Below, piece after piece: positions 1-47,637 of a stretch of DNA of 47,637 bases. Origin of the DNA: an uncultured Methanobrevibacter sp. (GTDB lineage: Archaea > Methanobacteriota > Methanobacteria > Methanobacteriales > Methanobacteriaceae); the NCBI RefSeq assembly GCF_905235195.1, contig NZ_CAJOKH010000028.1:1-47637 (forward strand). The letters run 5' to 3'. Within the stretch, counting starts at the first letter, position 1. The number at the start of each line of letters is the position of its first letter. Under the pieces are notes generated by a model that saw nothing but the letters and a program-made list of their open reading frames with translations, did not search any database and had not been told where the DNA came from. The translations under genes were made by a program, and so were the position numbers.

Positions 1-785
1 ATATATTTTATGAAAATTTTTCGCAAAAAACAAAAAATCAAAAATTTTAACCTAAAAAATCACAAAAACAAAATTACCAACTAACAAATTGACAAATACT
101 TCTATTAGAAAATTCATTTTTTTAAAATAAAATTTTTAATCAAATATTTTATTATTAACTTATTTCTTATAGACTCTAACTTATTTTATTATTACTTCTT
201 TCTTATATATTATAAATTATAACTTATAATTTTAACTTATAAGTTATAACTTATTTTATTGAAAATAATAAAATTTTTAGGGATAATTGTTTTATTTACA
301 GTTTACATTTTATTTTAATTAAATATTAAAAGTAGAATTATATTTATTTCATCTTGAAATCTATAAAATATTTTTTTTATCAATTTAAATTGTAATTATA
401 ATATTATAATTTATAATTTAATTTAGTCTTCATATACTTTATTTAGTTGTTTGAGATTAGTTTTTGCAAGTAGACTTTCAAGTTAGTATTATGTAGTTTA
501 TTAAGTTACCATAATAACTTAAATAAATTAAATTTATCATTAGATAATAATTATCAAATAGTTTTTATTCTCTTTTACATAGTTTTTATTATATTTTTGA
601 TTACAGTACTCCTAAACTTCTCTTTAAATCTATGATTTATATAATTTTTATCATTTTCACTTAATATTAATTTATAATTTCTTATTTTAATTTAAACTAA
701 ATTTATATTAATCAGTTTTTTATAAAATAAATTATGAATATAAAAAATATTTAATTTAATAATTATTATTTTTATAAGTGATTTT
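1..785. other. AT-rich spacer upstream of ilvD, no gene seen
   Basis: This stretch is almost pure A/T with stops in all frames, and no coding region or RNA gene could be found in it. It holds a 16-bp perfect palindrome at 239-254 (ATAAGTTATAACTTAT) of the same kind as two palindromes downstream of argS. The ilvD promoter presumably lies near its right end, but the base composition is too extreme to choose one TATA box. Confidence 0.6.
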
Positions 786-2441
786 ATGAATAGTGATAAT
801 ATTAAAAAAGGCCCTCAAAGAGCACCTCATAGGTCTCTTTTAAGAGCTTGTGGACTTAATGATGAAGATTTTGATAAACCATTTATTGGTATAGCTAATA
901 GTTATGTTGAAATAGTTCCAGGTCATATTCACCTTAGAGGATTAGTTGAATTTGTTAAAAAAGGTATCCGTGATGGTGGAGGTATTCCATTTGAATTTGA
1001 TACTATGGCTGTTTGTGATGGTATTGCAATGAACCATGAAGGTATGAAATATTCTCTTCCTTCAAGGGAAATTGTTGTAAGTACTGTTGAAAGTATGTCT
1101 AAAGGTCATAGTTTTGATGGTTTAGTTTTAATGCCCTCTTGTGATAAAGTTGTTCCAGGAATGCTTATGGCTGCTGGAAGATTAGATATTCCATCAATTT
1201 TTGTCACTGGTGGACCAATGGAACCAGGTCATTTTAAAGGTAAAAATGCAGATTTAATCACAGTATATGAAGCATGTGGTCAATTGTCTGCAGGTAAAAT
1301 TACAGAAGAAGATTTAGAAGAATTAGAACATTCTGCTTGTCCTGGTGCAGGAAGTTGTTCAGGATTATTTACAGCAAATACTATGGCATGTATTACAGAA
1401 ACCTTAGGTATGTCACTTCCAATGTGTGCTACTGCACTTGCATTAAGTGAAGATAAGGAAAAATTAGCATATGAGTCTGGTAAACGTATAGTTGAAATGG
1501 TTAAGGAAAATATTAAACCATCTGATTTAATGACTCAGGATGCTTTTGAAAATGCAATTGCAATGGATATGGCTCTTGGTGGAAGTAGTAATACTGCACT
1601 TCATATTCCAGCTATTGCTGCAGAACTTGAAGATAAAGGTGTAAATGTTAGTATTGATTTATTTGATCAGATAAGTAATGATATTCCACATATTACTCTA
1701 CTTTCTCCTGCAGGTGAAAGTACTATGAAAGATTTACATAATGCTGGAGGTATACCTGCTGTTTTAAAATCTTTGAAATCAAAAATAAATAAGAATTGTA
1801 AATCTTGTACTGGTAAAACTATTGGAGATATTATAGAAGAGGCTGTTATTGAAAACAGTGATTTGATCCGCCCATTAGATAATCCTATACATAAAGAAGG
1901 CGGGCTTTCAATATTAAAAGGTAATCTTGCTCCTAATGGCTCTATTGTTAAAAGAGGTGCTGTTCCAGATGATTTATTACATTTAAAAGGGCCTGCTAAG
2001 ATTTATAATAGTGAAGAAGATGCTGTTGAAGCTATTTTCTCTCACGAGATTGAAGAAGGAGATATACTTGTAATAAGATGTGAAGGTCCTAAAGGTGGAC
2101 CTGGTATGAGAGAAATGCTAAACCCAACTTCTGCTATTATGGGTATGGGAATTAAAAATGTAGGTCTTATAACTGATGGTAGATTCTCTGGTGGTACTAG
2201 AGGTCCATGTATTGGGCATGTTTCTCCAGAAGCTATGTCTGATGGTCCAATTGGACTTATAGAAAATGGAGATATAATTGAAATTGATATTTTAAATAAA
2301 AAATTAGATGTTCTATTATCTGATGATGAACTTGAATCTAGAAAAGGTAAAGTTAAACTTCCTGAGAAGGCAGTTTCAGGTTGGTTAAATGTTTATAGAC
2401 GTTCAGTTTCATCAGCTGATAAAGGTGCTATCTGGAGATAG
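786..2441 (+). CDS. ilvD: Dihydroxy-acid dehydratase
   Basis: This enzyme dehydrates 2,3-dihydroxy-isovalerate and dihydroxy-methylvalerate to the 2-keto acids, the third common step of valine, leucine and isoleucine synthesis, in the cytoplasm. The 551-residue length is normal for IlvD/Edd family enzymes. Visible signatures are the N-terminal VPGHIHL segment, [11 protein letters not shown] near residues 77-87, PSCDK around Cys119, and the CPGAGSCSG segment near residues 185-193. The cysteines are candidates for the Fe-S cluster ligands of the family. The C-terminal GRFSGGTRG segment is also conserved. The ATG is preceded by AAGTGAT at a suitable distance. It stands alone, with a poly-T tract just after the stop. 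ilvB, ilvN, ilvC and ilvE follow within 17 kb but are not co-transcribed with it. Confidence 0.97.
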
Positions 2442-2728
2442 TATATACTATTTCTATTTATTTTAATATTTACTTTATTTTTTTATCTTTGACTATATTA
2501 TTTTTTTATAGTTAATACTTATTTTTTCTTTTTTATTTTTTTTATTAATTTCTTATTTTATATTTTTAAACTAATTTTATAATCATTTTTTTTTAAAAAA
2601 GAAATTTAGATAAATTTTTTACAAAAAGATTTAAATCTTATATATTATAAAGGATATATTTTATTATAATTTAAAATAATATTATAATTTTTAAATTGTC
2701 ATAATTTATTAAATTCAAGGGTGTTTTC

Positions 2729-3151
2729 TTGACTAATTATAAAGAAATTATTGGATATGCTGTATTAATTATTGTTCTCTTAATTGCTTCTCAACATTTA
2801 AATGTTGTTGTCTCTGGAAGTATGGAACCTGTTTTCTATAGAGGAGATATTGTAGTTGTAGAGAAGACTAATTTTTTAGGTATTCATGAATTTGATCCAC
2901 ATGATGTTAAGGTTGGAGATATTGTTGTCTATGATGCAGTATGGTATAATAGTCCTGTTGTTCATAGAATCATTAATATTACTGAAATTAATGGAACAAC
3001 ATATTATGAAATTAAAGGAGACAATAATCAAAAATCAGACCCTTATTATGTAAAGGCCGAACAAATTCAAGAAAGAGTATTAACTTTTAATGATCAGCCG
3101 TTAATTATTCCTAAAATAGGTTATATTACCATTATGTTAAGAGGTTTTTAA
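2729..3151 (+). CDS. Archaeal type I signal peptidase
   Basis: This is a membrane-bound peptidase that removes signal peptides from secreted proteins. The 140-residue product has one N-terminal membrane helix (about residues 7-22). It is followed by the SGSMEP box with the likely catalytic Ser31, then VVHRI with His79. In archaeal and ER-type enzymes this His replaces the bacterial lysine. A GDNN segment around Asp98 completes the family pattern. The start is a TTG, chosen because AGGGTG lies just upstream and no in-frame ATG precedes the membrane helix. It sits alone between ilvD and argS. No second C-terminal membrane helix is obvious, though the last ten residues are hydrophobic. Confidence 0.9.
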   Translation: MTNYKEIIGYAVLIIVLLIASQHLNVVVSGSMEPVFYRGDIVVVEKTNFLGIHEFDPHDVKVGDIVVYDAVWYNSPVVHRIINITEINGTTYYEIKGDNNQKSDPYYVKAEQIQERVLTFNDQPLIIPKIGYITIMLRGF

Positions 3152-3294
3152 TTAGTTAATTTATTTATATATTAACTAATTATTAAGTAATACTTTTATT
3201 TTTATCTATACTTAAATTTATTAGACCATCATTTTTTTACAGCTTAAATTTAATTTTTTAACTAATTTTAAAATTATTATTTTCAGGTGAAGTA

Positions 3295-5019
3295 ATGTAC
3301 GATGAAATAGAAAAACTAGCTATTAATGCATTATATGATGCAACTTGTAAAATTGGTGCGGAAGTATCTAAAGATAAAATTTTATTAGAATTTCCGCCAA
3401 ATCATGATATGGGAGATTTGGCTTCAACTGTAACTTTTCAATTAGCACCAATATTAAAAAAATCTCCTGCAATGATTGCAGAAGATATTGTAGAAGTAAT
3501 TGATACTCCAAATGTTTTCTTAAAAGTTGAATCTAAAGGTCCTTATGTAAACTTTTTTATAGATTACAATACCTTCTCAGAAGGTTTACTTAATTCTATT
3601 AATGAGGACTATGGTCAACTTTCAAAAATTGATGAAAAGATTGTTCTTGAACATACTTCAGCTAATCCTAATGGACCTTTACATATAGGTCATATTAGAA
3701 ATTCTATTATTGGAGATTCTATTGGTAGACTTCTTCAATCATCAGGTCGTGAAGTTGAAACCCAATATTATGTTAATGATATGGGAAGACAACTAGCTAT
3801 GGTAGTTTATGGTATAAAAGAATTAGGTTTAAAAATTGAAGATCAAGGGGAAGAAAAAATTGACCATAATATAGGTCGAATTTACCTTAAAGTTAATCAG
3901 GAATTAGAAAAAGACCCTTCAATTGATGATGGTGTAACTAATTTAATTAAAGAATATGAATTAGGTGGTAATGAAAAATTAAATCAACTATTCCATGATA
4001 CTATTGATAAATGTCTTATTGGTTTTAAACAGACTCTTAAACGTATGAATGTATATCATGATAAGTTTGTTTGGGAAGGAGACTTTATACGTAACGGTGA
4101 TGTTGATAGATATGTGGATGAAATGGTTGAAATAGGTTACGCTCGTATGGAAGATGTTTTAAGATTAAAACTAGGAGATTATCAAATTAAAAATGATTTA
4201 GTCTTAAGAAGAAAAGATGGCACTTCACTTTACTCTACAAGGGATATAGCATATCATATGTATAAATGTGACCAGGGAGATATTGTTCTTGATATTTTAG
4301 GTGCAGACCATAAATTGGCTTATAAACAGGTTAAAGCTGCTCTTACTATTTTAGAAAAAATTGAAGAAGACAGTGAAGATGTTAGTGTCTTGTTCTATGA
4401 GTTTATTACATTACCAGAAGGATCTATGTCTTCACGTACTGGTAATTTTATTTCTGTTGATGAACTTATTGATGAGGCAGTCACTAGAGCAACTGAAGAG
4501 ATTAAATCCAGACGTAAAGATTTAACCGATGAGGAAGTTGCAGATATTGCTGAGGTCATTGGTGTTGGTGCTATTAGATTCTATATTTCTAGATTATCTC
4601 CAGAAAAACATATTAAATTCAAATGGGAAGAAGCATTAAACTTTGAAAGAGGTTGTGCATCTATTCAATATGCACATGCAAGAGCGTCTAAATTAATACA
4701 AAAAGCTGATGACCAAGGAATCAAATTAGAAGAATTATCCTTTGAAGATAATTGGGAGCCTAACGAATTGGAAAGAAATCTTGTAAGGACTCTTGCTAAA
4801 TTTCCTAAACTTATTGGGGAATCTGCAGAAATCAGAAGAATTCATCCTATTGCTAATTATTGTCAGGAGTTGGCTAGTGATTTTAATAGATTCTATAAAG
4901 AAAATCAAGTGGTTGGTTCTGAATTTGAAAATGCTCGACTAATATTAGTAGAAAAAACTAAAATCACTTTAAAAAATTCACTTGACATTTTAGGTGTTAC
5001 AGCACCTCAAAGAATGTAA
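3295..5019 (+). CDS. argS: Arginyl-tRNA synthetase
   Basis: This class I aminoacyl-tRNA synthetase charges tRNA-Arg with arginine in the cytoplasm. The 574-residue chain starts with an Arg-tRNA synthetase N-terminal additional domain (about residues 1-100). The class I nucleotide fold follows, with SANPNGPLHIGH ending in the HIGH motif at residues 130-133. The KMSKS-equivalent is EGSMSSRTGN near residue 380. The C-terminal third is the helical anticodon-binding DALR domain ending in QRM, as usual in this family. The ATG is preceded by an AGGTGA ribosome-binding site. It faces argF across a spacer that holds two palindromes. No truncation or missing motif is seen. Confidence 0.97.
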   Translation: MYDEIEKLAINALYDATCKIGAEVSKDKILLEFPPNHDMGDLASTVTFQLAPILKKSPAMIAEDIVEVIDTPNVFLKVESKGPYVNFFIDYNTFSEGLLNSINEDYGQLSKIDEKIVLEHTSANPNGPLHIGHIRNSIIGDSIGRLLQSSGREVETQYYVNDMGRQLAMVVYGIKELGLKIEDQGEEKIDHNIGRIYLKVNQELEKDPSIDDGVTNLIKEYELGGNEKLNQLFHDTIDKCLIGFKQTLKRMNVYHDKFVWEGDFIRNGDVDRYVDEMVEIGYARMEDVLRLKLGDYQIKNDLVLRRKDGTSLYSTRDIAYHMYKCDQGDIVLDILGADHKLAYKQVKAALTILEKIEEDSEDVSVLFYEFITLPEGSMSSRTGNFISVDELIDEAVTRATEEIKSRRKDLTDEEVADIAEVIGVGAIRFYISRLSPEKHIKFKWEEALNFERGCASIQYAHARASKLIQKADDQGIKLEELSFEDNWEPNELERNLVRTLAKFPKLIGESAEIRRIHPIANYCQELASDFNRFYKENQVVGSEFENARLILVEKTKITLKNSLDILGVTAPQRM

Positions 5020-5058
5020 TTTAAATTATATTCTTTTATTATTTTTTTAATATTTTAA

Positions 5059-5120
5059 TTATAAGTTATAACTTATAATATTTTTTTTAGCTAATTTTTA
5101 TTATAACTTATAAGTTATAA
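5059..5120. repeat. Two 20-bp perfect AT palindromes between argS and argF
   Basis: Positions 5059-5078 (TTATAAGTTATAACTTATAA) and 5101-5120 (TTATAACTTATAAGTTATAA) are each perfectly self-complementary over 20 bp. Each is a rotation of the other. A degraded third copy lies near 5156-5176, and a 16-bp relative lies at 239-254. They sit between convergent genes, so they could act as bidirectional transcription ends or be remnants of a small repeat family. The function is inferred, not shown. Confidence 0.6.
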
Positions 5121-5234
5121 TAGTTTTTTTTAATAAATCCTATTATAATATAATTTTAACTTATAACTTATAATTACTAAATTAAAAGAAGATTTACTAA
5201 TTCATTTTTTTTTATAAAAATAGATTAATCCTCA

Positions 5235-6137
5235 CTATTTTAAATAGTGATACATTATAGCTTTTTGGGCATGAAGTCTATTTTCTGCTTGATCATATAT
5301 TACAGATTGTTCACCATCAATTACATCACTTGTAACTTCCTGGCCTCTAATGGCTGGTAAACAATGCATAAATATTGCATCTTTTTTTGCAAGTTTCATA
5401 GACTCTTTATTTACTTGATATGGTTTAAAATCAGCATATCTTTTTTCTGATTCTTTTTCATCACCCATACTTACCCAAACATCAGTATACACAATATTTG
5501 CATCTTTAAGGGCAAGTTCTAAATCATCGCTAACAATAATTTCACTACCGGTTTTACTTGCAATTTCTTGCCCTTTTTTAAAAATGTCTTCATTTATTTC
5601 ATATCCTTTAGGACAAGCTAATGCAAAATCCATACCTAAATATGCACTAATAAGTAAAAGTGAATTTGAAACATTATTTCCATCACCTATAAAGGCCAAT
5701 TTTCCACTAAAATTACCTTTATGTTCTTTAATTGTTAACATATCTGCAAATGCTTGGCATGGATGTTCTAAATCCGTAAGTCCATTAATTACAGGAATAT
5801 CAGATTGTTCTGCAAGCTCAACTACGTCTGAATGCTTTTTAGCCCTTATCATTATTCCATCAACATATCGGCTTAATACTTTAGCGGTATCTTTAATTGG
5901 TTCTCCTCTACCAATTTGTAAGTCGTTAGTTGATAAAAAGAGTGCACTTCCTCCTAATTCATACATTCCAACTTCAAAAGATACTCTTGTACGAGTTGAT
6001 GATTTTTCAAATATCATAGCAAGTTTTTTATTTTTTAATGGTTTTTCTTTGATTTTACCAGATTTAAAATCACTTGCTAAATTAATTATGTTTTCAATAT
6101 CATCTTTAACATCACATATTGATAAAAGACTATTCAT
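5235..6137 (-). CDS. argF: Ornithine carbamoyltransferase
   Basis: This enzyme transfers the carbamoyl group from carbamoyl phosphate to ornithine, giving citrulline in arginine synthesis. Counting from the chosen ATG the protein has 300 residues. The carbamoyl-phosphate loop STRTR is at residues 47-51, HPCQ is at 125-128, and the ornithine-side FMHCLPA segment is near residue 260. An upstream in-frame TTG would add six residues. The ATG at 6137 is preferred because GGAG sits seven bases before it. The gene converges on argS. purD lies upstream on the same strand, 224 bp away, so co-transcription is possible but not evident. Confidence 0.96.
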   Translation of the reverse strand: MNSLLSICDVKDDIENIINLASDFKSGKIKEKPLKNKKLAMIFEKSSTRTRVSFEVGMYELGGSALFLSTNDLQIGRGEPIKDTAKVLSRYVDGIMIRAKKHSDVVELAEQSDIPVINGLTDLEHPCQAFADMLTIKEHKGNFSGKLAFIGDGNNVSNSLLLISAYLGMDFALACPKGYEINEDIFKKGQEIASKTGSEIIVSDDLELALKDANIVYTDVWVSMGDEKESEKRYADFKPYQVNKESMKLAKKDAIFMHCLPAIRGQEVTSDVIDGEQSVIYDQAENRLHAQKAIMYHYLK

Positions 6138-6361
6138 TTCATTTCTCCAAAACAATCTATAAAAGTAAAGATATATATTTGTAGTTTTTCACATATAAAT
6201 ATTTTATAAACAAATGATATTTTATCATATTAAAAAGAATTAGTTATTTATTTATTTTAATAAAAGGATATTTTTCTAAAAATTTCTAGTAAAATTATAT
6301 TTAATGAAACTATTAGTTTAAATGGTAATTTCTAAAATAAAAAAATTTAAATAATTAATTT

Positions 6362-7675
6362 CTAATTATTTAAGATTTCTTTCATATGTTCTACTCTTTT
6401 ATCTACAAGTGCTTTTGTTCCAACATCTTTCCTATGGTAAACATTACCTTTAACATACATGCAAGCCTTTTCAGCTATTTTTTCAGCTTCAGATATGCTT
6501 TTTCCTTGAGCTACAATTCCCATTGCTCTTGATGATGATAGTTTGATATTACCATCTTCTTCAGATACAGATGCATAGAATAATTTAGCATTTAATCTTT
6601 CAATAGCCTCTTCATCAACTTCAATTACTTCTCCAGCAAACTTAGTTTCAGGATATCCTTCTGGAACAATATATTTACATACACTTGCAAGATTTTTAAA
6701 TTCTACTTTAGGTAGTTTCCCATCAACTATTCCTTTACAGACTTCAATCATTGGAGTACTTATAAGTGGTAGTACATTCATTGCTTCAGGATCTCCAAAT
6801 CTTGCATTAAATTCAATTAAACGTGGTCCATCTGCAGATAACATAAATTGCCCATATAAAATTCCTTTATATGGTTTTGCTTCTTTTCTAATTGCAGTAA
6901 TAACGTCTTCCATAATTTTAACAGATTTATCATAGTTTTCTTGAGATAAAAATGGTAAAAGTCCTTCAACATCTGAATATGAACCCATTCCTCCGGTAAT
7001 TGCTCCTTTGTCTCCTTCAAATGCATGAGGATGGTCTTGTGCAGCAGGCATTGGTGCTAAATGATTTCCATCAGAAAAAGCTTGAATTGTATATTCTTCT
7101 CCAATAACTCTCTCTTCAATAATTACTTGGGCAAATCCTCCCATTGCATTATCAATTACTTCAGATGCATATTCTTTAGCTTCTTGGTTATCTTTTAAAT
7201 GGTCTCCTACAATTTTAACTCCTTTACCACCAGTTAAACCTACAGGTTTAACTACAACATCCTTATCATATGAATCTAAAAATTCATTTAAGTCTTTTGT
7301 ATTATCAAATACTTTATAGGTTAAAGACCCATCAATTTCATATTTTTCAAAAAGGTTTCTCATAAATGATTTATCAGTTTCTATTCTAGCAGCACTTTGA
7401 CATGGGCCAACACATTTAACACCTACATCTTCAAGTTTATCAACTATTCCTTTACCAAGGGGTGCTTCAGGACCAATAACAGCGATTTCAATATTATTTT
7501 CTTTTGCATACTCTGCTACTTTATTTACTTCACTTTCATCTGCAATATGATAAGTTGATATTTTACTAATCCCTGGATTTTTTTTACTTATATAGGTATA
7601 TAAGTCAACATCATCTTTTAAAGCATCACAAATAGCATGTTCCCTTGCTCCTGCACCAACAACTAATACTTTCAT
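6362..7675 (-). CDS. purD: Phosphoribosylamine--glycine ligase
   Basis: This enzyme is GAR synthetase: it joins glycine to 5-phosphoribosylamine with ATP in the second step of purine synthesis. The 437-residue protein begins [15 protein letters not shown], the usual N-terminal dinucleotide-like fold. It continues into an ATP-grasp domain with [12 protein letters not shown] and [12 protein letters not shown], and ends in a small C-terminal domain. The open frame extends 16 residues further upstream. The start at 7675 is preferred because an AAGGTGA site lies directly before it and the upstream extension has no resemblance to the family. It is divergent from ilvB, across a 266-bp promoter region. 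Confidence 0.96.
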
Positions 7676-7889
7676 AAATTTCACCTTATTTATAAATATA
7701 AAACATTTTTTATTAATTTTCAAATAAAAATTTTTTAATTATTAAAGTTTATATTAATCTTTTAATATATAATATTGTATTCCAGATTTTATTATTTTAA
7801 AATCTTTTATGTATCTATTAAATTTAATTGTTATATTTAAATTATTAATATAATCTACCATAATAATTAATTATAAGAGTGAAATGAAG

Positions 7890-7904
7890 ATATTTAATAA
7901 ATAT
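7890..7904. promoter_or_regulatory. 15-bp palindrome upstream of ilvB
   Basis: ATATTTAATAAATAT is a perfect palindrome around its central A, 38-52 bp before the ilvB ATG. It is also enclosed by AGTGAA and TTCACT arms at about 7878 and 7911. This is where an archaeal TATA box or an operator would be expected. In such AT-rich DNA, chance palindromes are common, so the call is weak. Confidence 0.3.
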
Positions 7905-7941
7905 GGTAGAATTCACTTAACATTAAGAAAAAGGTGATTAA

Positions 7942-9657
7942 ATGAATGGTGGAGAAGCTATATTAAAGGCTCTAAAAGAGCAAGGTGTAGACACTATATT
8001 TGGATATCCTGGTGGGACAGTAATTCCATTATATGATTCATTATATGATGATGACTTAAGACACATTTTAGTTCGCCATGAACAATGTGCAGTTCATGCA
8101 GCAGAAGGTTATGCTAGAGCTTCTGGTAAGGTAGGAGTATGTTTAGCAACCTCAGGTCCAGGTGCTACTAATTTGATTACTGGTATTGCTGATGCAAATA
8201 TGGATTCTACTCCAATTGTAGCTATTACAGGCCAAGTTAATTTAGATGCTATTGGAAATGATGCTTTTCAAGAAGCAGATATTATAGGAATTTCAATGCC
8301 AATTACTAAACATAGTTATCAAATCAATAGTCTAGATTCTATTCCTTCCATTGTTAAATCAAGTTTTGATATTGCAAAAACTGGTCGTCCAGGTCCAGTT
8401 GTTATAGATTTTCCTAAAGAGATGCAAGAAGGAGAATTAAGTAAATATGAAACTACCTTAATAGAAAACCCTGGATATAATCCTACATTAGGAGGAAATA
8501 TTAAACAAGTTAAAAAAGCTTGCGAGTTAATTAAACAATCAAAAAATCCTATAATCTTAGCAGGTGGAGGAATAATCATATCTGGTGCTAACAAAGAATT
8601 AGAAAAATTTGCTAAAACTATTAAAGCTCCAGTTGTTACTACTTTAATGGGTAAAGGAGCTGTTCCTGAAGACGAGGAATATGCACTTGGAATGCTTGGT
8701 ATGCATGGAAGAATCGTTGCAAATAAAAATATTAACAAATCAGATTTATTAATTGCAATAGGATGTAGATTTTCAGATAGAACCACAGGTAAAATTGAAG
8801 AATTTATACCTAATGGAAAAATTATCCACATTGATGTTGATCCTGCTGAAATTGGTAAAAATATTGATGTTGACATTCCTATTGTTGGAGATGCATTAAA
8901 TGTGCTTAAAATGTTTAATAATCAGTTAACTAAATATCAACCAAATCCTAATGCTGTTAAATGGTATGATGGATTAAAGAATAAAAAACTTAAATTTAAT
9001 CTTAAAACTGATTATGATACTAATCCTTTAATGCCACAAACTGTAATTAAGGAAATTTCAGATAGTTTAACTGATGATACAATTGTTGTAACTGATGTTG
9101 GTCTTCACCAAATGTTTGCAGCTCATTATTTAAATGTTAACAAACCACGTAAATTTATATCTTCTGGTGGACTTGGAACCATGGGTTATGGTTTCCCTGC
9201 AGCTATCGGTGCAAAAGTTGCATGTGAAGACGATCCAGTAATTGCCATTTGTGGGGATGGTGGATTTTTAATGGTTTCACAAGAACTTGCAACTGTTCAA
9301 ACCTATGATTTACCTCTTATTATTACAATTCTTGATAATCGTAAATTAGGTATGGTTTATCAATGGCAAAATCTTTTATACAATAAACGTTTATCACAAA
9401 CTGATTTAGGTACTGTTCCTGACTTTGTTAAATTAGCAGAAAGTTATGGAATTAATGGTGTAAACATTACTAAACCTGGCGAAACTAAAGAAGTAATTAA
9501 AAAAGCTATTAAAGATAATGAAGCTATCCTTTTAAACATTGACATTCAAAAAGATGAGTTCTTACCAATGGTTCCTCCTGGATCTGCAGTTGAAGAAGTT
9601 TTAGGAGACTATGATTTTGAAGATGAAAGTCTTACAAATGAGGATGCTGCTAAATAG
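7942..9657 (+). CDS. ilvB: Acetolactate synthase, large catalytic subunit
   Basis: This thiamine-diphosphate enzyme condenses two pyruvates to 2-acetolactate, or pyruvate with 2-ketobutyrate to acetohydroxybutyrate. It is the first step of branched-chain amino-acid synthesis. The 571-residue chain has three domains. The N-terminal pyrimidine-binding domain contains GYPGGTVIPLYD and the catalytic-type glutamate in VRHEQCAVHAAEGYAR. The middle domain is FAD/nucleotide-type. The C-terminal ThDP domain has the GDGGF...DN metal motif near residues 440-468. The ATG is preceded by AAGGTGATTAA. ilvN follows after 15 bp, so the two subunits form an operon. Confidence 0.97.
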   Translation: MNGGEAILKALKEQGVDTIFGYPGGTVIPLYDSLYDDDLRHILVRHEQCAVHAAEGYARASGKVGVCLATSGPGATNLITGIADANMDSTPIVAITGQVNLDAIGNDAFQEADIIGISMPITKHSYQINSLDSIPSIVKSSFDIAKTGRPGPVVIDFPKEMQEGELSKYETTLIENPGYNPTLGGNIKQVKKACELIKQSKNPIILAGGGIIISGANKELEKFAKTIKAPVVTTLMGKGAVPEDEEYALGMLGMHGRIVANKNINKSDLLIAIGCRFSDRTTGKIEEFIPNGKIIHIDVDPAEIGKNIDVDIPIVGDALNVLKMFNNQLTKYQPNPNAVKWYDGLKNKKLKFNLKTDYDTNPLMPQTVIKEISDSLTDDTIVVTDVGLHQMFAAHYLNVNKPRKFISSGGLGTMGYGFPAAIGAKVACEDDPVIAICGDGGFLMVSQELATVQTYDLPLIITILDNRKLGMVYQWQNLLYNKRLSQTDLGTVPDFVKLAESYGINGVNITKPGETKEVIKKAIKDNEAILLNIDIQKDEFLPMVPPGSAVEEVLGDYDFEDESLTNEDAAK

Positions 9658-9672
9658 TCGGAGGTGTAAAAA

Positions 9673-10164
9673 ATGTTTAAAAATCATACAATTAGTATTT
9701 TAGTAGAAAATAAACCTGGTGTTTTACAAAAAGTAACTGGACTTTTTACAAGACGAGGATTTAATATTGAAAGTATCACAGTAGGTTCCTCCGAAGTTGA
9801 AAATTTAGCAAGAATGGTTATAGTTGTTTATGCTGATTTAAAAGGTTTAGAACAAGTTAAAAAACAATTAAATAAATTAGTGGATGTTATTAAAGTTATA
9901 GAATTAGATCCTAACTCTTCTGTTAAAAGGGAACTTTGTCTAATTAAAGTTAAAACTAATGATGCAAAAGCTAGAACTGAGGTCATGCAATATACTGAAG
10001 TATTTAGATGTAATATTGTTGATGTTTGTGATCATGCTATTACTCTTGAAGTTATAGGCCATCCAAATAAAATAAATGCTTTAATAAAATTACTTAAAAA
10101 TTATGGAATTAAAAAGATTGCACGTACTGGACCAACTGCAGTTTCACGTGGTTTAGTACTTTAA
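9673..10164 (+). CDS. ilvN: Acetolactate synthase, small regulatory subunit
   Basis: This is the regulatory partner of IlvB. It raises activity and in this family mediates feedback inhibition by valine. The 163-residue length is standard. The N-terminal ACT domain begins ISILVENKPGVLQKVTGLFTRRGFNIES, and a C-terminal small-subunit domain ends in GPTAVSRG. A strong CGGAGGTG ribosome-binding site precedes the ATG, and the gene lies 15 bp after ilvB. An effector site in the ACT domain is known for the family; valine binding here is inferred. Confidence 0.96.
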   Translation: MFKNHTISILVENKPGVLQKVTGLFTRRGFNIESITVGSSEVENLARMVIVVYADLKGLEQVKKQLNKLVDVIKVIELDPNSSVKRELCLIKVKTNDAKARTEVMQYTEVFRCNIVDVCDHAITLEVIGHPNKINALIKLLKNYGIKKIARTGPTAVSRGLVL

Positions 10165-10464
10165 TTTTATAATTTTTACTTTTTTTATATTTTAAGATTA
10201 TTTAATATTTTATTATTTATTATTTATTTTATCTAATATTTTTTTAATTTCCATATAAATTCGTGTTATATTAATATTTAACTAATTTTATCAATAATTT
10301 TAAGAAAATATTAGATTATTTTCATTTATTTTTATTATTAAATAAATATATAAATAATAAACTTTATATTATAAATTAATATTATTGTAATATGAGTATA
10401 TTTACATAATATTTTTAAAGATAAAAAATTGTTTTTATTAATAAATTCAAAGGAGTGCTTTAAA

Positions 10465-11457
10465 ATGAAAATGTATTATGATGATGATGTTAATACTGAT
10501 GTCATTGCTGATAAAACTATTGCTGTAATGGGATATGGAAGCCAAGGACGTGCTCAATCTAGAAATATGGCTGACAGTGGTTTAAACGTTATTGTAGGTC
10601 TTAGAAAAGGTGGAAAATCTTTCCAACTTGCTAAAGATGATGGTATGGATGTAATGTCTATTGAAGAAGCTGCTAAACAAGCAGACATCATTCACATATT
10701 ACTCCCTGATGAAATACAAGCTAATGTTTATGAAAAACAAATTAAACCTTATTTAGAAAGTGGAAACACTATTTCTTTCTCTCATGGTTATAATATTCAC
10801 TTTGGTTTAATTGTACCTCCAGAAGATGTAAACATTGTTATGTTTGCACCTAAAGGACCAGGTTCCATGGTTAGAAGAACTTACTTAGATGGATTTGGAA
10901 TTCCAGGTCTTGTTGCAGTTGAGCAAGATCCTTCTGGTGATGCTTTACAATTAGCTTTAGGTATGGCAAAAGCTGCTGGTTTTACTAAAGCTGGTGTTAT
11001 TGAAACTACATTTAAAGAAGAAACTGAAACTGATTTATTCGGTGAACAAGCTGTTCTTTGTGGAGGACTAACAGAACTTATTAAATCTGGATTTGAAACT
11101 TTAGTAGAAGCTGGATACCAACCTGAAATTGCTTACTTTGAAACATGTCATGAAGTTAAACTTATTGTAGATTTAATTTATGAAAAAGGTTTTGCTTCCA
11201 TGTGGAATGATGTAAGTAACACAGCTGAATATGGTGGATTAACAAGAAGATCTTCTGTCATTGGCGAAGAATCTAAAAAAGCTATGAAAGAAGTTTTAAA
11301 ACAAATCCAAGATGGTACCTTTAAAAAAGAATTTGCAGATGAATATGCTACTGATTTCTCCAATTTAAAAGAAATGAGAGCTGCTGAAAATTCAGAAGAA
11401 ATTGAAGTAGTCGGTACTAGACTTAGAAAAGCTTGTGGATTACAAAAAGATGATTAA
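10465..11457 (+). CDS. ilvC: Ketol-acid reductoisomerase, class I
   Basis: This enzyme rearranges and reduces acetolactate with NAD(P)H and Mg2+ to dihydroxy-isovalerate, the second common branched-chain step. The 330-residue size fits the short class I form. An N-terminal Rossmann fold carries GYGSQGRAQ, followed by a GLRKGGKS cofactor-specificity loop. The knotted C-terminal domain has the metal-binding [12 protein letters not shown] and [13 protein letters not shown] segments. The open frame continues 12 codons upstream, but AAGGAGTG lies just before the ATG at 10465 and the extension is not family-like. It is 300 bp downstream of ilvN. That spacer is pure A/T with no gene, so ilvC probably has its own promoter. 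Confidence 0.97.
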
Positions 11458-11931
11458 ATTTTCATCTTTTAACTTTTTTTTTAAATTTATAACATTATTG
11501 CTAATTTTAATATAATTTTAACCTACTAATATAGGGATTTTTTAAAATAATTTTTTTTATCATTTATAGTCTTTTTATCTATTTTACTTTCTATTTTTCT
11601 ATTTTTTTTATCTTAGAGTATTATTTAAGATTTTTCTTTCTATTTTTCTATTTTTTTTATCTTAGAGTATTATTTAAGATTTTTCTTTCTATTTTTCTAT
11701 TTTTTTTATCTTAGAGTATTATTTAAGATTTTTTTCTATTTTACCTTAGACTATTATTTTAAAATTAAGTCAATGTTATTTTTTTAACTACTTATTTATT
11801 GAAATTTTTAAAATAAAATTAACTAATTAATTTTATATATTTTTAAATTATATTTAATAATAATTATTTATTATTAGATTTTTTAATTGTTTATTTAATT
11901 ATAAAATTCTAATTTTTATTTGAGTGAAATT
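11458..11931. other. 474-bp spacer between ilvC and the marker 12 gene
   Basis: No open frame or RNA gene is seen. The central part is a 49-bp tandem repeat, annotated separately. The rest is A/T-rich, with a T-rich run directly after ilvC that could act as its transcription end. Confidence 0.6.
11587..11762. repeat. 49-bp tandem repeat, three copies plus a degenerate fourth
   Basis: Three essentially identical 49-bp units occupy 11587-11635, 11636-11684 and 11685-11733. A degenerate partial copy runs to about 11762. Each unit contains a pyrimidine-rich CTTTCTATTTTTC block followed by ATCTTAGAGTATTATTTAAG. There are no unique spacers, so it is not a CRISPR array. Near-identity between copies suggests recent expansion, or active maintenance by slippage or recombination. 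Confidence 0.9.
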
Positions 11932-12936
11932 ATGGTATTTATAGGAACAGATCATGGAACTACGGGTATTAGTTTTGCAATATCAGATGATGAGGGTAAT
12001 CTGTTAGATGTTTTTAAATTATCACGTGAAGATACTAAGTCTGGTAGGGTAAGTGCAATAGAGGAAATATCTAAACGTTGTAATATAGATGATATAAAAC
12101 TTATGATAGTAACTTATGCTATGGGTGATGGTATAAATAAAATATTGCCTTTAGATAAGGTTGAAAATAGAGGTATATTATCAATAGAAGGTGCAGGTAA
12201 GGTAACAGGTGGTGGAACAAGTGTCTATTCAGAGATTGAAAACTCTAATATTCCTTCTCTAATAATTCCGGGTCTACATAAAGATTCTCCTTCTCTTGAT
12301 AAATTATTTAATGCAGCATATTCTCATCAAGCAAGTCCAGAAAAGGTATCAATAGCATATAATGCAGTAAAAGAAACAGGATGGAATAATCTAATCGTTG
12401 CAGATTTAAGCTCAAACAGTGTAAATATTTTAATAGAGGATGGAAAAATAAGAGGAGCAATTGATGCATGTTTAGGTGCTATGGGATTTGTACATGGCCC
12501 AATAGATTTAGAAATGATTAGAGACATTGATGAGGGAAGAATTACTGCTAATGATGCATTTTCACATGCAGGTGCAGTTAAAATAGCAGATATAGATACT
12601 AAAGTTGCATTTATGAAGGATGAACTCCTTGAAGGATATAGAAATAATGATGATAATGCAATACTTGCAGTTGATACAATGATAATGACAATTGCAATGG
12701 AAATATTTGGCCTTATTGGAATTTGTAATAATGATATTGAAGGTATTGTTTTAACAGGATCTCTTGGATTTATGAAAGAACCTTTTGACTTTGAAGAAAA
12801 ATTGAACAAATATTTAAAAAATAATTATCCATTTAAAATAATATCTGCTGATTCTGGAGCCATTGGAGCAGTTCAAATAGCATATGATATCTATAATGGT
12901 AAGAAGGATATTTTAGGAATAGAAGTAGACTATTAA
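11932..12936 (+). CDS. Methanogenesis marker protein 12
   Basis: The product resembles methanogenesis marker protein 12, a family found in methanogens with no settled biochemical role. The 334-residue protein has an actin/Hsp70/BadF-like ATPase look. It opens with VFIGTDHGTTGISFAI, a phosphate-1-type loop. It has an internal IVADLSSNSVNILIEDG phosphate-2-type segment and a C-terminal GIVLTGSLG adenosine-type loop. The ATG at 11932 is preferred over an in-frame TTG four codons earlier, because GAGTGA then sits at the right distance. It is monocistronic, between a repeat-bearing spacer and the Sm-like gene. The fold is inferred from these loops. Confidence 0.88.
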   Translation: MVFIGTDHGTTGISFAISDDEGNLLDVFKLSREDTKSGRVSAIEEISKRCNIDDIKLMIVTYAMGDGINKILPLDKVENRGILSIEGAGKVTGGGTSVYSEIENSNIPSLIIPGLHKDSPSLDKLFNAAYSHQASPEKVSIAYNAVKETGWNNLIVADLSSNSVNILIEDGKIRGAIDACLGAMGFVHGPIDLEMIRDIDEGRITANDAFSHAGAVKIADIDTKVAFMKDELLEGYRNNDDNAILAVDTMIMTIAMEIFGLIGICNNDIEGIVLTGSLGFMKEPFDFEEKLNKYLKNNYPFKIISADSGAIGAVQIAYDIYNGKKDILGIEVDY

Positions 12937-13044
12937 AATTACTCACTTGAATAATTTTTCTGTGATAAATCTTAAAATTTGTTAAATATTAAAATTATCT
13001 CAATAGATAATTTTTCTTTGAAATGTTAAAATTAGTTAAATATT
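12935..13044. repeat. Imperfect tandem duplication of about 55 bp
   Basis: Two similar segments, 12935-12990 and 12991-13044, each contain AAAATTA, then ATAATTTTTCT, then TTAAAATT and GTTAAATATT in the same order. They begin at the last bases of the marker 12 gene, so the duplication covers its 3' untranslated region. The TAATTTTTCT part may be the transcription end. Copies differ at several positions, so the event is old. Confidence 0.65.
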
Positions 13045-13199
13045 TAATTTCAATATAAATTTTAGAAATATTGTGAAATTATTTAATAAAATAATTTTAT
13101 TAAATATTTCATTGTTTTTTTTAAATAGATTTTTTATCTTTTTAAAATAGTTTATTTTTTAATTATTAGATAATAATTAATATTTTATTTTTAGTTAAT

Positions 13200-13397
13200 T
13201 CATTGAATGGAAATAAATGCTATTTTTCCACCTTTAATAACTTTTATACCATCTTCAACTTCTAAAACAGTATTTAAAAAGTTATCAATTGAAATTACTT
13301 TACCGGAATATTCTTCAGTATTTTTTAATCCGATAAGGACATTTTTACCTTTAAATTGTATGAAATCTTTATTTACTTGGAAATTATTGTTTGCCAT
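13200..13397 (-). CDS. Sm-like (LSM) RNA-binding protein
   Basis: This small archaeal Sm-like protein of 65 residues is likely to form a ring that binds U-rich RNA. The Sm1 pattern is visible: a conserved GKNVLIGLKNTEEYSGKVISIDNFLN segment (residues about 18-43) with the strand-turn-strand and D-x-x-x-N features. The Sm2 part follows as VIKGGKIAFISI, matching the family's I-R-G pattern, although Lys-Gly replaces Arg-Gly here. No clear ribosome-binding site precedes the ATG, so it may be leaderless. It is divergent from a 48-residue ORF. The length is slightly short for the family but complete. Confidence 0.8.
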   Translation of the reverse strand: MANNNFQVNKDFIQFKGKNVLIGLKNTEEYSGKVISIDNFLNTVLEVEDGIKVIKGGKIAFISIQ

Positions 13398-13538
13398 AAG
13401 TTTAATTTATTACTTATTTTTTATTTAATTCTTTTATTATATATTTTTTTATTTTTTAAAACTATATTTGGTTAATTATATATATTATAAAGATTAGAAA
13501 TATCTTTAATTATTTATATTAAATTTGAGGCGGTTATT

Positions 13539-13685
13539 ATGGCAATTAATTTGGCTGAAAGTAATTTAGAAGCTATTTCTCAAACTATTGCAATATTGGA
13601 AAAACAAGATTCTCCTGATGAGAAGAAATTGAAAAAATTAAGAGAAGAAAGAGATATTATCTTAAAAGATTTAAATTTAAAATAA
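13539..13685 (+). CDS. Small charged helical protein, 48 residues
   Basis: This short ORF begins with ATG, nine bases after a clear GAGGCGG ribosome-binding site, and ends in TAA at 13685. The product starts MAINLAESNLEAIS and continues into a Lys/Glu-rich stretch (residues about 21-40) likely to form an amphipathic helix or coiled coil. No cysteine, signal peptide or membrane segment is present. I do not recognise a family. It is divergent from the Sm-like gene and sits in otherwise non-coding DNA. Normal codon use and the strong ribosome-binding site support it as a real gene. Confidence 0.65.
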   Translation: MAINLAESNLEAISQTIAILEKQDSPDEKKLKKLREERDIILKDLNLK

Positions 13686-13906
13686 TTTTTTTTATTTATT
13701 CTATATTTTTTTTAAAATAAACTTTATTTAGCTATTTTTATTGCTTATTTTTTATTATAAGTTCTTTTACTATTTTTAACTTAAGTTATTTTATTATTAT
13801 TTTATTATAGTCATTTATTAGCCAATTATAATTATCTATTATATTATTTCCTTAAATAAATAGATATTAACTATTGACTTTTTTATTAAACTTGTTAGCT
13901 TAAATT

Positions 13907-14692
13907 TTACATATTATTTAACCATTCTTCAGTTGATTTTAAATTTCCTACAAAATCAAGATTAAGTGGAGTTAAAGTGCAAACTTGTTCTTTTTTAATA
14001 TAATAACCGTCTGTTCCCTTTTCATCATCTTCAGTTACTATTCCATCAATCCAATAATAGGGTTTGCCTCGAGGATCTAATCTTGATTCAACAGTAGGTA
14101 TAAACATTCTATGTGTAAGTTTAGCTATTTTTATCTCATCTGATGTAGGGTTTTCTGGAATATTAAGATTTAATAAATCAGCTCCTTTAGGAAGACCATT
14201 TTTTAAAACATTTTTTGCAATTTTATTAATTATTTTCATTGCAAATTTAAAATCCAAATCTATTTTTCCATTTTCAAATTTAATAGAGTGGTCATTTACT
14301 GATTGGGAAACTGCAATGGTTGGTATTCCATATGATGCTGCTTCCATTGCTGCACCTAATGTACCTGATGTTGTAAGTTCTGATTTTCCTAAATTATATC
14401 CAATATTTATTCCGGATATTACAAGATCTGGTTTTTCATTTAAAATTTCATTTATTCCAAGTATTATAGAATCAGTTGGTGTTCCAGATATAGCATATCC
14501 TATATCATTATTTCTTAATTTTACTTTATCAATTCTAAGGGGTTCAAAAAGAGTTAAGGAATGTCCAATTCCACTTTGTTGCTTTGAAGGTCCAACAATT
14601 GTTGTTTTTCCTAAGTCTTTTACAGCCTCATTTGCAGCTAAAATACCACTTGATGTAACACCATCATCATTACATAATAATATATTTTTCAT
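13907..14692 (-). CDS. surE: 5'-nucleotidase SurE
   Basis: This is a metal-dependent phosphatase acting on nucleoside 5'-monophosphates, with a survival-protein SurE fold. The 261-residue protein starts MKNILLCNDDG with the metal-binding NDD at residues 8-10. It continues with GPSKQQSGIGHSLT, GTPTDSIILG and SGINIGYNLG, all typical of the family. The C-terminal dimerisation part is complete. An in-frame TTG two codons upstream is possible, but the ATG at 14692 fits the family's usual start. No strong ribosome-binding site is visible. The gene is divergent from the Mrr-like membrane protein. Confidence 0.95.
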   Translation of the reverse strand: MKNILLCNDDGVTSSGILAANEAVKDLGKTTIVGPSKQQSGIGHSLTLFEPLRIDKVKLRNNDIGYAISGTPTDSIILGINEILNEKPDLVISGINIGYNLGKSELTTSGTLGAAMEAASYGIPTIAVSQSVNDHSIKFENGKIDLDFKFAMKIINKIAKNVLKNGLPKGADLLNLNIPENPTSDEIKIAKLTHRMFIPTVESRLDPRGKPYYWIDGIVTEDDEKGTDGYYIKKEQVCTLTPLNLDFVGNLKSTEEWLNNM

Positions 14693-15042
14693 ATACAATG
14701 TTTAATTTAATCTTAATTTTAAAGTTTTTTATTTTATTTATTTTTAAAATAATAAAAATTATTAACTAAACTGGGTTTTTTTATTTTATATTATTTTTTA
14801 TTAGTTTTTATATTAAAAAAAAGCTAATTATTCTTTTTTAAATGTTATATTTTATTTTTAATAAGTTTTAGTATTTTAAAATTTTTTTTTTATAAAAAGT
14901 AATTTAAGTAAAATTTTTTATATCAAAACATTTATATTATGATTTACAAATTATTTATTATATTTATTAAATTATTATGTAATTTTTTTTGAATTTATTT
15001 ATTTTATTTTTTAATATTATTTAGGATTTTATTGGTGAGAGT
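14693..15042. other. 350-bp divergent spacer, no gene seen
   Basis: A/T-only sequence lies between surE and the Mrr-like gene. It should carry both promoters. Several TTTATATTA-like strings are present, for example near 14930, but none stands out. No ORF or structured RNA was recognised. Confidence 0.5.
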
Positions 15043-16080
15043 GTGGAGAAGCCGCAATTAGTAAATTTTATAGCTAAAGTAATGGAGGATTCAGGTTTTA
15101 AAGTTTATAAGGATTTTAAAACTTCAAAAACAGTAGTTGATATTTATGCTATTCTTCCAAGTCAAATGGGTGATTTTGGCGTAGTTGTTGCATGTAAGAA
15201 TTATGATAAACAATGGGAAGTTGGTATTGATATTCTTAAGGAAATGGAAATGGCTCAAAGAAGCCTTCAAGCATCTAAAATTACAGTAGTTACTACTTCT
15301 ACATTTTCTCCACAAGCTGTAAATTATGCATCCCGTAAAAATATTAAATTAGTTGATAGGGATAAATTAATAGTTTTAGCTAAAAAATATGCCCAAAATA
15401 AAAAATTAAAAGATAATCAAAATGAAGATGATGATGAGTATTATAGCAACTATTATGAAGATAGTTACTATGAAAATGAATATTTATCATCATTTTCATC
15501 TTATCCTGAATATGATGGTTACATAGATTTATATGATGATGCATATTATGAAAATTTAGCTTTGTCTTCTTATAATCAACAAGATATGTATTATAGTCCT
15601 TATGTTAATAATGCAAGGGCTGATTTACATAGAAGTTCAATGATTGAACATCAAGAACCTAAACCTTCAAGATTTTCATTTTTAAAAAGGTTTAAATCTA
15701 ATAATAAAAAAGATATTCAAAGAAGACCTCCTATGCCTCAAAGGCAACTTGGAAATCCTAATTTAGCAAACTATAATAATCTCTCTTCACCAAGATATGA
15801 AACTCCAAAACCTTCATTTAATTATGGTAAAATTCTTTCTAATCCAATAGTTTTAATTTTACTCGTTGTAATGATATCATATCTAATTGCATATGTTCTT
15901 GGTGTTTTAGGAAGGGTAAAAAGCGGTATAATTGGTTTATTAGAAATGCTTGTATCTTTAATCTTGTCTTATGGATTAGTATACTTCTTTGAAAAAGATG
16001 GTGCAACTGTTTTAATAAAAGGAACTATTGTCTTCTTTATTTCATTAGTTGTTCTTATAGGATTAATCTTATTCTTATAA
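15043..16080 (+). CDS. Membrane-anchored restriction-endonuclease-like (Mrr-type) protein
   Basis: The 345-residue product combines three parts. Residues 1-115 resemble an Mrr-type restriction-endonuclease-like fold, with VVDIY (Asp33), VVVACKNYDK and a following helix. Residues 125-265 are a low-complexity linker, first acidic and very Tyr-rich (about 128-188), then basic and Pro-rich. The last 80 residues hold about three membrane helices (267-289, 295-316, 322-345). In active PD-(D/E)XK nucleases a Glu or Gln usually stands two residues before Lys52. Here it is Ala50, so catalysis is doubtful. The GTG start is preceded by GGTGAG. The protein is probably membrane-bound with its domain facing the cytoplasm. 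The role is unknown. Confidence 0.75.
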   Translation: MEKPQLVNFIAKVMEDSGFKVYKDFKTSKTVVDIYAILPSQMGDFGVVVACKNYDKQWEVGIDILKEMEMAQRSLQASKITVVTTSTFSPQAVNYASRKNIKLVDRDKLIVLAKKYAQNKKLKDNQNEDDDEYYSNYYEDSYYENEYLSSFSSYPEYDGYIDLYDDAYYENLALSSYNQQDMYYSPYVNNARADLHRSSMIEHQEPKPSRFSFLKRFKSNNKKDIQRRPPMPQRQLGNPNLANYNNLSSPRYETPKPSFNYGKILSNPIVLILLVVMISYLIAYVLGVLGRVKSGIIGLLEMLVSLILSYGLVYFFEKDGATVLIKGTIVFFISLVVLIGLILFL

Positions 16081-16306
16081 GAAAACCATTTTTATCTTTT
16101 TTTAATATTTTATTAGTTCTTTTTTATTTAATTTTTATAATTTTAATTGAAATAATAATAATTATTAATTCTAATTCTAATTTTCCATTTTTTAAGAATT
16201 ATCTTCTCTTGATTTATTATTATAAAGCTTAAAAATGAGTAAAATTTAGATAAAGTTCTTAATTTTATGAAAAATTAATTATAAAATTTTAAAAATAGTA
16301 AAGAAG

Positions 16307-16378
16307 TGGTTCCGACGAGATTCGAACTCGTGATCCTCTCGTTGTAAGCGAGATATCATACCCCTAGACCACGGAACC
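16307..16378 (-). tRNA. tRNA-Val (anticodon UAC)
   Basis: Read on the minus strand, the 72-nt gene forms a full cloverleaf. The acceptor arms GGTTCCG and CGGAACC pair over seven bases. The anticodon stem is TCTCG/CGAGA with the loop CTTACAA, giving anticodon TAC for valine. The T arm carries GTTCGAATC between ACGA- and TCGT-type strands. The discriminator is A, and CCA is not encoded. A TATA box lies at the expected distance upstream. Confidence 0.96.
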
Positions 16379-16403
16379 AACATATATTATTTTCTATTTT
16401 GAC

Positions 16404-16413
16404 CTATATAAAG
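16404..16413 (-). promoter_or_regulatory. TATA box of the tRNA-Val gene
   Basis: On the minus strand CTTTATATAG is preceded by a purine-rich GCAAAA, which fits a BRE. It is centred about 30 bp upstream of the first tRNA base. This is the standard archaeal promoter layout and the clearest promoter in the window. Confidence 0.75.
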
Positions 16414-16650
16414 TTTTGCTTTTTTTATTTTAATTTTTTAAAATATTTTAAATATAATGATTATTAAAAATATTTGTGGAAAAATTTACACGGACTTATT
16501 AATTTAATATTATAATATAGCTTATAGATTTTATTAAATTAAGGGTTTAAAATTTTTAAATTATATTAAAATAATTTTTTTTAAAAATATTAAATATAAT
16601 ATATTATCTAAAATTATAATAAAACACAATTTATTTTAGGAATTGATAAA

Positions 16651-17575
16651 ATGGATTTTGATGAAGAATCTGGAAAAATATGGATGGATGGAAAAATTGT
16701 AGATTGGAAAGATGCACAAATTCATGTAATGTCTCATGTTGTTCACTATGGAACTTGTGTATTTGAAGGTATTCGATCTTATGATCTTGACGGTAAACCT
16801 GCAGTTTTCAGATTAGAAGAACATATTAAAAGATTGTTTAATTCTGCAAAAATTTATAAAATGTCTATTCCATATACTGAAGAAGAAGTTTGTGAAGCTA
16901 TTAAAGAAGTAATTAAAATTAACAATTATACTGGCTGTTATATTCGTCCTATAGCCTTTAGAGGATATAAAGAATTAGGTGTTTCACCATTTAACTGTCC
17001 TGTATCTCTTGCAATTGGTGCATGGGAATGGGGTGCATATTTAGGTGAAGAAGGTTTAGCTAATGGTGTAAATATTGGTGTTTCATCTTGGAGAAAACCT
17101 GCTGTTAGTACTTTTCCAAATATTGCAAAAGCAGGAGCAAATTATATGCTATCCCAACTTGCAAATATGGAAGCTCAAGATAATGGATATGATGAAGCTT
17201 TACTTTTAGATGTAAATGGTTTCGTTGCAGAAGGTTCTGGAGAAAATGTATTTTTAATTAAAGACGGTATTATTTACACTCCATCATTATCAAGTTCATT
17301 ACTTGAAGGTATTACAAGAGATTCTGTAATGAAAATTGCAGAAGATTTAGGTTAAAATTGTTGTTCAACCATTACCTAGAGATTTATTATATATTGCTGA
17401 TGAAATATTCTTTACAGGAACTGCTGCTGAGGTTACACCAATCCGTTCTATGGATCATCGTATTATTGGTGAAGGTAAACGTGGCCCTGTTACAGAAAAA
17501 ATTCAATCAACCTTCTTTAAAATCATTAATGGAGAAATTGAAGATAAATATGGTTGGTTTTCAATTGTTGATTAA
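16651..17575 (+). pseudogene. ilvE: Branched-chain amino-acid aminotransferase, frameshifted
   Basis: The product would be the class IV PLP transaminase that makes valine, leucine and isoleucine from their keto acids. Frame 1 runs 234 residues from ATG 16651 to TAA 17353-17355. It contains [14 protein letters not shown] and the NIAKAG segment with the likely PLP lysine, Lys160. The sequence then continues in another frame from about 17357 to TAA 17573-17575. That part encodes IVVQPLPRDLLYIADEIFFTGTAAEVTPI, typical of the family's C terminus. Joined, the protein is about 308 residues, the usual length. Restoring one TA unit in GGTTAAAATT would give the expected Gly-Tyr-Lys-Ile junction. This is either a real small deletion or a sequence error. 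It is the only ilvE in the window. Confidence 0.9.
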
Positions 17576-17704
17576 ATATTTTATTTTAAAATTGATTTTA
17601 ATATAATTTTATCTTTTAACTTATATTAAATATATTTTATTTTATCTAAATCTTTTTTTTAATAATAATATAATTTTTTATTTTAATTTCTAGGAGTTTT
17701 TTTT

Positions 17705-18532
17705 ATGGATATTTTTATTGCAATTATAATTGGTATAATTCAAGGATTAACTGAATTTTTACCAGTTAGTAGTTCTGCTCATTTAGTATTTTCTCAAGCA
17801 TTTTTAGGTATAGCAGAGCATAATTTAGCCTTTGATGTTTTATTACATTTGGGAACATTAGTGGCAGTTATAGGATACTTCTTTACTGATATTATCAATA
17901 TGATATATGCTTTTATTTTAAGTATTCTAGATATATTTAAAGGTAATTTTAAAAGGGAACTTAAAAAAGATCCTTATAAAAAATTAGCTTGGTTTACGAT
18001 TATTGCAACAATCCCAGTTGGTCTTGTGGGAATTTTTTTAAATAATCTTGTTGAATCATTATTTGCTGGTGTTACTATACCTGCAGCATTTTTACTTATC
18101 ACTGGATGTTTACTCTATTTTTCTCAAAGGTACAATACAGGGGATGTTAATCTTAATAACCTTACTATAAAAGAAGCATTATTTATGGGTCTAGGTCAGG
18201 CATGTGCAATTTTACCTGGTCTTTCAAGATCTGGAACTACAATTGCATTTGGTTATTTAGCTGGTTTAAATAAAGAATTTGCTGCTAAATTTAGTTTTAT
18301 ATTATCTGTTCCTGCAATTCTTGGTGCAGCTATTGTAAAGATGGATGGAATTGGTGTAGGTTTAGCGAACAATTTCTGGCCATGTATCTTAGGATTTTTA
18401 GCTGCAGTAATTTCAGGTTTATTTGCAATTAAAATATTACTCAAACTTATTCAGGAGAGAAGTTTGGATATTTTTGCTTTCTACTGTTGGATTGTTGGAG
18501 CTATAATACTTGTAAGTAGTTTACTATTATAA
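17705..18532 (+). CDS. uppP: Undecaprenyl-diphosphatase-type phosphatase
   Basis: This integral membrane phosphatase of the UppP/BacA family removes a phosphate from polyprenyl diphosphate, recycling the lipid carrier for envelope sugars. In a methanogen of this order it would serve pseudomurein or glycoprotein synthesis. That is an inference. The 275-residue protein has about eight hydrophobic segments. Both family signatures are present: GLTEFLPVSSSAHL near residues 14-27 and PGLSRSGTTIAFG near 170. A TAGGAGT ribosome-binding site precedes the ATG. It converges on cobT. Confidence 0.95.
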   Translation: MDIFIAIIIGIIQGLTEFLPVSSSAHLVFSQAFLGIAEHNLAFDVLLHLGTLVAVIGYFFTDIINMIYAFILSILDIFKGNFKRELKKDPYKKLAWFTIIATIPVGLVGIFLNNLVESLFAGVTIPAAFLLITGCLLYFSQRYNTGDVNLNNLTIKEALFMGLGQACAILPGLSRSGTTIAFGYLAGLNKEFAAKFSFILSVPAILGAAIVKMDGIGVGLANNFWPCILGFLAAVISGLFAIKILLKLIQERSLDIFAFYCWIVGAIILVSSLLL

Positions 18533-18901
18533 TATCCAATTATTTTTAAGTAATTGAAAACACTCTATTTTTTATTTTTAACCTTTTTACTCATTTTTTT
18601 TATTTTTAGATAATTTTTTTTATTTTTTTATATTATAAAAATCATTTTTTTAAAATTGATGCTTTACATCTATATATTAAAATTTATTATTTTTAATTTT
18701 TTAAAAAATAGTGTTTATATTATTTTCACAATTCATTAAATTAATAATAGTTTAAGATAAACCAATTTAAAGAAATCTTTTTTTAATTATTTTGTAGTTT
18801 CAAAGTTGCCTATTTTTAGAATCTTATTATAAAATTTTATTCTAAAAATAATTCAATTAATTTTAAAAAATAAAAAAAGAGTTTTAGTTGTTGTAAAACA
18901 T
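18533..18901. other. Convergent spacer between uppP and cobT
   Basis: The 369 bp contain no open frame that looks coding. Runs of T directly after uppP, and the hairpin before cobT's end, suggest transcription stops from both sides. Confidence 0.5.
18862..18899 (-). terminator. Hairpin plus U-tract after cobT
   Basis: On the minus strand GTTTTA and TAAAAC pair around a seven-base loop at 18881-18899. They are followed by CTCTTTTTTTATTTTTTAA. It starts three bases beyond the cobT stop codon. The stem is only six weak pairs, so the U-tract is probably the main signal. Confidence 0.5.
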
Positions 18902-19963
18902 TTATTTACTACAGGTTTCAACAATTTTTTCTCTTACCTCATCGATTGTATATCCGCACATAAGGGCCATAAACATTGCTCCACCTGCACCTGCTCCTTC
19001 TTTAACAAATCCTTCAAGGTAATTTAAAAGTCCACCATGTTTTGTACTTTCAAATTTAGGATCAACTACATTAATTGTTATATCATCACTAATTTGACAG
19101 GTAATATTAAAGATGTCTGCAGTTTCATCTTTTGCAACATAGGTAGTTGTAGCTATTGTAATTTTTCTAAAATCAAAATCTTCTTTAATTGCCTTTATAA
19201 CAGCACATACAGCAGACATTTGTGTACCACTTGCAAGTACTACAGGTACACTACTTCCTATTGTTAGCCCTGCAACTGCAGCCATCATCGGATCACCTAC
19301 AGCTTCAATTGCCTTAAAAACATCAACATTTCCAGGTTTAATACCTGCCTTTTTAAGACCTGAGTTAACAGTTTCAAGTTTCAATTCATGTGGATTATAG
19401 GGCATACTTCCACTTACTTTAAAATCAGCATCATAACCTAATGCTTTTAAAATCCCAAGTGCAGTGGTTGTTCCACCTGCAATACTTTCACCGATTACAA
19501 GATAATCATATTTCTCACTTAATTTCTCACTAATTTCAACGGCTTGATTATATATTTCTTTAGGATTATCTACACCATGGCCTGTACTAATATTATGGCC
19601 ATAACTATCACTTAAGGTGTAACAATCTAAATCTGGTCTTATTTCACATCCTGCATCAACTACTACAAGATCAGTTTCACTTAATTCAAGGCATGATTTT
19701 GTAAGCATTGAAGGCGTAGGTGCAGCTTCACCTTCAGATACTGTTTCTGGTATTTCACTCATACAATGAGGTTTACCATATTTCATTATTTCAACATCTG
19801 CTGCAGGTGTGTACATATTAAGTTGTTCACTTGCACCAGCACCACTAATACCATGTATTTTAGAGGTATCTGTTGTAGCTATTGTACAAATAAATACAGG
19901 TTTTTTATCTTTGAAATTATTATTAATCTTTTCATTTCCATATGTTTTAAGACCATCTACCAT
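18902..19963 (-). CDS. cobT: CobT-type nicotinate-nucleotide phosphoribosyltransferase (UPF0284)
   Basis: This is an archaeal relative of CobT, which transfers phosphoribosyl from nicotinate mononucleotide to the lower-ligand base of cobamides. Corrinoids are needed by methanogens for the methyl-H4MPT:CoM methyltransferase. The 353-residue length matches the archaeal UPF0284/CobT family. Recognisable segments are SGAGASEQLNMYTPAADVE, VIGESIAGGTTTALGILKALGYDA and a Gly-rich C-terminal GAGAGGAM. The ATG is preceded by GTGATAAA. It is divergent from kae1-bud32, and cbiE, also in corrin synthesis, lies 18 kb away. Substrate choice is inferred from the family. Confidence 0.88.
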   Translation of the reverse strand: MVDGLKTYGNEKINNNFKDKKPVFICTIATTDTSKIHGISGAGASEQLNMYTPAADVEIMKYGKPHCMSEIPETVSEGEAAPTPSMLTKSCLELSETDLVVVDAGCEIRPDLDCYTLSDSYGHNISTGHGVDNPKEIYNQAVEISEKLSEKYDYLVIGESIAGGTTTALGILKALGYDADFKVSGSMPYNPHELKLETVNSGLKKAGIKPGNVDVFKAIEAVGDPMMAAVAGLTIGSSVPVVLASGTQMSAVCAVIKAIKEDFDFRKITIATTTYVAKDETADIFNITCQISDDITINVVDPKFESTKHGGLLNYLEGFVKEGAGAGGAMFMALMCGYTIDEVREKIVETCSK

Positions 19964-20366
19964 TTTATCACATTTTAAGATTTTAAATTATTTATTTTTA
20001 ATGTTTATTAGCATATTTTCTTTAATTTTTAACCAATTTATTTATAATCTTTTATAAACATTTTTAATCTTTAAAATATACTCTATTTTTTAGATTCTGC
20101 ACCAAAATTATATAATTTTTTTGGATGCTTTAGAACTTATGCATGACTTTTTTTATTTATAGTATGAAAATTATATAAATATTATAAGTATAATCACAAA
20201 TTTTATATTATAAATTTTTCATTGAATAAATTTAATATTAATAAGACAGTCATTAGTTTATTAATACTAATTATATTGATATTGCTTGCTATTCATTGTT
20301 TTATCATATTTAATTTATTATTTATTATAAAACTTTAATATTATTTTAATTATAGGGGAATTTTAA
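19964..20366. other. Divergent spacer between cobT and kae1-bud32
   Basis: The 403 bp hold no gene. The one standout is an extended inverted repeat at 20099-20128: GCA-CC followed by AAAATTATATAATTTT and then GG-A-TGC. Both promoters must lie here, and TATATAA-like strings are abundant. Confidence 0.5.
20099..20128. promoter_or_regulatory. Extended inverted repeat, possible operator
   Basis: GCA, CC and AAAATTAT on the left are mirrored by ATAATTTT, GG and TGC on the right, with small mismatches. The repeat is 136-165 bp upstream of the cobT start and about 240 bp upstream of kae1. The G/C-containing outer arms make it less likely to be chance than the pure A/T palindromes nearby. A regulator is not known. 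Confidence 0.3.
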
Positions 20367-22013
20367 TTGATTTCACTTGGGATTGAAGGAACTGCAGAAA
20401 AAACTGGGGTCGGTATTGTTAACAGTGAAGGTGAAGTACTGGCTATTTGTGGTAAACAGCTTTACCCTGAAGAGGGAGGAATACATCCACGGGAAGCAGG
20501 AGAACATCACGCTTATTGGATTCCAAAATTAATACCACAAGCTCTTCATAAGGCTAGTTTATCTTTTGATGATATTGATTTAATATCATTTTCCCAAGGT
20601 CCTGGCCTTGGACCTGCACTTAGAATTGTTGCAACTTCTGCTCGTACACTTGCACTATCTTTAAAAAAACCTATTATTGGTGTAAATCATTGTATTGGCC
20701 ATATTGAAATAGGTAAGTTAACTACAGATGCAATTAATCCTGTTAGCTTATATGTTAGTGGGGGAAATAGTCAGGTTATAGCATATGAGTCTGGTAGATA
20801 CGGAATTTTTGGTGAAACATTGGATATTGCTGTTGGAAATTGTCTTGATCATTTCTCCCGTGAGACAGGATTAGGCCATCCTGGAGGACCTGTAGTTGAA
20901 AAACTTGCAAAAGGAGGAAGTTATATAGAGCTTCCATATACTGTTAAAGGAATGGATTTTTCCTTCTCAGGTCTTTTAAGTGCTGCTCTTAGAGCATACA
21001 AGAAAGGTAAAGATATTGAGGATATTTGTTTTTCCCTTCAGGAAACTGCATTTTCCATGTTAGTTGAAGTTACAGAAAGAGCTTTATCCCATACTCAACG
21101 TGATGAAGTATTATTATGTGGAGGTGTAGCTGCAAATAAACATTTAAGGGAAATGTTAGATGAAATGGCAAATAAACATTATGCAAAATTCTATATGCCT
21201 GAGATGAAATTCTGTGGAGATAATGGTGCAATGATTGCCTGGCTTGGAATACTTATGAGTAAATATTATGGAACCATGGATGTAAAAGATACAAATATTA
21301 TACAAAGATACAGAACAGATGAAGTAGATGTTCCATGGGTTAAAGACAGTCAGACTAAAATAAAATTACCTCCTAATCTCATTGCAAAAGGTGCAGAATC
21401 AGATATTATAAAATCAAAATGGTTTAGTGGTTTTAAAAATTATGAGTCTCCAGCTATTATTAAAAGGAGACTTCCTAAAACCTACAGGATTAGTGAAATT
21501 GACAGTAAAATCAGGAAATCTAGAACTAAAAGGGAGGCAAAAATTTTGTCTGATGTGAAAAAGTCTGGTATAATTACACCAATAATTTATGATGTTGATT
21601 TAGATAAAAAGGAAATTCTTATGGAGTATATTGAAGGGTTAACTGTAAAGGATTTAATAGATGATGTAGATTATAAAAGAAGAAAAGAAATTTCTTATCA
21701 AATAGGAGATTATCTTTCTAAAATCCATAGTATGGATATTATACATGGGGACCTTACAAGTTCTAATATTTTAATAGATAATGATGGTAAATTGGTCTTT
21801 ATTGACTTTGGCCTTTCATATTATTCTAATCTCATTGAAGATAAGGCTGACGATTTACTTGTACTTAAAAAATCCATTAAAAGTGTTGATTATAATAAAT
21901 CAGCTGAGATTTTTAATTGGATACTTGATTCATACAGTTTAAATACTAAAAATTCAAGTGAAATATTTGATAAAATAGAAGAAATTGAATCTAGAGGCCG
22001 TTATACACATTAA
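20367..22013 (+). CDS. Kae1-Bud32 fusion protein (KEOPS complex)
   Basis: This bifunctional KEOPS component makes threonylcarbamoyladenosine at position 37 of ANN-decoding tRNAs. The 548-residue chain is a fusion. Residues 1 to about 325 are the Kae1/TsaD ATPase, with the metal-binding NHCIGH (His108, His112) and SGGNSQVI. Residues from about 345 are the Bud32 kinase/ATPase, with the EILMEYIEG hinge, IHGDLTSSNIL catalytic loop and IDFGLSY metal loop. The start is TTG at 20367, giving MISLGIEGTAEKTG, the usual Kae1 N terminus, with GGGGAA upstream. An XTP pyrophosphatase gene follows. Fusion of the two subunits is known in several archaea. Confidence 0.97.
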   Translation: MISLGIEGTAEKTGVGIVNSEGEVLAICGKQLYPEEGGIHPREAGEHHAYWIPKLIPQALHKASLSFDDIDLISFSQGPGLGPALRIVATSARTLALSLKKPIIGVNHCIGHIEIGKLTTDAINPVSLYVSGGNSQVIAYESGRYGIFGETLDIAVGNCLDHFSRETGLGHPGGPVVEKLAKGGSYIELPYTVKGMDFSFSGLLSAALRAYKKGKDIEDICFSLQETAFSMLVEVTERALSHTQRDEVLLCGGVAANKHLREMLDEMANKHYAKFYMPEMKFCGDNGAMIAWLGILMSKYYGTMDVKDTNIIQRYRTDEVDVPWVKDSQTKIKLPPNLIAKGAESDIIKSKWFSGFKNYESPAIIKRRLPKTYRISEIDSKIRKSRTKREAKILSDVKKSGIITPIIYDVDLDKKEILMEYIEGLTVKDLIDDVDYKRRKEISYQIGDYLSKIHSMDIIHGDLTSSNILIDNDGKLVFIDFGLSYYSNLIEDKADDLLVLKKSIKSVDYNKSAEIFNWILDSYSLNTKNSSEIFDKIEEIESRGRYTH

Positions 22014-22120
22014 TAATTTGATAATTAATTTTATTAATCATTAAATATTAAATTATTTAATTTCAAACTAAAGTTTAATAAATTTAAACAAATTTTAAAA
22101 TTTTTTAAAAAAGTGATTTT

Positions 22121-22675
22121 ATGATAACATTTATAACTGGTAATAAACATAAAGTTATAGAAGCAGAAAATATATTTAAAAATTATAATATCGATTTAGA
22201 GCATATTGATTTAGGGTACATGGAACCTCAAGGAACCCTTGAAGAAGTGGCCCTTTTCGGTGCAAAATATGCTAGTCGACAATTAAATAAATCTGTGATT
22301 GTTGAAGATGCCGGTCTTTTTATTAATGAACTAAAAGGTTTTCCTGGTGTTTATTCACATTATGTACAAGATACTCTTGGAAATGATGGAATATTAAAAT
22401 TAATGAAAGGAGTCGACAATAGAACTGCCGAATTCAGGTCAGTTATTGGGTTTTGTACCCCCAATTCTGAGCCCAAGGTCTTTTTAGGCAAAGTCGATGG
22501 TATGATCTCAACAGAAGAGAGGGGAAGCTTAGGTTTTGCTTTTGATCCAATTTTTTATGTTGAATCAGAAAATAAAACATTTGGTCAGTTAACAACTGAA
22601 GAGAAGAATAAGTTTTCTCATAGAAGAAATTCTTTATATAATTTTATTGAATGGTATGTTAATCAGGATTTTTAA
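22121..22675 (+). CDS. XTP/dITP diphosphatase (RdgB/HAM1 family)
   Basis: This nucleotide-pool cleansing enzyme hydrolyses XTP, ITP and dITP to monophosphates, keeping deaminated purines out of nucleic acids. The 184-residue product matches the family. It begins with [13 protein letters not shown], has the [22 protein letters not shown] catalytic region near residues 63-84, and carries the C-terminal SHRRNSL segment. The ATG is preceded by AAGTGATTTT. It lies 107 bp after kae1-bud32 on the same strand and may share its transcript. It is complete and shows nothing unusual. Confidence 0.95.
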
Positions 22676-23137
22676 AAAACCTTGAAATCATTCTTAATTT
22701 ATTAGTATATTGGATATTATACTGTATTAATGATTATTAGATTTATTAGATTATTATCATGCTTTAGTTATGATAATTTTATTATTATTAAATTTTAAGA
22801 TAATTTAATTTAGGATATTCTAATTTAAGATATTCTAATTTAATATTCTAATTTAAGATATCTAATTTAATATTCTAATTTAAGATATCTAATTTAATAT
22901 TCTAATTTAAGATAAGATAATATAAGATAAGTATAATATGAAATAAACTTGATTTAAAGAGTTTTATTTATAATTTAAATTTTATAAGTATTGTAAAATT
23001 ATTATTAATCTAATTATAATTTTTTAGTTAAATAAAAACTTTTAACTTCCAAATATTTAATTAGTTTTAGTTTTTTTCAATATTTTAACATTTTATTAAA
23101 AAATTAACATATAATAATTTATAGTGAGGTATAAAAT
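22676..23137. other. Spacer upstream of rpsO
   Basis: The 462 bp contain no gene. The middle is a 27-bp tandem repeat (annotated separately), and the remainder is A/T-rich DNA that should carry the rpsO-recJ promoter. Confidence 0.5.
22811..22920. repeat. 27-bp tandem repeat upstream of rpsO
   Basis: The unit ATTCTAATTTAAGATATCTAA-TTTAAT starts at 22845, 22872 and 22899. The last copy is partial, and shorter degenerate versions begin at 22811. The core TCTAATTTAAGATA is nearly palindromic. It lies 220-330 bp before rpsO, so it is probably outside the core promoter. Confidence 0.85.
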
Positions 23138-23536
23138 ATGGCAAGACCTGAATGGGTAATGTACTCTGATGAAGAAGTTGAAGAATTAATTGTTAAATTA
23201 CACAAAGAAGGTAAATCATCTTCTGTTATAGGAATTACTTTAAGAGATCAATATGGTATTCCTAGTGTAAAAGAAGTTACTGGAGAAAAAATCACCACTA
23301 TCTTAAAAAGAAATAATGAATTTGGTGACTATCCAGAAGATATCATGGATTTAATTAAAAGGGCTGTAAATATTAGAGACCATTTAAATGAAAATCCTAA
23401 AGATTTACACGGAAGAAGAGGATTAACTATTATTGAATCTAGAATCAGAAGATTAGGAAAATACTACGTTAGAGAAGGCCAATTACCTGAAGGATGGAGA
23501 TATGACCCAACAGAAGCAGCACTCCTTGTTAAATAG
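23138..23536 (+). CDS. rps15: 30S ribosomal protein uS15
   Basis: This is a small-subunit ribosomal protein that binds 16S rRNA. The 132-residue archaeal/eukaryotic form has an N-terminal extension, beginning [18 protein letters not shown], before the bacterial-like S15 core. The core carries [22 protein letters not shown] near residues 89-110. The ATG is preceded by AGTGAGGT. The final 35 bases overlap the start of the RecJ-like gene, so the two are translationally linked. The protein is complete. Confidence 0.97.
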
Positions 23537-24860
23537 ATCTGCTGAAGCTTGTAATATGCTTAAAAAGCATATTGATCAAAATCATATTATAAGAATTATT
23601 TCTCATAATGATGCAGATGGTTTATCTGCAGCAGGTGTAGTAGCAAACGCTATAAAAGAGGAAGATGGCCAATTTCATCTTACCATAGTTCCTCGTCTTA
23701 AAATGGATGTTATATCTGATTTAAGAAAAGATGACTATGAAATTTTCATGTTTCTAGATATGGGTAGTGCATGTTTAAAGCCACTTAGTAATTTTAACTC
23801 TGATATTATTATTGCAGATCATCATCAACCAGCAGATGTTGAGATAGGTTCAAATATTATTCATGTCAATCCTCATCTATTTGGTATAGATGGTAGTAGG
23901 GAGTTAAGTGGTGCAGGTGCTGCTTATCTTTGTATTCGTGAAATGGATAAAAAACATCTTGCACACCTTGCACTTGCTGGTGCATTTGGTGATATGCAAT
24001 GTCAGGATAAGTTTATAGGCATGAATGAATTGATTTTAAATGATGCTATTGAATCTGGTAGTGTTGAAATTCATGAGGGTTTAAAAATTGCATCAAAATC
24101 AAGTGAACCCCTTTATAAATCCTTAGCATATACCTTTAAACCAGAACTACCTGGTTTAACTGGGGATTTAGAAAAATCACAAAGTTTTCTTGAAAAAATG
24201 GGTTTATCTTATGGAATCAAATTCACAGACTTGGAAGGTGAAGAACAAGATATTCTAAAAGATGAACTTGTTAAAATCAATCCTAAAATCTTATCTGACG
24301 TTTATACTATACCAAAAGAAATTTCTTACCTTAAAGATTTAGAAGATTTTTCAGATATTCTTGATGCATGTGGGAAAAATAAGAAATATGGTTTGGGTAT
24401 AAGTCTTGCTTTAGGAGAACGTGGAGACGCACTTGACGGAGCACTAAAACTTAGGGAAGATTACAGATTACAACTTCTAAAAGGTATGGAATGGATTAGA
24501 AAAGAAGGAGCAGTCAAACTTGATACTATTCAATACCTATACAGTGAAGATGAAGTTATTAAGAAAGTTATGGGTACTATTGCAAGTATAGGTATATCAG
24601 TGGGGATATTTGATGCAAATAAACCTGTATTTGGATTATCTAGATTACATAGGGATATTAAGATTTCTGGTCGAACCACAAGAGAAATGGTTGAAAGAGG
24701 AGTTAATTTAGGTAAGGCTCTTAGTGATTGTTCTAGTAATTTTTCAGGTCAAGGTGGAGGTCATGATATTGCAGCAGGTGCAATGATACCATATTCTGCT
24801 AAGGATGAATTTTTACATTTATTAGATGAGCAAATCGCTTATCAGTTAAATAATAGTTAA
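23502..24860 (+). CDS. DHH-family exonuclease, RecJ/GAN-like
   Basis: This 452-residue DHH phosphoesterase is related to archaeal RecJ-like proteins, among which GAN is a single-strand 5' exonuclease associated with GINS at the replication fork. Motif I is [12 protein letters not shown] (Asp37, Asp39), and the DHH motif is ADHHQP at residues 105-110. The C-terminal DHHA1 domain ends with [12 protein letters not shown]. These catalytic elements look intact. The ATG lies within the end of rpsO, behind AAGGATGGAG, and the overlap is 35 bases. Archaeal genomes carry several RecJ paralogues, so its exact role (replication, repair or RNA turnover) is uncertain. Confidence 0.9.
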
Positions 24861-25117
24861 TTTATTAACTATTCTCTTTTTTTTATTTTATTTACTTATT
24901 TTTATATGTGTTTTCTAAATTTTATTAATTTTTATTTATAAAATTCTTTTTTATCAATTTAAAATTTATTAACATATTTTTTCAATAAAAATTTTACTTA
25001 AGTTTCATAAAATATTAAATCTATAATAAACAAACTATTTTTAAATAATTAAAAACTTATTATTAAATAATTAAAAACTTTTAATAAATTATTAAAAAAT
25101 AATTTTAAGATGATAAT

Positions 25118-26308
25118 ATGTATTTGACTCCAGAAGAAGAGAAAATGTCTAATGGGGAATATGGTGAAACCATTAGAAAAAGTATGGATATATTGATAGC
25201 TTTAGGAGATATTTATGGTGCTGAAAATTTTGTTGATATTTCATCAGCACAGGTTTCAGGAGTATCCTATAAGACTATTGGTCAGGCAGGTTTAGAATAC
25301 CTTGAAGATTTAGCATTGGATAAAAAAGGATTTGCTACAATTCCGGCAACATTAAATCCGGCAGGTGTAGATTTAGATGACTGGAAAGATCTTGGATTCA
25401 GTGAATTTTTTGCAGATAAACAAAATAAAATAGTAGATGCATACGGTAAACTTGGTATAAGTAAAACATGTACCTGTACTCCTTATTTGATTGGTAATGT
25501 TCCTAGATTCGGTGATCATATTTCTTGGAGTGAATCTTCTGCTGTAGCATATGCAAACTCTGTTATTGGAGCACGTACTAATCGTGAAGGAGGTCCTGGT
25601 GCACTTGCAGCAGCTATTGTTGGTAAAACTCCATTATATGGTTTTCATTTAGATGAAAATCGTAAGGCTAGTTTAGTAGTTAATGTAGATTGTGAACTTG
25701 AAGGTATAGACTTTGGAGCATTAGGTTATGCTGTAGGTCAAATAGTCTCAGATGGTATTCCATACTTTAAGTGTCAAAAACAAAGCATTACAAATGGTAA
25801 CCTTAAGGCTTTAGGTGCAGCACTTGCATCTAGTGGTGCAGTTGCATTGTATCAAGTTGAAGGTGTAACACCAGAATATGAAACAGTATATTCGACTGAT
25901 GCAGATGATACTATTACCATTACTTCAGATGATATTAAACAGACTAAAGATAAACTATCTACTACAACCGAAAAAGCTGACCTTGTATGTTTAGGTTGTC
26001 CTCATGCATCTCTTGAAGAGATTAAAGACCTTGCAAATATTGTTAATGGTAAGAAAATTAAAAATGAGTTGTGGATTTGTACTTCAATAAATGTTAAAGC
26101 TGCAGCAAGTAGAATGGGTTATACTAATATTATTGAGAATGCTGGTGGCCATATAGTATGTGATACTTGTATGGTAGTTGCTCCAATAGAAGATTTAGGA
26201 TATAAAAATATTGGTGTAAATTCTGCTAAGGCTGCAAACTATGTACCTAATATGGGAGGCATAGATGTAATATATGATGAGCCGGAAAACTTAATAATTT
26301 TTGAATAG
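25118..26308 (+). CDS. Aconitase X large subunit (phosphomevalonate dehydratase)
   Basis: This is the catalytic large subunit of aconitase X. In archaea this Fe-S enzyme dehydrates mevalonate 5-phosphate to trans-anhydromevalonate phosphate in the modified mevalonate pathway for isoprenoid lipids. The 396 residues show the family start [10 protein letters not shown]. Cys-containing motifs follow: CTCTPYL (about residues 117-123), CLGCPHAS and CDTCMVV near the C terminus, candidates for Fe-S ligands. [15 protein letters not shown] is also typical. The small swivel-domain subunit is not in this window. The ATG follows AAGATGAT. It is the first of four same-strand genes ending with the TrmI-like gene. 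Confidence 0.92.
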
Positions 26309-26358
26309 TTTTCAAATCATCAAATTATTAATTTCAAATAAAATATTATATTTAAAAA

Positions 26359-26428
26359 TTTTTATTTTAGCTTTTAATATAAAATTTTTATTTTAGTTTT
26401 TACTTATAATATTTTATTTTAGCTTTTA
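26359..26428. repeat. Three direct repeats with a 26-bp period
   Basis: The sequence TTTTATTTTAGCTTTTA, or a one-base variant, recurs at about 26359, 26385 and 26411, exactly 26 bp apart. A second, looser pair (AACTAGAGAT and AACCAGAGAT) lies near 26505 and 26545. All are upstream of the Mur-ligase-family gene. Confidence 0.75.
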
Positions 26429-26584
26429 ATTATAAAATTAAATTATACAAAATAATTATCAACTTAAAGATTATTATTTATTATTAATTTATTATTTAGT
26501 TAAACTAGAGATAATTATTTAATTATTAAAATCATTTAATCAAACCAGAGATTATTATTTTTAAAACTAATAATGGAGCATAAT

Positions 26585-28048
26585 ATGAATTATAAAGTGA
26601 TTGGGGCAGGAAATGCAGGTAGGCCTATTGCAAGATTATTAAATCATTTAGGTCATCATGTTGAAATCACAGACCCTAAAAAACTAGAGGATTTTCATCC
26701 TGATTTTAAAGCAAGATTAGTTGAAATGGAAAAAGAAGGAGTAATACTTGACTTGGGAAATAGTGAACCTGAATTTAATAATATTGACTATGTATATATG
26801 GCTCCTACACTTCCAAAAACTTCATTTGCATATAAAAAAGTTCAAGAACTGGATTTAAAAATTATTACAAATGAAATGGTAAGTGACTTATTAAATGAAG
26901 TAATTACACTTGATATTATAGGTATTACAGGTACTATGGGTAAAACTACAACTACATTCATTACAACTAGTATTTTTGAAACTGCAGGATATAATGTGTG
27001 GAGTTGCTCTTCTCTTAACCAGAATCTTGTAAGTGAGGTTATTGTAGATGGTGTTGTAAATGGTAAAAATGAAGAATGTGATATTTGCGTATTTGAACTA
27101 CCTCATGGAACAGCAGGATTATTCCCAAATATCCGTGTAGATATAGGTTTATTTACTAATATTCACGAAGACCATCTTTCAGAATTTGCAGGATCTATGG
27201 AAAAATATATTGAAAGAAAATTGTTCATTGTTAAAAATTCTAAAACCCTTATTGCAAGTAATCACTTAAAAGACTTGATTAATCAACGTTCAAATAGAAC
27301 TGATACCTACTATTATGGATGGGATAATCCAGATTGGGATGTAGATTTCTGTAATTTTATAGGTTACGCGTCTAAAGATAAAATTACCATAAAATACAAT
27401 GCAAATAATTTAAAAACAAATGTTTCTAATATTTCAGGTGAATTTGAAGGCCCATTTCATATGAAAAGTTATTTCTATGAAAATGCAACAGGTGCAGCTG
27501 CAGCGGCCTTAAGTTATGGGTTAGATGAAAAACCAATTATTGAGGCACTTTCTAAATTTAGGGGTCTTGAAGTCCATATGGAAAATATTGGTAAGTATAA
27601 TGGCCGTGAAGTCATTCTAGACTCAGCATTTTTATATGAGGGTATGAGACTTACCATGGAATATTTTAAAGATGATGAGGTAACCCTTCTTCTTGATAAT
27701 TTTGACACATCAACTGAAAGAGATAAAGAAGAGGTTGGGCGTCTTTGCGGTGACTTTGTAAATGTTATTGTTGCAACCGGTTTTAATGAGGTTAGCCAAA
27801 AAATTGAAATGGATGCTGCCCAGGCAGTACTTGATGGTGCAAAAGATACTAAGGCTCTTGGTGTGGTTGCTGGGACTATGGAAGAAGGTTCTAAGTTATG
27901 TATAAAGTATTCTAAACCTGGGGATATTATTCTTCATATTGGCCCTGTAATAATGCATGATAGACAGCGTATTGTATCAAGTATTAAAGAAGGTTTAAAA
28001 AAGGGTTGTATTGAATACGAAGGTAAATTTAACTATGAAGAATATTAA
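26585..28048 (+). CDS. Mur ligase family protein
   Basis: The product has the three-domain layout of ATP-dependent amide ligases. An N-terminal Rossmann-like part begins MNYKVIGAGNAGRPIARLL. The central ATPase domain has the P-loop GITGTMGKTTTT near residues 116-127 and TNIHEDHLSEF near 190. The C-terminal domain has ILDSAFLYEGMRL. The length is 487 residues. The ATG at 26585 is preferred over one four codons upstream because GGAG then lies seven bases before it. In this order, Mur ligases build the pseudomurein peptide, and another homologue (CfbE) acts in coenzyme F430 synthesis. The sequence alone does not decide between these. It follows aconitase X and precedes hef. Confidence 0.8.
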   Translation: MNYKVIGAGNAGRPIARLLNHLGHHVEITDPKKLEDFHPDFKARLVEMEKEGVILDLGNSEPEFNNIDYVYMAPTLPKTSFAYKKVQELDLKIITNEMVSDLLNEVITLDIIGITGTMGKTTTTFITTSIFETAGYNVWSCSSLNQNLVSEVIVDGVVNGKNEECDICVFELPHGTAGLFPNIRVDIGLFTNIHEDHLSEFAGSMEKYIERKLFIVKNSKTLIASNHLKDLINQRSNRTDTYYYGWDNPDWDVDFCNFIGYASKDKITIKYNANNLKTNVSNISGEFEGPFHMKSYFYENATGAAAAALSYGLDEKPIIEALSKFRGLEVHMENIGKYNGREVILDSAFLYEGMRLTMEYFKDDEVTLLLDNFDTSTERDKEEVGRLCGDFVNVIVATGFNEVSQKIEMDAAQAVLDGAKDTKALGVVAGTMEEGSKLCIKYSKPGDIILHIGPVIMHDRQRIVSSIKEGLKKGCIEYEGKFNYEEY

Positions 28049-28098
28049 TATGTATCTAAAAAATATGTTTTATTATATAAATAACTAAATTGATTGTT

Positions 28099-30471
28099 AT
28101 GGCTAATTATATTGAACATCCTTTACTTAAGAAGAATGGTTTAGAGTCAAGAATATATCAGAAAGTTCTTGCTGCAAATGCTCTTAAGAAAGGAAACACT
28201 ATGATAGTTGCTCCAACAGCATTGGGTAAAACTGTTATTGCAATACTCGTTGCTATAGACAGATTAGTTAAATTAAAAAATACTAAAATCCTTGTTTTAG
28301 CTCCAAGTAAGCCTTTAACCATTCAGCATGAAGAGTCTTTTAGGGAATTTACAACTGTTCCAGTTACATCCATTACAGGTGGCATAAAGGCTGATGAGAG
28401 AGAAAAAAGATGGAAAGAATCAACTGTTATATGTGCGACCCCTCAAACTGTAGAATCAGATTTACTTAAAGGAAGATATACACTTGAAGATTTATCTTTA
28501 ATCGTTTTTGATGAATGTCATCATGCAGTAGGTTCATATTCTTATGTTTATCTTGCAAATCGTTATATTCAAGAGAGGGAAAATCATTTAATACTTGCTC
28601 TTACTGCATCTCCAGGTCATGACAAGTCTAAAATCAAAGAAGTATGTAATAATCTATTTATTCAGGATATTGTAGTTAAATCTGAAGATGACCCAGATGT
28701 TAAACCTTATTTTAATCCTATAAATATTGATTGGGTTCCTATTGAACTTGGACGTGAACTAAAAAAAATACAAGACTTTTTAAATAAGTCTCTTAAAACC
28801 AGACTTAAGGCCCTTAAAAATATGGGGGTTATATCTTCTATTACAGTCAGTAAAAGGGATATTCTACAGGCTCAATCAAGGATTAGAAATAAGCTTGCAA
28901 CTACAACAAATCCTCCAAAGGAATGTTATCAGGCTGTTTCAATTGTTACCGCAGTTATTAATGTCCAACATTCATTAGAATTACTTGAAACCCAAGGAGT
29001 ATCTACTTTAAACCAATATATTAAACGTCTTGAGAAGAAAAAAACAAAGGCCTCTAAAAATCTTTTTTTAGACAGTAATTTTTCAAGAGCAGCTCGTCTT
29101 TCACGTATTGCAGAAGATAATGGTCATGAACATCCTAAACTTAAAAAACTTATTCAAATACTTAATAATGAATTAGGTTTAGATGATGGTCAAACAAGAA
29201 TTCAATCACTAAGGAATTCCCCAGATTCTGAAAGTATTGAAGCTCCAAAAATTTTAGTTTTTACCCAATTTAGAGATACTCTTGAAGTAATTCATCAAAA
29301 ATGTCAGGAAGAGGGTATTAAATCTGTTAAGTTTTACGGTCAAGGTAAAAGTGGTGGAGAGAAAGGATTAACTCAAAAACAACAAAAGGAAATTATCAAA
29401 TCCTTTAAAATGGGTAATTATGATGTACTTTTATCTACAAGTGTAGCAGAGGAAGGTATAGATATACCTGCTATTGATCTTGTAGTTTTATATGAACCTG
29501 TTCCATCAGAAATAAGAATGATACAAAGAAGGGGAAGAACGGGTAGAAAACACGAAGGTAAAATGAAGGTTCTTTTAACAAAAGGTACAAGAGATGAAGC
29601 TTACTTTTGGGCTTCAAAAAGGAAAGAATCAAATATGAAATATCAATTAGTAGAAGGAGACTTATTTGATAATCTTAACCTTAATGCTGTTGAGAGAATT
29701 GAAAGTGTTAGATCAATTAAGGCTGTTGAAGTAGAAGGTAGTGATAAAAATAGTGATAAGGATAATCAAGATAAAGTTACAGCAAAATCTAAACCTTCTA
29801 AAGTAAGTATATATGCAGATTCTCGGGAAGGTAATTCAAATATAATTCGGAATTTAGATCAAATTGGTGTTAAAGTAGAAATCAGAGAGATGGCTGTTGG
29901 TGATTATCAGATTAGTAATGATGTAATCATTGAAAGAAAAACTACAAAAGATTTTAGAAGTTCCATAGTTGATAAACGCCTATTTAAACAGGCTACTTTA
30001 ATGAGAGAAGAATTTAAAAAACCAATAATGATTATTGAAGGAAATGATTTATATGCAGGATTTTTAGATTCTAATGCTATACGTGGAGCTATTGCATCTA
30101 TTGCTATAGATTTTGGAATCAGTATTATACCAACAAGAAATTCAGATGATACTGCTGCAATGATTAAAAGAATAGCATTTACAGAACAAAAAGGTAATAA
30201 TACTCCAATACAAATTAGAACAGAAAGAAAACCTGATAATCTATGGGAACAACAACAATTTATAATTGAATCTCTTCCGAATATAGGTCCTGTAACAGCA
30301 AAAAAACTTTTAGAAAAGTTTGCAACTGTAAAGAATGTTTTAAATGCAAGTGCAGAAGAGCTTCAAGAAGTTGATGGTATAGGTTTAAAAACAGCAGAAA
30401 ATATTGTTAAGGTTATAGACTCTAAATATTTACACTTTAAAAAAGATAATTCTAATAAAAAGTTAATTTAA
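28099..30471 (+). CDS. hef: Hef helicase-nuclease
   Basis: This archaeal XPF/FANCM-like enzyme processes stalled replication forks and branched DNA. The 790-residue protein has an N-terminal superfamily 2 helicase: Walker A APTALGKT at residues 38-45, DECH at 138-141, TASPG and RRGRTGR. A C-terminal XPF-type nuclease domain follows, with the active-site IERKTTKDF, and then two helix-hairpin-helix motifs (LPNIGPVTAKKLL and VDGIGLKTAENI). Both halves look active. A TTG three codons upstream is possible, but the ATG at 28099 gives MANYIEHPLLKK, which fits the family. It begins 50 bp after the Mur ligase gene and is probably co-transcribed. Confidence 0.95.
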   Translation: MANYIEHPLLKKNGLESRIYQKVLAANALKKGNTMIVAPTALGKTVIAILVAIDRLVKLKNTKILVLAPSKPLTIQHEESFREFTTVPVTSITGGIKADEREKRWKESTVICATPQTVESDLLKGRYTLEDLSLIVFDECHHAVGSYSYVYLANRYIQERENHLILALTASPGHDKSKIKEVCNNLFIQDIVVKSEDDPDVKPYFNPINIDWVPIELGRELKKIQDFLNKSLKTRLKALKNMGVISSITVSKRDILQAQSRIRNKLATTTNPPKECYQAVSIVTAVINVQHSLELLETQGVSTLNQYIKRLEKKKTKASKNLFLDSNFSRAARLSRIAEDNGHEHPKLKKLIQILNNELGLDDGQTRIQSLRNSPDSESIEAPKILVFTQFRDTLEVIHQKCQEEGIKSVKFYGQGKSGGEKGLTQKQQKEIIKSFKMGNYDVLLSTSVAEEGIDIPAIDLVVLYEPVPSEIRMIQRRGRTGRKHEGKMKVLLTKGTRDEAYFWASKRKESNMKYQLVEGDLFDNLNLNAVERIESVRSIKAVEVEGSDKNSDKDNQDKVTAKSKPSKVSIYADSREGNSNIIRNLDQIGVKVEIREMAVGDYQISNDVIIERKTTKDFRSSIVDKRLFKQATLMREEFKKPIMIIEGNDLYAGFLDSNAIRGAIASIAIDFGISIIPTRNSDDTAAMIKRIAFTEQKGNNTPIQIRTERKPDNLWEQQQFIIESLPNIGPVTAKKLLEKFATVKNVLNASAEELQEVDGIGLKTAENIVKVIDSKYLHFKKDNSNKKLI

Positions 30472-30633
30472 GTTATAGTTATATTAAGTAATTTAATCAA
30501 AGTCATTAAGTTATATGTTAATATTATTAATAATCCTAAAAATTAATTTATTTATAGATTAATATTATAGTAATTTTAATTAAAAATTTATTTAGATAAT
30601 AAAAATAAAATAAATCTAATCTAGGTGGTATAT

Positions 30634-31365
30634 GTGAAGGTAATAATTGATGAACGTGGAAAAAAATATTTGCTTCCAGAAGATAGGGAATTTCACAGTG
30701 ATCTTGGTATTATAAAAAAGGAACAAATGGAAAGAGCAACTATTGGAGATGTACTAATTACACATCTTGATAAGGAATTTAAAGTTATAAAACCTAATGT
30801 TAATGATTTTATTGATTTAATGGATCGTAGATGTGCTATATTATATCAAAAAGATATAGCTACAGTACTTGCACGTACTGGTTTAGGTTCTGGTGATAGG
30901 GTTGTAGATGCAGGTACAGGTGCAGCTGCTTCTGCATTAAATTTTGGTAATATTGTTGGTCCAAAGGGTCATGTTACCTCATATGAGATAAGAGAAGATT
31001 TTGCAGAGGTTGCAGAGAAAAATGTAAAAAATTTCGGTCTCGATAATATTGAAATTAAAAATAAGGATGTTAAAGAGGGTATTGAAGAGGAGGAATTGGA
31101 TTTAATATTTTTAGACTTACCTAAACCATTTGAGATACTGGAAGATGTTTTAGACTCTTTAAAACTTGGTGGTTGGGTATCTATTTATGCACCTTATATT
31201 CAACAGGCAGAAATCTCATATAATATATGTAAAAAATTAGGATTTTCCAATATTGATATTGTTGAAAATCTTGAACGTGGCATTGAAGTTAGGCCTCAAG
31301 GAGTTAGAGGTAAAACTCGTATGTTAGGACATACTGGTTATTTAGTTTTTGCACGTAAATTATAA
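30634..31365 (+). CDS. tRNA (adenine-N1) methyltransferase, TrmI type
   Basis: This SAM-dependent enzyme methylates N1 of adenine at position 57 or 58 in the T loop of tRNAs. The 243-residue protein has a small N-terminal beta domain and then a Rossmann-fold methyltransferase. VVDAGTGAAASAL is the SAM loop near residues 89-101, SYEIREDFAEVA follows, and DLIFLDLPKPFEI is the catalytic acidic segment. The frame opens at a GTG three codons earlier. The GTG at 30634 is preferred because GGTGG then sits five bases before it. It is last in the aconitase X-Mur ligase-hef string and adds to the tRNA-modification content of the window. Confidence 0.92.
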   Translation: MKVIIDERGKKYLLPEDREFHSDLGIIKKEQMERATIGDVLITHLDKEFKVIKPNVNDFIDLMDRRCAILYQKDIATVLARTGLGSGDRVVDAGTGAAASALNFGNIVGPKGHVTSYEIREDFAEVAEKNVKNFGLDNIEIKNKDVKEGIEEEELDLIFLDLPKPFEILEDVLDSLKLGGWVSIYAPYIQQAEISYNICKKLGFSNIDIVENLERGIEVRPQGVRGKTRMLGHTGYLVFARKL

Positions 31366-31781
31366 AACTTCAATTAAAATAGATTAATTATTCATTAAAT
31401 TAATTTTATTTATAAATTCATGCTTCTATTTCACTAGCTTTTTAATTATTTTTATAAGTTATTTTTAAGTAAAATTTAGATTTTAATATTTTTTTAGTTT
31501 TATATTTTTTCTAATATTTTAAATTACAATTTTTATCAATTTATTTCAAATTAAATTAACTAATTTTTTTCATAGGTTTTAATGATATTATAAATTAATA
31601 TTAATTTTCATTTAAAAAAAATATCATTTAAAAATTCTTTAAATATAAAACTTAACTTTAAAATATTATCAAAGTTAAAAAAAGCCAAGGGACAAATAAT
31701 TATCCCTTGGATTCGTTGTTTTGTTGATTACTTAATTATATAATATTTATTTTTTAAAAAAGAATATAATTAAATAAACTA
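31366..31781. other. Convergent spacer between the TrmI-like gene and leuS
   Basis: The 416 bp hold no coding frame. The only structure is the leuS terminator hairpin at 31685-31710. The rest is A/T-rich, with T-runs following the plus-strand gene. Confidence 0.55.
31674..31710 (-). terminator. Strong terminator-like hairpin after leuS
   Basis: CCAAGGGA (31685-31692) and TCCCTTGG (31703-31710) form a perfect 8-bp stem around a ten-base loop. On the minus strand it is followed at once by CTTTTTTTAACTTT. It lies about 70 bp past the leuS stop. It is the most G/C-rich hairpin in the window and looks like an intrinsic terminator. Confidence 0.8.
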
Positions 31782-34643
31782 CTATTCTAAAAATATTGCT
31801 GGTTTATAAGGCATAGCATTTCTTGCTTTATTTTGAGGGTCATATGAATCATCTCTATGTATAATGACTTCACTACCACATTCCTCTTCAATATATTCCT
31901 TACTATCTTCCAATATACTTGCTTCATTGAGTTTACCCGTATATTTAGTTTTAGTAACTTCCTTACTAATTTTTTTAGCATTTTGAGCAATTGCTTTTTT
32001 ATCAGAATGTATATTTTCTTTCATTGCTTTGCCCATAATTTGTCCAATATCTGGTTTTCCAACTTCGTCAGCAATTCTATATAAATCCCATTTCCAATCT
32101 GGAGCAAGGTAAATATGGACTTTTTCAACATCTTCTTGAACCATTTTCATAATCTCTGTAATATCTTTTACAAGATTTTGGGTAAGTTGTTCTGATGCAA
32201 TAATATTTTCATTAATTGTACTTTCATCATATTCTGGCCATTTTGCTTCACTTGCAAATCCAGAACCTCCATATTTGCTCCAAAGCTCTTCTGAAGTATG
32301 TGGAGTAAATGGGGTAAGTAATTTAATCCAGTTTTCAATTAATGTAGATAAAACATATATTAATTCTTTATCAGGATTGGTAAGTAAATGTTTTGTTTTA
32401 TACATATAATGATCTACATCTTTTTTAAGTAGGAATATTGATTCCTGGGATGCTTTTCTAGTTTGAAATACTTCTAAAGCTTCAGTTGCATTTTTAATAT
32501 GTATATTTAATTGACCTATCATCCATTTGTCAATATTACGCTTTAATTCAACTGGTTTTATATTGGATAAGTTAAGTTTTCCTCCAGCTATTTCATTAAC
32601 TTTTTCTGCAAATTCTCTAAACCATTGGACTCTTCTTTGAGTACCTTTAACTTCTTTATCTCTCCAATCGAAATCTTGCCATGGTTCTGCAGAACTCATT
32701 AAGAATAATCTTACAACATCAGCAGAGAATTCATCAATAGCATCATCAAGTAAAATTACATTTCCTTTAGATGAAGACATTTTATTTCCTTCTAGAAGTC
32801 CCATACCAAATACAACAGTTCCTTTAGGCCATTTTTCTTTAGGAAATATTGCAGAGTGAGCAAACATTAAGAAACTAAGATGGTTTCCAACTAAATCTTT
32901 TGCAGATAATCTCCAATCTAAAGGATACCAGTAATTAAATTCATTTTGTATTTCTTTAATTGTAGCATCATCTACTTTAATCTCATCTGAGTCAATATCT
33001 AAAAATACCTTATCAAAGAATGCATCATTTAATAGATCTTCATCCATATCTTTTAGATATTTAGCTATTGCATAATAGGACATATAAATTGTTGAGTCTG
33101 TAAGTGGTTCAATTAACCATTTTTGATCCCAGGGTACTCTTGTTCCAAGACCTACTCTTCTAGAACATGCCCAATCATCTAACCAATCAAGATAATATTC
33201 AAAGTTTGATTTAACTTCTTCAGGAATAATTGTTTCCCCTTCAAGACATTCATTAGCTTTTACTTTCCACTCTGCATTAGAGTATTTCATAAACCATTGG
33301 TCATTTAATATTTTAACTACACAACGATGACCACATCTGCAGATAACAGGTCTCTCTGCAAAATCATAGATTATATCAGCATGTCCTGCATCAATTAAAT
33401 CATCTTTAACTTCATCTCTTACAAATGCTACTCTTTTACCAGCATATTTTTCTATATGGCCACTTACATGACCTTTACTATGTTCAATTTTGTATAATTC
33501 TTCTGTTGCAGTTTGAACTTTTGCATCATCTTGATTTGTAATTTTTAATTTTTCTACTATCTCAGCTGCAGGAATCTCACCATATCCTTCTACAGTTACA
33601 ACATTTCTTGGTTTTGCAGCTTCAACTAATGGACGAATATTGTATTTTTCTATTAATTCATCGTTATTTTTTAAATCTTTAAGTGCAATATAATCTGCAG
33701 GTGCATCAGCAGGTTCAGAGAATACTACTCCACTACCATATTCACTACTTACAAAACTTGCAGGAAATACTGGTACATCTTCATCAGTTAGAGGATTTTT
33801 AGCTATTTTTCCAATATACTCTTCAGGATTTATATCTTCTAATTTTTTAAGATCCTTTTGATTGGAAATATTATAAAACCCATCTTCTGACATTATCCAT
33901 TTTTCACCTTTATATTCACCACTTTCCACTTCAACTAGAATATAATCAATTTCAGGGTTTAACCAAATGTTAGTTGCACCAAAAATAGTTTCAGGTCTTA
34001 AAGTACCAGTAACTAAGAATTTATCATCAATAGGGAATTTTAAAAGTGTAAGTTCGTTTACTCCAACACCTTCACCTTCAAGTAGGTCATGGTCTCCTAC
34101 AGGGTTTTCATCATGTGGACAATATTTAACAGGATGTTCTCCTTGTTGGATTAATCCTTTCTTATAAAGTGTATTAGCTTGCCAAGTTATGAATTTTTGA
34201 TAAGTAGGGTCAATTGTTCTAAATTCTCTTCTCCAATCAATAGTATATCCCATTTTCTCCATTACATTATGGTATGAAAAGTATTTTACAATATTGATTG
34301 GATCTTCAAGTGTAGATAATGTATCATGAGGAACCTTATGAACATTTTCATATAAGTCTAAAGTCCATTTGTCTTTGTTTTTTATTCTATCTGCAATTCC
34401 AATAACAGGTGCACCAGTTACATGCCATCCCATTGGAAACAATACATTATAACCTTGCATTCTTTTAAATCTTGCAAATACATCTGGAACAGTATAGGTT
34501 CTTCCATGTCCAACATGCATTGCACCACTAGGATAAGGGAATGCTACTGTAATATACATTTTTTCTTTATCATTTGGGTTTGATTCAAATAACTTTGCAT
34601 CTTGCCATTTTTCCTGCCATTTTTTTTCTATATTCTCTGTCAT
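31782..34643 (-). CDS. leuS: Leucyl-tRNA synthetase, archaeal type
   Basis: This class I synthetase charges tRNA-Leu and proofreads with an editing domain. The 953-residue chain has the HIGH-equivalent in [13 protein letters not shown] (residues 43-46). A long inserted editing domain includes [16 protein letters not shown]. The KMSKS loop is [11 protein letters not shown] in the second half. A helical anticodon-binding region and an archaeal C-terminal extension complete it. Length and order match archaeal LeuRS. The ATG follows GGTGATTC. It lies downstream of nadE on the same strand, across a repeat-rich spacer, and ends with a strong terminator hairpin. Confidence 0.97.
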
Positions 34644-34683
34644 GGAATCACCATTTTTATTATTTTATATTATTGATTCTAAG

Positions 34684-34833
34684 TTATTAATTTAAATTTA
34701 ATTTTAATTATTTACAGATAGTTTATTATTTTAAATTAAATTATAATATTTAGTGCATATTATTAATTTAAATTTAATTTTAATTATTTACATATAATTT
34801 ATTAATTTAAATTTAATTATAATTATTTAGATA
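34684..34833. repeat. Direct repeats of about 37 bp upstream of leuS
   Basis: TTATTAATTTAAATTTAA followed by TTTTAATTATTTACA recurs at 34684-34720 and 34760-34796, 37 bp each with one mismatch. A third, shorter copy with two changes is at 34799-34833. Spacing is 76 and then 39 bp. They fill most of the 238-bp nadE-leuS spacer, where the leuS promoter should lie. Confidence 0.85.
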
Positions 34834-34881
34834 AGCTTATTTTTTCTATTTTAACTAAAATTTTTTTTACTTAAAGATAAA

Positions 34882-35703
34882 TTAATTTTCAAGTATTTTA
34901 TTAGATACAATTGGACTTTCAGGTATTTGAACCTTATGACGATTATTTACTATTTTATTTCTAATCATATTAATTTCATCATCTGAAATATCAAGTTGTA
35001 ATCTTATTTCTTTATTTGTTAGGTCCACGTCCATAATCATATATAATAGATTATCTAAAAGTTCATAACTTAATCCAATCTCATCTTCATCAGTTTGTCC
35101 TGGCCATAGGCCTGCTCTTGGTGGTTTTATTATGATTTCATATGGGATTTCCCACTCATATGCAAGTTCTCTTAATTGGCTTTTATAAATGTCTCCGAGT
35201 GGTTCCATATCACAACCACCATCACCATATTTAGTAAAGTATCCAATTAAGAGTTCACTTCTATTACCTGTTCCCATTACTAAATAATTTTTAAGATTTG
35301 CAAAATAATATAATAGGCACATTCTAATTCTAGCTTTAAGATTACCATCAGCTAGTTTAAAGTCATCTGATGTATAATCGGATCCATTTTCACTAGCTAT
35401 TTTAATAAATTCACTTGAAATAGAATCAATATTAACCTCTTTATATTCAATATCTAAAAGTTTAGCCATTAATCTAGCATGGTCGGTATCTTCCTGTGGA
35501 GTGGTTGAGGAGAACATATGTATACCAAATACATTCTCTGCACCAATAGTTTCTGTAGCTAAATATGCTGCAACTGTTGAGTCAATTCCACCACTTAAAC
35601 CTATAACAATACCTTCACTATGGGATTTTGAAACCTTATCTTGAATAAACAGTGAAATTTCATCTTTAACTTTTTGACTATTTAGTTTTGGTAATTTACT
35701 CAT
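34882..35703 (-). CDS. nadE: NAD synthetase, ammonia-dependent
   Basis: This enzyme makes NAD from deamido-NAD, ATP and ammonia in the last step of NAD synthesis. The 273-residue length excludes the long glutamine-using form with an N-terminal glutaminase domain. The PP-loop IGLSGGIDSTVAAYLA has SGGIDS at residues 37-42. GTGNRSELLIGYFTKYGDG and KPPRAGLWPGQTDEDEIG are further hallmarks. GTGATTTTTT precedes the ATG. leuS follows on the same strand. Confidence 0.97.
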   Translation of the reverse strand: MSKLPKLNSQKVKDEISLFIQDKVSKSHSEGIVIGLSGGIDSTVAAYLATETIGAENVFGIHMFSSTTPQEDTDHARLMAKLLDIEYKEVNIDSISSEFIKIASENGSDYTSDDFKLADGNLKARIRMCLLYYFANLKNYLVMGTGNRSELLIGYFTKYGDGGCDMEPLGDIYKSQLRELAYEWEIPYEIIIKPPRAGLWPGQTDEDEIGLSYELLDNLLYMIMDVDLTNKEIRLQLDISDDEINMIRNKIVNNRHKVQIPESPIVSNKILEN

Positions 35704-35918
35704 AAAAAATCACAAGAGAAAAGATTTTTTTTAAAAAATTAATCTACGTATAATATATTGTTCTTTATTTATTTAATATTAATATTAAATATCAATTATT
35801 TTTTTTAGAAAATAGATTTTCAATTATTTTAAATATAATTATTTTTCATAAATTTTTCTAAATAAATTATAAATAATATAATATTCTTCTTTTAACATTA
35901 AAAAAATAAGTAAAATTT

Positions 35919-36455
35919 TTAAAAGTCTAATTGCTCAGCAATACAGAAGGGACATACCGCATGAGGATTATCCTTATTATTTTCTTTAACAGGACAATAA
36001 TATATTCCATCTTTATATAGTAATTCTAGATTTCCAGGGAATTTTGTTCCTACAGGATGAATAGGTTCTTCAAGGATAAATGTTGTATATAGTGAAATAA
36101 CAAAATAGATTTTTATAGCTTCAATACTTTTTTCTTTTGTTTTCGTTTTTTCAAGGTATAGATTTTCAAGTGTTACAATGGATTTTATATATTCATCAAA
36201 ATCAAATTTTTCATTATTATAGGTGTTTTTATCATTTTTAACATCATTAATCCTTAAAACAAAATATTTAGCATAAATTTCAAATGTGTTTTCTTTAACA
36301 GGGCCTTCTGTATATGCTAAATCTTCTTTGATTTCATTTATAACTTTCATCTGGTCATAAACACTTATTGTTTTTGCTTGGGTTTTTAAAATTTTTACTA
36401 GTGATGATTTATTGTTATCTTCATTATCAATTAATTTGTTTAAATCCTTAAACAT
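35919..36455 (-). CDS. DUF2115 (UPF0305) family protein
   Basis: This 178-residue protein resembles the DUF2115/UPF0305 family known mainly from methanogens, with no assigned function. The N-terminal two-thirds are mostly helical and charged. The conserved part is the C terminus. HPVGTKFPGNLELLY is followed by YCPVKENNKDNPHAVCPFC, three cysteines that could bind a metal together with a nearby histidine. No signal peptide or membrane segment is seen. The ATG follows GTGATAAA. It is divergent from the ArsA-like ATPase. Metal binding is inferred from the Cys spacing. Confidence 0.75.
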   Translation of the reverse strand: MFKDLNKLIDNEDNNKSSLVKILKTQAKTISVYDQMKVINEIKEDLAYTEGPVKENTFEIYAKYFVLRINDVKNDKNTYNNEKFDFDEYIKSIVTLENLYLEKTKTKEKSIEAIKIYFVISLYTTFILEEPIHPVGTKFPGNLELLYKDGIYYCPVKENNKDNPHAVCPFCIAEQLDF

Positions 36456-37821
<1,366 letters not shown>

Positions 37822-38031
37822 AATATGTTTAAATTCAAGTTAAAAATTTTTTATTTTCTTATTTTTTTACTATTTTTTTTGATTAAAATTTTTTATTAAT
37901 ACAAATTATAGGCAATTTTTTATTATCTATTTTAATAATTTTTTATTTAATAAATGGATCTTTTTTTTTGAAATGTTTATTGAGTTATGCCTTTTCATAC
38001 TAGAATAAAGAATTGATATGGTAATAGCACT

Positions 38032-38040
38032 GTATATATA
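38032..38040 (+). promoter_or_regulatory. TATA box of a probably leaderless small gene
   Basis: GTATATATA is centred about 26 bp before the ATG at 38062. Transcription starting 22-27 bp downstream, as usual in archaea, would begin at or next to the start codon. No ribosome-binding site is present, which fits a leaderless message. Confidence 0.5.
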
Positions 38041-38061
38041 CATCAATACTAAATTATTATT

Positions 38062-38175
38062 ATGAATAAAAAAGAAAATTTTTTAAGATATCTTGTAGCT
38101 ATATTCTTTCTTTTAATTTTACTTTTTGGTTCTGTTGCTATTGTATTTTTATATACTGCTCAAAGAGGATTTTAA
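38062..38175 (+). CDS. Single-span membrane peptide, 37 residues
   Basis: This short ORF runs from ATG 38062 to TAA 38173-38175. The product MNKKENFLRYLVAIF begins with a positively charged head. A hydrophobic helix at about residues 10-31 follows, and then the short tail YTAQRGF. The charge pattern predicts the N terminus inside. It has a TATA box at leaderless distance. Its stop overlaps the convergent cbiE stop by four bases. No family is recognised. The clean helix, defined promoter and tight packing with cbiE support it as real. Confidence 0.55.
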   Translation: MNKKENFLRYLVAIFFLLILLFGSVAIVFLYTAQRGF

Positions 38176-38816
38176 TTCTTAGCAGATATTACCATAACAC
38201 ACATATATGTAAACTCAGATTGGCTAATTTCTTTAAGTGTTCCTTCTACTATTTGCTCATCTGGATAAGTTAATCTTTCACATACTATTACTTTACGATT
38301 ACTGTCAACATTATTGTCAATTAAAAATTGTGTTATGTCTTTTACTTTTCTTGATGGTAATGCTATGGTTTCTTTTCCATTATCTATAATTGGAAGTATA
38401 TCTTCAATATTTTCTCTTCCATGAAATGTCATAATATTTGCCTTATCCCATGGAATTTTAGATCGAGCAGAGGCTAGTTGAAGTGAACTTATACCGGGGA
38501 TTACTTCAATGTTTTCTTTGTTAAATTCTTTTTCTTCTGCTATTTCGAGTATTGGGCTTAGTAGGCCTGAAAAGCCTGGATCTCCTATTGATAGTAGTGC
38601 TACTGTTTTTCCACTTTTTGCAATGTCCACACTTTCAGCAAGATTTCCATGTAGGTTTTTCACATTAAATTCCTTTACATCTTTAACTTCATCAAATAAA
38701 TCTACAGCTCTTTTACTTCCAATAACAATATCTGCAGATTTAACAGTTTCTACAGCCTTATATGTTAAATACTCTTTAGCACCAGGGCCAACACCTACAA
38801 TATACAACTTTGACAT
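38172..38816 (-). CDS. cbiE: Cobalt-precorrin-7 C5-methyltransferase
   Basis: This SAM-dependent methyltransferase acts in the anaerobic, cobalt-early corrin pathway and methylates C5. The 214-residue protein has the tetrapyrrole methylase fold. It begins MSKLYIVGVGPGAKEYLT with the Gly-rich SAM loop. VALLSIGDPGFSGL and VIPGISSLQLASAR follow, typical of the CbiE subfamily. In bacteria CbiE is often fused to or paired with CbiT, but no CbiT is adjacent here. The ATG follows AGATGAA. It may work with cobT, also in this window, toward the cobamide that methanogens need. Confidence 0.93.
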   Translation of the reverse strand: MSKLYIVGVGPGAKEYLTYKAVETVKSADIVIGSKRAVDLFDEVKDVKEFNVKNLHGNLAESVDIAKSGKTVALLSIGDPGFSGLLSPILEIAEEKEFNKENIEVIPGISSLQLASARSKIPWDKANIMTFHGRENIEDILPIIDNGKETIALPSRKVKDITQFLIDNNVDSNRKVIVCERLTYPDEQIVEGTLKEISQSEFTYMCVMVISAKN

Positions 38817-38929
38817 TTCATCTACCTATAAAAATTAAGTAATTAAATTTTATTTTAAATAAATTCATTGTTTATTTTTAAATTATTTATTTTAAATAAT
38901 TTTAGTTTTCTATTTTAAAAATTAGAAAA

Positions 38930-40807
38930 TTAAGTAGAATAATATAAATGTTCTGAAATTAAACCATGATTTAATAAAAGTGTTTTAAGTATTTCTTTAA
39001 TTAGGATTTCTAAATTATTTTCTCCAATATCTTTATTTCCTGGAGTCAGCGCAAAAGCACCAACAGAGGGGATTATTAAATCTGATTCTGTGAATTTTTT
39101 AGTAATGCTTCCTGGATATAATACGTAAGACCCTTCGGTTTTTAAAATAGAATCTTTATAGGTATGCATCTTGTATATATCTCCATCTTTAAAAATATAA
39201 TCTTTCTCTTCAAGGCTATCTCTTTTTTCAATTTCTTCATCTATATCTTTATTAGTTTTTTCAATTTTTGAATAAAAATCCGCTATTTCTAGTTCAGATC
39301 TGTATTTTGCATCAAAATGAATATAGTGTATGTTTTCTCCAGTGGTAATTAAAAGTGTATAATCAGGTTTAAAAGCAAGTGAATATGATTTATATCTAGA
39401 TTTATCAGAAAATCTCAAATTATAAAATAATTCTATCTGGATATCTGAATTATATAAGTTTATATTAAATTTTTTAATAGATTTTATACCTTTTTTAATA
39501 CTCATTGACCATTTGTTCTTGTTAATCTCAAAAACATCTTCAAAACTTATTTTATCAGTACTTAATTTATTTAAAACTTTCAGTAAATTGAAATAACACC
39601 AGTATTCATATAGTTCACTTAATTTTTTTTCTAATCCTTTGAATTGGTCATTTATTTCATTCCAACTTAATCTAAATGAAAATTCTAACATTAAAAAATA
39701 ATGAAAAATTTCTCTGTAACCTTCTTTTTTTTGTAAAATTTGTGAGTTAAATGGAACATAATCCATAGTAGAAATATCATTGAAGAATTTTTTAGATAAA
39801 TAATAGTTTGTTTCATCTTTAAAATCTAGTAATTTGTCTTTAATATAACCATCTTTAGAATTAAATAATAATTTCTCTATTAAATTTTGAATAAGTTCTA
39901 AAAAATATTTAAAAAATCTATTTTCTGGAATATCAATTATGTCCTCATGTTTTATTTGCTCAATTTTATATGGCATATGTCCATTAAGTTTATTTGAAAT
40001 TTCTAAATCTATTTCTGTTTTAAATAAATTGTTAGGTTTTGTAACAATATTTTTTAAGGTATTTTGATTTAGATTAGATGCAAATGATATAGGAACTGTT
40101 TCGTTATGGTTTTTTAATTGTGAATGTAAATTTTTAGATAAATATTCAAATATTGAAGGTAAATTTTCTTCTTTAAATAAATATTCTAAAAACATAAAAT
40201 CTTCATAAAATGTATTTTTTTCTTTCTTGTCCAGTTCAAATTCCTGATATAATGGGGAATTAACTTCAAAAATTAAACTTAATGCATGTTGTGATAGATC
40301 AGCAATCATTGAAGAATATTGGTTAATATAATCTATTTTTTTAGATCTAACCTCAATTGGAACTTTAATTGATAGTTTTCCATCTTTTTTAATGTCCAGA
40401 TAAGATTTACCTACATAACTTCTAAAATTTAGAGTTCCAGCTATTTTATATTTTTTATTATCTCCTAATGTGAATCTAAATGGTTTAAAATGATTATTAT
40501 TTATTTTTGTTAGAGAATATAAGACGTCATAACTTGCATCTGCATCATCTGATTCGAATAGAATTTGGTATTCTGTTTCTTCTAGAAACATTATATTTGC
40601 AAAATTTGAGGAATTATTCTGCCAGTATTGAATAGGAGTTTCATTATCTACTTCATCAACAAGGGGTATGTTTTCTAGAGTTATTAGGCTAGAAATATCA
40701 TTAGAATAATATTTATTTGCTTTATAGTCTATGGAACTAATAGTTAAAATCCCTAATTCTTTAGAGTTTTCATCTCTTAAACGAATAATAATTTTCTGTT
40801 CAATCAT
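38930..40807 (-). CDS. McrC-like nuclease with DUF2357 domain
   Basis: This is the likely nuclease subunit of a two-gene McrBC-type system. The 625-residue protein has a DUF2357-like N-terminal half. A PD-(D/E)XK_7 nuclease region follows from about residue 395: the YEYWCYFNLL helix, then KPDYTLLI (Asp482) and HFDAKYRS (Asp499, Lys501), the D...DxK active site. DIYKMHTYKDSI (about 543-554) is the usual post-catalytic helix of McrC relatives. The catalytic residues look intact. The start lies 8 bp beyond the stop of the AAA+ gene, so both are on one transcript. It probably cuts DNA when driven by the motor. The target is not known. Confidence 0.88.
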   Translation of the reverse strand: MIEQKIIIRLRDENSKELGILTISSIDYKANKYYSNDISSLITLENIPLVDEVDNETPIQYWQNNSSNFANIMFLEETEYQILFESDDADASYDVLYSLTKINNNHFKPFRFTLGDNKKYKIAGTLNFRSYVGKSYLDIKKDGKLSIKVPIEVRSKKIDYINQYSSMIADLSQHALSLIFEVNSPLYQEFELDKKEKNTFYEDFMFLEYLFKEENLPSIFEYLSKNLHSQLKNHNETVPISFASNLNQNTLKNIVTKPNNLFKTEIDLEISNKLNGHMPYKIEQIKHEDIIDIPENRFFKYFLELIQNLIEKLLFNSKDGYIKDKLLDFKDETNYYLSKKFFNDISTMDYVPFNSQILQKKEGYREIFHYFLMLEFSFRLSWNEINDQFKGLEKKLSELYEYWCYFNLLKVLNKLSTDKISFEDVFEINKNKWSMSIKKGIKSIKKFNINLYNSDIQIELFYNLRFSDKSRYKSYSLAFKPDYTLLITTGENIHYIHFDAKYRSELEIADFYSKIEKTNKDIDEEIEKRDSLEEKDYIFKDGDIYKMHTYKDSILKTEGSYVLYPGSITKKFTESDLIIPSVGAFALTPGNKDIGENNLEILIKEILKTLLLNHGLISEHLYYST

Positions 40808-40815
40808 TTAAATCA

Positions 40816-42639
40816 TTAGTTTATAAATGAAACATATCTTTGTTGAGATAATACTTTTGCCATATTTTGAAGTTTCATTGCAGAAGAGGGGTATCTTGCA
40901 TTTTCAGTTTTAATTTTAAAGTTTTTAGGGTTTTCATTGTTTTCTCTATTATTTAAGCAATTATTAAATAATTTTATTAATACATCGCCTATTGCCTTTT
41001 CAGAACCATGTAATTTTGGAAGTATTTTTTGCTTTATTTGCGCATCAAAATATCTTTGCCAGTTATTCCATTCTGTAGGGGTTTTTTCATATTTCCATGA
41101 TACAATCATAAATCTTAATATTTCATTGATGACTCTAAATCCAAAATCGAATCCAGAACTTTTAAGTGTTTTCTGAAATATTGTAAGTTCATTAGCCAAA
41201 ATATCCCATAAATTATTTCCATTATATGAGATATTAGATAATACTTCTTTTAATTCTTCAATATTTAAATCTGAAATATCAGAATCAATTAATGGTGATT
41301 GTAGATATTCAATATTTCCATTAAAGTCTTCTGTATTTATATTATTATTCATATAATCTATTGCATCTAATGTATCAAATTCGATAGTATTGGCTCTATC
41401 AAGAACCTTAGGTGAAAACATATAGGTGGTTTCATCAACATTAACTGTACCTATTAGGAATATATTTTCTGGAAGTTTTATGGTTCTATCCTTCCCATAT
41501 AAAGGTATCTCCTCTTTACTTTCTATTGCAGATAGGAAATCTGCAAAATACCTTTCAACATGTGATAAATTCATTTCATCTAAAATTAAAAAATAAGGGT
41601 TTTTACTATCATTTTCTGCTTTTTGAATAAAATCATAAGCAGGTGTAGAGTGGTATTCATTTGTAATTACATTGTAATATCCAATAATATTAGTGTTATC
41701 TGTCCAGTTAGCTCCTACAGGAACAATAATGTATTTATCATCAGCATTTTTATGTGTTTCTATTTTTTCAACATTTTCATTTGGCTTATCACAATCCCAT
41801 TTTGGTTTAAAATTTTTAAAATCTTTATTATTAATTTTTAGTTTAAGTTCAACTTTTTGACCTTTTTTTTCAGTTAAAATTTCCATTATCTTGGTTGTTT
41901 TATTAAATTTAAATCTTGGGGTAATTCGTAATTTTGCAAATGATTTGATTCCGTCAATTATTATTTTACATGGGACAAATCCTTTTTTAAATGGTAAATA
42001 ATCGAAGATTTTCATATTTAACATCCAATATCCCTTTTCATAAGCAGATTTATTTGAGTTCTGTTCGAGTAGAACATAGTTGTCAATTTCGCTATAATCA
42101 TCTAATAGTTCTTTTATTCCTTGACAATTTATTTTAATATCAATTTCAGGAGTGTTTTTATTGTATCTGCCTTTTAAATTGTTTTCATTATATAAAGTTT
42201 TCATATGATTTTTTAAATCAACACTGTCATAAAATAATTGTATTCCTATCATCATTTGTCCTTCGGTAGGAGTATCATTAATTAATATGTCTAATGGTTC
42301 TTCGCAATGTTTTAGAGGAATATAATTTTCAAAATTGCTTTTTTCTAATGTCCAACCTTGATTACTCCATGAAGAATAATTTATTTTTCCTTTTATATTC
42401 ACATATTTTTCTTTATCTTCATTAGGTTCAATTTTTGGATCAATAATTTCTGAATTTATATATTTTGCAAATAATTGAGATAATTTTGTTTTTCCCGTTC
42501 CAGAATTTCCAGTTAATATTGTAAATGGCTTTACTTTTAGAGATAAAAGGTAATTTTCTATTAATTTTTTATCAAAATAGTAACCATTAGAAATTAGGTA
42601 CCTATAAAAAGAATAAGCATTTATATTTTTATTTGACAT
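40816..42639 (-). CDS. McrB-like AAA+ motor with a large insertion
   Basis: This AAA+ NTPase is the motor partner of the DUF2357 nuclease. The 607-residue protein has Walker A GNSGTGKT at residues 44-51 and Walker B FLILDEMNLSHVERYFADFL at 350-369. Sensor I is LIGTVNVDETTYMFSPKVLDRAN. Unlike classical McrB, there is almost no N-terminal DNA-reading domain. About 230 residues (roughly 70-300) are inserted between Walker A and the VPVGANWTDNTNIIGYYN segment that normally leads to Walker B. The insertion may be the recognition domain. The ATG follows AGGTAGGG. A TATA box and an inverted repeat lie directly upstream. Confidence 0.88.
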   Translation of the reverse strand: MSNKNINAYSFYRYLISNGYYFDKKLIENYLLSLKVKPFTILTGNSGTGKTKLSQLFAKYINSEIIDPKIEPNEDKEKYVNIKGKINYSSWSNQGWTLEKSNFENYIPLKHCEEPLDILINDTPTEGQMMIGIQLFYDSVDLKNHMKTLYNENNLKGRYNKNTPEIDIKINCQGIKELLDDYSEIDNYVLLEQNSNKSAYEKGYWMLNMKIFDYLPFKKGFVPCKIIIDGIKSFAKLRITPRFKFNKTTKIMEILTEKKGQKVELKLKINNKDFKNFKPKWDCDKPNENVEKIETHKNADDKYIIVPVGANWTDNTNIIGYYNVITNEYHSTPAYDFIQKAENDSKNPYFLILDEMNLSHVERYFADFLSAIESKEEIPLYGKDRTIKLPENIFLIGTVNVDETTYMFSPKVLDRANTIEFDTLDAIDYMNNNINTEDFNGNIEYLQSPLIDSDISDLNIEELKEVLSNISYNGNNLWDILANELTIFQKTLKSSGFDFGFRVINEILRFMIVSWKYEKTPTEWNNWQRYFDAQIKQKILPKLHGSEKAIGDVLIKLFNNCLNNRENNENPKNFKIKTENARYPSSAMKLQNMAKVLSQQRYVSFIN

Positions 42640-42656
42640 ATAGACCCTACCTACAG

Positions 42657-42676
42657 AAATTGTATTACTACAATTT
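42657..42676. promoter_or_regulatory. Perfect inverted repeat next to the mcrB TATA box
   Basis: AAATTGTA and TACAATTT are perfect 8-bp arms around a 4-bp centre. The repeat touches the TATA box at 42676 and extends toward the start codon, covering roughly -25 to -5 relative to an expected transcription start near 42652-42655. A repressor bound here would block the preinitiation complex. The operator role is inferred from position and symmetry. Confidence 0.55.
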
Positions 42677-42685
42677 TTATATAAA
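42676..42685 (-). promoter_or_regulatory. TATA box of the McrBC-like operon
   Basis: TTTATATAAA is a close match to the archaeal TATA consensus. It is centred about 41 bp before the mcrB start codon, leaving room for a short leader carrying the AGGTAGGG ribosome-binding site. Confidence 0.6.
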
Positions 42686-42796
42686 CATCTATATAAAAAA
42701 TGGCTTTTTTATAAGAATTAAAGGAGTATGAATAGTTTTTTTAAAAAATTATAAGAATTGCTCTTTCTATTTGATTAAAGAAATAATATTTATATA

Positions 42797-42850
42797 GATC
42801 TATTATAAGATCAATAGATCTTCTTAGATCATATTAAGATTTTATAGATC
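42797..42850. repeat. Cluster of five GATC sites upstream of the McrBC-like operon
   Basis: GATC occurs at 42797, 42809, 42817, 42827 and 42847, each within an AGATC context and two as TAGATCTA. Five sites in 54 bp is far above expectation for DNA this A/T-rich. The cluster lies 160-210 bp upstream of mcrB. It could be a binding array or a methylation-sensitive control site. Confidence 0.5.
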
Positions 42851-42967
42851 TAATGTTTCCAATTAGACAATAAAAACATAATTTTTGATGGTATAAAATA
42901 AGGTTTCTACTTATTTAAAAAAAGTTTTTTTTAATACATAATTGTTTTATTTAATTGAGTCTAATGG

Positions 42968-44443
42968 TTACTCGCGATTATTACTCTTAATCTTGGGTTT
43001 TTCTTTAATATTCATAAAAATATAGCTTAATATTAAAACAGTAGCTGTAATTATAATATAAACAAGTAACTCAAAATTATTTGCATTTATAAGTAAATTA
43101 TATACTCCATTGCCCCACATTATAAATAAAAATACTGGTAATATATATTTGAGGATAAACATCCATGTTTTTCCTACTTTAACCTTATCATTTTCATTTA
43201 ATATTGGAATAACCTCTTCAATATCATAGAACCATCCAAATATTATACATTGAATCGCGATTAAAAGGAGAATGCAAAATTCTGTAATAAATGTATCAAC
43301 AATACCTATTAGATAACTGCTTATTCCTGTTGTAAATATTAATGATAGTATGCAACCAACTATTGACAATATGGTTACTGTTTTTTTACGAGACCAGTTT
43401 AGTTTATGGATTGTTGAATTTATCATTGGTTCAAATATTGCAATAGCAGAAGTTATTCCAGCAAATAATATTGATATAAATAATAATGGAGCAAGTATGT
43501 GGCCTATAAGTCCCATTTTATTAAAAATCATTGGGAAAACAACAAATACCAGTCCTGTACCTTCACTTATCAATTTAGTAATTGGTGTTCCAGAAGTATA
43601 GGACATATATCCGAGTATTGAAAATATTCCAAATGAGGTACATACTTCAAATGCACAATTTGCAAAGACTACAATCAAAACATTATCAGTTAATTTTGAC
43701 CCTTCAGGTAAGTAACTAGCATATGTTAATGAAATTGACTCTCCCATACTTAATGAGAAAAGAATTTGTGAGAAGGCTGCTAGCCAAATATTTACATTTA
43801 AAAGCATTGACCAATCAGGTTTTAATAATGTATTTATTCCAATATTTGCACCTGGTAGTGTTAATGCAAAAAGAATAATAAAAACCATTATACCAAATAG
43901 TAGAGGGATTAAAATCTTTGAAACTTTACCTATTCCTTCATTTAAATCTTTATGGGAAATGTACCAGACCATAATCCATGTTATTAACATAGAAATAAGT
44001 GTTGGAATAATAAAGTTTGTCATATTAGATAAATTTGAGTTTCCACCAACATTTTCTACAAAATACATTGTAGAATTACTTCCCCAGTTGAAATTTAAAC
44101 TAGAACCTAAATATACCAAATCCCAACTTATTATAACCAAATAATAGACTAGAACAAAATAAATAATTAAAACTAATGTCCAGGATAAGTACTCTAATTT
44201 AGGATTAATATTTTTTAAAATATTGGCAAATGAATCTTTATGTCTAAATCCAACGCCATATTCTAATATAAGAAATGGAATCCCCATAATTAGAATTGCA
44301 ACTAGGTATGGTATAAAAAAAGTTCCTCCACCATTGGAATAAACTACATAACTATATCGCCAAATATTACCTAATCCAACAGCTGCTCCAATCATTGAAA
44401 GAAGAAAAGTAATTCGTGAATTCCATTGATTATTTTTAATCAT
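42968..44443 (-). CDS. Neurotransmitter:sodium symporter family transporter
   Basis: This is a sodium-dependent importer of amino acids or related small molecules in the NSS/SNF family. The 491-residue protein has about 11-12 membrane helices in the LeuT arrangement. The first helix carries the conserved IGAAVGLGNIWRY, part of the substrate and Na+ site, followed by NGGGTFFIPYL. FSLSMGESISLTYASYL marks helix 6 and the following region. An in-frame TTG upstream would add four residues. The ATG at 44443 is preferred because TTGGAG sits seven bases before it. The substrate cannot be read from the sequence. It is upstream of the McrBC-like genes on the same strand but separated by their own promoter. 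Confidence 0.92.
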   Translation of the reverse strand: MIKNNQWNSRITFLLSMIGAAVGLGNIWRYSYVVYSNGGGTFFIPYLVAILIMGIPFLILEYGVGFRHKDSFANILKNINPKLEYLSWTLVLIIYFVLVYYLVIISWDLVYLGSSLNFNWGSNSTMYFVENVGGNSNLSNMTNFIIPTLISMLITWIMVWYISHKDLNEGIGKVSKILIPLLFGIMVFIILFALTLPGANIGINTLLKPDWSMLLNVNIWLAAFSQILFSLSMGESISLTYASYLPEGSKLTDNVLIVVFANCAFEVCTSFGIFSILGYMSYTSGTPITKLISEGTGLVFVVFPMIFNKMGLIGHILAPLLFISILFAGITSAIAIFEPMINSTIHKLNWSRKKTVTILSIVGCILSLIFTTGISSYLIGIVDTFITEFCILLLIAIQCIIFGWFYDIEEVIPILNENDKVKVGKTWMFILKYILPVFLFIMWGNGVYNLLINANNFELLVYIIITATVLILSYIFMNIKEKPKIKSNNRE

Positions 44444-44632
44444 TATATTCTCCAATTAAATATTTTTTAGAAATATTATAAATAGATTATCTATTTAGTT
44501 AATAGATTTTTTATTTAAAATTTTAGTTTTTTTTGAGCTTGTAAAATTTCATAGTCTTATTTTATTTTATTTTTATATGTTTTTTATGTTCAATTTTGCA
44601 TTTAAAAGTTTAGAAGTCTTAGAATTCAATTT

Positions 44633-44905
44633 TTATTTAAATAATTTCTTTATTTTTTCTGGATTTGTTTGCCTGTAATAATTTTCGATTTTATTAGATG
44701 TTTTTTCTATGTTATCATAATCCAGGTGTTCTACATAACTATGGAAATGATTGATATGTGTTTTCTTATGAAATATTTTAATACGATTGGGATAGCAATA
44801 TAATTATGTATATATTCTTTAAATTTCTCTATTTTCTTATTTTGAATTTTATCCGAAATATTTTTTAATTTCTCAGAATTTTCGTAAATACGATTTTTAT
44901 CTTTT
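44633..44905 (-). pseudogene. Decayed transposase C-terminal fragment
   Basis: Reading the minus strand, one frame gives a Lys-rich piece ending near EKFKEYIHNYIAI. After a frame change it continues as INHFHSYVEHLDYDNIEK and IENYYRQTNPEKIKKLFK before a stop at 44633. The ENYYRQT-P-KIKK pattern resembles the C terminus of DDE-type transposases common in methanobacterial genomes. There is no start codon and at least one frameshift. It marks an old insertion site between the transporter and ABC genes. The family assignment is from memory of similar proteins and is tentative. Confidence 0.5.
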
Positions 44906-44910
44906 CCTTT

Positions 44911-45087
44911 GAATATTTAAAGAAAAATAACAAAGTTCAGCAAAACATAGTTTATTCCAAAATCATTGAATTCTTAACTCAAAATAAACCCCATAATTAT
45001 TTGATGGACATAATTCTTAAAGACAACCCTAATCTAATTAAAATTGCAGATGATTGCAATTTACCAAATGGTTTTGGAATACTATAA
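44911..45087 (+). pseudogene. Gene fragment of unknown origin
   Basis: A plus-strand frame encodes about 58 residues, YLKKNNKVQQNIVYSKIIEF followed by a soluble segment ending in NLPNGFGIL and a TAA at 45085-45087. It has no start codon next to a ribosome-binding site, and it begins where the decayed transposase ends. It looks like the 3' end of a gene cut by that insertion. The family is not recognised. The ABC transporter remnant begins five bases later on the other strand. Confidence 0.35.
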
Positions 45088-45091
45088 GTAA

Positions 45092-46709
45092 TTAAATATT
45101 ACTAATCTTTACAACATTCCACTCTTTATCTAATCTTGTAAATGATGGTCCACAATTATTATGGTCTTATCATCTTTAAATGATATTAAACACTCATAGA
45201 TTGCTTTTAAAGACTGTTTATCAATGTTACTACCCACTTCATCAATTAAGATAATTTTTGGATTTCTTAATAAAACACGTGCGAGGGATATTTTTTGTTG
45301 TTCACCAGACGAAAGGTTAATATTATCTCCTGAAAGCATAGTATCAAATCCTTTAGGAAGTTTATCCAATAAATTATCTAATTTAACTTTTTTAATAATA
45401 TCCATTAATTCATTATCACTAACATTATCTTTATCTAAACAAATGTTATCTCTTAAAGTACTGTCAAAAATAAAAGGATTTGCCATAACAAAACCAACAT
45501 TTCTTCTTAAAGAAGATTCTGTAATCTCATTAATGTCGAGTCCATCAAAAAATATTTTGCCATCAGGCATCTCTATTATTTTTGTTAAAATATTAAGTAA
45601 AGTACTTTTACCACTTCCATTAGAACCACTTAAGATATTTATGCCTTTCTTGAAATTAGCAGAGAAATCTTCAAATATTACTCTATCATATTCAAAATGA
45701 ATATGTTTAATCTCAATATCTCCATTAGTAACATTTAACTGCTTATCACCCCATTGTTTAGAAGGTGCATTGTAAATCTCTCCAAGTTTATAAACAGATG
45801 GAATAGTTTGTTCTAAATTAGTTAAAAGACCCATAGAATCTGTTGAAATTTGTGAGAATGAAACTAGATATGATACAAACATTGTAACAAGTCCTAAAGA
45901 AATTTCACCAGTAATAATTAAATGTCCACCATAAAAAATTAGGATTAAACTTGGAATAAGGAAAAAAAACATCCCATCTACCATTTGTCGAGCATATAAA
46001 TGAGCCATTTGATTTTGTTTTTTAGCATACTCACCTAATATATTTTCATACCGTCCTAAAAAGAATTTATCTAAAGAATAAACATTTACAAAATTAATAT
46101 TTCCAAATATGGTCTTAATCACTGAATAAATACTAGAAAAAATCTCAAGTTGCTCTTTAGAAATTCGTCTGATTTTTTTTGAAATAAAATATGAAACCAA
46201 GAATATTATTACTATAGGAATAAAAGCAACGAAAGTTAATCTAAAATCCATAATTAATAGAGTTATAATGATTAATATAACTTGAAGTACATTTTTTATT
46301 AATGAAGGAATAGTTGAAGAAATTAAAATATTTGAAAATCTTAACACATCAGTCAAACTATTAGTAATCTCACCAACACCATATTTTTTATTATTATTAA
46401 TTGATTTAAGAAAATATATTCTACTTTGCTCAAAAAACAATTTTCCACGTAAAAACATTTTAAAATACGATCCGAAATATTGAAAAACGGCTGATAAAAT
46501 TGCAACTATAATAACAACATTTAATAACAAGTAGAATTTTGAATACTGTTGATAAGGAATAACTGAATCAATTATATATTTAGTAAATAATGGTATTAGG
46601 AATGTAAATAAAGACCCAATTAAATCTAAAGTAACTATTAAAATAATCCATTTTTTTGCTCAAGAATATATTTAATTAAAAAGTCTTTATTTTTATATTC
46701 ATGCTTCAT
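45092..46709 (-). pseudogene. ABC exporter half-transporter with two frameshifts
   Basis: The product would be an ABC half-exporter of about 539 residues, with a six-helix membrane domain and a C-terminal ATPase. The main open frame is 45130-46530. Its ATPase has Walker A GSNGSGKST, signature LSSGEQQKISLARVLL, and Walker B KIILIDEVGSN. The true start is probably ATG 46709 behind GGAG. That frame (MKHEYKNKDFLIKYILEQK) breaks at a run of seven A near 46660, and one extra A would join it to the rest. The tail also shifts near 45140. One extra T would turn DHHLQD-stop into a natural end, TRLDKEWNVVKISNI, stopping at 45092. Both lesions are in homopolymers, so sequence error is possible. Cargo is unknown. 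Confidence 0.8.
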
Positions 46710-47205
46710 TAGTATTCGCTCCAAATTTGATATTTTCTAATAGATTTAAAATATAAACTTTACACTCAAAATCAATATTTATAACATCAGCATATTATGT
46801 ATTAAGTTAATACTCATATATAATATTACTCAATTATCGGACACTTCTGTTATTCATTCGTAAATTAAGTTTAAAGTGTTATATTAAACTTCTTTATTTT
46901 TTTATTTTGATTGATCTCTTGAATCGCACTTATTGACAGTTACCTGCAGATTTTACAGAAAGACATGTCCCACATCCATTTTCGATAAAAAAGTATGTTT
47001 TATATATGTACTTTTGTATCTGAGTGATGATTGCGTAAATGAAGGATTGCCTTCTGATATTTAAGAACTAGCATTAAATTGTTTTTTATAATAAACCAAC
47101 TTTCAATTTTTGTAGTATTTATGGGGAGGGTACTTTGTAACCTTTTCAAAATCATCAAGACACTTTTAAAGCACCGACCATAATTATTTTAGGGGTCTGG
47201 ATTTT
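46710..47205. other. Spacer between the ABC and transposase genes
   Basis: No intact gene is seen in 496 bp. Composition is less A/T-rich around 46920-47060 than in other spacers. A stop-to-stop minus frame at 46930-47067 would encode a Cys-containing peptide (NGCGTC...GNC) but lacks a start codon. It looks like a relic of a lost gene. Confidence 0.5.
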
Positions 47206-47637
47206 TCAGTTCTCAGATAATTGTTGTATGGCTGTTTTTGAGTAAAATCCTTGTGATATGATTAAGGCTCCTAAAAATACATTTAGATATACTGTTTTTT
47301 CAACAGATTTTGGTGTGTATTTATGGATTTCTCTTAAGTTAAGTCCTTGTTTGAGTAATTTGAAAAAATCTTCTATTTTACCTCTAATTGGTTTGAAATT
47401 TTTCATTCGTCTAATTTTTTTAATAATTCATCTTTTAGATTCTCAAAAAATCTTTTCTCTCTTTTAATTTTCTTTGTTTTCATAAATGATGATAATAGGT
47501 AGGATAATTGGTCATTTAGTTTATTTCTTTTGAAATTATCTTTTGGGAAAATAAAAGGAATGATTTTATATTTGCTAATTCCTAATTGGTAGTTTTTATA
47601 GCTGTAATATCCTTTGTCAAAAATTAATGTGTCTCTT
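47206..47637 (-). pseudogene. Transposase, frameshifted and cut by the window end
   Basis: Two minus-strand frames together encode the C-terminal half of a DDE transposase. The upstream frame, from the window end to a TGA at about 47399, includes TLIFDKGYYSYKNYQLGI, matching the second catalytic Asp region (IFDKGYYS). The downstream frame, 47406-47206, contains KPIRGKIEDFFKLLKQGLNL, with the third catalytic Glu expected in GKIEDFFK, and YTPKSVEKTVYLNVFLGALI. They meet at GACGAATGAAAAA. One added G or A would restore a continuous DE-W/X-KNFKPIRG reading. This is part of an insertion sequence whose other end lies outside the window. Inverted repeats could not be identified. Confidence 0.75.

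Follow-up and report, generated by a model that had tools for sequence, protein, structure and literature searches.

The window analysed here, a stretch of 47,637 nucleotides from an uncultured Methanobrevibacter sp., carries on its minus strand the genes for an McrB-like AAA protein and for an McrC-like partner that combines DUF2357 with a PD-(D/E)xK nuclease domain (Table 1). Their arrangement in one operon is that of McrBC Type IV restriction systems. PADLOC assigns the McrB-like protein to PDC-M26A and returns no match for its partner. At the GTPase signature the McrB-like protein reads N-V-D-E by eye, which is of the NxD type. Among 19 McrBC loci compared, a NUDIX gene recurs as a neighbour in 12 and a PLD-helicase gene in 11, and no regulator gene recurs beside the operons (frames of at least 60 codons were considered, and in several cases the contig stops close to the operon). 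In the genome of the closest relative, G002, a MarR-family gene (L062:323-751) is found 4.2 kb upstream, with several other genes in between.

Table 1. Features of the McrBC-like operon and its promoter in the window
Feature	Position	Strand	Basis
McrC-like DUF2357 and PDDEXK_7 nuclease, 625 aa	38930..40807	-	DUF2357 E 6.6e-49, PDDEXK_7 E 1.7e-33 (Pfam)
McrB-like AAA protein, 607 aa, with insert of ~230 residues after Walker A (placed by eye)	40816..42639	-	AAA_5 E 3.1e-5
Transcription start (predicted)	42654..42654	-	TATA spacing rule (PMC4158304, partial text)
Palindrome AAATTGTA-TTAC-TACAATTT	42657..42676	.	complete only in G000 (the window's own genome) and G002 among 24 aligned promoters
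Downstream part of the module, TTGTAGTAAT (TTGTATTAAT in the majority of relatives), containing part of one palindrome arm	42664..42673	-	promoter alignments and model match
Whole conserved module as matched by independent model R1	42664..42704	-	E 1.9e-5 in window, E 0.0019 in genome
Second perfect inverted repeat TTTTTATATA-N6-TATATAAAAA, A/T-only arms, across the TATA box	42674..42699	.	inverted-repeat search
TATA box TTTATATA of the McrB operon	42678..42685	-	aligns with TATATA stretch of relatives
Upstream part of the module, CATTTTTTATATA (CATTTTTTAATA in the majority of relatives)	42690..42702	-	promoter alignments and model match

Directly upstream of the operon, a preliminary description had reported an operator-like inverted repeat touching the TATA box. 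Direct reading of the sequence bears out the repeat in both letters and coordinates: two perfect arms, AAATTGTA (42657-42664) and TACAATTT (42669-42676), enclose TTAC (42665-42668), and the contact with the decamer TTTATATAAA (42676-42685) is an overlap of a single base. The start of transcription is predicted by arithmetic at a T/G step near 42654, with the centre of the TATA box 26-27 bp upstream, which is the spacing rule given for archaeal promoters (PMC4158304, partial text). Relative to this predicted start, the palindrome would extend from about -22 to -3, and a leader of 15 nt would separate the start from the ATG at 42639. The dyad would thus occupy the zone between TATA and start, as is expected of a repressor operator. 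The promoter of the window holds two further perfect repeats besides the palindrome, at 42674-42699 and 42692-42713.

The repeat had also been described as unlikely to occur by chance, which proves to be only weakly true. When inverted repeats are defined by perfect arms of at least 8 bases and spacers of 0-10, the 47.6-kb window contains 65 of them, and the arms of 32 include G or C. In 2000 dinucleotide shuffles, the 328-bp intergenic region yielded one or more such repeats in 38.5 % of cases (18 % when G or C in the arm was required); for the 81-bp promoter taken alone the value was 6.8 % (2.9 % with G or C). With a spacer of exactly 4, the corresponding values were 3.5 % for the region and 0.6 % for the promoter. 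Given these shuffles and the repeat counts of the window, the palindrome is mildly unusual at its spot and ordinary for the region.

Copies of the palindrome elsewhere do not form an apparent operator family. The window's own genome has a single exact copy of the 20-mer, and the 138 genomes of the family have five, namely in the window, in its G002 orthologue, twice in G016 and once in G029; the three copies outside the orthologous promoters compare with two for the same motif read backwards. The genome search proposed in the preliminary description, run with up to two mismatches, returned 23 copies in the window's genome (G000) against 18 for the reversed control. The other three genomes of the genus gave 14 (G003), 22 (G002) and 18 (G001) copies against 21, 21 and 23, so that there is overall no excess in the four. 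A repressor operator would be expected to recur at other promoters above chance; this palindrome does not, and its candidacy as a genome-wide operator was rejected on counts equal to the control.

A homologue of the McrB-like protein was found in 63 of the 138 family genomes at E <=0.001, many of the 63 being weak. Among 43 loci with a matched N-terminus, 24 were kept by eye as having non-coding, alignable upstream sequence: the window, G002 and 22 members of g5, another Methanobrevibacter-like genus. In most of the 19 excluded loci the promoter position is occupied by coding sequence or by an unrelated region, and none of the 19, as stored in short form, matches the broader promoter model R2 (introduced below) at E <=0.1. 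The palindrome is complete in only two of the 24 aligned promoters, those of the window and G002. In the remaining 22, the arms pair at a mean of 1.7 of 8 positions, while 21 retain TATATA and 14 the AAATTGTA arm. Dyad conservation, as it would be expected of a repressor operator, is therefore not seen, and the pattern is the one that the preliminary description had itself named as evidence against its proposal, i.e. loss of the repeat with retention of the TATA box. Conservation follows TATA, TGTATTAAT and the upstream ATTTTTTAATA block rather than both arms, which, together with the absence of genome enrichment, argues against the palindrome as a functional unit. Different inverted repeats are present further down in the g5 promoters: one of some kind (arms of at least 6) occurs in 11 of 22, and eight of the 22 (L049, L063, L067, L068, L070, L074, L076 and L054) have a repeat of the ATGAAA..TTTCAT type close to the predicted start. 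Words resembling AAATTG were also seen by eye to recur about every 19 bp in g5 promoters.

Comparison of the window with G002 indicates that the promoter is constrained in the window's genus too, since a run of 82 identical bp takes in the TATA box together with the entire palindrome in a 340-column intergenic alignment of 87 % identity, while 24 of 146 fourfold-degenerate sites of the gene (16 %) differ. A run of this kind was reached in 16 of 200000 shuffles of the matches. The arms are not singled out by this comparison, because everything around them is equally invariant. Further upstream, at 42797-42853 (140-200 bp above the predicted start), the window contains five GATC sites in 57 bp, out of 66 in the whole window; the Poisson probability of such a cluster is 2e-8 for the given stretch and about 1e-4 when the choice of stretch is allowed for. 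Six GATC sites were counted by eye in the aligned stretch of G002, and the 24 upstream stretches of 200 bp hold 24 sites in all.

The constrained element of these promoters is a core-promoter module of ~37 bp, in which ATTTTTTAATA is followed after about 8 bp by TATATA and then by TGTATTAAT. In the alignment of the 24 promoters, conservation is confined to a block of only about 45 bp, the sequence above it having diverged and the leader below it being variable. The 21 g5 promoters reach a mean column identity of 80 %, with 20 invariant columns and a consensus that includes GATCGnCATTTTTTAATATnnGTTTATATATAAATTGTATTAATTA. The spaced pattern ATTTTTTAATA-N(5-10)-TATATA-N(2-7)-GTATTAAT, which was derived from these same promoters, has 14 matches in the 138 genomes. 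Each of these spans 37 bp despite the variable spacers allowed, and each directly precedes an McrB homologue in the same orientation. The shorter pattern TATAWAAATTGTANTAAT has 16 matches, 12 of them in an McrB promoter and 4 elsewhere, and matches to the spaced pattern with up to three mismatches mix with chance. The possibility that the module is a general promoter feature was rejected because its exact spaced pattern was matched in the 138 genomes solely before the McrB-type operon. The promoter zone recognized in the preliminary description is thus real, its sequence being under constraint and serving the McrBC-like operon.

A conserved core promoter is not remarkable in itself, because the promoters of the ArsA-type ATPase gene of the window are likewise conserved, and part of the conservation is ordinary core-promoter constraint. 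In 12 g5 promoters of that gene the best 40 columns reach 0.82, compared with 0.87-0.89 in three 12-sequence samples of McrB promoters, and columns conserved at >=95 % number 20 in the ArsA set and 38, 25 and 20 in the three McrB samples. The ArsA-type promoters of g5 genomes (upstream of 36808 in the window; L193-L203) have a conserved TATA-like stretch of their own, and several of them contain a GTTAC..GTAAC-like repeat. The notable feature of the McrB module is its occurrence before non-homologous operons.

This occurrence emerged from genome scans with R1, a sequence-only model built from the 21 g5 promoters with the window's genus left out. R1 recovers the promoter of the window independently, as its one match there (Table 1). 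Matches in the window's genus are weak, at 19-20 bits (G000 E 0.0019, G002 E 0.0027). In 137 genomes, scored at 41 candidates per genome and with rough E-values, the 23 matches at E <=1.4e-5 all precede defence genes and comprise 20 training promoters and three others (G128, G131 and G085); weaker matches are mixed. The best 21 (E <=5.6e-9) are McrB promoters, namely the 20 training sequences and that of G128, which has an McrB of the MrcB_N type. At E <=0.003 there are 12 non-training matches, of which seven, in G128, G131, G085, G138, G000, G002 and G115, precede defence genes (E 8.8e-13 to 0.0027), and the other five (G090:C68, G087:C121, G116:C21, G001:C1 and G031:C5) lie inside open frames or overlap frame ends.

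The matches in G131 (E 8.3e-8), G085 (1.4e-5) and G115 (0.0027) precede operons that start with a D12 adenine methylase (L234, L235 and L236). In G085 (L235), for which the families are named, the methylase is followed by PbeA-like and PbeC-like genes, two proteins without a family match and a NUDIX gene, and the frames of G131 and G115 resemble this operon by eye. Within the stretch covered, all three operons end by eye with a PLD-helicase-like frame, as found behind McrBC operons. By pairwise comparison, the insert after Walker A in the window's McrB-like protein resembles a separate 318-aa protein of the Dam/Pbe-like operon (L235:6038-6991, E 6e-8). The match in G138 (L237, E 0.0017), a partial one over model positions 2-40, precedes a 95-aa frame and then DrmA-like and DrmE-like genes, behind which a short McrB-like open frame and a gene of the phage-integrase family were noted.

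A broader model, R2, was trained on all these promoters; its 27 matches at E <=1.1e-4 stand apart and all belong to the same operons, a separation that holds by construction. The next match, G018:C11 (1.6e-4), was viewed as open frames only. McrB homologues outside the 24 (in other genera, in other families of the same order, and in g5 with coding sequence upstream) showed no module at E <=0.1 in loci with limited upstream sequence, the exceptions in this search being L078, which records the L054 promoter a second time, and L063, one of the 24, with a weak partial match. Viral copies of the module were also considered and rejected: 42 IMG/VR stretches fit a loose pattern, and none scores with R2 at E <=0.1.

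The module is conserved in sequence and spacing, is specific to defence operons at high score and stands before differing genes. The reading that we favour, with moderate confidence, is that this core-promoter module (ATTTTTTAATA block, TATA, TGTATTAAT block) drives defence operons in Methanobrevibacter-like archaea and is kept while the genes behind it change, probably being read by a factor encoded elsewhere. The module at its nearly fixed spacing, and not the palindrome, would then be what selection keeps, and the genes behind it would have been exchanged, to give McrBC of several kinds, Dam/PbeA/PbeC-like and DrmA/DrmE-like sets. The palindrome may be an innovation of the window's genus, in which differing DNA immediately below the shared half-site happens to supply the rest of an inverted repeat. 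The putative factor would read the blocks flanking TATA together with TBP/TFB and so set the activity of the operon. Its mode would more likely be blocking of the TATA-to-start zone than activation, because the archaeal repressors TrmBL1/Tgr, MDR1 and Phr act in that zone and activators bind upstream (PMC4158304, partial text); the upstream position of the ATTTTTTAATA block is compatible with activation.

An alternative, which we regard as possible though less probable than a regulated module, is a core promoter that is only strong and constitutive: BRE, TATA and the AT-rich start region would be retained for the needs of transcription, there would be no dedicated regulator, and the A/T-rich sequence would give rise to the palindrome as a by-product. 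The abundance of perfect inverted repeats in the window and in the intergenic shuffles is in its favour, as is the conservation of the ArsA promoters; it accounts poorly for two sequence-specific flanking blocks at fixed spacing and for the confinement of the spaced pattern, though drawn from these operons, to their promoters in 138 genomes, which therefore appear to be more than generic. It is unlikely that the palindrome is a lineage-specific operator at which a trans-acting dimeric repressor, bound between TATA and start, silences the nuclease operon. Its perfect arms, its position, which is like that of known archaeal repressor sites (PMC4158304, partial text), and its identity in G002, within the 82-bp invariant block despite the divergence at fourfold sites, are consistent with such a role, and so is the outcome of a Pfam search that detected no DNA-binding regulator among the 10 window proteins tested between 30.6 and 46.5 kb. 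The latter agrees with the earlier suggestion that the repressor is not encoded beside the operon; the accompanying suggestion that the palindrome is its operator is unsupported, given its presence in 2 of 24 promoters and the lack of genome enrichment. With near copies no more frequent than the control in the four genomes of the genus, exact copies elsewhere equally scarce, pairing lost in most orthologues and arms that do not stand out in G002, the operator reading is weak, failing two of its own tests. The surrounding promoter is a conserved module of moderate interest.

The promoters may also be similar because a modular operon descends from a common ancestor, and not because they form a true regulon, and the NUDIX and PLD-helicase-like frames that the three Dam/Pbe-like operons share with McrBC operons count toward this. 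Recent exchange of operons by recombination, with the conserved block as a recombination boundary and not a selected element, seems very unlikely; operon content does vary between a similar promoter and the shared NUDIX and PLD-helicase-like genes, but the block is only about 45 bp long, and recent exchange is disfavoured because divergence is seen immediately above the block as well as in the coding region that follows it (about 54-64 % identity between full-length g5 homologues). A wider form of the favoured reading is speculative and rather improbable: a host-encoded archaeal factor would control unrelated defence systems (McrBC, Dam/Pbe-like and DISARM-like) through one module, newly exchanged effectors would come under the same control, and the GATC sites near several of these promoters might add sensitivity to adenine methylation.

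To our knowledge, the control of costly defence nucleases in archaea has been little studied. A promoter that is kept while the defence genes change provides a starting point for identifying the regulator, and the proposed palindrome operator becomes a modest, testable side question. No description of the promoter module was found in searches of the literature on DUF2357/McrB, on Methanobrevibacter McrBC, defence or DISARM promoters, on PbeABCD, on archaeal repressors overlapping TATA or on start-site maps of Methanobrevibacter.

Like the operators of TrmBL1/Tgr, MDR1 and Phr, the palindrome is an inverted repeat between TATA and the predicted start, where a bound protein would hinder RNA polymerase (PMC4158304, partial text); unlike them, it is missing in most orthologues, shows no genomic excess over the control and has only a putative regulator. 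The operon itself resembles McrBC Type IV restriction in its McrB AAA protein and DUF2357-PD-(D/E)xK McrC, the restriction of modified DNA being putative here; McrBC systems with the NxD signature have already been published, and the window's McrB shares N-V-D-E with that branch and carries in addition the large insert after Walker A (PMC11090510, partial text). The L235 operon, under the same module, resembles PbeABCD in its PbeA- and PbeC-like genes and differs in starting with a D12 adenine methylase and in that PbeB and PbeD were not identified; many solitary PbeAC pairs are already reported to have candidate base-modifying genes nearby (PMC6459918, partial text). In archaeal viruses, a consensus promoter has been described before unlike early and anti-defence genes (PMC11065993, partial text). 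In contrast to that consensus, the present module, known from sequence alone, lies in host chromosomes before defence operons, and no Aca-like regulator was found. The two are alike in that one promoter sequence stands before unlike defence-related genes and is more conserved than the genes themselves, and further defence operons may be found by their promoter, as has been done for the anti-defence genes of archaeal viruses (PMC11065993, partial text).
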